Shown: positions 1 through 64,000 of the stretch, in pieces
Position numbering within the stretch: position 1 is the stretch's first letter
How the letters are laid out: each line of letters opens with the position of its first letter
Assembly: GCF_030253575.1 (NCBI RefSeq)
Contig: NC_080561.1
Location: 11,766,001 to 11,830,000, forward strand
Direction of reading: 5' to 3'
Origin: Rhododendron vialii
Lineage: Eukaryota; Streptophyta; Magnoliopsida; Ericales; Ericaceae
Length of the DNA: 64,000 bases
Program-made: the position numbers and the translations under genes
Notes under the pieces: generated by a model
Seen by the model: only the letters and a program-made list of their open reading frames with translations
Database searches by the model: none
What the model was told of the DNA's origin: nothing

Positions 1-371
1 AGTTTTTCTGACCAGGGTATGACTCTAAACTCTGTCCAAGGCATGTGATATGATTCAGTGTGTGTACACAAACTTAGTGCCCAATCTCTGCCACATGATC
101 CACTGAGATTTGGCCTTTGGATCACACAAATGGATAGTTCTAACATAGAATGAAGCCAGCCAGCTACAGCATGGGAAATTCTGGTCTGAGGTGGCCCATG
201 ATACTAGATTTTACAAGATCTACATGAAACGACAAGCAATGGTAGGGTTTCTAATGGGTACACAATTCATTTTCTTTTCACCTCCACAAATTCATGATTA
301 ACTAAGCGTCTTATAAACTTTGATTCAACATGAATTCTGTTTCTTTTTGGAGTGTCAAAGATAATTTTAAC

Positions 372-589
372 TAGGGGTTGGCACAGTAATAGTTACCCGA
401 TAATCAGGGCCTTAGGAGACCTTTGGTCTAGGATTCGACTTACATCCGCATGCTATCAATACCCGTGTTGGTCCAATCTATAATGGACTTTGCTCCGGCT
501 TTAATTGCCCCTTCCTAATGGACTGTGGGATTCGATTCCCGAATTAGTCAGTCCAGTGGAACGGATACCGATTTACCAAAAAAAAACAA
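372..589 (+). mobile_element. tRNA-derived SINE-like element
   Basis: It starts taggggttggcacagtaata, an A-box-like segment, and has a B-box-like ggattcgacttac about 60 bases on. It ends in an A run (aaaaaaaaac) at about 580-589. The spacing suits a tRNA-type pol III promoter. Flanking repeats are weak (aagataattttaac against aagatcattctac), so it is old or the ends are off. Confidence 0.5.
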
Positions 590-1557
590 GATCATTCTAC
601 CATCAGAAGAAAAAGAGAAACCAAAAGCAAGCTATTCTCTGTGGTGTTGCAAATCTCTAGAACACAGAGTACAATGGTCCATCAGGATTTCGAAAAGGAT
701 GTGAAAACGTAATGTTCTTCAGAATAAGGTAAAACTTAGCTCGAAACTTCAACTCAAAACCAAACAAGAACCTCACCGTCTTTGTACTTTTACTGATTGG
801 TTCCTAACAGGATATGCATGCACAGAGACAGATTTTACAACCATCTTGTTGGATACAACGTTAGAAAGGCATCGGCTCAATTTACATTTGTGGGATGATA
901 CAACGTAACATCTGTCTTCGATTTACTTGGTACAAAAGTTCAAAGGTTAAATAACTTCACATCCTTCGTGTTTTGGGACCTTGAGAGCATATACGGGAAC
1001 AATATCGTTATTAAACAAACTTCGCATCCCTGGCGTTTTGGGACCTTGAGAGCATAAACAGGAACAATTTACTAATCAGACTGCACAAAAAAATTCTGTA
1101 TATATAGAATGATGAGGCAGACTTGCATTTTATTGTTAGAAGCCAAAATATCCCTCGAGATGACCAATAAGTTCAAATGTCCCTGTCACATCATTCTGGT
1201 TATCTATTGTACTCGAAATCATAAAACAATAGCATCTTCAATATTGTGATGGTTTGAGATATGATCTCAACTACATTGATACAGCTGGAACCCATGATAT
1301 GGTTCACTGAACTTGGGACCTTCTTGACAAGAAGAAACCCATAGGACCACAGGTTGGTCTCTGATTATCAAAGGCACAAGTAAAGGGGAGAGGAACCAGA
1401 TGGCAGATGTTAGGGCATAGGTGCACTAACAGAAAAAGGCTCATAATAATTGGATGGGCAGCCAGATGGCTCCAAAATCCGACCATGAGGCATTTTGAAA
1501 AAAGCTTTAAAATGGATCAATCAACACTAGCCCAGGGAAAGTTTTCCAAACACATCC
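590..1557. other. No gene seen
   Basis: AT-rich sequence with only short chance frames. A phrase, gttttgggaccttgagagc, occurs twice (about 970 and 1035) in a local repeat of about 65 bp. No promoter, RNA or transposon end was identified. Confidence 0.5.
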
Positions 1558-1669
1558 CTCTAATTGTAGTCATGTGATCACCACATGAAGGAAACTGCGA
1601 TGTCATTTGTGTCATAAGAAGGAAAAGAGAGATTTTCCAAGCATTTTCACCCACAAAATTTCCCTCTAG

Positions 1670-1816
1670 CAGGGTTTTAAATAAAGGCCGTTACTATCGT
1701 ACCGGCTATTACGTAACGGGACTTTGGACCTCCAATACCGTTATTTACTTGCATATCGGCCAATATATGACCGTACTACTGATACCATTACATTTCCTGA
1801 TATCGTTAAAACCCTG
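1670..1816. mobile_element. hAT-type MITE, 147 bp
   Basis: Terminal inverted repeats CAGGGTTTTAA and TTAAAACCCTG are flanked by a perfect 8-bp duplication, ccctctag (1662-1669 and 1817-1824). The interior is rich in near-palindromic pieces (gtaccggctattacgtaacg). The same insertion is present in unit C at 21627, so it predates the duplication. Confidence 0.85.
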
Positions 1817-2477
1817 CCCTCTAGATATTTGAAATCATAGATCATCACAATCTTGCCTATTCCCTGGCTATTTCCATTGGTAACTTGAGAACCCAAATTT
1901 GAGTCTGCAAATTACCACCTGTATTTGCGTACTCTTTTAAACGTATGAAATGCCCCGTCTTAGTAAAATTCAGCTAATGACAACGAAACATATTTTGTAA
2001 CACGCTTATACAATAGAACTATGCGTAATACTCCCATGTCATGCATGAACAACTATGACCCTCTGCAAAGAAAGTAAAACAAAGAACGTAAACTTTTCAC
2101 AGTGGTCCCGTGATATGAGATGAGGTGAATCCCACATACACATCTATTCATTCCTGACACTCCTAAAGGAGACAATGTAACATAGGTTACAGCAAAAGTC
2201 TTTCATCCAACTCTTGTTGATAATTGAGCAGGGCAATACTTGGGTTATAGCACTGAAAGTTGATGAGCTTCTTGGTTTTGAACTCCTAATGGCTTTGGTG
2301 ATGAAGCTCAGACAATGGTCAGGGCTTTGAGGTAAAATGACAGAATACGAGACCTGACTGGCTGACTCAACTAAGCACTCGTTCATTCAGTCATCTCATT
2401 CACAGCCTTAGTAGGATGCACGGGATCTGGAGCAATCCTAGATCACAATGTTTCAATTCTAGCAGTCGAAAAAAAGA

Positions 2478-3113
2478 GAGGAAAGTCCACTTTGACCCCC
2501 TGTGGTATGGGCCATGTGCGGATACACCCCCTATGGTTTAAAAGTGTGCACATAACCTCCTGTGGTTTTAAAATTGTGCGGATAGACCCCCTGCCGTCAT
2601 GTTTTCCGTCCATATTAACGGAGGTGTATCTCACACGCCTCTAGAATGTAATCTGAGTCGTTCATAATGTATTAAATAAACAATAGAATATCTCTGTAAA
2701 AATTCATCTCGATCAGATATCAATAACCCAGTGATCTAATTTGTGGTAAATTCAAATTGGAAAATTTAATTTCATAAAAAAATTGATTCGACCATGAACT
2801 TTTCATTTTTTGATTGACTTGAATTTTGGCATAGATGTAGTATGCGTCAAACTCTACAATATCAACGGTTTGGATTCAATTTTTGGTATAGGAGATGGTG
2901 CGGTTAGATTTAAAAAAGAAAACGAATCAAGGGAGATGATGAGGGTATATCGGTCTTTTAAAGTTGTGTCCGTTAAAATAGATGAAAAACATGACGGCAG
3001 GGGGTCTATTCGCACAATTTTAAAATCACAGGAGGTTATGTGCACACTTTTAAACTATAGAGAGTGTATCCGCACATGGCCCATACCACAGAGGGTCAAA
3101 GTGGACTTTCCTC
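2478..3113. mobile_element. Mutator-type foldback MITE, 636 bp
   Basis: Inverted arms of about 135 bp run from gaggaaagtccactttgacc (2478) to the mirrored end at 3113. The arms contain the phrase gtgcacataacctcctgtgg and its complement. The flanks are a 9-bp duplication, aaaaaaaga (2469-2477 and 3114-3122). Unit C lacks it and has an LTR remnant at the equivalent place. Confidence 0.82.
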
Positions 3114-3484
3114 AAAAAAAGACCCGGCTTATTCAGGTAATAACTTCTTAAAGCACATAGCCAGGCTAGCTGGAGTCCATTGTCAGGCACAAGAGGGATT
3201 ATCAGCTGAAAGTTTACAGGACAGGAGGATATGGATGGCAGGAGAACAAGAAAGAATTGGACACTGAACAATCCTATTCGGGTATCATGTCCGCTAAACC
3301 GATAGTTCATTTTCTCAGAGTTTTCATTGTGGCTGTCGACAGGCCAAGAGCCAAGGCATTGACCTTGTTAGGAACTTGAGCTGGACCTTGTGGCTGATAT
3401 GTTCTTTCAGCAGAGTTTCATTACAACCCCATGCTGTAATAGTTTTCTAGTAGCAGACTGCCAATTCTAGGAAATATATAAGAA

Positions 3485-5353
3485 AGGACAAAGTTATGGT
3501 ACACAGGGTATACCGTATGTCTAAATTATGACAATTTGTGATTTTCATTATGACAATTTTTGGTTTTCTAATGCATATTTTTTATGCTAGTTACAACTTC
3601 TATTTTAAAATTTACCAGTTGAACAGGTCATTAGTAGGTTACCTATAATTAAAAAATATTGCTATTATGTATCCATAATTATTCGTACCAGAAACCATAA
3701 TACTTGTACCTCAACCAAATATATGTGTACAATATCACAAATTAAATAATGCTACCCACAAATGTTATGACAACACTATAAATTGGCATTATCTTACCAT
3801 AATGAGTCATACCAAAAATTCTTTGACACGTATGATATTTCGTAATAAAATCAAAATATGTCGTACCAGAATCAACAATTGTTATATCCAAACAAAATAC
3901 ATGTGTAAAATACCATAAATTTAGTAAAATAACCAAATTTGTTATGACAACACCTAAAATTGTCATTTTCTTACCACAACGTATCGTATCAAAAGAAAAC
4001 ATATTTAAATACTACAAATTATATAACAAATCATAATTATTATGATAATACCATAATTTGGCATTTTCATGTCCACAACTGTCATAACAAAGAAAATTGA
4101 TTAAAATATTCCGTAGCAAGACTAAAATACCACAAATTTAGTAATATAACCAAATTTGTTATGACAACACCATAAATTGACGTTTTCATACCCACAACGT
4201 GTCATATAAAAAAAAATCAATCGGAATGTTCAGTTAACGATAGTTATAATTAGCAAAATACCAAACTACAAATTTAGTAATATAATCAAATTTTTTATGA
4301 CAACACCATAAATTGACGTTTTCATACCCACAACGTGTCGTATAAAAAAATTCAATCGAAATGTTCAATTAGTGATAGTTATAATTAGCAAAATACCATA
4401 TCATAAATTCAGTAACATAACCAAATTTGTTATGACAATACCATAAATTGACGTTTTCATACTCATAACGTGTCGTATGAAAAAAATTCAATCGGAATAT
4501 TCAGTTAACGATAGTTATAATTAATAAAATACCAAACCATAAATTCAGTAATATAACCAAATTTTTTATGACAAAACCATAAATTAACGTTTTCATACCC
4601 ATAACGTGTCGGATAAAAAAATTTAATCAGAATATTCAGTTAACGATAGTTATAATCGGCAAAATACCATACCATAACTAAATGTCGTTAGCGAGTATAT
4701 TTTTAGAATGATCGATTATAACTGTTAGAATATCAAGTCATATGATATTCAGCATTGTCACCAAAATTAGAAATCGACAATTGCGTAATCGTAAAAATTT
4801 AATGTATCCAGATACAAGAATGAAGTTGATCGCTTATCATTAGACCCTTAATCAGACAAAAAAAAAAATCCTTTTACTACTGAATTCGGGTGCCGATGAA
4901 AGGGCTTTCTAAAACCCTATCGAGCCAAAAAATTACATGGATTATTTAATCAACAAATATAACTAAATCAATGGTTTTGATTGTCATTATTGTGTCACGG
5001 TTGCAAGTCAACCGTACATTCAGTTACAACAGAGAAATTGATTTTATATCAAGTATATTGAATGCACAATTCTAAATGTTCTTTTGGTACGATACATTGT
5101 GGTAAGAAAATGTCAATTTTTTGTGTTGTCATAACAATTATGGTTATGTTATATAATTTGTAGTATTTTATAAATGAGGGAGAGGGAGAGAGTCAAGGAA
5201 GAGAAAATAACCTATTACCTGCCAAACCATTTTTTCATTTTATTAATTGATTTAATAAATAGGTGGTCCGGATTATTTACTTTTAAATCCAAGGGTTCAA
5301 AATCATGGTGCGTATGGTACACCCCCTAATAAGGAGTGTGTACCATAGGACTA
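3485..5353. mobile_element. 1.87-kb insertion in unit A built on tandem repeats
   Basis: Unit C joins ggaaatgtagaagaaa directly to cacttgaataaactgcc (24377-24400); in unit A the two halves are 1.87 kb apart. Both ends carry tatggtacac in opposite orientation (about 3496 and 5342), which suggests short inverted termini. The interior is extremely AT-rich and holds a 135-bp tandem array. Near 5090-5170 it has an inverted copy of the motif found at 3900-4080. I found no coding sequence. Confidence 0.6.
3900..4700. repeat. Tandem repeat, period about 135 bp
   Basis: Successive units start with ttatgacaa at 4159, 4295, 4430 and 4566, giving spacings of 136, 135 and 136. Each unit contains ccataaattgacgttttcat, then cgtgtcg/at, then gatagttataatta. 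More diverged units extend left to about 3530. Confidence 0.85.
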
Positions 5354-5491
5354 CCAACACTTGAATAAACTGCCAACACTTGAAGCCAGAGCAGAACTTG
5401 GTAATAAAAGCAGAATTGGTGAAGGTTCTCATACAAGGAGAAGCATATGGAACAACACGAAAAAAATACAAAGAAAATGCATAACTAAACA

Positions 5492-5528
5492 ACCCCCCCC
5501 CCCCCCCCCCAAAAAAAAAAAAAAAAAA
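5492..5528 (+). repeat. Poly-C / poly-A homopolymer tract
   Basis: A run of about 20 C followed by about 18 A. It produces spurious proline/lysine and glycine/phenylalanine reading frames. Unit B has a related A run at 11010-11030. Confidence 0.9.
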
Positions 5529-5672
5529 GCCCAACTATTTTGGGGTTTAAGGTACACGCCGAGAAATAAAAATCCGCAGCTAATCCCACAAAAAAATTCA
5601 TAACTAATTAGGCAAAAATTATGAGTCCCACACACCAAAAAATGCGTACTAGCTATAAACCAATACTATTTG

Positions 5673-6069
5673 GGAGGCGGGGGGCTGCTGTCCCGGCTTT
5701 TCGGGCCCGCTCCGGTCTCGCTCTGATGATCTGAAACGTTCACTTTATAGAACTCGTCGAGTAGAATAACTATGTAAAAAATCAGCTTAATTGGATATCA
5801 TTAAATGCCTGATCGGAATCTTTTTATCTTAAAAAGAATGAATCCGAAACACTGAATCAAATCCATTGTAACCCATGGACCGAGAGTTATATGGGCTCCG
5901 ATCAGTCACTTAATGATATTCAATTAAGCTGATTTTTTGTATAGTTATTCTACTCGACGAGCTCTACAAAATGAACGTTTCAGATCATCGGAGCGAGACC
6001 GGAGCGGGCCCGGAAAGCCGGGACAGCAGCACGCTGCTGCCCCCTTGGGGCAGCAGCCCCCCCGCCTCC
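5673..6069. mobile_element. GC-ended foldback MITE, 397 bp, Mutator-like
   Basis: The terminal repeats start GGAGGCGGGGGGCTGCTG and extend inward about 180 bp, with arms containing ctcgtcgagtagaataacta and its complement. A perfect 10-bp repeat, atactatttg, flanks it (5663-5672 and 6070-6079). A duplication of 9-11 bp and long arms point to the Mutator superfamily. The GC-rich tips contrast with AT-rich surroundings. Confidence 0.85.
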
Positions 6070-6817
6070 ATACTATTTGTACCATGCTCCAAACTATATT
6101 TACCGTACACTTCCAACTTCCAAGATACACTCTTGCATAACTAACAAAATGCGTGAGATACACCAAAATATGGATAACATTTCGATGGTATACCTAGGTG
6201 TACCATAGCTCTCTCCCACGTTAAATACTAGGGAACATCCATGAATGGTATGTAAATTGGCTGGACCTAAACTGAACTTTGAACACGTTTTGGGCACTAA
6301 TTTGGATTAGAAGCAGAAGTAGTTAAAACAAAAAGTGGGCAAGCTAGTTGAATTGCATCTCTAATCTTACCATGGTAATTAAACAAAAACCGAAATTCTC
6401 CATCAACGGAGCACCGTACAAAAAAACAAGTATCATAAGGATACTAGTAAAACACGGAACCACAATCCAAAACATACAGACACAGTATTCTGACAAACAG
6501 TATTTGTTCCCCTACAAATATTGATTATGAGAAGTACTTAACCACCGACATAACTAATACTTCTACCTCAATGATTACAGTATCCTTCACTTTGAAGCCT
6601 TTGGATTTGTCATTTAAATCACTCAGCACCATAAAGCTTGAATCACCCCAGTCCTCAGCCGAGGCACAAAACCAGTTGCTAACTACAAGAGAAAATGGAA
6701 GTAAATCTTTGGGTCACAAAATCGAACATAGCGTACAAAAGCAAATATCAGAAGATATCCAACCCTTCTTTCCGAAAGATGAGTTGAGTCGAAGGAAGCT
6801 TAGGCAGTTAAATGTCA

Positions 6818-7268
6818 GGATTTCCTACCCACCCTCCATAACTCCATATTTTCCTCCATTCCCCCTCCATATTTTCCTCCATTTGGGAAGATTGGCTTTC
6901 ATTCTCCAAATATGGCATACCAAAAAAATATGGAAGATGTCCTTCATTTCACTATTCACCCTTTCCAAATCTCTTTCTATTCATCAAATTGGTTTTGGTA
7001 CATTTATTTTTCTGTAAAATTGGTACCAATAAAAGATATTTACAATATCTTTAAAATAAAAATAATATTGAGTATTTTTTTTTATTGAAGTTAGAAACAT
7101 GAGATTTGAATTTTGGAGAAAAAGTGATGAAGTTTGAGATTTGGAGTGAGTTTTTAAAATACCGAGGAAGAAATAGAGTATTGGGTTGGAATTTTTATCA
7201 ACTCTTTGATTATAAAATAGTATTTTGATCCTCCAAAAGGGAGATTTAGAGGCATTGGAGAAGCTCTA
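6818..7268. mobile_element. Unclassified insertion in intron 5 of MATH copy A
   Basis: Unit C reads ggcatttaagtatcctaatt then gttgtattagagacc. In unit A the same two points are about 450 bp apart. The insert has ctccatattttcctccat repeated near its left end and AT-rich sequence after. I could not define inverted ends. Confidence 0.45.
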
Positions 7269-7829
7269 TAAATCGTTGTATTAGACACCCGAGATTCAAT
7301 ATTACCATCATAATGACTAGGGTATATGGGTATATGGGTATGGGTATGGGTATGGGAAGTTTGTCTGTATCCCTTATTACTAGGTAGAGCGAGATGTGAC
7401 CATCACCGTTTCTTTTCTTATTTCCATTTGGATAGAAGCACAATCCCCTAAAACCCATAAGAAAGAATGTTAATTCATGTAATTTGTTTATCACTGAATT
7501 AGACTGCAAAAGCAATATTCAAGATGTAGAATAATAATTACCACTTATAGCCACCGACTTCAAAATCATCTGATTCATATTTTTCAATCTTCTCCTCGTT
7601 GAGTATCGAGAAAGTCTCTATTTTCAAAAGGAAGTGAGCTGGTCGGGCATCTCTTAATGTTCTTAGAACTCCTGCAAAGAATTTCAAAAGCATACACACA
7701 GCATGACCGGAGCACTAGGAAAAATTTCCAAAGATGAAAACACCATATCATTTTTAGAGGGCTTGCTCATGCAATATAATCAGAGTGGATTAAGACGTTC
7801 CACCATGTTTCAGTTACATAAGAAAAACA

Positions 7830-7832
<3 letters not shown>

Positions 7833-7894
<62 letters not shown>
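7833..7894 (+). repeat. (GA)n microsatellite upstream of MATH copy A
   Basis: About 31 uninterrupted GA units. The same tract occurs at the matching place of unit C (27028-27081) but not in unit B. It lies in intron 1 of the MATH gene. Confidence 0.95.
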
Positions 7895-7896
<2 letters not shown>

Positions 7897-8400
7897 TTAG
7901 AATATGAGGGATTGATATTCACAATGAAGGCATGTATGGGGAACAGAGCAGGAACACTTCACATACCAACTGCATCGTCGTTGTTTGACATCTCTTCAAT
8001 CAGCTGTATCCTTTGTGCTTAAAGAGCTCACGACTGTAGCAGATCGTGGCTGATTCAGAATGTAAAGGCTATGGTTGAGGCTGATTTATCTTCAATAACA
8101 GGCAACATGAAGAACAGGAGATCCATACATAACAAAGAAAATCCAAGGCAAGTACGGAAACAAACAAGCAAACAAGTCTTTTAGCAATAGAACCCATCTA
8201 AAGTTCTTCATTTGCATGTGTACCATGTTAGTTAATAAAACCAACAAGGGAATATCTCCATTCCGTATCCACCAGAAGGTCTTCAAAACAGAAGGAAGAA
8301 ACAAGAATAACTCCAACTGGCACTAAAAAAATCAAGCAAAAATACATTTTTCATTTGAAGCCTGAAATTTGGACAGCTTACATGTTCAAAACTCCATTCT

Positions 8401-8404
<4 letters not shown>

Positions 8405-8462
<58 letters not shown>
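8405..8462 (+). repeat. (TA)n microsatellite
   Basis: A pure AT/TA run of about 58 bp directly adjoining the foldback element at 8463. The unit C counterpart (27600) has an A run instead. Confidence 0.95.
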
Positions 8463-8466
<4 letters not shown>

Positions 8467-8785
8467 CCCTTCTAATGCGGGCGTCCGCATTCAAGCAAGT
8501 TGCGGACTTTGCCTTTCCCGATTGAATTTTGATGATCCGAACCGCTCAATATATTCAGAACATGATTTTAAGGGTACTTTAAAGAAATCAGCAAAAAAAA
8601 AGAGCGGGAAAAGCTTCATCAGAGCAGTTTTTGTTTATTTTTTATTGAACGGTTCAAATAAAAGCTGCTCAAATCAAGCTCTTCCCGTTCATTTTTTTTC
8701 TGATTTTTCGCGGATATCCTTAAAATCATGTTCTGAACACATTGAACGGCTCGAATCATCAAAATTCAATCGGAAAATGGGAGAA
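8463..8785. mobile_element. Foldback MITE bordering a (TA)n tract
   Basis: The two arms mirror each other: cccgattgaattttgatgat with atcatcaaaattcaatcggaaa, and gaacatgattttaagggta with taaaatcatgttctgaac. The core resembles the nested element at 63290-63644. Only the left side has the (TA)n tract here, and about 0.9 kb of unit A sequence on the right is missing relative to unit C. Confidence 0.75.
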
Positions 8786-9261
8786 ATTGTGTGGTTCACG
8801 TTCATCCTCAGGTGTGAGCCCTTTCCAACAGTTTGTGCTTTGTTGGAAAAAGGCCGTTGCCTGTGCTTAGTTGTGTTCCGGTCCCCGATGGAGTTCAAAA
8901 TCCTCTTAACCAAAAAAATGCATGTGCCAGTGATCCAGTGCATCTTCTGGTCATTTGGTCAGAATCTCGTTTGTCAAGATTCTCACTTGATCCAATACCT
9001 GAAAAGACACCGAAACATCCAGTACGGTGCATTTTTGGGTATAGAGTATTTGAGCTCCTATGCATTCTAACTTTGCAAAACTCCTCAATTGATTATACAC
9101 ATATCCCATTCTACATTCATTAGTTACATTGTTAACACCTGATATCAAAAAAAAAACACACACACACACACCCTGTTCTCTTTCTTTCTTTCATCTTTTT
9201 TTCCTCCTCTATTCACTGCTATTGGTTTCTTGAGGACAAAAATTTCCATACCCATAAGTTT

Positions 9262-9360
9262 TTTTTTTTTTAGGTGTCCTGGCTAGGTTAAGGGTACCTC
9301 GACTAATTGAGGGACCATATACCCACTAATAGGTGCCCCAAGGGCACCAGTTTCGGTGCA
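9262..9360 (-). mobile_element. Truncated tRNA-derived SINE, unit A
   Basis: The 3' end (t-run and aggtgtcctggctaggtta) matches the SINEs at 15581 and 29084 after the shared flank tttccataccca. The tRNA-like half is missing and the sequence changes at about 9340. Confidence 0.65.
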
Positions 9361-9369
9361 ATAAATATA

Positions 9370-10410
9370 CTTAAATATATGAGTTGTCTTTACGGGGACT
9401 CACTAAACATCATTTTTCATTACTATTTTCTAAACTAGCCACATAAATGTTTGCAATTAATACCTTTTTTTAATGACAATCTTACCCCTTTTTTTAAATT
9501 TCCCGATGAAAACATGAAAATTAAAAGGGAAATGATTTTGCCACTCCTTTTTTTGTTAACGCCACTCCCCTGCAAGTATATTTTTTCACCAAAAATACAC
9601 TTGCATGGGAGTGACATTAACAAAAAAAGGAATGACAAAATTAGCCGCCAATTAAAATTCAAGTGGGCAATCACTGTCTCTAGTACTATCATTCAGTGTG
9701 TCAAACAAAAAACCAAGAAAACAACTTTCTTATAATACATATGGAAAATCAAACAATTGGGGATAGTAACCACAAACAATTAAATTAACTCATACGGCTC
9801 CACTCTCAAAGTCTAAAAGAGGGGAGGAAATACAGTTGCATAGCAACCGTCCAAAACGTGAGATATATAGCAAAAATGAGAATTGACTTTTCAAATGCGT
9901 CTTTTCTTCATGATGATAAAAGAAGTCTCATCTTTTAACTTCTCCATTTTATTTTATTTTTTGTGATGAAAGGAACTTTTTGGATGGCAAAACCATGTCT
10001 ATTGTCATATTTTTTGTAAAAAAAAAATGAAGGCCTCCTCTTCACTAAGAAAACATTGTACCGGAAAAGGTAAAACTCATTTTTCCAAATAAATAAATCT
10101 TTCCAAGTAACTCTTAAAAAAAAGGGGTATAGAGATTTAGAAGAAAAGATTCATACCTTAGTTTGGTTTGTGGCACATGTAGAATTCATTTAGTTTGACA
10201 GTAGGCATATATGAGGTGCTTGGTTGAACCTACTTTTGAAGTCTCGAATAAAAGTGTTGGGTTCCACTTTCCCATTTTTCCTCTTTGTTCTTTTTCAATT
10301 TAAAGACAAAGGAAGATGAAGAGTTATGATATTTTTGTTATTCAAAATATTTTTGGACTTCTTTTGATGAAATGATTTATATTCTCAATATAATTATTAA
10401 TAGAACTTGC
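9370..10410. other. No gene seen; AT-rich part of unit A
   Basis: It contains a small inverted repeat (9535-9625: tttttttgttaac...gttaacaaaaaaa-type arms around gcaagtat/atacttgc). No counterpart was found in units B or C and no coding sequence. Confidence 0.45.
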
Positions 10411-10463
10411 CATAATTAATTTAGTCCAAACACCAAAATATTACTTTACTCTTTTTTTATCTA

Positions 10464-10693
10464 CTCCGTCTGTCTCAAAATAAGTGTCTCATAAAAAAAC
10501 GTGCAATTTGTAGATAAAAAAATATTTTTGTGCATAATTTTTTCTATCTCTTCGCGAGCTATAAATTAAATATCTAAATGAGTTCTTTAATTTGGTGCGA
10601 AGATATTGAAAAAAAAATGTACGAAAGCTCTTTATATTTTCCAAAAAATTGCGCATTTTTCTGTAAAAAATACTTACTTAGGAACGGTGGGAG
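10464..10693. mobile_element. Stowaway MITE
   Basis: Ends ctccgtctgtctcaaaataag and ggaacggtgggag are of Stowaway (Tc1/mariner) type at a TA site. The same insertion is in unit C at 34307, so it predates the duplication. Confidence 0.8.
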
Positions 10694-11099
10694 TTTGATG
10701 AAATTTTGATCTTGGACATTTTCTCGACTGGCATAGGAGGCTGGAGGGTCAATTATAACCATAAATAAGGATTTATAATTATTTTATTGAATGGGAGTTA
10801 GTATTTATTTGCCAACAGTTGAAGCCAGAGCAGTTCTTGGTAATAAAACCAGAATTGGTGAAGGTTCACATTAAAGGAGAAGCATATGGACAACACAACA
10901 CAAAATAAAAATAAAAATTCGGTTACAAAGATTTGGATTACCAAAACATGCGGAACTTTAATACAATGAACATGCGTAATTAACCACCGCCGCCGCCACT
11001 ACCACCACCCAAAAAAAAAAAAAAAAAAAGGCCCTACTATTTTGGGGGTACACCCTGATTCGTAACTTCACCGAAGAAATCCGTAACTAATCTATACTA

Positions 11100-11380
11100 C
11101 TTTTAAATGTACGAAGCAATGTTCCCAAACGACACCAACATGAGAAACGAAGCAACTCCCATCTCTTGCGAAGTCGCGCCTCCAAATTCCAAGCCCATAG
11201 CACAACTGTTACATCGGTCACCAATGCAACATTAAATGCACTGGCTTCTCCAAAGGGACTTCTACAGATGACCTCGATCTCCCGACGTTGCACACCGCAC
11301 GACACAGCAGCACACAACGCAAAATGGCTCCTTAGGTGCTCGCAATCTCTTCCAGCCAGTGTTCTACCGATTTGAAATGG
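11100..11380 (-). other. Unexplained coding-like, GC-richer patch in unit B
   Basis: This patch of about 280 bp is clearly richer in G and C than its flanks. It has open frames on the minus strand (for example RREIEVICRSPFGEASAFNV and VTVVLWAWNLEARLRKRWEL) and one on the plus strand. I recognise no family. It could be a captured gene fragment in a transposon or an old exon. Units A and C have no counterpart that I could see. Confidence 0.35.
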
Positions 11381-11943
11381 TAAGCATTCCTAAAACGTGT
11401 TAATCTAATGCTGGGTTTTGGATATTGTTGGTCATGGCAAAAAATTATTGCACTTAAGATGTTTGATGAATTGCTTCTATGGCCATTGATTATAATCCAA
11501 ACAAGTTTTGCAGACAACATTCAAGATAACACTGCAAAGAGAAACCAATCAAAGAGAAAGAGGACCTAAAAGTAGATGTTATAGGTGCTTAATTTGTTTC
11601 GGTGGACACCAAGTCATCTATCTGACTTTGCAAATCCATCAAAGACTATGTGTGCCCATACAAGTCTTGTTTGCCTTTTGAGTTGAGAGCTTTGTTAACC
11701 AATTCGTTATAAACCTTTAATTTGTAGACGAACATAAGAGGTTTTGTGTTTTGCTTGCGTTTTTTCTTTGAATTCTACACTTAAAATTTCCCAATGGTTC
11801 ATAGCATTTTTGGGCACCAAATCCGTAGTGCTTGTTTTGAATTGAATGAAAATTGAAGTCGAAAAATAGATAGTTTAGCATAAAAACAAAAATTTTGTCC
11901 ATAAAGGTATAAATGGATCTCTTACTTTGGGGTTCCCCTTCAT

Positions 11944-12195
11944 GTCCTCGTCAAACATGAATACAAAACACTGGATCAAAACCACTGAATCCATTTTTTT
12001 CAAGTTATATGTGTTCGGATGAGACACTTATCGATATTTGATCGAGCTGATTTTTGGCGTACACGTAAAACTCGATGAGCTCTACGCGGTGAACGTCTCC
12101 GATCGCCGGACCGATGCCGGCAAGGCTCCCCGGAGGGTGCGCAGCACGCTGTGCAGCACGAAGCTGCACAGCAGCTTCCCCCAGTCCCCTTCAGC
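11944..12195. mobile_element. Truncated GC-ended foldback element at the end of MATH copy B
   Basis: It matches the right arm of the element at 5673-6069 in layout: actcgatgagctctac, then gaacgtctccgatcgccgga, then a GC-rich tip (gtgcagcacgaagctgcac). Only this arm is present. Its tip joins MATH exon 6 directly, so its insertion, or a later deletion, removed the 3' end of that gene. Confidence 0.65.
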
Positions 12196-13659
12196 ATGAA
12201 GCCTTTGGATTTGTCATTTAAATCACTCAGCGACATAAAGATTGAGTAACCCCATTGCTTCCTCTAGGCACAGAACCAGTTGTGAGCTACAAGAGAAAAA
12301 TGGAAGTAAATCTTTGGGTTATCTAATCGAACATCGCATACAAAAGCAAATATAAGAGACATGTATGCAATCTCATTGAGCATTGCTCAGGGCACAAATA
12401 TCGAAATCACCTTCTCTTTCCTTGTGAACACCTCCGACCTGGTTCCTCACCCGCAGCTTAAATCTGGCATATTTTTTCCAGTTAAGAGGAAGCTTTTCGC
12501 AATCAGCGACTGAGAGATAGAGGGATAGACTTCTGCCTTTTCCCTTGGCAACTCCTTTGGGATACAACAATAGCTTCCTGAATTCGGGACAATCCAGTGA
12601 TGGACAATTAGGAAACACAAATGGAGAAAAATGCCTCAATATACCTCCGGTTTCAAACTAAAGTTGAATCATTGCATACCAATTTTGTCCCCCGATATTA
12701 AATTCCTTGGAGTGAAGACATTGCATACTAATTGCTGAGAAATTATCAACCTTCCACGTGTAAGTATTGCCCACAGGCTCCTTTATCATGGATAGACACT
12801 CTCCTTTGCCGGCATATCTAATAACGAAAACCTCCACTCCAAGTAAACAAGAATCATCAAGGAGGTATCCATTGGTTGATTCCTCGAATGTATCCAGTGA
12901 AAGTAACTTAGAGAAACCGCATTCAGTTCTCATCTGATGGTAACGCCTTGTTCTACTATCAGAATCTGCAAATGAAGGAAAACAATCTCTAATAAACTGC
13001 TAAATTAGACAGCCTGAAGCTACATCATGAATGAGTTATCTACCTTGTATGGTTAAATACTTGTCCCTTATATGATCAAAGACGAAGAATTTAAACTGGA
13101 CGTTAACCTCCCAACCCTGAGGAAGTTTGTCTGTATCCCTTATTACTAGGTAGAGCGAGATGTGACCATCACTGTTTCTTTTCTTATTTCCATTTGGATA
13201 GAAGCACAATCCCCTAAAACCCATAAGAAAGAATGTTAAGTCATGTAATTTGTTTATCACTGAATTAGACTGCAAAAGCAATATTCAATACATAGAATAA
13301 TAAATACCACTTATAGCCACCGACTTCAAAATCATCTGATTCATATTTTTCTATCTTCTCTTCGCTGAGTATCGAGAAAGACTCTACTTAGAAAAGGTAG
13401 TGAGCTGGTTGGGCATCTCTTAATGTTCTTAGAACTCCTGCAAAGAATTTTGAAAGCATACACACAGCATGACCGGAGCACTAGGAAAAATTTCCAAAGA
13501 TGAAAACACCATATCATTATTAGAGGGCTTGCTCATGCAATATAATCACAGAGTGGATTAGGACGTTCAATATGATGCATTGATAATCACAATGAAGGCA
13601 TGTATGGGGAACAAAGCAAGAACACTTCACATACCAACTGCATCGTCGTTGTTTGACAT
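12196..13659 (-). pseudogene. MATH/TRAF-like gene, copy B, broken
   Basis: The six exons align with copy C: 13659-13635, 13437-13308, 13213-13044, 12965-12680, 12577-12411 and 12286 down to about 12196. Splice sites and exon lengths are kept exactly (25, 130, 170, 286 and 167 nt). Exon 2 reads CTT TTC TAA where copy C has CTT TTC AAA, so translation would stop after about 30 residues. Exon 6 reads TGT GCC TAG where copies A and C have TGT GCC TCG. Exon 6 then runs into a GC-rich foldback element just after the GF codons, so the last 18 or so codons of the second MATH domain are missing. Exons 3, 4 and 5 are still open, with conservative changes such as KEPVGNTYTWKVDNFS in exon 4. That suggests recent loss of function. 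It is a host gene relic; a transcript is possible but a full protein is not. Confidence 0.85.
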
Positions 13660-14445
13660 CTCTTCAGTCAGCTGTTTCCTTTGTGCTAAAAGAGCTCACG
13701 ACTGTAGCAGATCGAGGCTGATTCAGAATGTAGAGGCTATGGTTGAGGCTGATTTATCTTCAATAACAGGCAACATGAAGACCAGGACAAATCCATACAT
13801 AACAAAGAAAATCCAAGGCAAGTATGGAAACAAACAAGCAAACAAGACTTTTAGCAATAGAACCCATCTAAAGTTCTTCATTTGCATTTGCATGTGTACC
13901 ATGTTAGTTAATAAAACCACCAAGGGAACATCTCCATTCCGTATCCACCAAAAGGTCTTCAAAACAGAAGGAAGAAACAAGAGTAACTCCCACTGGCACT
14001 AAAAAAATCAAGCAAAAATACATTTATCAATTGAAGCCTGATTAGGACATCTTACATGTTCAAAACTCCTTTCTTCCAATAAAAAAAAAGAGGAAAAAAG
14101 AAGCAACTGAAGGTAGAAAACATCACAATACCTCCAAATTAATAAGTTGATCAAGACAAATACAATGACTATTCTTATTTCTGAGTATTAGGGTACTACC
14201 ATACATAAACGAACCTTGACAGGGTTCGTTTTATCCCCCTCAAACCCATGCTACCATATTAATGGCTCCCAAAAATTGGGAGATTTTGCCATCCCTATTT
14301 GCTCCAAGCCACCAACCAAAAAGTTTAGCGCACACTAATAAACCGAGCAAGGAACTTATATGATCTGGCTCTTTTTTGCTTCCGCATGATAAGAATAATT
14401 TCTTAGTTAATAGCTGATACCAAATTTCCTATGATTATATATTTC

Positions 14446-14731
14446 CTATGAAGAAAGCATGGTCATGTGCACATAAATTGATTTGGGTCTCTAGGCCTGC
14501 CATCTCTGATGCCATTTGGCTTTGATTTGGGGGCATTGTTTTACAACAAAACATACTTGTAGCTCCTCAGTTCTTGGAGGTTTAGGGGGGCTATTGTTTT
14601 AGTAGTATTCTGAGAGCAACCACTTTGTGCATATATTACCAAAGGTTAGGTCTGTCTCCAATCATCCCCCGCCCATACTCCCAATGATTGGAGACTAAAT
14701 TGGTTATGTTATGTTGTTGTTGTTGTTGTTG
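14446..14731 (+). mobile_element. SINE-like retroelement ending in (GTT)n, 286 bp
   Basis: It is flanked by a perfect 10-bp duplication, tatatatttc (14436-14445 and 14732-14741). Unit C has the single, empty copy gattatatatttcttcatta at 27952. It begins ctatgaagaaagcatgg and ends tatgttgttgttgttgttg, a tail type known for several plant SINEs. No clear tRNA promoter boxes were seen. A second copy is at 54612. Confidence 0.88.
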
Positions 14732-15580
14732 TATATATTTCTTCATTACCTTCAGGAGAATCATCCAATCTTGTTAGTTGACTAAAGTATGGGTGGTTTC
14801 TGGAGATCTCTATTTTACCCAAAAGTTCAAGGGATATGGGTTTCATTAAGTAGAGATGCATGGGCATTACCATAGCTTTTCAAGTTGAAACATTATCATC
14901 ATAAGTGTATTAACTTTCTAGAGATTTCCATCATGATATTTCAGGAATAGGATAAATCCGCAGGTAGATTTCACCCTTGATAAACTTAGCTTGCAAAGCG
15001 AGGGTACCAAGTGCTTATGTTCACATGGTTGAGCTCTCAATTGGTCGATGCTGGACATTAGGATTCTGATACGAGGAGGGGTCAGTTCTGCAGAAACTAA
15101 CACATGCCAGACAACATAGAACATCACGACATACCGCCTGCCACCTGTTTTCTCTTTTCTGACCACGAGGAACCCTTTGTGGGAAAATCCCGGGTTTATG
15201 CTTGTCCCTCCATAAACATAAACCGGTAAAAGCCAAGTTCCATGAGACTTTAGTTATGTCGTACAGGTGGCCCCAAGGCGTTAAGAGGAGTTGAATACAG
15301 GACCTTCTATTCATCCTCAGGTGTGGCTCCTTACCAACAGTTTGTGCTTTGTAGGATGGCAATGACTCTTGGCACCGTACTTCAAAGTTAAGACTCACAA
15401 ACAAGTGATTTTCTTCCTTATTTCTACCGGGCACTTAAAAAAAACTCAAAAAGGACATTACCTGTGCTTAGTTGTGTTCCCCCGATAGAGTTTCAAATCC
15501 TCTTTAGCAAAAAAAATGCATGTGCCGGTGATCCAGAGCTATTGGTTTCTTGAGGACAAAAATTTCCATACCCAGAAGTT

Positions 15581-15788
15581 TTTTTTGATAACTAGGTGTT
15601 CTTGCTAGGTTACGTGCACCTCGACTAATCGGGAGACCATAATGGGGCCCCACTTGAAGCCATAGCAAATACTTCGTATGGACCAGCCCTATTGGGGTTG
15701 ATATCACCCGAAAGATTTCGAACCTATGACCGTAGGATGGTGCAAACCTCCACGTGCCAGGTCTTACCACCAAGCCAACCCTTGGGGT
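15581..15788 (-). mobile_element. tRNA-derived SINE in unit B
   Basis: Read on the minus strand it starts ccccaagggttggcttggtg, with an A box (tggcttggtgg) and a B box (ataggttcgaaatc) at tRNA spacing. It ends in gttatcaaaaaaaa. An 18-bp direct repeat, tttccatacccagaagtt, flanks it (15563-15580 and 15789-15806). Confidence 0.88.
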
Positions 15789-17012
15789 TTTCCATACCCA
15801 GAAGTTGAAGTAGAAAACGATTAATGTCCTGGGTGATCAACAAACTTTATCTCCAGTTCAAACTGCAAACTGGCAAAGTCTACACCACCAAAAAATGGAA
15901 AAAAGAAAAAAAGACGAATCAAGAATGTGACAAATAAAGAAATACCTGGCACCCAATGCAATGCCAAGTGAAAGATGGTGAGTTTATTGATCCTAAACTG
16001 ACTCCTGATGGTTTTTGGAGTCAAAGTTTGTTTAGGGTTTCTGGGGGGCAAATTATGGAGGAAAAGTAGGAACCCACTTTTTGCTGCTTCACTATGTTAT
16101 GGTCATTCACTTGTCTCGGACTCCTTGCTGGTTAAGAAAAGTCTTTCTCATACTGCATTGGTAATTGGCGTCTTTTGGCCCTTCACTTCACTTTCCTCTT
16201 TTTTTTATCAGTGCCCTTCACTTTCCTTGACGCTTTGAATTATGTGACCAACTTATCCCATCCCACTTAATTTTTTCTCTAACTTTAGTTTTGTTCTTAT
16301 TTAAAAAAAATTCGCGTTTATTAGTTTTGCATCAAATTTTTTTAACTTTTTAATTCGTCTCAATAAGGCAAATCGAAAAAGTAATTTTTTTTTACTTTTA
16401 TCCAAATATTTTGAAAAATAACCACTTTTAAGTTTAAAAAAATAAATTTTTTTACTTTAAAGGGGTTATTTTCCAAAATATTTAGGTAAAAGTAATTTTT
16501 TGACTTTTTTAATTCGTCTCATTGAGACAAATCAAAAATTTTAAAAAATTTGACACAAAACTAACAAACAAGAAAAAAAATCAAATAAAGACAAAAAAAA
16601 ATTCTAAAAGTATTTTTAGTGCTCAGTGGGATTGGGCAGCATCTTAAATTTTGACATGAGAAAAAGTTTTACCGGATGACCCGGTAACTCAACTTTGTCC
16701 GGACAACCAATAATGGTATGCCACATCACCTACTTCTGCTTGCAACCGAACGAAAGAGCATTAAATGAATGAGATTAAATTCTTTACTGGTGGTGGAAAC
16801 GCTGAGTTTTTCACCATAGTCCATTGTGGATCTCATTATACGTTTATTATTACAATTCGAACCGTTCATCTTACAAAGTTTATTGTGTAGTATATTTATG
16901 CAAAAAATTAGCTTAATTGAATATCGATAGATAAATAAAAATTTGAATTTTAGTTTATCAAATACATGGACTGATCCTGTCAAGTTAAAATGTTCATGAA
17001 TATTCATTTTAT

Positions 17013-17760
17013 GGGTTTTGTTAATGTGTGCCCCTAAGGCACATGATAAGACACTTGATAATGTTTATTAAATGAGATCAATTAAACCCTACTATTATAA
17101 AAAGTAGTGAAAGTAGTTGAAATATTGGATGAAGAATAAATTTTGTTTTGGAGACCAAACTACCCTTTAATCTTCCCTCCACTCCATTTCATTTGGGTTC
17201 CCTCCTTTTTTATTTTGCCCTTTTACCTTCTTGACTTTTACCCAAATATTTTCCAAAATATTCAAGATAAATTTCAAAACCCGTGCTTTAACCGAATCCA
17301 GAAAAAATTAGCGCAAAATAATAAACCCATTTTTTTAAAAAAAATAACATCTAAACGTTCAAAAGTATAAAAAAAAAAAAAAAAAAAAAACCCAAGGAGA
17401 ACAAGCACTGTATGTGCACCAACGTACAAACACGTTCTTTCAATATATTTGCTTTTTTACACTCCTAGATTTGCTTCCCCATGATTCTTCAATGTCTCCG
17501 GTAATTTTGGGTTAAATTTGTTGTAAAAATATTGAATTTGTTTATCCCAGTTAAATAAATAAAAAAGGATGGAACACAAACAAAATAGAGTGGAGGGAAA
17601 AATTAACGGGTATTTTGGTCTCCAAAATAATTTTTTCTCTTCATCCAACATTTCAACTACTTTCACTACTTTTTATAATGGTGGAATTTAATTGTCCTCA
17701 TTTAATGAACGTTATCAAATGCATTATCATGTGCCTTAGGGGCACACATTAACAAAACCC
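17013..17760. mobile_element. Mutator-type long-TIR MITE, 748 bp, in unit B
   Basis: Arms of about 190 bp start gggttttgttaatgtgtgcc and are mirrored at 17741-17760. The target duplication is the 9-bp tcattttat (17004-17012 and 17761-17769). The arms contain ctttcactactttttataat and complement; the middle holds a 20-A run and no coding sequence. Unit C lacks it. Confidence 0.88.
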
Positions 17761-18276
17761 TCATTTTATTAACCAAAATTTTAATTTTAATACACGATAT
17801 CCAGGAAGCTAATTTTTTAAATGAGAATATTACTCTGCAGACTTTACAAGATGAATGGTTCAAATCGACAACTAACACAATAGAGCCCAAAATAATGATA
17901 GTAGAAAATCCATAGCGAATTTAAGTTGTTTCCTTGGAAGTTAGAAACTCTATTTTGCAACAATTTCGATGGGTAGGGAACCTCTTTCCATTTTTTATTT
18001 TTGTATTTTTGGGCGGGGGGGTGGAACCTGGCAAATTTTACCCCACGTTTGTCTTTTGTCTTCTGTCTTCTGAGTAAATTGCGTACATAAAAAAGAATTT
18101 TTTTACCGAGACAAGAAATATGATTTTTACATGAATGGATTTTCAAAGCCATTCACGACAATTTTACTTATTCGTTTTGTACAAAGATCAGTTTTATGAT
18201 TTAAGATTTAATTTTTGCAACCTAAAAATTGAATTGAATTGAATTGGGAATTTTTTTTGTGTGGTAGAATTTGAAA

Positions 18277-20836
18277 GGGAGAATTTTCATAAGTCCATTA
18301 TAGTACTTTCCAAACCCATCTAGTCCACTTCTAAATTCTGTAACCTCCTAAGTCCACTAACCTATTAGTAAAGATATAATAACCCTGATTAGTCTAATAT
18401 ACCCCTCCTTTCAAAAAAATTGCCCCGTTTTTTTCTCAATCTCCGTATTTTCCTCCATGTCAAATATATCCATTTACTTCCATTACAAAACCCGTCCACC
18501 CTCCCCCCCCTCCCCCCCTTCCCCCCCTCCCCCCATTTCCAAAATGAACCAGAGAGGAAAAAAAAAGCCATTGACCCAACGAACCAGACTGAGAGTCCTT
18601 CATCGTCGTCGGGCTTTTTCGTCGCCGGTCCTTCTTCGTCATCATCAGCCCTCCTTCATCGTCGCCCTCCTTCGTCAATCGCGATCGTTCACCAACGATC
18701 GCACCTGTTCACCCACGTCCGTCTTCGTTGCGCTAGTCGCCTTTGATTCGCCATCGTTTCAGTCGGACGCCGTTCTTCGCCTTCGTCAGATCTAGTCGCC
18801 TTCATTTCAGTGATAGTCGCCGTTCTTCGCCTTCGTTTCTCCATCGCCTTCGTCAGATCCTACAACGCAATCCATACACCAGGTATGTTTCTCTTCGTAT
18901 ATATGGTTATAAACCTAAGTTATTTGCCCTGTGATTGAGGGTTTTGTACACAGCATCCTGGGGAAAATTTATGATTGGTATTCGTCGACTCTGAGACCCT
19001 GTTCTGAGTAGATTATGTTTCTCATCGTATATATGGTTATATAAATGGTTTGGCTCAGTTAAATTAGGGTTTTGATTGCGAGTAAATATAGTTATATCAA
19101 ACTCTAATCGGTTAGGTATTGGTTAAGTTAAGATAGGGTGTTGATTGTGAGTATATATGGTTATATCAATCTTTGATCTGGTATGGTATAGTTGAATTAA
19201 GTTAGGGATTCGATTGATAGTATATATGGTTATATCAATGTTGGTAACTGAGTACAGTTCCAAGGTATATATAGGAACTCATTAGTAAAGCACAATTGGA
19301 CAGTTAATAATATATAACATTATATGTGACTATTTTATAAGTTTATATATGGTTATATATTCAGGTCTATAAACCGCTGCGCGGACCAATTCAATAACGT
19401 AAATATATATGGTTATATATGATATACCGTATCATTTTCATTGTATTGCAACAACATACAAATATTACATGTTCCATATTAGTTTTGATAAAATATTATA
19501 TATGATCAGTAGACTTGCGGAAGGTTATACATCATGTTTTCACCTTAAATATATATGGTTATATATATGACATAATGTTACGTGTTTTATTAATGTCTTG
19601 CTGGCTTTGGATTGTTTTTGTTCTGAATCTACTTTATTACCATGCTAGTGTTTAGGTTATATATATTTGCATATGTTTAACTCTGTGTATTTTTGCAGGA
19701 ATGAGAAAACCAAATCAGAAAGATAAAAAGTTGGTACCTGTGGAACGAACATATAATGTCCCGCCAATAGCAAGGATAGATCCTCCAGCACGGATGAACT
19801 GATGAGATGGTGATAGAGAATGACTAAGATGGTGTCATTGGGACAATTTTTATTTTTATTTTTTATTTTTTGTGGGGGTTTAAACAAACTTTGTCTTCAA
19901 TGGTTCGAACATTAATGATGTTTCATTTTGAACAAGTTTTGACTTGCCCACTGACTTAGGTCGTACATTTTGGATAAATTGAAATTGATGGCATGTTAAG
20001 GTTTGATACTGCATTGTATATAATGTTAAAATGCAAGCTGATGAATAAGTATATAACGTAAAATATAAGTATCTCACAATAACTGTGAACTGATGAACGA
20101 GTATATAATGTTATATAACGTTATATATGTACAATAACGTTATATTGACATTATATAAGGTTAAACCTAAACAACCAAAAATCATTTTAGGTTTGCATCA
20201 TTAATATCGTTATATGTGGTTTTCTGTCATGAGTGAATGAGTACATAACGTTAAATGCGAGCTGATGAATGAGTATATAACGTAAAATGTAAGTATCTCA
20301 TGTTAAATGTGAACTGACAAACAAGTATATTACGTTCAGATGTAAACGTAAGTATCTCATGTTATATGTTCTTGTAAGGCATAAAGTCCACTACGTTATA
20401 TATAGTGTATCAGAAAAAAAAGAATCTTCGACTGTTATATAACATTATATAAGTACAACAACGTTACATACGAATCTATATCAAGATCAGTATATCCGTG
20501 ATTGGCGTGATCAACATTCCAAATAGAGAGAGACGAGAGAGAGAGAGATACCCGTGATTGGCATGATTTGTAAAACTAGAAGGGATAATGAGAGGATAAT
20601 GGGCTAAATTGATGAGATTTTGATTTCAAAACTAGAAGAGATAAAGGGAGGATAATAGGCTAAATTGATGGGATTTGAATGGAAGGGTAATTCTGTCAGG
20701 CAATAATTCTCTTTTTAAATGTAGTGGACTTTATGCCTTACCAAATACATATTAGTGGACTTAGTGGGTTAGAAACTTGATCAGTGGACTAAGTGGGTTA
20801 GAAACATGCTATAGTGGACCCTAGGCTAATTTTTTA
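18277..20836. mobile_element. 2.56-kb non-autonomous TIR element in unit B
   Basis: It is absent from unit C between 33560 and 33620. A 9-bp repeat, aatttgaaa, flanks it (18268-18276 and 20837-20845). The ends carry repeats of agtccacta in opposite orientation: aagtccattatag on the left, ctatagtggac on the right. Inside are a CT-rich, GC-richer leader-like block (18420-18880), a plausible intron (18883-19698) and two families of TA-rich motifs. Left of 19700 tatatggttatat recurs at least eight times; right of 20040 gtatataacgttatat-like motifs recur. No transposase was found. The 9-bp duplication suggests the Mutator superfamily. Confidence 0.62.
19701..19802 (+). CDS. Possible 33-residue ORF in the second exon of a transposon-borne transcript
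   Basis: A CT-rich block ends at 18882 with CAG|GTATGT. An AT-rich stretch of 816 bp follows and ends TTTTTGCAG at 19698. Three bases on, an ATG opens MRKPNQKDKKLVPVERTYNV, followed by PPIARIDPPARMN and a stop. The splice sites are good; the upstream block would be a non-coding leader, as its frames do not join this one. The peptide is basic and proline-rich and I recognise no family. It could be a captured exon or chance. Confidence 0.3.
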   Translation: MRKPNQKDKKLVPVERTYNVPPIARIDPPARMN

Positions 20837-21224
20837 AATTTGAAACTTCCAACAATTTTCCCTGCAGTTTTTTTACTGATTATAAATTTACTCTTTCCAT
20901 ATACTAATTAAGGCCCCATTAGGCCTAATTTTTTAACTTGGGCTTATAATTTTACATGAATGATTAATCTCAAAAAAAAAAAAAAAACGAAAAACCTTGG
21001 ACAAAAGAGCACTGAAAATTACTTAGGCTACATTCTTGTAAACCTATAAGTCTGAAAGTTATTTCGATATTTTTTACTTTTCGTAACTTTTTGTTTAGCT
21101 TTTCGTCGTAATTTTTGGGATCGATCTCTCGACAAGACAAATCAAAAAAATATGAAAATATTGACCGATGTTGAAAAAATTCAAATAAAACGACACTTTA
21201 AATAAATAAGGCAACTATTTGATA

Positions 21225-21495
21225 CTCTCTCCGTCCCTTTTTAAGTGTCCTGCTTCGTAATTCCAACTTATTAAAAAGACATCATCATTATACCTTTCAC
21301 ATCAACTTTTTCCTCCACTTTCCCTACTTTTCCATCATCATTACACTTTTACTCACTTACTTTTTAAAATGGAATCTACTTTTAGGGACAAAATAGATAA
21401 TTCACCAACTTTTACCCACTAACTTTACAAAATTGACACTTATTAAGGGACAGCCCAAAATAGAATACCGGACTATAAATAAGGGACGGAGGGAG
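21225..21495. mobile_element. Stowaway MITE between units B and C
   Basis: Ends ctctctccgtcccttttta and aagggacggagggag with TA on both sides. It is the same subfamily as 38444-38729, sharing tcacatcaactttttcctcc. Confidence 0.88.
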
Positions 21496-21626
21496 TACTT
21501 TTTTCATCTCTAGTTGTGGTCATGTGATCATCACCATAAGGAAAGGAAACTGCGATGTCATCGTGTCATTAAGAAGGAAAAGAGAGATTTTCCAAGCAAT
21601 TTTTCACCCGAAAAATTACCCTCTAG

Positions 21627-21807
21627 CAGGGTTTTAAATAAAGGTCGTTTTGTATCGTACCAGCTGTTACATAACGGGATTTTGGATCTCCTATAGCATT
21701 ATTTACTTGCGTAGCAACCGATAAGAACTTACACTGTCCAATATTGGCCGAGATATGGCTGTATCACCGATACAATTACGTTTTCCGATACCGCGACTTA
21801 AACCCCG
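21627..21807. mobile_element. hAT-type MITE, unit C copy of the element at 1670
   Basis: It has the same left end and same place in the duplicated block as 1670-1816, with flanks ccctctag and ccctttag. It is 34 bp longer, through extra internal sequence around 21720-21750. Confidence 0.8.
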
Positions 21808-22488
21808 CCCTTTAGATATTTGGAATCATATATCATCACAATCTTTCCTATTCCCTGCCTGTTTCCAATGGTAACCTTGAGAACCCAAATTTTATTCCTC
21901 AATTACCACCTGCATTTCCAATGCCCCATGTCGTAGTAACATTCGGCCAACGACTACGAAACTGGCGTTTACAATAGAACTATGCATAATACCCCATGTT
22001 GGGCATGAAAAACTATGACCCTTTGTAAATAGTAGTAATACCTTTTATCCTACAAAAAGAGGAAGATACACCAAAGACCATAAACTTTTTGCAGTGGTCC
22101 CGTAATATGAGATGAGGTGAATCTCTCATAGACATGTACTCATTCCCGACACTCCTAACCGAGACAATGTAAAATCGGTTACAACAAAAGTTCGTCATCC
22201 AATTCTTGTTGATATTTGAGAAGGGCAATACTTGGGACTACAATAAGGACTGAAAGTCGATAAGCTTCTTGATTGTGAACTCCTAATGGCTTTGGTGATG
22301 AAGCTCAGACATGGGTTAGGGGCTTAGGGTTTTGTGGGAAAATGGCAGAGAATGCGAGACCTGACTGGTTGACTCAATTAAGCACTTGTTCTTTCAGTCA
22401 TCTCATCTCAGCCTTCGTAGGATGTAGTTGATCAGGAGCAATCCTAAGATCATAAGGTTTCAATTCTAGCAGTCGAAAAAAGGGACGT

Positions 22489-24040
22489 TTTATTTGGTAA
22501 TAATGTCTTGAGCATTAACCAGGTTAGTGATAAGCCCTCAATAGTATAAATAAATGGGCTTATAGATCCCTATTTTGTCACTCTCGCGTGCGTAACTTGC
22601 TTTAATTAAATGATATTGCGCGGAGTTGGTGTTTTTGGCCCTTTCAGGTTAAAAGTGAAAAATAAGGCGTTTTGAACGCCAAGGAAAACAACTTGGGATC
22701 TTCCAAAGAGCCGAGACCATGTGCACCCCGCTACCAAGTCCCAAGGATTGTTTAAAGAAGTGTCGAAGAGTGTTCGGGAGGTCAAAGGGGCTGTTGGAGG
22801 GAAGAATACAATTCGGAAGCTTTCTGCCAGCGATGTACCTGTACCGATAAAAGCTGTACCTGTACATCGCGGACAGATTTGGTTCAAAATGCTGTGAAAC
22901 AAGCGATGTACCGATACTAGGTTTTCACGATACCGGTACATCCTGGAAAAAAATCTGCGTTTTTGTACCCGACTGCACTTTGACTTGGGGGTATTTTGGA
23001 CCTTTGTAACCCGACTTTGAGGGCCTATAAATACTTTCTAACCTCATTTTAGTAGGTCATCCTTCAATTTCACTTCTCTCTCTACCTCCCTCCTCTCCTT
23101 AGCTCTCACTCTCTCTTCAAAGGAGGTTGATTTCTAGGGTTTGGAGGCTTGTGTTCTTCATTAAAGTTGTAAGTTAACTCAAGATCTTTCTTAATCTAGT
23201 TTTTATTTTCGTTTTTGTGAATGTTTTCGTATCTCTCCTCATTTCCCTTCATGTTTACACCCACTAAGGGTGAGTAGTGTTCAAGGCTTGTCATGGGGTA
23301 ATTTCTACCCCATGATTTAGGTAGTTTAATGGTTTCTCTCATTTCTTGTGCTTAATGTGGTTTGTGAATGGATTAAGTTCATTTTTATGTAACAAAACCT
23401 AGGGTTGTTAACCTCTTTGATTATGTGTAGGCAAGGACTTGATCTCTTGTCACATATAATGCTTGGATCTATGTCACTCTAAGTGTTTGCAAGAATGCCT
23501 CAAAGAACTTGTTAAGCTCTAATCTTTGGTCTAAACCTAGAGATGTTAACTTCTTTGATTGGGTGTAGACAAGTTTTTTTGGCACACCCAATGCTTAGAA
23601 CCATGGCTCTCTTTGTGTTCGATAAAATGCCTAAACGAGTTTTCATCCATTTCCAAACCCCGTTGTATGAGTTAAACTTGATTTTCATGGTTAAATCTTC
23701 CGAGTGGGATCAAATGACAATGACTCTCACTTGAGTTATCAAAGAGAAGCATTGAACGGCCTAAGTTATGGGCGAAATGAACCCCTAGACCTTGCCGCTT
23801 TAATTTCCTGTCAAATTCCATTTTCTAGTCTTCTTGGTAATTAGAATTATCATTACTCAAAAGTTGGCGGTCTCAAAGCCGAACTAAAGGTTGGCGGTCC
23901 TAACGCTAAAAAACCCTTCGTAAAGCAAACCTTTTGGCCTAGCTCCATTGGCTCCCTGTGGATTCGACCTCGGACTTCCGAGTTTATTATGCTACAACCG
24001 ACCTAGCCCTACGCTTGGGGCGCATTCTTATTGCAACACA
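22489..24040. mobile_element. LTR-retrotransposon remnant (probably a Ty3/gypsy LTR), in unit C
   Basis: This stretch of about 1.5 kb is absent from the matching place in unit A, where the same flanks are joined through a different MITE. It has the look of a long plant LTR: a promoter-like part with ctataaatac at about 23030, a CT-rich leader, then long non-coding AT-rich sequence. It ends in a block (gtggattcgacctcggactt, then gcttggggcgca) that I associate with Ty3/gypsy elements. No gag or pol reading frame is present, so it may be a solo LTR. It is a non-coding fossil. Ends are approximate. Confidence 0.5.
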
Positions 24041-25354
24041 CTTTAAGGTCGCAAGCAGTTAGCTGAAGTTCAATGCAAGGCACAAGATGGATTATCAGCT
24101 GAAAGTTTATAGGGCAGAAAGAGGATACAGCCGGCTTGAGAACAAGAAAGAAATGGACACAGGATGATCCTAGTCGGGTATCATGTCTGCTTAACTGAGA
24201 GTTCCGTTTTCTAGGAGTTTTCATTCTGGCTTTCAATAGGGGAAGAGCCAAAGACATTGATCTTGTATGGAACTAGAGATGAACCTATTCATGGCTGATA
24301 AGTTTTTTCAGCAGTTGCATTCCGATTTCCAACCCCATGCTATAATAGTTTTCTAGCAGCAGATTGCTAATTCAAGGAAATGTAGAAGAAAACACTTGAA
24401 TAAACTGCCAACAGTTGAAGCCAGAGCAGCATTTGGTAATAAAAGCAGAATTGGTCATGGTTCTCATTACAGGAGAAGCAAATGGTACATAACCAAAAAA
24501 ACAAAAAAGGTAACCAAAAAAATGCGAAACTAATACAATGAAAATGAGTAACCAATCAAAAAATGCTTAACTATTTTGGGGTTTAAGGCACACTCCTATT
24601 CATAACAAAATCAAAATAAATGCGTACCTAATACCATAAAAATTCATAACCAATGAGCCAAAAAATATGCGTACTATAAACCAAAACTATGTGTACCATG
24701 CTCCAAAACTACATGTACCATCCACATCCAAGGTACACTCTTGAGTAACTAACCAAAAATTGTGTAACACACATCAAAATATGCATAACATACACCAAAA
24801 TATGTGCAACATGTAAATGCATGACATTTCTATGGCACACCTATGTGTACAACAACTTTCGAACATCCCTGAATGGCATGTAAATTGGCTGGACCTAAAC
24901 TGAACTTTGAACACATTTTGGGCACTAATTTGGAGTAAGAAGCATATAAACACACAAACAGAAACATTGTTTTAATAAAGTTCTTTCAATTGAATTGGGT
25001 AAAACCCATGAAGACGCTCAACTACTTTCAATACTACTAGCAATAGTTGAACCAAAAAGTGGCCAAGATATCCAAAATCGCATCTCTAATTATAACATGG
25101 TAATTACACAAACACTGAAATTCTCCATTAACGGAGCACAGTACAACAATCCAACCAAGAATCATGACGACACCATTAACATGGTACCACAACCATGGTA
25201 ATTACACAAATATTGAAGTTCTCCATCAACGGAGCATAGTACAAAAAACCAACCAAGTATCATAACGACAATAGCAAGTTAGCAACACATGGAATCCCAA
25301 AACATACAGACACAGTTTCGTCACAGACAGTGTTTGTTACTCTACAAATATTGA

Positions 25355-27026
25355 TCATGAGAAATACTTAACCACTGACATAACTAAAACTTCTACCTCA
25401 ATGATTAAAGTATCCTTCACTATAAAGCCACTGGATTTGTCCGTTAAATCACTCAGCAACATAAAGCTTTGGAAACCCCAGTCCTCCGTCGAGGCACAGA
25501 ACCAGTTGCTAGCTACAAGAGAAAATGGAAGTAAATCTTAGGGTTTCATAATCGAACATCGAATAGAAAAGCACATATAAGAAAGATATACAACCCTCGG
25601 TTGTGAAAAGATAAGTTGAGTCGAAGGAAGCTTAGGCATTTAAGTATCCTAATTGTTGTATTAGAGACCTGAGATTCAATCTTACTGATTGGGGAATATG
25701 GTCTGGGGAGGTCATTCCTAATCTATAGCCCATAATTATTTGACCAGTAACAGAGGAAAGAAACAGAATGAAAAACAAAAGGTAGAGACATGTATGCAAT
25801 CTCAGTGAACATTTCTCACAGCACAAATATAGATCACCTAGTTTTTCCTGGTGAACACCTAGGACCTGGTCCCTCACACGCAGCTTAAATTTGGCATAAG
25901 ATTTCCAGTTAAGAGGAAGCTTTTCACAATCAGCTACCAAGAAATAGAGGGATAGACTTTCGCCTTTCGCCTTTTCATTTCCTTTGGGATACAACTTTAG
26001 CTTCCTGAATTGGGGACAATCCAGTGATGGACAATTAGGAAACACAAATGGAGAAAAATGCCTCAATACACCGGTTTCAAACTAAAGTTGAATCATTGCA
26101 TACCAATTTTGTCCCCCGATATTAAATTCCTCTGAGTAAAGAGATTGCATACTAATTGCTGAGAAATTATCAACCGTCCACGTATAAGTATTGGCATCAG
26201 GCTCCTTTATCATGGATAGACACTCTCCTTTGCCAGCATATCTAATAACGAAAACCTCCACTCCAAGTAAACAAGAATCATCAAGGAGGTATCCATTGGT
26301 TGATTCCTCGAATGTATCCAGTGAAAGTAACTTAGAGAAACCACATTCAGTCCTCATCCGATGGTAACGCCTTGTTCTACCATCAGAATCTGCAAATAAA
26401 GGAAAACAATCTCATAATAAACTGCTAAATTAGACAGCCTGAAGGTACATCATGAATGAGTTATCTACCTTGTATGGTTAAATACTTGTCCCTTATATGA
26501 TCAAAGATGAAGAATTTAAACTGGACGTTAACCTCCCAACCCTGAGGAAGTTTGTCTGTATCCCTTATTACTAGGTAGAGCGAGATGTGACCATCACTGT
26601 TTCTTTTCTTATTTCCATTTGGATAGAAGCACAATCCCCTAAAACCCATAAGAAAGAAAGTTAAGTCATGTAATTTGTTTATCACTGAATTAGACTGCAA
26701 AAGCAATATTCAATACGTAGAATAATAAATACCACTTATAGCCACCGACTTCAAAATCATCTGATTCATATTTTTCAATCTTCTCTTCGCTGAGTATCGA
26801 GAAAGACTCTATTTTGAAAAGGTAGTGAGCTGGTTGGGCATCTCTTAATGTTCTTAGAACTCCTGCAAAGAATTTCGAAAGCATACACACAGCATGACTG
26901 GAGCACTAGGAAAAATTTCCAAAGATGAAAACACCATATCATTATTAGAGGGCTTGCTCATGCAATATAATCACAGAGTGGATTAAGACGTTCCACCATG
27001 TTTCAGATAGATAAGAAAAACAAGTG

Positions 27027-27083
<57 letters not shown>

Positions 27084-27180
27084 TGTTAGAATATGAGGGA
27101 TTGATAATCACAATGAAGGCATGTATGGGGAACAGAGCAAGAACACTTCACATACCAACTGCATCATCGTTGTTTGACAT
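25355..27180 (-). CDS. MATH/TRAF-like protein, two MATH domains, six exons, intact copy C
   Basis: Join on the minus strand: 27180-27156, 26862-26733, 26638-26469, 26389-26104, 26004-25838, 25512-25355. The sum is 936 nt, which gives 311 residues and TGA. All five introns are GT-AG and every phase fits. The start is MSNNDDAVGVLRTLRDAQPA. Two MATH domains are visible. The first, about residues 18-150, contains HYLFKIESFSIL, FEVGGYKW and FYPNGNKK..HISLYL. The second, about 175-305, contains YTWTVDNFSAI, FNIGGQNWKLKLYPKG, SLSLYFLVAD, NWFCASTEDWG and FMLLSDL. Each domain is split by an intron straight after its GG.(K/N)W motif, a repeated pattern within the gene. MATH domains bind protein partners; plants have many two-domain MATH-only proteins without RING, BTB or protease parts, and this is one of those. 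The partner cannot be told. It is the only open copy of three in a tandem duplication. The name rests on motif recognition, not a search. Confidence 0.87.
27028..27081 (+). repeat. (GA)n microsatellite in intron 1 of the intact MATH gene
   Basis: About 26 GA units between exon 1 (27156) and exon 2 (26862), on the far side of the splice donor. The paralogous tract in unit A differs in length. Confidence 0.95.
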
Positions 27181-29083
27181 CTCTTCAGTCAGCTGTTTCC
27201 TTTGTGCTAAAAGAGCTCGCGACTGTAGCAGATCGAGGCTGATTCAGAATGTAAAGGCTATGGTTGAGGCTGATTTATCTTCAATAACAGGCAACATGAA
27301 GACCGGGACAAATCCATACATAACAAAGAAAATCCAAGGCAAGTACAGAAACAAACAAGCAAACAAGTCTTTTAGCAATAGAACCCATCTAAAGTTCTTC
27401 ATTTGCATTTGCATGTGTACCATGTTAGTTAATAAAACCAACAAGGGAATATCTCCATTCTGTATCTACCAAAAGGTCTTCAAAACAGAAGGAAGAAACA
27501 AGAATAACTCCAACTGCCACTAAAAAAATCAAGCAAAAATACATTTATCAATTGAAGCCTGATTAGGACATCTTACATGTTCAAAACTCCATTCTTCCAA
27601 TTAAAAAAAAAGGGGGGAAAAGAGGCAACTGAAGGTAGATAACATCACAATACCTCCAAATCAAGAAGTTGATCAAGACAAATACAATGACTATTCTTAT
27701 TTCTGAGTATTAGGGTACTACCATACATAAACGAACCTTGATAGGGTTCGTTTTATCCCCCTCAAACCCATGCTACCATATTAATGGCTCCCAAAAATTG
27801 GGAGATTTTGCCATCCCTATTTGCTTCAAGCCACCAACCAAAAAGTTTAGCGCACACTAATAAACCGAGCAAGGAACTTATACGATCTGGCTCTTTTTTG
27901 CTTCTGCAATAAGAATAATTTCTTAGTTAATAGCTGATACCAAATTTCCTATGATTATATATTTCTTCATTACCTTCAGGAGAATCATCCAATCTTGTTA
28001 GTTGACTAAAGTATGGGTGGTTTCTGGAGATCTCTATTTTACCCAAAAGTTCAAGGGATATGGGTTTCATTAAATAGAGATGCATGGGCATTACCATAGC
28101 TTTTCAGGTTGAAACATTATCATCGAAAGTGTATTAACTTTCTAGAGATCTCTGTCATGATATTTCAGGAATAGGATAAATTCGCAGGTAGATTTCACCC
28201 TTGATAAACTTAGCTTGCAAAGCGAGGGTTCCAAGTGCTTATGTTCACATGGTTGAGCTCTCAATTGGTCGATGTGGGACATTAGGATTCTGGTACGAGG
28301 AGGGGTCAGTTCTGCAGACACTAACACATACCAGACAACATAGAACATCACGATTCACGACATACCGCCTACCACCAGTTTTCTCTTTTCTGACGACGAG
28401 GAACCCTATGTGGGAAAATCCCGGGTCTATGCATGTCCCTCCATAGACATAAACTGGTAAAAGCCAAGTTCCATGAGACTTTAGTTATGTTGTACAGGTG
28501 GCCCCAAGGCGTTAAGAGGAGTTGAATACAGGACCTTCACATTCATCCTCAGGTGTGGCCCCTTACCAACAGTTTGTGCTTTGTAGGATGGCAATGACTC
28601 TTGGCGCCGTACTCAAAGTTAAGACTCACAAACAAGTGATTTTCTTCCTTACTGATTCCGGGCTCTTGAAAAAAACCCAAAAAGGACGTTACCTGTGCTT
28701 AGTTGTGTTTCCCCGATGGAGTTTAAAAACCTGTTTGCCAAAAAAATGCATGTGCCAGTGATCCAGTGCATTTTTCTGGTCATTTGATCAGAATCTCGTT
28801 TGTCAAGATTCTCAGTTGATCCAATATCCGAAAAGACACCGAAACATCCAGTGCATTTTTGGGTATAGAGGATTTGAGCCCCAATGCATTCTAACTTTGC
28901 AAAACTCCTCAATTGATTATACACATATCCCATTCTACATTCATTCGTTACATTGTTAACACCTGAGGTCAAAAAAAAAAACACACCCCGTTCTCTTTCT
29001 TTCTTTCGCCTTCCCCCACCCACCCCCCCCTCGATTCACTGCTATTGGTTTCTAGAGGACAAAAATTTCTATACCCAGAAGTT

Positions 29084-29325
29084 TTTTATTTTTATTTTTA
29101 TATTTAGGTGTCCTAGCTAGGTTACGGGCACCTCGACTAATTGAGGGACCATATACCCACTCCACTGGCGATTAGTGGAGCCTCACTTAAAGCCATAGCA
29201 AATACTACTCCGTATGAACCGGCAGTAATGGAGTTGATATCGTCTTAAAAGGTTTCGAACCTACGACCGTAGGAGGTGCAAACGTTTAGTGCGAGGCCTT
29301 GACCACCAAGCAAACCGCTTGGGGT
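29084..29325 (-). mobile_element. tRNA-derived SINE in unit C
   Basis: This is the paralogue of the SINE at 15581, with the same flanking repeat (tttctatacccagaagtt on the left, tttccatacccagaagtt on the right). The A box (tgcttggtgg), B box (gtaggttcgaaacc) and T-rich (A-tail) end are visible. It is about 30 bp longer than the unit B copy. Confidence 0.85.
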
Positions 29326-29738
29326 TTTCCATACCCAGAAGTTGAAGTAGAAAACGATTAATTTCATAACATTTCTTCGATTTTCTGGGTGATCAGTGTT
29401 TACTAATTTTATATCCATTTAAAACTACAAAACTGGCAAAGCATTCACCACCAAAAATATGAAAAAAAGACAAATCAAGAATGTGACAAATAAAGAAATA
29501 CCTGGCAGTGCTGGCACCCAATGCAATGCCAACTGGAAGATGGTGAGCTTCTTGATCCTAAACTGACTCCTGAAGTCCTGATGTTTTTGGAGTCAAAGTT
29601 TGTTTAGGGTTTCTGGGCGGCAAATTATTATGGAGGAAAAGTAGGAACCCACTTTTTGCTGCTTTACTATGCTCATTCATTAGTCTCGGACTCCTTGCTG
29701 GTTAAGAAAAGTCCTTCTCATACTGCAGTGGTAATTGG

Positions 29739-30077
29739 TACGGGTGTTACAAAATCGAAGGACCGAAAAAACGGTCCAATCGGTTAGATTTTCGGACGGA
29801 GTAAGGCTGGTTTTTTTTTCTAGACCGGATCAAACCAAACGACTCTATATTTTATAATAAAAATATGAAATATTTATATAAATATATTTTTTACATATAT
29901 ACATTTTAAATTAAATAGAAATTTAATATTTCGGGTGGATCAAAATTCCCGACCGAATCGAGCCCACCTCGAACCAAACCAAACTCAATCTCAACTGGAA
30001 TTGGTCCTGAAAATATTTAGATCAAACCAAATAGATATCTGAAAATTTCATCACGAGTCGAACCGAAATCACCCATA
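29739..30077. mobile_element. hAT-type MITE in unit C, 339 bp
   Basis: Short ends TACGGGTG and CACCCATA; 8-bp duplication gtaattgg (29731-29738 and 30078-30085). Unit B has the single empty site at 16161-16168. The interior is rich in aaccaaacc/ggttcggt-like words typical of this hAT MITE group. Confidence 0.85.
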
Positions 30078-30225
30078 GTAATTGGCGTCCCCCCACACAA
30101 AAAAGGAGTAATAGGCGTCTTTTGGCCGTTCACTGTCCTTGACGGCTTGACCAATTTAGTTGCATTTCTTAAATTTTGACATGAGAAAAAGTTTCATCCG
30201 GATGACCCGGTAAACTCAACCGTAA

Positions 30226-32870
30226 TTCTCTTCTCGCACACCCCCCACCCCCACCCCACCCCCCCCTCTTCCGAAAATACTCCAGCAGAAATACCCCAAC
30301 CCATTTTCTCATATTTCTCTGTTATTTACTAAATAATCTTTATACACCTTTTTTCATTTTTATTTATTTAATATTATTTAAGTGTTCCAATTTTCAATCC
30401 GATAGAATCGGTCCAAAGATCTTATTTTTTTTTATCATTTTATCTTCAATGGTCATAATAAATTTTTGGCTCTAATGCCTATCAACGAGCACCCTAACGC
30501 TCCTTATTTAATTTCAGATATCTCTTAGGGTGCTCATTGAAAGGTCTTAGAGCCAAAAATTCATTACGACCATTTAGGATGAAATAATAAGAAAAATAAG
30601 ATCTTCGTACCGATTCAAACGAATTGAAATTGGAACACTTATTTTTTTACATAAATTTCTTTTTTATTTAATTTCTTAATCCATTTACGTTATTTAATTA
30701 ATTATTCATTTAACTATTTATTTAGGTCTTTTTATTTATATATTTTACTCTTTATATGTTTTTTTTAATTATTTAATCTACCTAATAAAATACAAGGCGG
30801 TAGGAACCACACAAATATGAGTTGAAAGAAGGCTGAGATTCATTTGATCCAATGACTGATGTATGCTTTCAAACTCTCTTAATAAAACATCCACACTCTT
30901 ACAAATATATTACAAAATGTCATCGGTTCTTTTTACCCACTGCTCGACTTCTGGCGTTGACATAAGAAAATAAAAATATATTACAAAAATGCCCGTACCT
31001 ACAGCACTATCGGGGTGCCATAGGTACGGGCAAACACTAGTATTATATACGTGAGTAAATTTCTTTTTTTTAAAAATTTTATAATTCTTTTATGTTGTTG
31101 AATTTATTAATTTTGTATTTATTTATATCTTTTATCTATTTTATTTCTAACCACTTATTCAGATTTCCTTTTTATCTTCAACTAAAATAGTAATTAAAGT
31201 TTTTTAAAAGTAAAACAAAAAAAACTAGTAAAAGTTTAAAAAAAACTAAAACAGTAATTAAAGCCTTTTAAAAGTAAAACAAAAAAAACTAGTAAAAAAA
31301 ACAGTAATTAAAGTCTTTTAAAAATTTAAAAAAAAACTAGTAAAAAAAGAGAAAAAGAGGACATAAAATCGGGAGGGGGGAGAGGTGGGGAAGCAAATCT
31401 CTTTGCACGCCCCCCCGACACACCCCCGCCCAACCCCACCCCGGACCAAACTACCCCCGGCAATAATTCACTCAACCCACGCCATTTTCTTATTTTTTAT
31501 TTATTTACTTAACAACTTTTATATCTTTTTTTATTTTTATTTATTTAATATTATTTAAGTGTTCCAATTTTCAATCCGGTTGAATCGATGCAACGATCTT
31601 GTTTTTTTTATCATTTTGTCTTCAATGATTATAATGAATTTTTGGCTCGAAGACCTTTCAACAAGTACCCTAAGACTTATTATTTAGTTTCAAGTCTCTC
31701 TTAAGGTGCTTATTGAAAGGCTTTAGAGCCAAAAATTCATTACGACCATTTAGAATGAAATGATAAGAAAAATAAGATCTTCGCACCGGTTCAAACGAAT
31801 TAAAAATCGGAACACTTATTTTTTTACTCTTTATATATATTTTTAAATTATTTAATATTATACCCTGGCAATAATTCAACCCACGTCATTTTCTTATTTC
31901 TTATTTATTTACTTAATAACTTTTATATATTTTTTTATTTTTATTTATTTAATATTATTTAAATGTTCCAATTTTCAATCCGGTTGAATCGATGCAAAGA
32001 TCTTGTTTTTTTTTTATCATTTTGTCTTCAATGATCATAATGAATTTTTGGCTCGAAGGCCGTTCAACAAGTACCCTAAGACTATTATTTAGTTTCAGGT
32101 CTCTCTTAGGGTGCTCATTGAACGGCCTTAGAGCCAAAAATTTATTACGACCATTTAGGATGAAATGATAAGAAAAATAAGATCTTCGTATCGGTTCAAA
32201 CGAATTAAAAATCGGAACACTTATTTTTTTACTCTTTATATGTATTTTTAAATTATTTAATATTATATGCGTGAATAAATTTTTTTATGTTACTGAAATT
32301 TTACTCTTATTTTTTTACTCTTATTAAAATTTTATAATTCTTTTATGTTCTTGAATTCATTAATTTTGTTTTTATTTATTTCTTTTATCTATTTTATTTC
32401 TAACCACTTGTTCAAATTTCTTTTTATCTTTTTATCTTCAACTATAACCACTCATTTAAATTTTCTTTTTATCTTTAATTACAACCACAAATTCAGTAAA
32501 ACAAAAAACTACTAAAAGTAAAAAAAAAATAGTAAAAGTTAAAAGTTAAAAAAAAACAAAAACAGTAATTAAAGTCTTTTAAAAGAAAAAAAACTAGTAA
32601 AAGTTAAAAAAAACTAAAACAGTAATTAAAGTATTTTAAAAGTATAAAAAAATTAGTAAAAGTAAAAAAACAGTAATTATTTACTTTTAAAAAACAAAAA
32701 AAAAACTAATCAAAGTAAAAAAAAAAAAAAAATCGAAAAAGGAGGGGAGGAGGGGCAAAGGGGGAAAAGGTGGTGGGGCCGGGGGGAGGGGGGTGCGAGA
32801 AGAGGCTCCCGGTGGGGAAAGGTGGTGGGGTCCAGAGGGGAGGGGTGTGTCGGGGGGTGCGAAAAGAGGA
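30226..32870. mobile_element. 2.6-kb TIR insertion in unit C with repeated hairpins
   Basis: Unit B joins ggtaactcaac almost directly to ggacaaccaataatgg (16687-16715). In unit C the two are 2.65 kb apart. The ends mirror each other: tctcttctcgcacacccccc at 30227 and ggggggtgcgaaaagagga at 32852. A third, internal copy of the GC-rich end is at 31400-31440. Between them is AT-rich DNA with three hairpins starting aagtgttccaattttcaatc. No protein was recognised; the proline-rich frames at 32690-32900 come from the GC-rich tip. Confidence 0.65.
31456..32270. repeat. Direct repeat, period about 405 bp, with internal hairpins
   Basis: Two units start ggcaataattca (31460 and 31867), and each holds an inverted repeat whose arms contain gatcttgtttttttt and complement, and tttttggctc/gagccaaaaa. 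A third, more diverged hairpin is at 30379-30640. Confidence 0.75.
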
Positions 32871-34250
32871 CCGGACAACCAATAGTGGTATACTATACCA
32901 CATCACCTAGTTCTGCTTGCAACTGAACAAAGAGCAAAAAAATGAATGAGATTTTAAATTCTTCACTTGTGGTGGAAAATGGTGGAATTTTAACCATACC
33001 ATAGTCCATTGTGTGGTATATTCATGCAAAAAAATTAGCTTAATTGAATATTGATAAATCAATCAAAATTTGAATTTAGTTCATATATATGGATGATCTG
33101 ATCCTGTCAAGTTAAACTGTTCATGAACTTCTTTAGAAACAAAAATTTATAAATTTCAATACAACTATCGATGTCCTGTGAAACTAATTTTTTGAATGAG
33201 AATACTACTTTGCAGACTCTACAAGTTGAATGGTTCAAATTGATAATTAATATACTGTGGAGCCCAAAATTATAATAGTGGAAAACCTATGGCTTCCGCT
33301 GCCGATGAAAGGAATTTAATGCCCTGTTATTTCCTTGGGAGTTGAAACTCTATTTTACTTCTTCTTCTTTTTTAAACTGGCAAATTCCATGTTGTCTTTT
33401 GTCTTCTGGGTAAATTGCGTACATAAACAAAAAAAATTACCGAGAAAAGAAATATGGTTTTTTTTAAACAACATGAATGGATTTTCAAAGCCATTCATGA
33501 CAATTTTACTTATTCATTTTGTACAAAGATCAGTTTTATGATCTAAGATTTAATTTTGGCAACCTAAAAAGTAAATTGAATTGGGAGTTTTTTTCCTTGC
33601 AATATTTTTTTTACTGAATAGTATAAATTAACTCTTTCCATATACTAAGGCCCAGGCCTAATTTTTTAACTTGGGCTCATAATTTTACATGAATGGTTAA
33701 TCTCAAAAAATTAACAAAAAACTGGACAAAAGATCGCTGAAAATTACTTGGCTATGTTCTTGTAAACCTATAAGTTTGAAATTTATTTCGATATTTTTTA
33801 TTTTTCGTAATTTTTTTTAGCTTTTCGTTTGTAATTTGGGGTTAATATCTCGACAAGACGAATCGAAAAAGTTAAAAATATTGATCGATGATGAAAAAAT
33901 TCAAATAAGACAACACTTTAGACAGTTGTGATACTTTTTTCGTTTGTACTGAACTTGTTTTTGTTTACCATCATAATTTGATTTTTTTAGACTTTTCCCA
34001 TTGAGACTGATGATTAATCCAACAAATATAATGCTAATTTAACAAAGGATTGTGATTTTGGTATTTCAAAAATTGTTAGAGAGGCTCCAAAACTGAACTG
34101 TATTGATATATAAAACGACATCGTTTTGGAGCCTCTCCGTCAATTTTTGGAGTGCTAAAATCAATTTCCTTTAACAAAAATCAAAAAAGATGAACAAAAC
34201 ACACAAAACAAAAAAGAAAAATAAGTTTACAAGAATGGTGCCTCAATGTC
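32871..34250. other. No gene seen; unit C sequence matching unit B 16700-21200
   Basis: Blocks such as cacatcacctagttctgctt, actctttccatatacta and catgaatggttaatctc match unit B (16720, 20890, 20955). Diverged foldback pieces occur near 33000-33290. A small inverted repeat (gagaggctccaaaactga, then aaacgacatcgttttggagc) lies at about 34078-34150. Confidence 0.5.
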
Positions 34251-34306
34251 CACAAATAATTAATTTAGTCCAAACACCAAAATATTACTTTACTCTTTTT
34301 TTTCTA

Positions 34307-34534
34307 CTCCATCTATCTCTAAATAACTGTCTCGTACAAACAGATGTGCAATTTGTAGATAAAAAAATAAAATATTTTCGTGCATAATTTTTTCAATCTC
34401 TTCACTATGAATTAAATATCTAATTGAGTTCTTTAATTTGGTGCGAAGAAATTGAAAAAAAAAATGTACGAAAGCACTTTTCAAAAAATTGCACATTTTT
34501 CTGTAAAAAAATATTTATTTAGGAACGGAGGGAG
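34307..34534. mobile_element. Stowaway MITE, unit C counterpart of 10464
   Basis: Ends ctccatctatctctaaata and ggaacggagggag lie in flanks shared with unit A (aacaccaaaatattactttac on the left, gatgaaattttgatctt on the right). Confidence 0.8.
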
Positions 34535-34574
34535 TTAGATGAAATTTTGATCTTTGACATTTTCTCGACTGGCA

Positions 34575-35862
34575 TAGGAGATATGAACATACTTTGGAAT
34601 TTGGTTTTTATTGTTTCACTTTGGCAATTGTGGAAAGCTCGCAGGAGGATGAGCTTTGACAATGTTGAAACAATCTCAACTGTGTGCCTAAGGAATGTCA
34701 ATATCTATGCCATGGAAATTTTACAGCTTTCAAGGCCCCACAAGCCAATGATAATCAACATGGAATTCTAATATTTTGGGTCTAACCATCTCCAGGAAAG
34801 CTAAAACTAAACACCGACAGTTGCTTCCATGAATCCACTGACGCAGCCGGCTATGGAGGAGTTCTTAGAGACACTCACAGTGGCGGAGCCACCCTATTCC
34901 CACTGGGGGCACCTGCCCCCACTGCACCTCTTTTTTTTTTTTTTTTTAAATTGGTAATTTGAGTTTACCAAATATTTAAAGCAAGACACATGTTATTAGA
35001 TTAAATACTTGTTAAAATACGAATGACTTGTTTGAATTGTTGCACAAATAAGCTCCACAAAATCAATGTCTGCAATCATATCAAAGTAAAGATTCGGTGA
35101 ATTTATTGAAAAGTAATACGCACATGTTCACCTAGTATTTAAGTGCATGGGTGAACAAAATAGCACTACAAAACTTGAAAACTCTCATTTGTAACATGAT
35201 GTAACAATCAACACGAAAATCACGCCGCATCACTAACGACCATCAAGTCATGGGTCAGTGGGATGTTGTCGGGAGTTGGCTATCGTCGGAGATTTTGTTT
35301 TTATAATGCCCCCACTGATGTATATTCCTAGCTACGCCACTGGACACTCACGAAAATGGATTCTAGGCTACTATGGAAAAGCAACTAGCATTAGCAGCTT
35401 GGAAGTGGAAATATGGGCTAACTACAGAGGCCTCACCGTCATTTTTGAAAAAGGAATGTCAAGTGTTACCATTGAGTCTGATTCAAGTGTGGCGGTAAAC
35501 TTATGTAATGAACGGCCTTCTCTTGATCACCCACAACGCCACATAATTGATGAAGTGAGAAGACTTGCCGCTCAAACCAACTCAATTGTAGTTCACATCT
35601 ACCGTCAAGCAAATCAAACAGCTGATTGTCTGGCCAGACTTGGCTCACAACAAGAAGACGACTTGATTGTAACTAGCTTCATTCCTTTGCAGCTAGGGAA
35701 TTTGCCCTAGCGGATGCCATGGGTGTTGGACAACTTAAAACCTAGGTCTACAACTTTGTAGCCTTTTTGAACTCTCTTTGTATGCCGCGTATGTGGCTTG
35801 ATAACGTTTCTAATCGTCTAAATTAATGCATCTATTTCCGTTTGACAAAAAAAAGAAAGAAA
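34575..35862 (+). mobile_element. LINE 3' fragment with RNase H-like domain, split by a hAT MITE
   Basis: The left part (34575-34877) encodes WQLWKARRRMSFDNVE and then a frame with KLNTDSCFHESTDAAGYGGV and LRDTH. The right part (35343-35710) encodes KWILGYYGKATSISSLEVEI, IESDSSVAVNLCNE and VVHIYRQANQTADCLARLG, then a stop. Together they match the RNase H-like domain (RVT_3 type) at the 3' end of plant LINEs: the NTDGC start, E and D acidic residues, and the ...R..N..AD.LA end. The tail gcatctatttccgtttgac followed by an A-rich run ends at about 35862, typical of plant LINEs. A hAT MITE lies between the halves. Across that join the two halves are one base out of frame, so the copy is dead beyond the insertion. 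Compared with unit A (about 10740) the whole piece is an insertion in unit C. A host RNase H-like gene fragment is a less likely alternative. Confidence 0.72.
34878..35342. mobile_element. hAT-type MITE inserted in the LINE RNase H region
   Basis: The termini are CAGTGGCGGAGC on the left and GCTACGCCACTG on the right, imperfect inverted repeats of the common plant hAT type. Both sides carry the 8-bp target duplication gacactca (34870-34877 and 35343-35350). Length is 465 bp. It has no coding capacity. It is younger than the LINE fragment it interrupts. Confidence 0.85.
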
Positions 35863-35865
35863 AGA

Positions 35866-35985
35866 AAATGGTATTGGCACTCCAAAAATTGATGCAAACA
35901 CTTCAAAATCAGTGTAATTCCAAAGCCACTTTCCTTTGTTTTTTGGAGTGCCTGCATCAATTTTTAGAGTGTCAATATCATTTTC
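35866..35985. mobile_element. Small foldback MITE next to the LINE tail
   Basis: Left arm aatggtattggcactccaaa, then attgatgcaaacact. The right arm mirrors it with ggagtgcctgcatcaatttt, then agagtgtcaatatcattttc. It is 120 bp and directly follows the LINE A tail. Confidence 0.7.
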
Positions 35986-36235
35986 CCAAAAAAAACAGGA
36001 GGCTGGAGGGTCAATTATTACCGTAGAATTTATTGAGATGGAGAGCTTCTTGATCCTAAACTCCTTGTTCTTTTGATTTGAATTCAAAATTTGTTTAGGG
36101 TTTTCTTATTGGGGTGCAAATTATGGCAACTATAAGTAAGAAATCACTTCTTGCTGCTGCCCTATCTCCTGGTCATTGACAGTCTCCTGACTCCTTGCTG
36201 GTTAAGGAAAAGTCTTTTCCAAGTCCCTCATGGAC

Positions 36236-37166
36236 TCGGATTCAGTCCCCATTCTCTGTCCCACCCTTAAATGATGGGAAAATGACGGCTCATGACGTGT
36301 TTTGATAATTAATACCCGTCAAGGACATGCTAAGAACATTTTTTAATGCTGAAAATGCCTTTAGTGAGTATTAATTATCAAAATATGTACTTGGCCGTCA
36401 TTTTCCCGATTGACACATGTCCTTCCCAACAAAACCCACCACACCCAATTCCTCTCTTCGTCTTCTCCCCTCTTCCTTTGCCCCAAAAAATTCACGAACA
36501 CCACTACCGGCCCTTCTCGCCGGTGCAACTGCCACCACCAGTACCGTCATTTTGCAGCGATTACATTAGAGAATTAATTGGTTCATCCTCATTGGAAAAA
36601 AAAAAACACAAGAGTAGAGGAAGAGAAAATGCCGGTACTGTCGTTTCGCCACCACTCGTTGGCATCGGAGGAATCGCTCCAACCGCCGCCATTGTTGTTG
36701 TTTTGGTTGTCTAGGTTATTGAGGAGGAGAGCAGACAGGCCCCACCTAAAATTCTGGACGCCCTGTAAAAACGAGGCCTCTCACGTTTTTATATATAAAT
36801 TAGTTGTTGAATATGAGAAGCAAAATGGCTTTGTCGCTTTAAAGTGGTATGAGAAATGATGAACCATTTATGTATACTTTAAGTGTCTTTTTTTCTCATT
36901 TTCTTTGTCTTTAGCACTAGTCGTATGCGGCTTCGACCATGTTTTGGGTGTCCTACGCTTGAACACAAGACCGCTAGGCTAAAGGACATAGATCTTACCA
37001 CCACACTCACTCATTAAGAAAAAGTTTGTTCGTGATTTTTGGGGTGAAGGAAGGGGGAGAAGACAACGGGAGGAATTGGATGTGGTGGGATCTTTTAGGT
37101 TTTGTTGAGATGACACGTGTCAATCATTTAAGGGTGGGACAGGAAATTCGGGACAAGGGATCCGAT
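36236..37166. mobile_element. 0.9-kb TIR element with GC-rich cargo and a nested MITE
   Basis: Outer arms match in mirror: ctgtcccacccttaaatgat at 36259 and its complement at 37121. The arm continues as gacacatgtccttcccaaca (36402) and complement (about 37100), interrupted on the left by a small palindromic element (about 36283-36400, tgttttgataattaatac and mirror). The middle is GC-richer, with open frames such as SFRHHSLASEESLQPPPLLL, but I recognise no domain. It is Pack-MULE-like in form; no clear target duplication was found. Confidence 0.55.
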
Positions 37167-37318
37167 TATCCATCTAACTAATTTTTAACCATTTTTCATT
37201 CTAAAATAACTATTCATCCCCTCATTTCTATCCCACCATTAGACACTCTAAGTGGTCCTTGGAAAAATTGTCGTCCTTAGCCCTTTACTTTCCTTGACTT
37301 GTGTGAATCAAAGGCCAT

Positions 37319-37498
37319 AAGCCAATGAGCTCTTAGCTCAGTAGGCATCATCCACCGTCTTCTTCGGTGGAGGTTTGGGTTCGAGTTATAAGGGGCAGTT
37401 GGGATTTAGGGTTATGGATAGTCTCTGGATTCATTGTGATTGTGGACTAATTTGCTAACTTCCCGCTGATGTATATACTGTGTGACAAAAAAAATAAA
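37319..37498 (+). mobile_element. tRNA-derived SINE, 180 bp, complete
   Basis: A box at about 37329-37342 (ctcttagctcagtagg) and B box at about 37378-37388 (gggttcgagtta). The body ends in gtgacaaaaaaaataaaa. A perfect 13-bp duplication, aatcaaaggccat, flanks it (37306-37318 and 37499-37511). The intact boxes and exact flanks suggest a fairly recent insertion. Confidence 0.92.
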
Positions 37499-38015
37499 AA
37501 TCAAAGGCCATGACCTATTAGAGTTGGCTCGATCGTATTTCAGGGTTAGCTTAGAGCAAGTGCACGAGACTCCATAAACACCAAACTTAGCTACAATACC
37601 TAGGCAAAAATAAAAAATTATTCACTAGCATATCACCTTTTTCTTTTTTGGACCGACATTAACATAACTCACTTGTAATTTATTTATAAGGATACATTGA
37701 TCACTTAATTAAATAATCCGAATCGGTCATTTTTAAGTGTTTGCTAAGAAGTCTATTCATTAAAAAATTATCTTCATCGAAACACCCATAGGTGTCTAAA
37801 CAAAAAAAAATTATTCTAAAAAATATAAAGTTGTTTGGTACCTATTGATATATGATCAAGATGATTTTTTCTTGAATGATATTGTCATCGACACTAACGA
37901 TATCAGTTGTTCAGAACAAACCATTGTGGGTCCGCGCTGGCACCATATACTTGAAATAGTATAATGTTTGTAACTTAATTTTTTTAATAAAGGAATGATA
38001 AGAAAGAGTATTTTA

Positions 38016-38376
38016 GAGCATCTCCAACTATTGACTTCAAATTGGAGATGTCAATTTTTTTTTAAGGCTAATGTGACATTTTGACATCTCCAATTTGACA
38101 TCAAAACCTCATCTCCAACCTTTATGTCAAATTCTATTTATTTGACATCAAATTATCCATTTCCAACCCTTATGTCAAAATACAAAGTCATTTTTTGAAA
38201 TTTGGTAGGCAAGGTGTAGGTAGTCAAAGTTGGCATGCTTCCTCCCCCCATCATCCATGTCAAAAGCCACGTACGATTTGGCCTAAAAAAGGCATTTGGT
38301 TTGGTTTGTCAATTAGTGTCAAATATTACAGTTACAAGCTCCACATCATATTTGACATCTCCCGTTGGAGATGCTC
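38016..38376. mobile_element. Tourist-type (PIF/Harbinger) MITE, 361 bp
   Basis: Ends GAGCATCTCCAAC and GTTGGAGATGCTC, flanked by TTA on both sides (38013-38015, 38377-38379). The left part also contains the end sequence again (aattggagatgtcaa). Confidence 0.88.
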
Positions 38377-38443
38377 TTAAAGAAGTAGTGTTGAAATAAA
38401 AAGGCTGGTGCAGTGTGTCTTCAAAAAGTCTAGCTAAATAATA

Positions 38444-38729
38444 CTCCATCCGTCTATTTTTAAGTGTTCCGCTTCGTAACTCCAAATTATTAAGAAAATA
38501 TCATCATTACACTTTTCACATCAATTTTTTCCTCCACTTTTTCTACTTACCCTCTATGAAGACATTATCATTAATTACACTTTTACTCACTAACTTTTCA
38601 AAATATAATCTACTTTTATGGACAAAATGGAAAATGTACCAACTTTTACCTACTAATTTTACAAAATAGACATTTATTAAGGAACAGCCCAAAATGAAAT
38701 ACTAGACTTTAAAAATGGGACGGAGGGAG
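38444..38729. mobile_element. Stowaway MITE
   Basis: Ends ctccatccgtctatttttaa and aatgggacggagggag, target TA. The interior is close to the copy at 21225. Confidence 0.88.
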
Positions 38730-38899
38730 TAACAAAAAGTGACTTTTTTAGATAGGTATTTTGGCTAAAAAAATTCCTGGTCATCTTTGTGGTATCTTTA
38801 CATGGGACGTTAATTAATTTTTTCTTGTGTGAAGAATTTTTGTATTAATTTTTTCTTGTGTGAAGAATTTTTGTTTATTTATTTCTCCAGTAATGTTAA

Positions 38900-39460
38900 T
38901 CTCTCTACAGGGAAAATTTGTTACTCCACTTTTTATAACTACTCTTTACCATATGGGTCTCACATGCATAGGTGTTAAGCCACCAGAGCACTCAATTAGT
39001 AATTCCAATCCTACCGTAAGTAGACATACTTATATTTGGACTTGCCCTTTGTACTATATGGACTTGCTCCCATAATTTTGTGGACTTATTAATTTCTTTT
39101 TCTTTTTTAGGAGTTGTACCCCAAAAAGTAGAGTATTCATTTTATGAGCCCAATTTTAGGTCTGCATTTTTTGACTTGCCTCTTGTACTAGATGGACTTC
39201 TCTTGTATTAGATGGACTTGCTCCCACGACCTTAAGAACTTTCTTCTTTATCTGTACAACTTGCACTCCAAAAAGGCCTGAACATCCCTTAAAGAATAAT
39301 CATTCCATGGACCCATTTTTAGTATCTATTTTTGGATTCGTCCATTGTATTAGATAGATAGACTTGCTCTCATATCATGTACTGTACTTGTTTTTTTGTT
39401 TCTGGAGGACTTGCACCCAAAATAAGCGCAAAATGATCTGGGCAAAATGATTCGGACGAG
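38900..39460 (+). repeat. Degenerate tandem repeats, period about 110-180 bp
   Basis: The phrase tagatggacttgctccca and variants recur at about 39055, 39190, 39210 and 39360, with ggacttgca/ctcc between. No coding sequence is evident and the origin is unknown. Confidence 0.55.
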
Positions 39461-40029
39461 AAATTATGCCATGTTTTTGGTCATTCCGAAATTTGAGACC
39501 ACTGAAGCGCTACTTATTCCTTGTACGTACAGCTGATCGGTAATTTTCCCAATATGAAAGTGAAAAAACTCGTTGTTGGAAACTTGGAAGCCATACTTTT
39601 AGCTTCCAATTATAACATCTCCATTAAGCCTAAGAAGTTTTCAGGAAAGCTTTTAAGTAGAAGGCAGTGTTAGAGTGTAATCCATCTTCCTCGAGTCTGT
39701 TTCTTTGTTTTGTTAGCCTTACTAGCCTTTTCCTTTCTAGCCTTTGAAGGTATTTACTTGTTCAAAATGATTTGCTCTATAATCATATTGTTTGCCCCAA
39801 TATAAAGCTTCAGTTTTCGGGTTAATTTACGCTTACATTACCAGGAAAGAAAACATCCATCTTGTTTTATTATGTATTTTTTCTATTTTATCCAACTGCA
39901 TGTACCAACCCCGAATGTTGTTAAAGCAAAGTTATCAATCTTGTACTGGTTAGTGTACCGTTTTTTCTACTAGGGCGGTATGTATCAGTACCAGTTTGTA
40001 TCTTGGTACCACTTCGGATTTAATCAAAA

Positions 40030-41049
40030 GGGGGAATTGCATTTAAGTGGGTGTTAGGGCAAAATTAAAAAAGTCTCAAGTCATAGAGAGGTTTTCATGA
40101 AATTGCTCATTTCATGAGAAGGAAAAAGTAATTCGAAATACATAAAGAATGCAAGATAAAATGTCTAATATACCCCCACTATTGAAACACTAAAATTAGT
40201 TCTCCTCTTTCTCCCCTCCCTTTACGGTACTCCTCTTTTCCCCTTTCAAGGCCCAAATTTGAGACACCGCCGGCAAAGAGAGGTATACATACATCTCTTT
40301 CTCTCTCCATTTTCTTCGATTTGGCTTTCTCGTAGTATTTGTCGGTGGTTTTCCACCAGTGGCGACCAACGGCTCGTTTTGAGCTGGGGGAGAAGAGAGC
40401 GAGGCGACGAAATCGGAGACAATGGCTCGCTGGGCGGAAGCGAATTTGCCGTAGAAGATGAGATTGATTTTGATATGCCCGTTGTGGTATTGCATTGGTG
40501 TAGTGGGCGGTATGTATAACTCGGTGAGTCTTCTGGTGGCAAGTGAGAATTGGAAGAGAGTGAGAATTGGAAGAGAGAGATCATGAGGAGGAGCTTAGGA
40601 ATTAATGAAATATGCCATTTTTGTTTTTTCGATCTAGATGATGAGAAAATGGGTGAGAGAATGGGAATGGATTTGGGTCTGCTCTGTTTTTGTGGTGTGG
40701 GAATGGAGGTGTGGTGGTGGCTATTTATTCAGTGACTAAGTTGCCCCGTATATAACTTAAGTTGTCCCGTGTATGAGCCTAAGTTGTCTCGTATATAAAT
40801 GTAAGTTGCCCCTAAGTTGCCCCGTGTATGAACCTTAAGTTGCCCTCTATGTTACCCCGTGTATGAACCTAAGTTGCCCCGTGTTTGAATCTAAGTTGCC
40901 CTCTAAGTTTAAGACAAGAGGGATATTTTTGTCTTCAATACCATGTCTTGAGAATTATTGTTTTCCTTACCATGTAGGGGCAATTCCAAAAAAGTATTCC
41001 ATGACTTGAGAATAATTTGCCCCAAGGGCCACTGAACACCAATTTCCCC
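40030..41049. mobile_element. Mutator-like (Pack-MULE-type) element, 1.02 kb
   Basis: Left arm gggggaattgcatttaagtg then aaagtctcaagtcatagag; the right arm mirrors it (ccatgacttgagaataattt, then caatttccccct-like end). Flanks taatcaaaa and ttatcaaaa form a 9-bp duplication with one difference. The middle (40200-40740) is GC-rich with frames on both strands that match nothing I know, and looks like captured genic DNA. A 22-bp minisatellite is at 40738-40910. Confidence 0.7.
40738..40910 (+). repeat. Minisatellite, unit about 22 bp
   Basis: About eight units of the type aagttgccccgtgtatgaac with gaps and substitutions, inside the MULE-like element. Confidence 0.85.
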
Positions 41050-41136
41050 TTATCAAAATATACATTTTTAGATGTTTTTAATATACTTGTGAATAATTGC
41101 AAAACTTAAAATAGAGAAATAAAATAAATTCTAAGA

Positions 41137-41858
41137 GCATCCACAATGTAATAATCAAAATTAGATAACTAAAAGTTGTCATATCACATTTTGGTTATCC
41201 ATTTAAGACATTGTTAAAATTAGCAATATAGAAGTCTACATTATTTATTTTTTGCCCATAACCAAAAGGAGTTGGTAAAAATTCCAATCTAACGATTAAT
41301 TTTTTTTCCTTCTCAATCTAATGGTCTACATTGAATGACATTCTAGTAAAATAAGTGAAAGTGGAGAGTATTTGTTAAAATTCATAAAGTGATCAATATT
41401 GTTAAATGCACAACTACTTGCCAAACTGGATAATGAGTTCCACTTTCTTGTTGGATGTTTCTTTTTTATTTTCCCTTTTCTTTAGGCTTTCTCAATGTCT
41501 CAAGTTTCTCCCTTGAGTATTAAGTTTGGCTACCACGATGTACCTTTTGTCGAGTTCTAATAAAATCTTGTTGCCTATAAAAAAGAAGAAGTGGAGAGTG
41601 AGTTCCACTTACCAATAAAGCATTTGCTTTATGGAGAATGAGTTTCACTTTCCCATAATGGTTTACTTAATTTAAAAGATGTGGGGTCCAATAAATTTGG
41701 TTATTAGTAAAATGTTGCTAATTTTGATTATCTAAATGCCCAAATTTGATGAGTTGCTAAGAGGTTGTTAAGTTTGATTATTACAATGTGAGTATTTTTT
41801 TGAGCACACAGTATTAACTTTAGCAACCATTTGATTTTGATTATTACATTGTGGTATG
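41137..41858. mobile_element. Tourist-like MITE
   Basis: Left end gagcatccacaatgtaataa, right end ttattacattgtggtatgcc, mirrored over about 25 bases. A second right-type end (gattattacaatgtgag) lies inside at about 41779, so two related copies may be fused. Confidence 0.65.
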
Positions 41859-42095
41859 CCCGGTATTTTGGCTGGTTATGTTTACTGTTTCATGGTCGGT
41901 ACGGACCGATATGGTACGAGATTACAACACTGTGTCAAAGTGATCCTTCAAAAGGGTTGAACTTATCTCTCCAGTCTCTTCTCATGACTCCATTAAGTTA
42001 TGGATTAGTGCTAAACGCATGAATAAAAGAACACAAGAAAATTTGAGTACACGATTGCCTTGCCTCCCTTTTCTCGATCGGCAATACAAGTTAAT

Positions 42096-43508
42096 TTATT
42101 TGTTTCTCTTCAGCCACTCCAGAATGCCCTTTTCTGATTCAGAGAGCTCCTCGTCTTTCTTCCCCTGTAGAGACCCCTCCACAAATTCGAAGTAATCCTT
42201 GTAATTTCTCTTGTAATAGCTATCCAATCTCTGTTTATAGAAGAAGAAAATCAACACATAATTAATCAGACAAGTATACAACGGTCTTAAGCCGCGCGGT
42301 AGCTATTTTGTACTCCGGTGGAATCTACAGGTTAAATTTGAAGTGGGACTCTCCATCCACGTGAAAGGAGATAGTAGTACTCTAGAAATATAGAATTTCT
42401 AAGGAATCCGTCATGATATATCTGGTGTAATACTCTCGTCAAAAGCAAGTGCGATTACGTATATTCTGAATCTTTGAGAGGGGAACGACTGCTGAAAACG
42501 ACTTCTATATAATACCATGTAAAAAAAATACAAGAATAACAAAGAAGATTTGTTTTTCCGATATCCCGAACTAAGTACTCATGGATTAGTTTGTTCTATG
42601 ATGTCCACAACGCTGCCCAATCCAATCCAAACTATTCGTGTGGTTTTATTTGGATTCCGGCTTAAATATCACGTACCACTCAAGAGGATAAAAGCAGTAT
42701 GTTACTGTACAAGAGAGCTAGAGTAATTTAATTATCGACACATTCATATGAATATATCTGATAGGCATCTAATCTAAATTTACCCAAATAAATGGTTAAT
42801 TAGGCCATCAAAGAGTAATGTTTTTAATTACCTCCTTGTCATTCTTGGCTTTGTTGTCTTGTGATTTCTTCAGATAATCTGATAAGTTTCTGAATGGTTA
42901 GACATCCACAAAAGAAAGAGTAGCGGTTGAGCAAGTTGTGAAATTCTAATATAGACACAGATCGAATTGCCGGTCACAAAACTGGTCGCAGAAAATGCAC
43001 GAAGGATTAGAATTTCAAGGACTTGATCATCGACACAACCTGGCCATCCATGCACTTTCTGTGCCCGACTGGTGTATTCGCTTGACAGTATAGGCAGTAA
43101 TCAGGTAGAAACTGAATTAAAATGAGTAGCATTCAATGAATCTGCAAACCTGTGTAATGGGTTTTTATCCTATTTAATTATAACTCTCATTGGATAGAGT
43201 AAATTAGGTTTAATGAATGGCAAAAAAAAAAAATTATAATTCTCCTATGTTATTATTCCCAAAAAAAAAAAAAAAAGGGAAGGGAAAAAATGGAGAAGAT
43301 AGATGTGTTTTTACGTACTTTGAAGAAGCTCAGTCTTAGAGTCACTGACTTGGGCAGCTACAAACACAGTTGATACGAGGATGCCCCTCCTTCCTATCTC
43401 CATCATCACCCTTGTTCTTCTCGCTCTTCCTTCTCTCCTTTCAGCTGGTGGCACACTAGATGATGATGAAGCAAATTTGCTTGCAGTTGCTCTTACCACC
43501 ATTTGCAT
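42096..43508 (-). CDS. PsaN-like plastid protein, probably thylakoid lumen, three exons
   Basis: Join on the minus strand: 43508-43319, 42878-42832, 42230-42096. The sum is 372 nt, which gives 123 residues and a stop. All introns are GT-AG. The start is MQMVVRATASKF at 43508; the ATG two codons on (43502) is equally possible, while upstream codons are a GA-repeat leader with no ATG. The N-terminus is rich in Ser, Ala and Arg with few acids, as in chloroplast transit peptides. It is followed by GRRGILVSTVFVAAQVSDS, a twin arginine before a short hydrophobic run, which fits a Tat-type lumen signal. The mature part is charged and helical: YLKKSQDNKAKNDKERLDSY, then DYFEFVEGSLQGKKDEELSE and EKGILEWLKRNK. 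The first segment resembles the start of mature photosystem I subunit N (YLEKSKxNKxLNDKKRL). The Cys-rich C-terminal half of true PsaN is absent, so this is a shorter relative rather than PsaN itself. Lumen location and photosystem link are inferred. Confidence 0.72.
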
Positions 43509-43689
43509 TCTCTCTCTCTCTCTCTCCGCCACCAGTTTGTGATTATGTGTTGTGATTCCTTTGGCTCAAATTGATTTTCCTTGTAGGCGATTGTTGAATG
43601 TCATGGTGCAGTCCTTTTCTAAAGTTAGTGGGTCATGCTCCATGTAGACATCTTTAGGATGAGAAAGAAAATTTGGTCCACTGCCAATG

Positions 43690-43985
43690 GAAACCGACCA
43701 CCACCGCCATTGTGGGCCCACCATGCGTTATGTAGTCATCTGAATCGTTCATCTGGCAGGGCCTAACTTGATCGAACATCGATAAGTGTACCGAAAATTA
43801 GATTTTGGTTTAAAAAACGGATACCTATCGATGTCCAATTAAGCTAATTTTTTACGTGAATTCTATATGTTATTTTGTGAGTTCATTCAAAATAAATGGT
43901 TTAGATAACTACATAACAAACCGTGGAGCCCACAACAATGATGACAAAAAACCCACAGTTTTTGCCACCGATGAAAAGAAAGCTA
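43690..43985. mobile_element. Foldback MITE
   Basis: Mirrored arms: ccattgtgggcccaccatgc with gtggagcccacaacaatga, and tcgaacatcgataag with cctatcgatgtccaat. It lies between the PsaN-like gene promoter and the next foldback element. Confidence 0.65.
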
Positions 43986-44210
43986 TAAGCCAGATTAAGT
44001 AAATATTCTCATTAAAAAAAAAAGCATCTTATGACGCTTTTGTTGCTTAATTGGAGAAGGAATGAGGTAAGGGAGCAATAACCACTTGTTCTATAGAACT
44101 TTTAAGAGGGCGTTGCTCCTTTACTTTATTACCCCTTTTACGACCTATAATTAAATATAGTCATACATTTTCTCATACCCATATTTCAAAAATTGAAAAC
44201 AACCTTGCTA

Positions 44211-44588
44211 CTGACACAACAAATCTGTTCACAGATCGTGCACAGATTGCGTTATGGGGCCCATTATCGGTCTCACACAAATGATCCAAGCCGTTCATCA
44301 TGATTAAATATTTTTTCGAGAGCACCCACGAAAAATCAGCTCAATTCAATACGTATAGGTGCCTAATTTAATCATCCAACTTTCCATTCCGATTTCAAGA
44401 TAATAAAAAATTAGATGATTGAATTGAGCACTTATAGATATCAGATTGAGCTAATTTTTTTGCGGGTGCCCTTGAAAAAATATTTTAAACATGATGAACA
44501 ACTTGGATTATTTGTGTGGGACCCGTAATGAGCCCCACAACGCAATCTATGCACGATCTGTGCACAAATTTGCTGTGTCCACAGACTT
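44211..44588. mobile_element. Foldback MITE, same family as 56230
   Basis: Long mirrored arms: caaatctgttcacagatcgt, then gcacagattgcgtt, against aacgcaatctatgcacgatc and gtgcacaaatttg. The inner arms contain gagcac/tcgagagcacc. It is about 380 bp and sits roughly 350 bp beyond the MRS2-3 stop codon. Confidence 0.78.
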
Positions 44589-44939
44589 TCCGAATTGAAA
44601 ATATATTGTTTGATTATGCATCTATCCGGTGGCAAAATAAGCGCACAATATTATACCGAGAGGTTCTAGCATAAGGAACATTCTCTACCGTGTGAGGAAC
44701 TATAAAACACTCTCTACCGTGTGAGGAACTATAAAACATCATCCCAACTACCGCAGAATATGTCGACCATAATCCCTGCTTGAAATCTCTAACAGAAAAG
44801 AAGTTTCTGGAATTACAGCAATCTCGTATATACTGAATTACACTTTATTGGAACTTTCCAAGAGTCCGCATCAATTTGAGGATACAGATGTGGATACAGA
44901 AGTAAATTTACAATCCAGACCAAGTGGACAGGTTTGTGA

Positions 44940-45861
44940 TCACTCCAGCAAGCGTTTATGTTTACACCAGGCGATAGCAATCACGTACAAGAATACACTG
45001 CCGGTAGCGCCGCCACCAACAGTCCACAGGAACTCTTGCATCCCAGCTTTTTCTTCGCTAAAGAGATCGATTTGGATGTTCATGCCGAAAATCCCAGCGA
45101 CGACAACAAATGCACTCACTACGAGCGTAGCCGTTGTCAACATGACACCCATTTGAAGGAGATGGTTCTGTTTGTCGTCCAGCATAATGTTGATGTAATC
45201 CTCTGTGTCGTCAACATACTCCCTCAGCTTCCCATGGCACCCAAACGAAACAAAAGGTTGTTTATCTCAGTAACATGCATAATGCACACTAGCAAGTTCC
45301 GGAAAATGAAAGCGGTGATGTTTGACTTTACAAAAATGATGACATGTAATATTACACCAATGAGGCAATAAGGAATCAAAAGAACAACCCGATCTCGTCT
45401 AGTTTTGTTGGGTGCTTTTCGTTTTCTAGCCTCATGTTGCTAGTCATCTTCCTAAGCCAGCTATGAGTCACTTGTAGACGTGTTGGTAGCCACTTCGGCC
45501 ATGCTTTGAGCTTCATTGTAGATCTTCGTTTTGGCAATAACATAGTACTTATTATTGGAGTTTGTCCCACATTGGTTAAATATAACCTCCAAACCTGGTA
45601 TATGAGTCTAGGTGCCTCTCTACTTCTTGCCAATTGTTTTAGGTTGGAACCCTCTAACAAATCTAACATGATATCAGAGCTAAGCCTTGAGTGGCCTCAC
45701 CTCTCGTGGGAAAGTCTCTGTCATCTCTATCACCTAAGTCGATCGCTCAGCTCCTGATCTCCTAGTCTGTCACCTCCACGTGCATCCGGACTGCACGTGA
45801 GAGGGAGTGTTAGATTTGTCCCACATCGCTCATCTAAGCCACCCAAGCTTGGTTAATATAT

Positions 45862-45896
<35 letters not shown>

Positions 45897-48800
45897 GAGT
45901 TGGATACTTTAACATGATATCAGAGCTAGGGTTTCGGAGAATTTGTTCCCCCTTATTTGTGCCATAAGTGCACTGTTGTTTGTTGTAATCCAAGTGTTAT
46001 GGGTCATTTGTTTACCTCTCCACATGCAGTCAGGGGTCGCTTGTGCGGGGAAGTGTTAGAGTTTGTCCCATATTGATTAAATATAACCTCCAAACCTAGT
46101 CTATGAGCCTGGGGGGCCTCTCCACTTCTTGCCAACTAGTTTGAAGTTGGATGCCTTAACACTTACCATAACAAAACAAAAAAAAAGAACAAACCTATCA
46201 TGAGGTCATGGCTCTCCTAAAGATGAAGAGCTGGTGTTATTGATTGGATGTTGAATGAATCCTCCCAGCACGAGTCTTAAAGTGCCAATCCTTGTGGCAG
46301 TGTGCCGTCTTTGAAAAGGAATAACAAGTTTAGAGTTTTTTCTACACCCACAAAATGACTGAAAACTTGCAACTTAGGTGGTCTTAAACAATTTATGTCC
46401 AAACAACCTTGCAATTCATTCTAGAGAAGCACATGAAAATTCTACTATACAGAGTGAACTTAGCTTAAAAATGTTCAGAAAATTATAGCACAACCACCAA
46501 CAGGCAAATCCCTTCATAAAAATTATGATCGTGTAGATCATCACCTTTCTCCTTCATTTCATAACCAACATCACTTTTCTACTTTTCTACGAAAATGCCT
46601 TTGTTAGTAGGTCTTTTCATCCAGAATAGATAGTTCAACCAAGGATAGCATTAACCAAGTAAATATAGATGATTTTTAACAAGAATAATGCAACAGTTAT
46701 TTAATAACAAAGCATCAAGGACAGTGCTAGGGCGAGGCACGTACCGTTGACAATTTATTTAATGTACCATCAATCTGAACAAAGTATGCTTCCAGGAGCA
46801 TTTCAAGCTCTTCCACATCAAGATGCTTGCTTATGACACTATGGGTGGTACTAGTGTGGGTCCCATGACTGTCTCTTCTAAGCACATGAGATGCTGCGTA
46901 GAGCTGTTCTTGGGTGTTATCAATATTATGGACATTACCTTCAAAACTGGTGGAAGCCCCATTAACATCTGACAAAATTGCAGCAGGAATGCTGCTAAAA
47001 AAAAAAAGCTGATCAAAAAAAGAAATTCCAGCAGGAGTCCTGACGTATTACAAGAACTATATTGCATGTGCCTAAACAGAGGATGGGTCCGAGAACGATG
47101 AAGCAATATGCAATGATATAACATGCCTGTCATCCATGTTGGATCGAGCAACATCATCATCTATGCCATCATGCTCATCCATAGATGGTTGAGAAGAATT
47201 TTCAAGGTGCTGTTGCACCATTTTGTCGGTAAGATACATCTCTGCCATGTCTTCATCGTCATCTAATAGCTGTTCTAGTTCATCCCTTACCTGAAATGAA
47301 ATAAATGCATCTTGATCCAGAAAAACAAGGAACACGTTGAATAAGAAAACCTAGGAAATAGAACTGACAGCAGGGATAAATAGACAAAAGCTCCAACCTA
47401 TAAAACTGCAACACTGAGATCATGGAGTAATACAACCCGCTTATGACCAATATAAACATATGGACTGATATCGATTAATTTGCATCCACTTATATAAGCA
47501 TAAAACGATAAAATTTGAAAGCACACTATAAAAGCACGCCCCTCAATTAGCACACCCTTACCAAGCAGTTAAAGATCTATACTGCAAATGCTTACAACCG
47601 TTATTCTACTCAAGTTCTTCCCATTAAGATAAATAGGGACCTTGGCTAGCCTTCCAACAAATGGGTTGATTTGCAGAACGGAAGAAGCAAGGTAGTCCAT
47701 ACTGCGAACCAAGAAAAACAATTCTCCAAAACAGCAAACAACTTGTTCGGAGCACATCTTTTTAGGAAGCCCAAAACCCATTAGCTTTCAGTATATATTC
47801 AGGGCACTGACATCAGCCATTGGTTATTGGCCCTTGTGCAAGTTTCTCATCCATATGTTATGTCACTTCAGCCCAAACAAACATGACTGACAAATTGGTT
47901 TCCAAAGCGTATACTGCACGTTAATATGCAGAAAGAGCCAAGCTATGTCAGATCAAAAAAAATAATAATAAAGAGCCAAGTTATGTGAATGTTTATTTGG
48001 ACATCCAACGGAAACAAAGAAACAATAGAACGCACACATAGCAACAGTTATTTCCGCTGTTTCTGACAAATTTCATGAATTCCTTTAATTCTGCTAATTT
48101 CAACATATCCAACTAATCAAAAGCAGATAAACATATACAAAACTAGTCTTTTGGGTGTTAGATGAGAAGTGGAGAACGCTTGTATGGCCCATATGATGGT
48201 GGGGACGTGAGGAGAGTAAAGTTCAGGTAACATATATGGAGGGTAGAGAAGCTAGAGGTTGCTCTCCCTGTGGTTCTTAATGTTGCAGTGGGTAGGAATT
48301 CTACTGTGGAAGATTATGCATGTTTTTGAACATTTCAACACAACTCCATCCGCAAGATTAGGAGGTCAGCGAGTACTTGGGACTCCAACAGATTTTGGGA
48401 AGCAATTTCTCACTCGGGGTGCGCAATGTGTTTATATAGTCAACAACTCAACATCTTTCCTCATTTTTTAAGACTCAAAACAACGTCATAATTCAAACTA
48501 ATTGCAAAACCAGTGCTTCAATATTTCACTAGCATTAGATATCACTCAGAAAATGGACGGATACACAAGAAAGAGAAACAAATTTCAGTCTTTCAACACC
48601 ATACTCATTAATTTAACTTACTCTATTCAACTCAACAAGCTTGTGTCTCAGGAGTGGCGACTTCATTTGGTCACTATTTTATAAGTTGTGAAAAGTTAAG
48701 TATTGAGATGGTTGTGAACTTATCTCAACCCTCCTCCTTTCACTATATTGGAAGCAGCTACATAAAAGATGAGATCCTAAGCACAACACAAGAGGAAAGC

Positions 48801-51800
48801 CATTCCTCAATTCCAGTCCTCAGAACTGGTGGTAGAGATGAACTGAAAACCCACCGGCATAATATGCACAACGTGGCGGCTCATACACTTGAACCTGCAT
48901 CAAGAGCTACTGCCACCTCAAGGACTTGTTCTCCCGCTTAGTGGCCCGAGCTATTACCACTTGTACAGAGCAAAGCCAACAACAGACTTGCTATAACAAC
49001 AAAACCATTGTTGGCCTATCATTTACCCCACCAAATAAACAGAATGAATCAGAACCATCTGTCTCTACCATAAATTGAACCACCTCCTTGTAGATTAGGA
49101 TGACATGGATAAGGTATAAGAAGTCACGTAAAGAGGAGGTGTCAAAGATCAAATTACTTCCAACCCATTTATTCCTCATGGGCCCTCATAAAAACTGATA
49201 AAAAAAAATGCCAAAAATACGATCTCTAAAGGATAAGTTGGATCAAACGGTCGAAATGTAAGTAAAAGCAAAACCATTTACCTTTTGAACACGACCAGTT
49301 ATTGCAACCAAGCGGCTTTTAATCTGACGAACACGTTCCAAATTAAGAGTACTAATTTTTGAAGTCAGCTTATCTAAGGCTGGATGAGCTTCTTGTTCCA
49401 ATGTCCTCGCCTGAATTTACATCCCAGGACAAATCAATACAAAGAAGAGAAAAACAAATCGAATCCACAATATGAAGACAAAAAAAAAGTAACCATGGTA
49501 ATAATGACAACAGTAGCAACAATAATGATTGAACAATGAATGAACATACTAGTTCATTAATAAAAAAGTTCTTCAGTTTCCAACATCGAATGGATGGATT
49601 AGTTAATACTCCCAATGTCCCTTTTTGTTTTTGTCAATCAATAGGAGAGATCATTACATAACGTTTTTTAGTACAACATACAAACTACGAGACACTACAT
49701 CAACTGTGTGAGAGTCCATGAGATAACCGAGCCCAACAACTCAACCAACAAGATAAATAAGCCCATCAAAGGGAATAAGCCCAACTCAACTACAAGCCCC
49801 ATTAAGGGGAGAAATAACCCCAACAAATGAAGAACACCCACACGTAGGTGGGAAGACTGGAACTCCTCGTCAACTGAACTAGCCCCAGTTGGTTCCTACG
49901 TCACATTTTATTCGTATACTTTTCGACTTTTTGATGTCCTAGACCCCCAAATTATTTGTTCATTTTGGAAAGCCAATGGTCAAGATCCAACGAATTTTCC
50001 CTTGCACCCCTGTCTCTTGAACAGATCTGACAAGTCTTATTAGATTGAAGGACATTTTCAAAAATTTCTAGTTAGTTTGCAATCATAATGCTTCCCTAAT
50101 AAGTTAGATTCTTCAAACTAGACAAACAAATTGGGAAGGAGGGAGTAATAACGTTCTTAGGCTCCGTTCCGCAACCCAAAATAAGTACTTATTTTTTAAG
50201 AAAACAATTTTAAACTCAAAAATAATGTGTTTACGCAAATAATTTTCCTACCAATATAGATCTTGTTTGATAGATCCCATCAAGATCTTTCATACGGTGC
50301 AAAAAAAATTAAAAAATTATTTTTCATTTACATTATTTTTGAGTTTGAAAGTGTGACATAAGCTGCTTATTTTTTAAGAAGGTTTCTGGAACGGGGCCTT
50401 ACTTCGTTTTCCAAGCAACTGCACGCAGCCTCAAGGCAAGCCTCCAAAGCAATAAACTCAAAGGGAAGAACTTTCAATCCATCTTGTTTATCAAAAGCTC
50501 CTACCCCATCCACCTTACCTCCATCGTCATTTCCTGGGAAGCCTTCGGAAAACTTTTGAGGGCTATGTGACCTTGATATTGGCTCTACCAAATCAAACAG
50601 ATTTGTCCAGTCTGTATCATCGGCATTAAAACCGCCCTCCTTCGAAACCATTGGCGCAACACAGGAAACAATTAGCAACAATACTTCGTAACTAACTCTT
50701 CTACAAATATTAAGGCTGGTGAGGATTAAAGAAGTAACTTCAAAACCATTATACAATAAAATAAGAAGTAAAGCTGTGCAGAGTTAGGAAAATCTGTTTT
50801 AACCCTTAGAACTGATCAACAATAGGTGCTTCAAAATGTCCCGAACACATAGCATGTCCACTTAATGACAACTGCACAAGACTACAAGTCAATCATGTCT
50901 TTCTAGTGTAAGGGCTTTGAAATGAACTTACGAGATTCTTTTGGATGGTTATGGATTTCAAATGAATGGTATTGACATTACTCAATGACAGTAACTCAAA
51001 CTTACATTTGATTACACAGCGCTTTTGATAATGGGGTTGTTTCTTTAATATGTTCGATATTGAGTTTAGAGCTCTATGGATTTGATGGTTTACATCGCGC
51101 TTTCGACATTGAGTTTATTCTTTAGTGTGTTTATTGAGTTTGAGAGCCCCATTTTGCTGGATTTGGAATAACTATTAAATAGAAAGTGATTTGAAATCCT
51201 TCATGTTATGATTTGCAGCTATACACCTAATAAAATTCATTTTTTTCTACTTCAAACCCACGTTTGAAAAAAAAAAAGTTACTTCAAACCCATCTCCCAC
51301 TATAATCTGATAAGCCACCTACAACTAAAACCCTTGTACTTTTGTTAAAATCAATGATATAAAAATCGCCAGGCGCTAGTTAGGCGGTCGGCCACCTTTA
51401 AGCGATTAATAGCTGCATATTAATTAGTAATTGGTGATTATTCATAGTCGGACCTAATCGGGGGTGCAAGCTATTAATCGCCGATTAATTCCTTGTTTTA
51501 AAACACTGGTTAAAATATAATACCAAATCCCTTCATTTGGAATCCACATTCATCTAAAGATTCCAAACAAAGCCTTATTGTTGTTAGTCCAACAGTGACT
51601 GAATTAGCACTGCACTTAGATGATCTCCCCCAAAGCTAATCTTTTCTTGCTGATTGTATTAACTTCGTAGACTGTTGCTTATGATCCATTGAAATTCTTT
51701 CCTTAAGACTCAATCATAGATTTGTGGAGGTATCAACTGAGGGAAATGAACACGACCGGAACCAATGGAATACACCCAACTACCTATCTCCACTTTCTTC

Positions 51801-52737
51801 ATATACTATTCACCCCTCCCCACTTGTCTCCGTCCCAATTTGTTAACCCTTGTTTTTAGAATCCATGTTTTCCTGAAATCACATACATCTTCAAATTTAT
51901 AAGTTTTTCCTTTTGATAAGTAAATAATTATATTAGAAAGAAGGCATTAAGGGCCACCCGTATACAAAAGAAGGCTACAAAACAAAAAGGCCCTATACAT
52001 TTCCAAGAGAATGGAAAAGCTCAAACCAATCTAAAAATTGATCAAGGGATCACATTTCTTCCTTGTCCCAAATGTACAAGTTATTCACCAAATTCTTTTT
52101 TATCCTAGACAGAGGTTTTTCCACCCCTTCCAGAACTCTCGAATTTCTCTCACGCCATAAGATCCACATCAAACAAAGCAGAATCATGGCCCACAAACTC
52201 TTCTTTCTCTTACCCATTCTAACACCCGTCCAAACAATTAGAAGTTCCATGACATTTCTTGCCTCAGTCCACACTGTATCCCAAATTTATAAGTTTAATG
52301 GTGATTGAAAATTTGTATTTATCAGAATTAATTGAGATCCGTTTAAAGATGCATATTGCATATGGAAAGCACAGTCAATTAAAAAATATCAAGAAATTTT
52401 CTGTCCTATCAGCATAGAACGAGGGATGAACATATCTCTCTAAATTTATGGTTTTAATGTGATTGAAAATATCTATTTATCAGGGTTTTTTGAGATCTAT
52501 CTAAAAGATGCAATCAATTAAAAAATACCAAGAAATTTTCTATCCAGTCATAATAGAACGAGCGACCAACGAATTGCGACGGAACGAGTAATACAATTTC
52601 AAATAATCAAATCATTTCTACTTAGTTCTTCACCAGTTGCAACTTCCCGATTGATTAGTGTACTATATAATTCAATGCTATTCGGTAGATAAATACACGC
52701 ATATGTACAACAGTAGACGGAGAAAAATAAAACGATG

Positions 52738-52782
<45 letters not shown>

Positions 52783-53201
52783 TGGGATTTGGTAGCGTGG
52801 TGGTGGCGCAGGATACGACGCTGAAGCTCCTCAACGAAGGGCATCACGGAAGGATCTCGAGAGTTGAGCAACAAAACCTCCTGGGCCGTGATTATGGCCT
52901 TGATGTGCTCGAGGTTGATCACGATGGCCCGTTCCCGGCCCAGCACGGTGGACGGGTACGAGAGGAGCGGGTCGAGGATCCGGAGGTCGCGGGCCGGGAG
53001 ACCAGTCCGCCGCATGATCGCGTGCTTTCCGGCCTCAACTACCTGGGCCTGGCCGGCGGCGTCGAGGAGGAGCCAGGGACGCACTCCGGTGGCCTTCTTC
53101 CGTAGCCCGCCGCCGGAGGCGGCTGGTCGGGGTGTGTCGTTGTCGTCTTCGGGGAGAGGGAAGCCGGACTTCACAGGTGGCGGTGGGTGAGAGCTCCTCA
53201 T
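44940..53201 (-). CDS. MRS2-3: Magnesium transporter MRS2-3 (CorA/MRS2 family), six exons
   Basis: Join on the minus strand: 53201-52782, 50639-50403, 49410-49282, 47290-47127, 46994-46745, 45227-44940. That is 1488 nt and 495 residues; Arabidopsis MRS2-3 is about 484. MRS2 proteins form membrane pentamers that carry Mg2+ into the cytosol or an organelle. Near-identical landmarks to MRS2-3 by recall are KHAIMRRTGLPARDLRILDP and SYPSTVLGRERAIVINLEH in exon 1, FEFIALEACLEAACS in exon 2, KISTLNLERVRQIKSRLVAI in exon 3, VRDELEQLLDDDEDMAEMYL in exon 4, LDVEELEMLLEAYFVQIDG in exon 5 and REYVDDTEDYINIMLDD in exon 6. The signature GMN is at residues 448-450, after TM1 (about 427-447); TM2 is about 465-487 and the tail is CKHKRLLE. 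Intron 4 needs a GC donor (CAG|GCATGT) to keep frame; the other introns are GT-AG. The exon 2 acceptor could be 3 nt further in. Introns hold many repeats, listed separately. Confidence 0.93.
45553..46161 (+). mobile_element. Tandem TRIM relic with three LTRs, in MRS2-3 intron 5
   Basis: Three direct repeats of about 107-116 bp lie at 45553-45668, 45808-45914 and 46054-46161. Each contains tttgtccca near the start and ends in aaca. After the first and second comes a primer-binding site, tgatatcagagc (45669-45680 and 45915-45926), close to the tRNA-iMet-type TGGTATCAGAGC. Purine-rich tracts precede the second and third. The two internal regions are only about 130 bp and code for nothing. This is a terminal-repeat retrotransposon in miniature (TRIM) in an LTR-internal-LTR-internal-LTR layout, as left by recombination between copies. 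The LTRs differ visibly, so it is not recent. It is non-coding and old, and lies antisense to the host gene. Possible 5-bp flanks are similar but not identical. Confidence 0.82.
47291..49281 (-). other. MRS2-3 intron 3, no recognised insert
   Basis: 1.99 kb of AT-rich sequence between exon 4 (47290) and exon 3 (49282), with canonical GTAAAT and TTTCAG ends. Short frames at 48654-48941 on the plus strand are not supported by anything else. Confidence 0.6.
49609..50145. mobile_element. Stowaway-like MITE with a nested insert, MRS2-3 intron 2
   Basis: Ends ctcccaatgtccctttttg and aaattgggaaggagggag, target TA. The interior 49640-49910 differs from other Stowaways. Read on the minus strand it ends in gattgacaaaaacaaaaa, like a SINE or LINE tail, so a retroelement probably landed inside. 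Confidence 0.6.
50160..50398. mobile_element. Tourist-type MITE inside the splice donor of MRS2-3 exon 2
   Basis: Ends ggctccgttccgca and ctggaacggggcc, flanked by TTA on both sides (50157-50159, 50399-50401). Arms include ttattttttaaga and complement. On the minus strand exon 2 ends GAA at 50403. The donor that follows is G (50402), then TAA from the target duplication, then GG from the element tip: GTAAGG. The pre-insertion donor, read from the far flank, was GTAAGAACG. Confidence 0.87.
51352..51508. mobile_element. hAT-type MITE in MRS2-3 intron 1, 157 bp
   Basis: A perfect 8-bp duplication, gttaaaat (51344-51351 and 51509-51516), flanks it. The right end is TTTTAAAACACTG; the left end, CAATGATATAAAAATCG, mirrors it loosely. 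The interior has ggcgattaat/attaatcgcc-type palindromes. Confidence 0.8.
51909..52285 (-). mobile_element. LINE 3'-end fragment in MRS2-3 intron 1
   Basis: On the minus strand a frame (52274-52050) reads MELLIVWTGVRMGKRKKSLW and MWILWRERNSRVLEGVEK, the pattern that ends plant LINE reverse-transcriptase polyproteins (WxxWxERNxRVFE). The 3' end is ATTTACTTATCAAAAGGAA, the usual LINE tail with a short A-rich end. Only about the last 380 bp is present, as expected from 5' truncation during target-primed insertion. It lies in the same orientation as the host gene. Confidence 0.7.
52739..52778 (+). repeat. (GA)n tract at the start of MRS2-3 intron 1
   Basis: About 20 GA units (CT on the gene strand), beginning four bases after the exon 1 splice donor. 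A CT run also precedes the start codon (53202-53219). Confidence 0.93.
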
Positions 53202-53219
53202 CTCTCTCTCTCTCTCTCT

Positions 53220-54204
53220 CCACTCTCCACGTCGAACGTGATCTCAGTGTGTGAGTTGCTCGATTCTGTACCAAAATTACAGTACCATCCTCTACAAACT
53301 AGTATTTACTTTATAGACATAATCAACAAACTTGAGACTAGTTTACTCGCACTTCAAGCGATTTTGAAAGTTAATCTCATTGTCAACTAACGGGGTCGCA
53401 AACTCTATTCGCATGCTGTAAAGAAGCAAACCGAAACAAGTTCAGCAATTGTAGTCTTGTAGATTCAAAACAAAGATCACTGGAAACAGACCGAAGCAAA
53501 TTTACAAGTCTCAAATCTTGAAAAATAATTCCTTGTCCCTGGGGCATGGTAGGTAGATCCCCAAACTCTCCTCACCGTGGGTAAGAGAGAATTAGCCAAT
53601 TAGGACACCTACTTACCAAGTTACCATGACCCAGAGGCACCGAATAATCCGTCCAAATCTCAACTACCGAGTCAATCCCCTGGGGTTGCTGTTGGTCCTT
53701 CTTCTCATTCAATTGCACAATTAGGTGTGTGTTTTGGTTTCCCTTATTAGGTGAGATGAGCAACGCTACCACTTTCATTGATATAAAAATGTTGAAATCT
53801 TTGTTTTTGAAAGGGAATGTTAAAATCTAATGCCAGTTTATTGATTGAGACTTAATACGCTACTCGATTTTGTTTGATGTAATTTATGAAGTTGCTTTTC
53901 ATAAATTTTTGGCTGACGATGTTAGTGCATTCACAACTTCTTCATCGATGACGATTATCATAGTTTAACAAGATTAGTCTTGTTTGTTCAGGAATATGGA
54001 ATGATTGTATTGACAACTTTAGAAATTTTAGTCAGAGCATTTACTATAGAACTTAAATTCTATGAGTTTTTGTTTAAAAATCTTATTAATTATAACTATC
54101 CCTATCATTCTTTTCTTTTTTTTTAGTGCAACAGAAAATGTCTATCCCTATTATTCGTAATTGTTATTTATGTTTTAACAAAAAGACATGCAAATAAATA
54201 AAAG
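53220..54204. other. Upstream region of MRS2-3, no recognised element
   Basis: AT-rich sequence 5' of the transporter. A CT run next to the start codon suits a leader. I could not place a TATA box with confidence. Confidence 0.4.
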
Positions 54205-54592
54205 GGAGATTTAATGATAGATCCATTATAAACATTTCATAAGCCCACAAATCCACCTAATAGTTTTGTAAAGCCACAAGTCCACACAATCTAAACCCTA
54301 GGGTATCCTATGAAAATGCCTAAAACCCTAAATCCTATTAAAGTGTTTAAACCACTAAAACCCTATAATAAGAAAATGCACACTAAAACCCTAAAAAAGT
54401 GTTTAAACCCTAAGGTACCCTATCCTATAATAAAAAAGTGCACCCTAAAATCTTATGAAAGTGCCTAAATCCTAGGGTACCCTACCCTACTCTAGGGTAC
54501 CTTAAAATGGGCTTTAGACCTTACAAAATTAATAGGTGGACTTGTGGACTTATGAAGTTTACATAATAGACCTAAGACTAATGTGCATACCG
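54205..54592. mobile_element. Foldback TIR element, about 390 bp
   Basis: Left arm tagatccattataaacattt, then cataagcccacaaatccacc. The right arm mirrors it with ggtggacttgtggacttatg, then aagtttacataatagacct. The interior repeats accctagggta/aaaccctaa words. The end sequence resembles the left end of the 18277 element. Confidence 0.7.
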
Positions 54593-54611
54593 ATGCTCTG
54601 GACTATCAATG

Positions 54612-54868
54612 AAGGAAGCATGGTAATGTGCACATAAATTGAATTGGATCTTTAGGCTTGCCCTCTCTGATGTCATTTGGCTTTGATTTGGGGGCATGGT
54701 TCCGCAGCAAAACAAGTATAGGGGGGCCACTGTTTGAATGGTATTTTAAGAGTAGCCACTTTGTGCATATTGCCAAAAGTTAGGTCTGTCTCCAATCCTC
54801 CCCCGCCCATACCTTCAATAATTAGGGACTACATAGGTTCTGTTGTTGTTATTGTTATTGTCCTCGAC
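54612..54868 (+). mobile_element. SINE-like retroelement, second copy of the 14446 family
   Basis: It begins ctatcaatgaaggaagcatgg-like and shares gtgcacataaattga, ctgatgtcatttggctttga and ttaggtctgtctccaatc with 14446-14731. It ends gttgttattgttattg. I found no clear target duplication, and the copy is more diverged. Confidence 0.7.
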
Positions 54869-55125
54869 AACAATACATATTTGTGGAATATGGGGAGAGA
54901 GAATGTTGTAAGTAACATTCAAGATAATATCTAGCTTTAATTTATAGTCTAGTGGGATGAATATTCGTACATCTTATTTATGGTGTTCGAGACAATGAGT
55001 TGGAGTACCTTTTTAAATTTATTGAAAAGGCAAAGTGAAATTATATTGCAACACCAATAAAAAGGTCAACCAATAATAATGTGAAGTCCCACGTCACTAA
55101 GAAAATAGAATTGGGAGTTAATATA

Positions 55126-55835
55126 GGGTGGCCCTAATGCCACGACAGGATTTGTTGGAGCCACGACTGTGCTTAGTTTCTGACACTTCTACCCTTCAAT
55201 CAATTTTCTCTCATCGTTTCATATCCCTCTGAGGACATTATACCCACTTTCCCTTCAATTTCATTCTCTCTCCTCCCTCATCCTAGACCACAACAATTCC
55301 TGCAATCTCTCTCCCCTTCACTCACATCGGAATACTGCACTTCTCTATGCTATGTCCTCTTTTCTTCTTTCTTGAAAACTGAATTCATTGTTGTTCATCG
55401 ATCCAGTTCAAATCCCCTTCGACTTGTATTTCCATCTTGCAATCGGACCGCCGCAAGACCCACTTTTCTTGATAAACCTAAACGTAAGCATCGCAGTACA
55501 ATGATTATTTAACAAAATCGAGCAGCAATTGGTTTTCTGTCGGAGAGCCGGAGGTAGATTTGATGCTCGCAAAATCGAGAAGCATTTTGTTTTGCCCATT
55601 TTTGTAGGATAGTTGTGTTAGAATGGACCTGAGTTGTATTGACTGAAGATTGAGCACTTTGTACTTTAATGGGACGGAGGTAGAGGGAAGGAATTGTTCA
55701 GGTTTGTAGTTGACGAAGGAGAGAGAGAGGGGAATGGTAAGCGTTTCATGCGGCGTCAAGTGGGAGGATGAAAATGTAAATTAATACAACTTTGTCGTGG
55801 CTCCAGCAAATCCTATCGTGGCATTAGCATCACCC
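55126..55835. mobile_element. Mutator-like element, 710 bp, Pack-MULE-type
   Basis: Arms of about 45 bp: gggtggccctaatgccacga, then ttgttggagccacga, mirrored at 55793-55835. A perfect 9-bp duplication, gttaatata, flanks it (55117-55125 and 55836-55844). The interior is CT-rich then genic-looking, with minus-strand frames of 63 and 84 codons that I do not recognise. Confidence 0.85.
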
Positions 55836-56229
55836 GTTAATATATAATGAATCATGAGCAACTATTATATAACTTAAAATTAGTTTTTTGAGCCACCTGA
55901 TTAGGCTAAAAGTTAATAAATACAAGTGTGTGACATGACAGGCTTTGCAAAAAGATGTGCTTGGGTAGACCCTACGAATGAGGAGTTGCAGGTTCTGCAA
56001 TAAAAGGGGAGCCTAACAAATGAGGAACTGAAAACCTCCACGCAAGGAGGATCACAAACCACCACAAATTATGAACTCAAGTTACTTCTGAAAACTCACC
56101 TCAATTGAAAGCTCGTTTGATATTAGTTCAGTTAATAAACAAGCCTAACTTCAACATATTTTAACAATTTACCAAGGTTTTCCACCAAATTTAAAAATTC
56201 ATAACTTTGTTCAATCGGCTCTTCTTCTT

Positions 56230-56725
56230 TTTTCAGTCCTGCTACACACATAGCAAATTGTGCATAGATTTCATTGTGGGGTCCATCACGGGTTCCACAC
56301 AAATCATTCGAGCCGTTCATTAAATGTAAAACATTTTTTCAAGGGTCCATGTCACAAATAAGCTCAATCCAATGCCTATAGCTACACACACAGCAATCTG
56401 TGCACAGATTTTGTTGTAGGGCCCATCACGGGTTCTACACAAATCATCCGAGCTGTTCATTAAATGTAAAATATTTTTTCAAGGGTCCCTATAGAAAATA
56501 AGCTCAATCCAATACCTTTAGGTGCTTCATCTAACCATCTAACTTTTCATTCAGATTTCCGGATAATGAAAAGTTATATGATTGGATCGAGCACCTATAG
56601 GTATCAAATTGAGATTATTTTATACGGAGACCCTTGAAAAAATGTTTTACATTTAATGAACTGCTCGAATGATTTGTGTGGGACCCGTGGTGGGCCCCAC
56701 AATGAAATCTGTACACAGATTGTAT
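56230..56725. mobile_element. Foldback MITE with a duplicated left arm
   Basis: The block ctacacacatagcaa...gggtccatg (56236-56350) is repeated as ctacacacacagcaatctgt...gggtccct (56384-56490). The single right arm (56600-56720) mirrors it (acatttaatgaactgctcga, then gtgtgggacccg). It is the same family as 44211. Confidence 0.75.
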
Positions 56726-57309
56726 GTGTGTATAGACTTTCTGTTTTTTTTTTTCATTTGTTAATCATAATTTGGACTATCCCAGGGGACTCAGGGGAGG
56801 AAAATGGGGCTTACGATAAATCGAATCTTATCCATGTACATGAGAGTATGTAAGGGAGGTCAACCGCACTCTACTTCACTTGCTGACTTACCCCAAAACT
56901 TTGTCAATCCGTTTGACAATATGGAGTATGTCAGAACACTAACTCAAAAAATTGAAAATATCAAGATGCACAAATGAACACCCATAATATATAAATCCCC
57001 ATCTTTTCCCGAAATCACAAATTACTCCTACTTCCTTTCATGCTTTAAATTGTACCCAAGTTCTGAGGATTTATAGTTTGGTTTTTGCGCAGTGGATTTG
57101 AGAATTCTCAACAAGAGAAGTTCTAGGACCACATTTAAATACATACTCGTACACATTAGAGTGTGCAGTGTATGTAGAGCCCACATACTTGCATGTGTGA
57201 GCGTGTATTTAAATGTGTAAAGTGGGCGTGGTTGTAAAATTTTGCCTCAACAATTGATGAAGAAGTCAACAAGAGTCATGTTTCCCTATTGGAAGGTACA
57301 GTTTGTGAA

Positions 57310-57625
57310 AATCAGGGGGGACAGCTCCGTCATTTTTCCTAATCGGAGTCAATTCACTTGTAAAACTCGTTGAGTTTGTTATTCACGTAAAAAATTAAAT
57401 GATTGAACGTCGATAAATACATGATCAAAACATATTTGTAAAAAAAAAGAATAGGAAATTTAAGTTTCAAATTATTTTTTCCATGCCATTTTTCTTGTAC
57501 AAATATGTTTCAATCATGTATTTAACGATTTTTTATCAAGCTAATTTTTTCGCATATGACCAACTCGACGAACTCTACAAAGTGAACAATTTTGATCATC
57601 GTTGTAGGCCCATAAAATCAATGAA
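57310..57625. mobile_element. Foldback MITE
   Basis: Mirrored arms: acttgtaaaactcgttgagt against actcgacgaactctacaaag, and tacatgatcaaaacatattt against aaatatgtttcaatcatgta. Confidence 0.7.
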
Positions 57626-58319
57626 CCCACAACTAGACTAATAAAACTGGACATGAGCTATCTCCAAAATTAGGATTAATCTTTATTCAATGGTAAAAGG
57701 TTGAGAGAATTGGGTTTAATACTTCTCTTTGGTTCCTAGAATTCATTTACAAAATTTTCTGCTAAATTCAAATCAAATCTTTTCTCCGAATTATCGAATT
57801 CCTTTCCACGGTCAAAATGCCTTTCCTTTGAGGCGATAGTTTTTTTTTTTTTTATTGGGTTCAAACGGAAATTCTCTTAGGGATAATGCCAAAATACCAA
57901 AATGGATTTAACCGATAATAGAACTAGTTACGGTGCGGCGGTGCCTATTGGCAAAGAAGAGCAATCCTTTTAGTTGTATTTTAACTTACTTCCCTCCACA
58001 TCTCATCAAACGGTCAAAGCTAGAAACATAAACAACATAGAAAATTACGTGATGAGATCCTTTCGCACATCAAATTAATGTTGACAAATTCAGACACATG
58101 TATTCACAATCGCCATGCACATAATCCCCCATTGCGTCCCTAAGCATCGAAGAATTTTTTTTTTCTTTTGAGAAAAAGATATCTACCATTGTTATCATAA
58201 CAAAGCTCCGAGGACCAAAATACAGCGACACGTAATTTATAAACACATACGGGGCAAGCACTCAATACAAACACTGACGCCTCCATAAGCAACTCTGAAA
58301 AACAAATAAAACATAGGAA

Positions 58320-58510
58320 ATTGACTTCTACACTCCCCTTTTTACCACACACATTCCTTTTTTTGTCTTTATTTGATGTGAATTTACTCTATTGCCCCTT
58401 AATGTGTAAAAAAGTGAACTTATGAAAGGGTAAAAAGATAAATTCACATGAATAAGGACAAAAAAAGGAGTGTAGGTGTAGAAATGGAGAGTGTAGAAGT
58501 CAATCTCCAC
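58320..58510. mobile_element. Foldback MITE, 190 bp
   Basis: Left arm attgacttctacactcccc, then tttttttgtctttatttgat. The right arm mirrors it with atgaataaggacaaaaaaag, then gagtgtagaagtcaatct. Confidence 0.72.
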
Positions 58511-58910
58511 AAATTCAACAACAGAAGCGACCGCTTATTCCTCAATCGTAACAGGCACGTTGCCATTTACAGACACTACTATTCCCAAATAATACGAGAA
58601 TTTCTGAACGAATGGTGCTACTGGTATAGACAAAAAATCTATACTAGAGCAAAATTTGGATATTTCGTAAACACTCTTACTGATACAGGATTAAGCTTAT
58701 TTTATGTAGGGACTATAAGCAAAAATATTTTAAACAAAATGAGCGACTCCAATCATGTTAACTCTATTACTTACGGTGCCGTTATCATCCCAGTATAAAT
58801 CAGAAAATTAGTGATAAACATTCCTAAAGGATCCAACTTGAATATAGATGGGTTCAGAAACAGAAAGTCTACAGGTACAGACAGAAAATCTGTACCGGTG
58901 GGTACAAACC

Positions 58911-59012
58911 CGTTTTTGGACCCGTGACGAGAAGCGGAGGGAATGGATCGAGAACCACCCCGGTTACGCCACCGCCGACCGGATTATCCTCCTCACCGGA
59001 TCAATCGAGTAA
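58911..59012 (+). pseudogene. Fragment resembling a GT34 glycosyltransferase
   Basis: A GC-rich patch reads RFWTRDEKRREWIENHPGYA, then TADRIILLTGSIE and a stop. The pattern (W.(D/E)(Q/E)(K/R)R..W...HP...(R)I(L)L(L)TGS) matches the segment before the catalytic domain of plant GT34 enzymes (xyloglucan xylosyltransferase and galactomannan galactosyltransferase relatives). Nothing downstream continues the family, so this is a fragment, perhaps carried by a transposon. The GC-rich patch runs on to about 59277 in another frame (MSRGRGHSVEAAPAEKYVVL and on) that I do not recognise. Confidence 0.42.
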
Positions 59013-59373
59013 CTGAGACTCGGGTAGTTGTATAACGTCGATTTCGATGAGTCGTGGCAGAGGTCATTCGGTGGAGGCCGCGCCGGCTGAGAAGTATGTG
59101 GTGTTGACGCCGTCGGTAGCTAATATGGGATTTCTTCAGTTTTTTGAAAAGTCAGGCCAGGGGTCGGAGCCAGAGAGTGAAAAGGAGTACGGCTGCCGTA
59201 GCTCGGCCGATGAAGAGGGGTCCGTCTCAGAGGGAGCGGGTGGATTTGCTTTGAACTGTGTTTTTGGCCATGAATAGAGAGTGTGGAAGAAATCAGATTT
59301 GCTTTGAACTGGTTTTTGAACTTTTTTTTTCCTTTTCTGCATTTGGGAACTAATATCTCTAATAACCCGTTAA

Positions 59374-59767
59374 GAGCAAGTTTATCAATAATTAGGTAAA
59401 AAAAACTTGTGAACAGTGCACATTTTTTATTTTACCTATTCATATTTCTTTCAACACTACACCAACACTATCTATTTAACCTATCCTCTATTAAAATATA
59501 CCTTTTTCTTTCTCAAAAAGTACAACAAAGGACAATTTAAAAAAAAAAGAAAAAAGAAACAGGGAGAGAGAGGACGGAGAGAGGAGAGAGAAAATAATTT
59601 TTTTTCCTTACCTGATGAACAGTTGCTAGGTAAAAGTGCCGAAGCACTGTTCACAAATTCATTTTAACTCTTTGTTTACCTAATCTAGTGTAGGACTACT
59701 TTTCCTCTTTTGATGAGTTAAAATAGCTACAAAGCTATTTTAGCTTTGCTGGTAAAGTTGCTCTTAG
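59374..59767. mobile_element. MITE, about 390 bp, Tourist-like
   Basis: Mirrored ends taagagcaagtttatca and tggtaaagttgctctta, with aggtaaa/tttacct words repeated inside. The interior has a GAGAGAGAGGACGGAGAGAG stretch and no coding sequence. Confidence 0.6.
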
Positions 59768-60310
59768 TAACAGAGTTAACATGAGTGTGAAATGGACTAC
59801 GTGGCAGCAAGAGAAGCATGGGACAGAGAGAGGGACAGGGAGTCGGTGACAGAGGATCCGACTTCTATATTCCGATCTGCCCGCATTTTCTTTTGGCCCA
59901 AAAGACTCTTTTTCTGCGTTTCGGAACTTACAAATTACCCTCGAAGTGATTTCCAATCTTGCTAGATACTATTCCACAATAATCAAGAAAAGGTAACATT
60001 TAAACATCAGACCCACAAAAAGAATCCGAATTCCGAACACAACATCCTCCGACTGGATCACATACATACACCCCTACTTCTAAAAACCGACCGCAACGAA
60101 CCGTACTGGCCGGTTCGTAGCGATTTTCGGAGGGCCCAGTTCGGAGATAGACCGGTATAGCATTGGGACTGAAACTCGCACAGAGAAACGGCCGTTTTCC
60201 GCAATCGTACCGGTTTGGCTGAAGAAACAGATCTTACACCCATAGTTAGGATCACATATATACACATAATATAGCAATATATATTATACTCCATCTACGT
60301 ATATAATCAA
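59768..60310. other. No gene seen; downstream of the zinc-ribbon gene
   Basis: It contains a block at 60080-60250 with aaccgaccgcaacgaaccgta and similar hAT-MITE words and weakly mirrored ends (cacccctacttctaaa, ttacacccatagtta), probably an old hAT MITE. Confidence 0.4.
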
Positions 60311-60360
60311 AAACTATTTCTTGACAGGAGAAGAATTAATTACACAAAAGAGTGCGATGA

Positions 60361-60564
60361 TCAGGACTGCATAATTAGGCGGCGGGCGCAGAGGGTGCAG
60401 TAGAACTTGCGTTTGGTCTTTTGATAGAGAGGGAGGAAGCAGAACCTCCACTGGCTCTCGACGTCCATGGCCTGGATCATGCCTCCGCAGTACGGACACG
60501 CTCCCGGCGCTGGTTGCCTCCCCACCACCCTCTCATCCTCATCGCACACAAATACCAGGCACAT
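60361..60564 (-). CDS. Short conserved plant zinc-ribbon-like protein, 67 residues
   Basis: A single exon of 204 nt beginning MCLVFVCDEDERVVG. Two Cys pairs, CPYC at residues 23-26 and CTLC at 56-59, are spaced as in a small zinc ribbon. The middle is an aromatic block (ESQWRFCFLPLYQKTKRKFY) and the C-terminus is basic (RRLIMQS). I recognise it as a widely conserved plant protein of about 65-70 residues with no firmly assigned role; metal binding follows from the cysteines only. The open frame continues upstream for 74 codons, but that stretch is a CT/GA-repeat leader and a TATA box, so the ATG at 60564 is chosen. The flanking DNA is transposon-rich, yet the codons carry no break. Confidence 0.82.
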   Translation of the reverse strand: MCLVFVCDEDERVVGRQPAPGACPYCGGMIQAMDVESQWRFCFLPLYQKTKRKFYCTLCARRLIMQS

Positions 60565-60667
60565 CGTTCGTTTTATTCTCCCTCTCCCCTCTCTCTCTCT
60601 CTCTCTTGAGATTCGATATGGATTGAATTTGATTAAAAGGCTGATTCGTTGATCAAGTGCGTTCGCA

Positions 60668-60682
60668 GGTATATATATAAGG
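60668..60682 (-). promoter_or_regulatory. Putative TATA box of the 67-residue zinc-ribbon gene
   Basis: A run of TA repeats (plus strand ggtatatatataagg) lies about 105 bases upstream of the ATG at 60564, followed on the minus strand by a CT/GA-repeat leader (60590-60606). The spacing suits a TATA box with a start site some 30 bases on and a leader of about 70 bases. Only position and composition support this. Confidence 0.5.
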
Positions 60683-60781
60683 AGAGAGAGGGAGGGCGGC
60701 TGGAAAGGACTGGCGGGGACCAGAAGGCAAAGGAAAAGTAAAACGGAGGAGAGGCAAAATTCTTTTGCTTTTGTTATCCGA

Positions 60782-61315
60782 GGCAAAATGACAATCTAGA
60801 AGATTCGAGGCGACTCGGAAATCCTGGGTGTAGTTGGACAATTTTACAGGCGTTTCCATGAGATGGGTTGCGGGGACGCGGACGCGGACGCGGTCTCTTC
60901 AATCTGCGTCACCGTCATCATGAGCCGATAGGTCGGTCTGTAGTCCGCCATTTGGCTTCATTTTTGGCTAGGCTAAACAAGTCAATTGTTTTATTTATTT
61001 TTTTGTTTTTATTTATTTATTTATGGTTCTTCTTGACGAGAAGAATGAGAAAAATAAAAAATTATGATCCAAACTTAATTTTTGTTAATAAAGCCGAAAA
61101 ATCATATAGATAAGATCAGCCAAACAGCCAAAATTTTCAGGTTTGTTCAAAACAATTTGAGTTTAGATTACAATATTTTATTTTCGATTCTTCTTGTCGA
61201 GACGAATCAATAATTCATAAAATTTGTTGCGAAATCAAAAAATGCGAAAAAAAATTAAATAAAAAAATAAACCAATTAACTCTTTTAACCAAAACAAGCC
61301 ATACTACTAGTAAAG
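60782..61315. other. No gene seen
   Basis: A short GC-rich minisatellite (gcggac, about four units at 60870-60890) is followed by AT-rich sequence. Confidence 0.45.
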
Positions 61316-61317
61316 GC

Positions 61318-62062
61318 ATCTTTATCAGCCTCTTTTCTTCCCTCTTTAAACTAAATTGTTGAGCCAAAACAGAAAAAACACCTCAAAACACCCCAACATC
61401 AGCCTCTCTTCTTCCCTCTTTACTTTGAATTTTTTTACATTTGCTACAGTAACTCGTCTAAGAAAACGAGTCACTGTTCACTCGTTTACAGAATATTTTA
61501 TTGCTCCTACGGTCCTACCAGAAACGCCGGAGCCCGTACTGCATCCGCAACAAAGAATTTGAGACTAGATCAAACGAATATACGTGAACCCATGTAAATG
61601 TATTCTCTGTTGTGAGATTGGGGGTACCTGGGGCAAGTATGGCTGGGGCAGGTATGGCGTTCCTGGAGCTTGAAGAAGCCATCAACGACACGAGCTATGG
61701 AGAGAGAAGGCTCCGTCGCCGCCGTAAGCCCATGTAGATCGACGCCGTTGAAGTTTTCGAGAGGGTGAGGTCGGCGGTTTTGTTTCTTTCAGTACTGTAG
61801 CTGGGTTGGGTTGATGGGGGAGAAGGTAAAGTTAGAGAGAGAGGTGTTTGTTTTTGGTTGAGATAGAGAGAGGGGGTTGGCAGGCCGATTGCTTTTTTTT
61901 TTTTTTGAAATATAAAATTAATATTTTTAATAGGATAGTTTTAATATAAAGAGTCTGATGCAGTAGACATTTTAAAAGTGGGTAGCTAAAGTAATAAAGT
62001 GTCTTTTGGCTCTTTAATTTGGTCCAAAATTTGATAAGACTGGTGCGGATGCTCTAGAAGGG
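61318..62062. mobile_element. TIR element with GC-rich cargo
   Basis: Left end ggcatctttatcagcctctt, then cttccctctttaaac. The right end mirrors it loosely (tggctctttaatttggtcca, then ggtgcggatgctct). The left end is repeated at about 61395-61420. A GC-rich block (61500-61800) with a possible short frame looks genic but is not recognised. Confidence 0.45.
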
Positions 62063-62756
62063 CTGTGTTCTTCCGCTATCTCCGCCACTTTGTCGGGCTA
62101 TGTCGGCCCCCTCGACCGAAAGGGGGGATCCCGACTAGGGATATGAGAGAATATTTTCTAGATCAAAATGAAAGAGAAGTGATTTTCTCAAGGAAATTCT
62201 TTACACATCCCATTTTCCCCGGTACTCACATCATATTAAAAATGTCCTCATAAATTCCTTAAAACACACACACACGTCTTTTCTCGTGATACACACCGGA
62301 CCAAAGTTTGGACGTTAGCCACCCATTCACCACCATCTCCCCCAATCACCACCACTATAACTCCCGGGACAACCAACCATCTCTACCACCAGGGATGCAA
62401 GCGATTCGGTTCGGGTGGTATTTATGAAGAAAAAATAATCCCAACGATTTATCGGTTATTAAATGTTGGGTACCGAAACCGACCAATACTACCAATAATC
62501 TGCACCGAACCACAGTGTACTTAGGTGGTTTGGTTCGGTGCGGGTCAGTTTGTATGACAATAGGCTATTTTATATTATAATATGTAGGGATATATGCGGT
62601 TCGGTTCGATCAGCTTTAATGAAAAAAGTAAGACGAACCAATTTAATCTATTTTTAGTTATTGGGTACAAAATCAATCGAGACTACCAACAACACCGTCA
62701 AAACCCACCGGTTTAGTTCGTGGCGGTTTAAACAGTTTAATCGGTATTCTTTACAT
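62063..62756. other. No gene seen; old hAT-like debris
   Basis: The phrases gattcggttcgggtgg, ggttcggtgcgggtcag and gcggttcggttcgatc recur between 62400 and 62600, as in hAT MITE ends. No duplication was found. Confidence 0.4.
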
Positions 62757-63861
62757 TAGGGCTGCTCGCGGTCCGGTTCAGATCGGATTTATAGGAATCC
62801 GAGGACTGAACCGCTAGTCATGGTTTTTACAAAATGAAATCCGTGTCTGGACCAAAAGTCCTACGGTCCGGTTCCAATCCAATCCGTGACTCGCGGTTCG
62901 GTTACGGTTTTGTCCACGGATTTTAGCAAAAATAAAGCTCAAGCAAATATCCCACACTAAAATGAAAGAAGGTTATACTCAGAATTAAGTTTAATACCAC
63001 CAGAAAGTATTTGTTACAAAAACTACCAAAGACCTGTTTCATAAATCAAATTCAAAAGAATCTAAAAACTAGTAGAATGTATCATTATAGTACATAACAT
63101 AAAACCAAAAAAAAAACATCAAAGGGAGACAACTATAACACCAAAGAGGTGGAATTATATCTTCCATCCAAATGCAATGAACAGCAAACGACAATAAGTT
63201 AACATTAAAATACTAAAATTGGTGGAAAAAAGTTTTAACATTCCTCACTATTAATTATATAAATACACACACACATATATATATATATAGAGGAATTTTC
63301 AAGTGAGGGATCCCTCATTTTGTTAAAATGAGGGACTTTCATTTCCCGATCAAATTTTGAAAATCCGAACCGTTCAATGTGTGCAGAACGTAATTTTAAG
63401 GGGCCCCGCAAGAAATCAGCAAAAAAAATGATCAGGAAGGGCGTCATCCGAGCAATTTTTTTTGAACCGTTCAATGAAAATTGCTCGGATGAAGCCCTTC
63501 CCGGTCATTTTTTTTGCTGATTTCTCACGGGGACCCTTAAAATCACGTTCTGATCACTTTGAGCGGCTCGGATCATCGAAATTCAATCGGGAAGGGGAGT
63601 CCCTCATTTTAATAAAATGAGGGATCCCTCACCGGAACCTAACTCTATATATATATATATATATATAAAATAAATATCTCACGGTCCGGTTCGGTTAATC
63701 CACGGTTTTGTAATGAAAATTCGTGAACCGAACCACAAGTCACGGTTTTCTAATTTTTCAATCCGTGTCCAGGCCATTAATCCACGGACAAAATCCAAAA
63801 GGTACGGATCAATTCGGTCCGAACCGATTTCGCGGTTCACCGAATTTTTTGAGCAGCCCTA
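62757..63861. mobile_element. hAT-type element, 1105 bp, with a nested foldback MITE
   Basis: Ends TAGGGCTGCTC and GAGCAGCCCTA, then ggtccggtt/aaccg-rich subterminal sequence. A perfect 8-bp duplication, ctttacat, flanks it (62749-62756 and 63862-63869). It lacks a transposase. A foldback element in a (TA)n tract occupies 63290-63644. Confidence 0.9.
63290..63644. mobile_element. Foldback MITE inserted in a (TA)n tract, nested in a hAT element
   Basis: Nearly perfect mirrored arms: gtgagggatccctcatttt at both ends, then tttcccgatcaaattttga against tcgaaattcaatcgggaa, and gatttctcacggggaccc against ggggccccgcaagaaatc. It is bounded by (TA)n on both sides (63273-63289 and 63645-63668). Its core matches the element at 8463. 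Confidence 0.88.
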
Positions 63862-64000
63862 CTTTACATCCTGTCTATCACTCATAACATCCATTAACCC
63901 CAACACATGATTACCACTAATGCCCATCACCGCAACTGCCATCCACCGATCAACGGCCGCTTACTCTGACTCCCGTATCCATTTTTTGCCTATTCTTTCT

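Follow-up and report, generated by a model that had tools for sequence, protein, structure and literature searches.

An MRS2-type gene and the element at the edge of its second exon

The window, by which we mean the whole stretch of 64,000 nucleotides analysed here (G000:C5:11766001-11830000), is part of a 532.6-Mb assembly in 13 contigs. On its minus strand, from about 53201 to 44943, lies an MRS2-type magnesium-transporter gene whose exons were joined by hand. The hand-spliced protein matches the MRS2-like family PF22099 in three stretches (E 2.3e-36), also matches solved Mrs2 structures and carries the GMN motif as GIFGMN in exon 6; the CorA profile scores 4.5e-6 and 26.6 bits, slightly below its cut-off of 27. 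With an MRS2 domain and the GMN motif, the product is predicted to be an MRS2/CorA magnesium transporter. Exon 1 (52782..53201, minus strand) is putatively MRS2-3-like, runs from the ATG to ...KSQ and ends at the donor CAG|GTTTCT. Exon 2 (50403..50639, minus strand; 237 nt, phase 0 at both ends) encodes EGGFN...CSCLENE and has the 3' end ...CLEAACSCLENE. Exon 3 (49282..49410, minus strand) starts with ARTLEQEAHPALDK behind the acceptor TTCAG|GCGAGG, a start that is common to the paralogues. The joined exon pieces are free of stops over 1461 nt. This lends weak support to a working gene, since about two stops would be expected at 4.2% neutral divergence and the probability of finding none is about 0.14.

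Several further features of the gene can be described. From the end of exon 4 (donor region 47119-47130), exons 4 and 5 could be joined in two ways, either from a GC donor ACAG|GCATGT to TTTTTAG|CAG in phase 2, where the frame fits with TTTTTTTTTTTAG|CAG, or from a GT donor CAT|GTTATA to GATCAG|CTT in phase 0. The acceptor of exon 4 (47285-47293), CAG|GTAAGG, resembles both an acceptor and a near-perfect donor. Complementary microsatellites flank exon 1 on the minus strand (52741-52778 and just above 53201): an (AG) run, of which 14 nt are shown, ends at the ATG, and a (CT)19 run begins 3 bases past the exon end, so that the two could pair across exon 1 in the pre-mRNA. Intron 1 holds an open frame at 52053-52286 (WRERNSRVLEG...) whose product looks to us like the terminal part of a plant LINE reverse transcriptase.

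The 5' splice site of exon 2 coincides with the end of a transposable element. A Tourist-like MITE of 239 bp occupies 50160..50398 on the minus strand, with the ends GGCCCCGTTCC and GGCTCCGTTCC, of which 10/11 of the first terminal bases match after reverse complementation. It starts at intron position +5 (50398), intron +1 being 50402, and it is bordered by two minus-strand copies of TAA, one on the exon side (50399..50401), where it forms donor positions +2 to +4, and a distal one (50157..50159). Along the minus strand the layout is ...TTGGAAAACGAA|G TAA GGCCCCGTTCC...GGAACGGAGCC TAA GAACG, and the donor region between exons 2 and 3 reads GAA|GTAAGGCCCCGTTCC. The present splice site GAA|GTAAGG (50397..50405, minus strand) is composed of a host G at +1, the target-site duplication (TSD) at +2 to +4 and the MITE tip at +5 and +6. 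When the element and one TAA are removed, the flanks join as GAA|GTAAGAACG, and positions -3 to +5 of the donor are the same before and after the insertion. The remainder of the old donor context, GAACG... (50149..50156, minus strand), now lies 242 nt into the intron. An earlier sequence-only reading of this DNA had described a donor made of one host base, TAA and MITE tip, had named GTAAGAACG as the old donor and had stated that the first five intron bases were unchanged. The layout bears out each of these points exactly, the old donor following from the joined flanks and GTAAG being regenerated. Its assignment of the element to Tourist-like (PIF/Harbinger-type) MITEs with a TAA duplication also agrees with the TSD, the ends, the size and the copies described below. 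At the level of the sequence, regeneration of the donor is well supported.

The structure of the element stands out from chance pairings in the window. The triplet TAA or TTA recurs in identical form at a distance of 120-450 bp in 28,421 pairs. Four of these have inverted ends that match at 10 or more of 11 positions, and two of the four, the MITE at the donor and a pair at 38016-38376, remain when AT-rich ends are excluded by requiring G or C as the first base and fewer than 9 A/T among the 11. The second of these stretches is itself element-like: it measures 361 bp, its bordering triplets (TAA or TTA) agree, and its inverted ends, starting GAGCATCTCCA, match at 11/11 positions. A family with an 8- or 9-bp TSD (hAT, Mutator) was ruled out for the MITE, whose borders show solely TAA repeats with symmetric GG...CC ends. 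A blastn comparison within the window (E up to 10) returned no further copies of the element; the matches were the element itself, parts within it and mostly AT-rich stretches of at most 32 bases.

The position of the donor was compared with related genes in the same genome. A search with exons 2 and 3 gave 19 matches, and seven paralogous stretches were read. Four of them cover both exons and contain the intron, and in all four the donor lies at the same codon and in the same phase, after ...LESE: GAA|GTAAGT in the closest paralogue (L095; exon 3 TQTLEQEAYPALDELTSK), GAG|GTATGT in L096, GAG|GTAAGT in L097 and GAG|GTATAT in L101. No MITE lies at any of these four donors. In two more stretches (L098 and L099), whose exon 2 falls beyond the piece read, exon 3 begins at the same place, and in L100 the intron is missing at the homologous place. 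The matches at C5:12043187 and C11:30311891 run through the exon 2/3 junction and have no intron there. Judged from these loci, the intron is a feature of only part of the MRS2 family. The junction ENE|ART aligns gap-free with the fungal Mrs2 8q8p. The worry that the donor might lie elsewhere is thus largely answered by the four MITE-free paralogue donors and the gap-free junction.

Predicted behaviour of the rebuilt donor

We propose that a non-autonomous Tourist-like (PIF/Harbinger-type) MITE entered an existing MRS2 donor, GAA|GTAAGA, at its TAA. With the TAA duplicated and an element that starts with G, the exon side again reads GAA|GTAAG, and the old +5 side has been pushed 242 nt deeper into the intron. 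Since -3 to +5 are identical before and after the insertion, the rebuilt site would most likely still be a donor. We consider it likely that the insertion took place in this way and that the rebuilt donor is still serving the gene.

The best U1 duplex has five pairs with each donor, at -4.5 kcal/mol for the old and -5.0 kcal/mol for the new one, given the U1 sequence that we assumed. The folded stretch beats its shuffled versions (z = -4.98; 0/200 fold as well), and in its best structure +4, +5, +6 and +7 form the first pairs of the stem, with -2 to +3 paired to exon bases. The two tips of the element, one of them the source of +5, can pair with each other, a point that the sequence-only reading had overlooked, and +4 to +6 would thereby be base-paired at the foot of a hairpin. 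Opening of -2..+6 is calculated to cost 3.4-3.7 kcal/mol before the far repeat is transcribed and 7.0-8.1 kcal/mol after, against 1.2-3.9 kcal/mol at the empty site in all settings tried. Pairing is also predicted to predominate in the empty donor, where -1 to +4 have unpaired values of 0.03-0.17. With the whole element present, -2 to +3 would be more open (0.37-0.84) than at the empty site and +4 to +6 closed (<=0.08). All of these folding energies leave out proteins and kinetics and are therefore predictions. From the energies by themselves one would expect a donor that is closed most of the time, since the opening cost of 7-8 kcal/mol exceeds the 5.0 kcal/mol of the U1 duplex, and splicing may depend on U1 binding first. 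Under the mechanism that we favour, the donor would lie at the foot of a 239-nt hairpin and would be used most efficiently when U1 reaches it ahead of the transcription of the far repeat, a race in which about 240 nt of transcription would be available. A share of the transcripts would then be expected to retain the intron, to skip exon 2 in frame or to be spliced at an upstream GAG|GTAAGG.

The same calculations bear on the alternative that the insertion restored the sequence of the donor without its function, the hairpin hiding the site and the allele being impaired, with exon 2 skipping, use of the upstream GAG|GTAAGG or retention as outcomes. The opening cost of 7.0-8.1 kcal/mol with the full element and the hairpin z of -4.98 would fit an impaired allele, and so would the routes open to a transcript whose donor fails. 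The possible competing donor GAG|GTAAGG (50513..50521, minus strand) lies in exon 2, 116 nt upstream, and pairs more strongly with U1 (-10.1 kcal/mol, the rebuilt donor having -5.0). Splicing from there would change the frame, since 116 mod 3 = 2, and the site was not seen in the closest paralogue, L095. A transcript that skips exon 2 would stay in frame, the exon having 237 nt and running from phase 0 to phase 0, at the loss of 79 residues including LPFEF. On retention the frame would read through to a stop after 11 codons beyond the exon, ending ...ENEVRPRSRNLLKK*. A short intron inside exon 2, from GAG|GTAAGG to a later AG, was rejected by eye, being merely about 50 nt long. Against an impaired allele speak the exon pieces that are still open at 4.2% divergence of the element, a weak point, the ability of U1 to bind ahead of the synthesis of the far repeat, and the prediction that -2 to +3 are more accessible with the full element than at the empty site. 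Long stems such as a MITE hairpin are also limited by proteins that bind the nascent RNA. We regard an impaired allele as unlikely and prefer the reading in which the rebuilt donor is still used.

The element family and its choice of target

The genome holds at least 41 matches to the element, namely the window copy, 39 near full-length copies (91-95% identity) and one partial copy, counts that are lower bounds as the best 40 of 3756 first-look candidates were scored. Seven close copies (L002-L008) were inspected. TAA stands on both sides in L005, L006 and L007 and TTA in L004; L002 has no clear duplication, and the main copies of L003 (TAA/TTA) and L008 (TAA/GAA) have mismatched triplets. Two of these loci contain two family copies each, at 1264-1495 and 1502-1740 in L003 and at 1083-1316 and 1507-1742 in L008. 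A stricter count, with at most two mismatches at each end and the same triplet on both sides, gave 36 full elements in the loci and the window, seven of them away from the centre of loci selected for GTAA; the window MITE is one of these seven. It differs from the consensus of its seven closest copies at 10/239 positions (4.2%), and the insertion would not be fresh if this consensus resembles the source. The terminal inverted repeats (TIRs) GGCCCCGTT and GGCTCCGTT both have the start G(N)5GTT, which the available text of PMC2213677 gives as a Tourist-type TIR motif. In its TSD, ends, size and copy number the element thus has the sequence characters of a Tourist-like MITE.

The sequence-only reading had further suggested that plants may tolerate Tourist insertions at GTAAG donors as a class, because the site regenerates itself, and had called for a comparison of donor insertions with chance. 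The genome allows this comparison. The exact tip NTAAGGCCCCGTT of this and related elements occurs at 952 ends (reversed-pattern controls 4, 6 and 35), preceded by C in 389, by G in 99 and by A or T in 464. With a background before TAA, in the loci and the window, of 16.7% C, 16.4% G and 66.9% A+T, C is favoured 2.45-fold and G is disfavoured 0.63-fold. Such a preference points to a palindromic target of the CTTAG type and not to a donor. The target of the maize PIF element has a similar core, CTTAG; in the part of the related literature that was searched, this motif did not occur.

Ends reading GTAAGG with either tip (CC or CT) number 188 in the genome, with 15 for the reversed-pattern control. 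We examined 85 of the 188 (84 and the window's own, identical 80-base contexts being merged), and 43 of the 85 contain a complete element flanked by TAA at either end, compared with 0/85 for a reversed decoy tail. In 22 of the 43 full insertions the old base after GTAA was G, where the background is 19% (p = 2e-6), and GTAAG is targeted about 1.7 times as often as the mean NTAAN site, an excess that arises because G after TAA is preferred. Ends of the form AG|GTAA, which is how donors usually read, are under-represented, with 2/188 against 10.5 expected (p = 0.0015; reversed-pattern control 1), which target taste or selection could either explain. Before GTAA the 43 full insertions have 24 A, 14 T, 5 G and 0 C, and the A at -1 of the MRS2 donor agrees with this taste of the element.

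Extrapolation gives 49 full GTAAG insertions and 0.9-2.3 expected donor hits, one being known. The estimate uses the 15,000-40,000 GTAAG donors that we assume for the genome, and it is somewhat low, as many background loci were chosen for containing GTAAG. The one known donor hit is at chance level. Among the 85 sites MRS2 provides the only shown donor, in a coding scan of the other 84 that missed its positive control. A Pfam scan of 70 frames of at least 25 codons at these 84 sites matched kinase families (one member each) and gave two weak Rv2743c matches (best E 0.00096), while the control exon 2 went unmatched. Other cases of a rebuilt donor may exist unseen in the genome.

These counts weaken the wider suggestion of tolerance at donors. 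They also weigh on the idea that Tourist elements target 5' splice sites, or are selectively kept there, through self-repair. For it one can cite the 22/43 insertions with G after GTAA and the 1.7-fold rate at GTAAG. It is met by the family's preference for C and avoidance of G before TAA, by the shortage of AG|GTAA ends and by a number of true-donor hits without excess over the 0.9-2.3 expected, and we judge it very unlikely. Least probable of all, and largely refuted, is a coincidence in which no working donor was hit, the exon really ends at another place and GTAAG arose from TAA and a G-starting tip, as it would at any host G and as at the 188 GTAAGGCYCCGTT sites of the genome (control 15), most of them presumably outside exons: the GT donor at the same codon in four paralogues, the gap-free junction against fungal Mrs2 and the joined flanks GTAAGAACG all oppose it.

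Significance and relation to known systems

The MRS2 locus offers a concrete case of a cut-and-paste element that came to lie on a splice donor and left its first five bases unchanged. The donor was rebuilt in its sequence, and the gene can probably still be spliced. If transcripts confirm this, it would be one way in which intron edges absorb transposons. A general escape route for intron edges is not supported in this genome, where the family avoids G before TAA and the single known case is at chance level. If the hairpin matters, the locus would be a natural test of the competition between U1 binding and intron structure. One may go further and suppose that elements with a TAA duplication and G-starting TIRs do not destroy GTAA donors but turn them into timing-dependent ones, with +5 at the foot of a long hairpin. 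We put this forward as a doubtful extension; were it true, splicing efficiency would hinge on U1 preceding the far repeat, and the elongation rate would set the isoform ratio.

Compared with the Tourist-like MITEs of the PIF/Harbinger group, as characterised in the available text of PMC2213677, the element shares the 3-bp TAA/TTA duplication, short TIRs with G(N)5GTT, the short length and the many copies. The element itself shows no difference from them; what is unusual is its landing inside GTAAG with the donor rebuilt. MITEs at splice boundaries are likewise found in the plant cases of MITE-associated alternative splicing, which in the accessible portions of PMC12595863 and PMC6593561 concern new, alternative or disrupted splice sites and exonisation, with no regeneration of a donor by a TSD found there. 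More broadly, a MITE that rebuilds a plant 5' splice site by means of its TSD was not described anywhere in the literature searched, a partly narrow selection with few subscription journals, some of it available in part. The [D1,2] stwintrons (PMC12403724, available portion) are similar in that an outer intron has its donor interrupted by another sequence and that near-terminal inverted repeats can, in some of them, pair as RNA. They differ in that the insert is itself an intron, that they showed no TSD and that two splicing reactions take place.

A parallel in how the splice site is made is offered by the introners, in which, according to the available text of PMC9860276, splice sites likewise come from a TSD and an element end. 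Among animals and land plants the same text lists introners in only two groups, both of them animals. The MITE at the MRS2 donor was rejected as an introner, as the paralogues have the intron without the element. Introners make a new intron in an exon (PMC9860276, same portion), whereas at MRS2 an existing donor was rebuilt in an intron that is older than the element. The case described here can thus be seen as the repair counterpart of introner formation.
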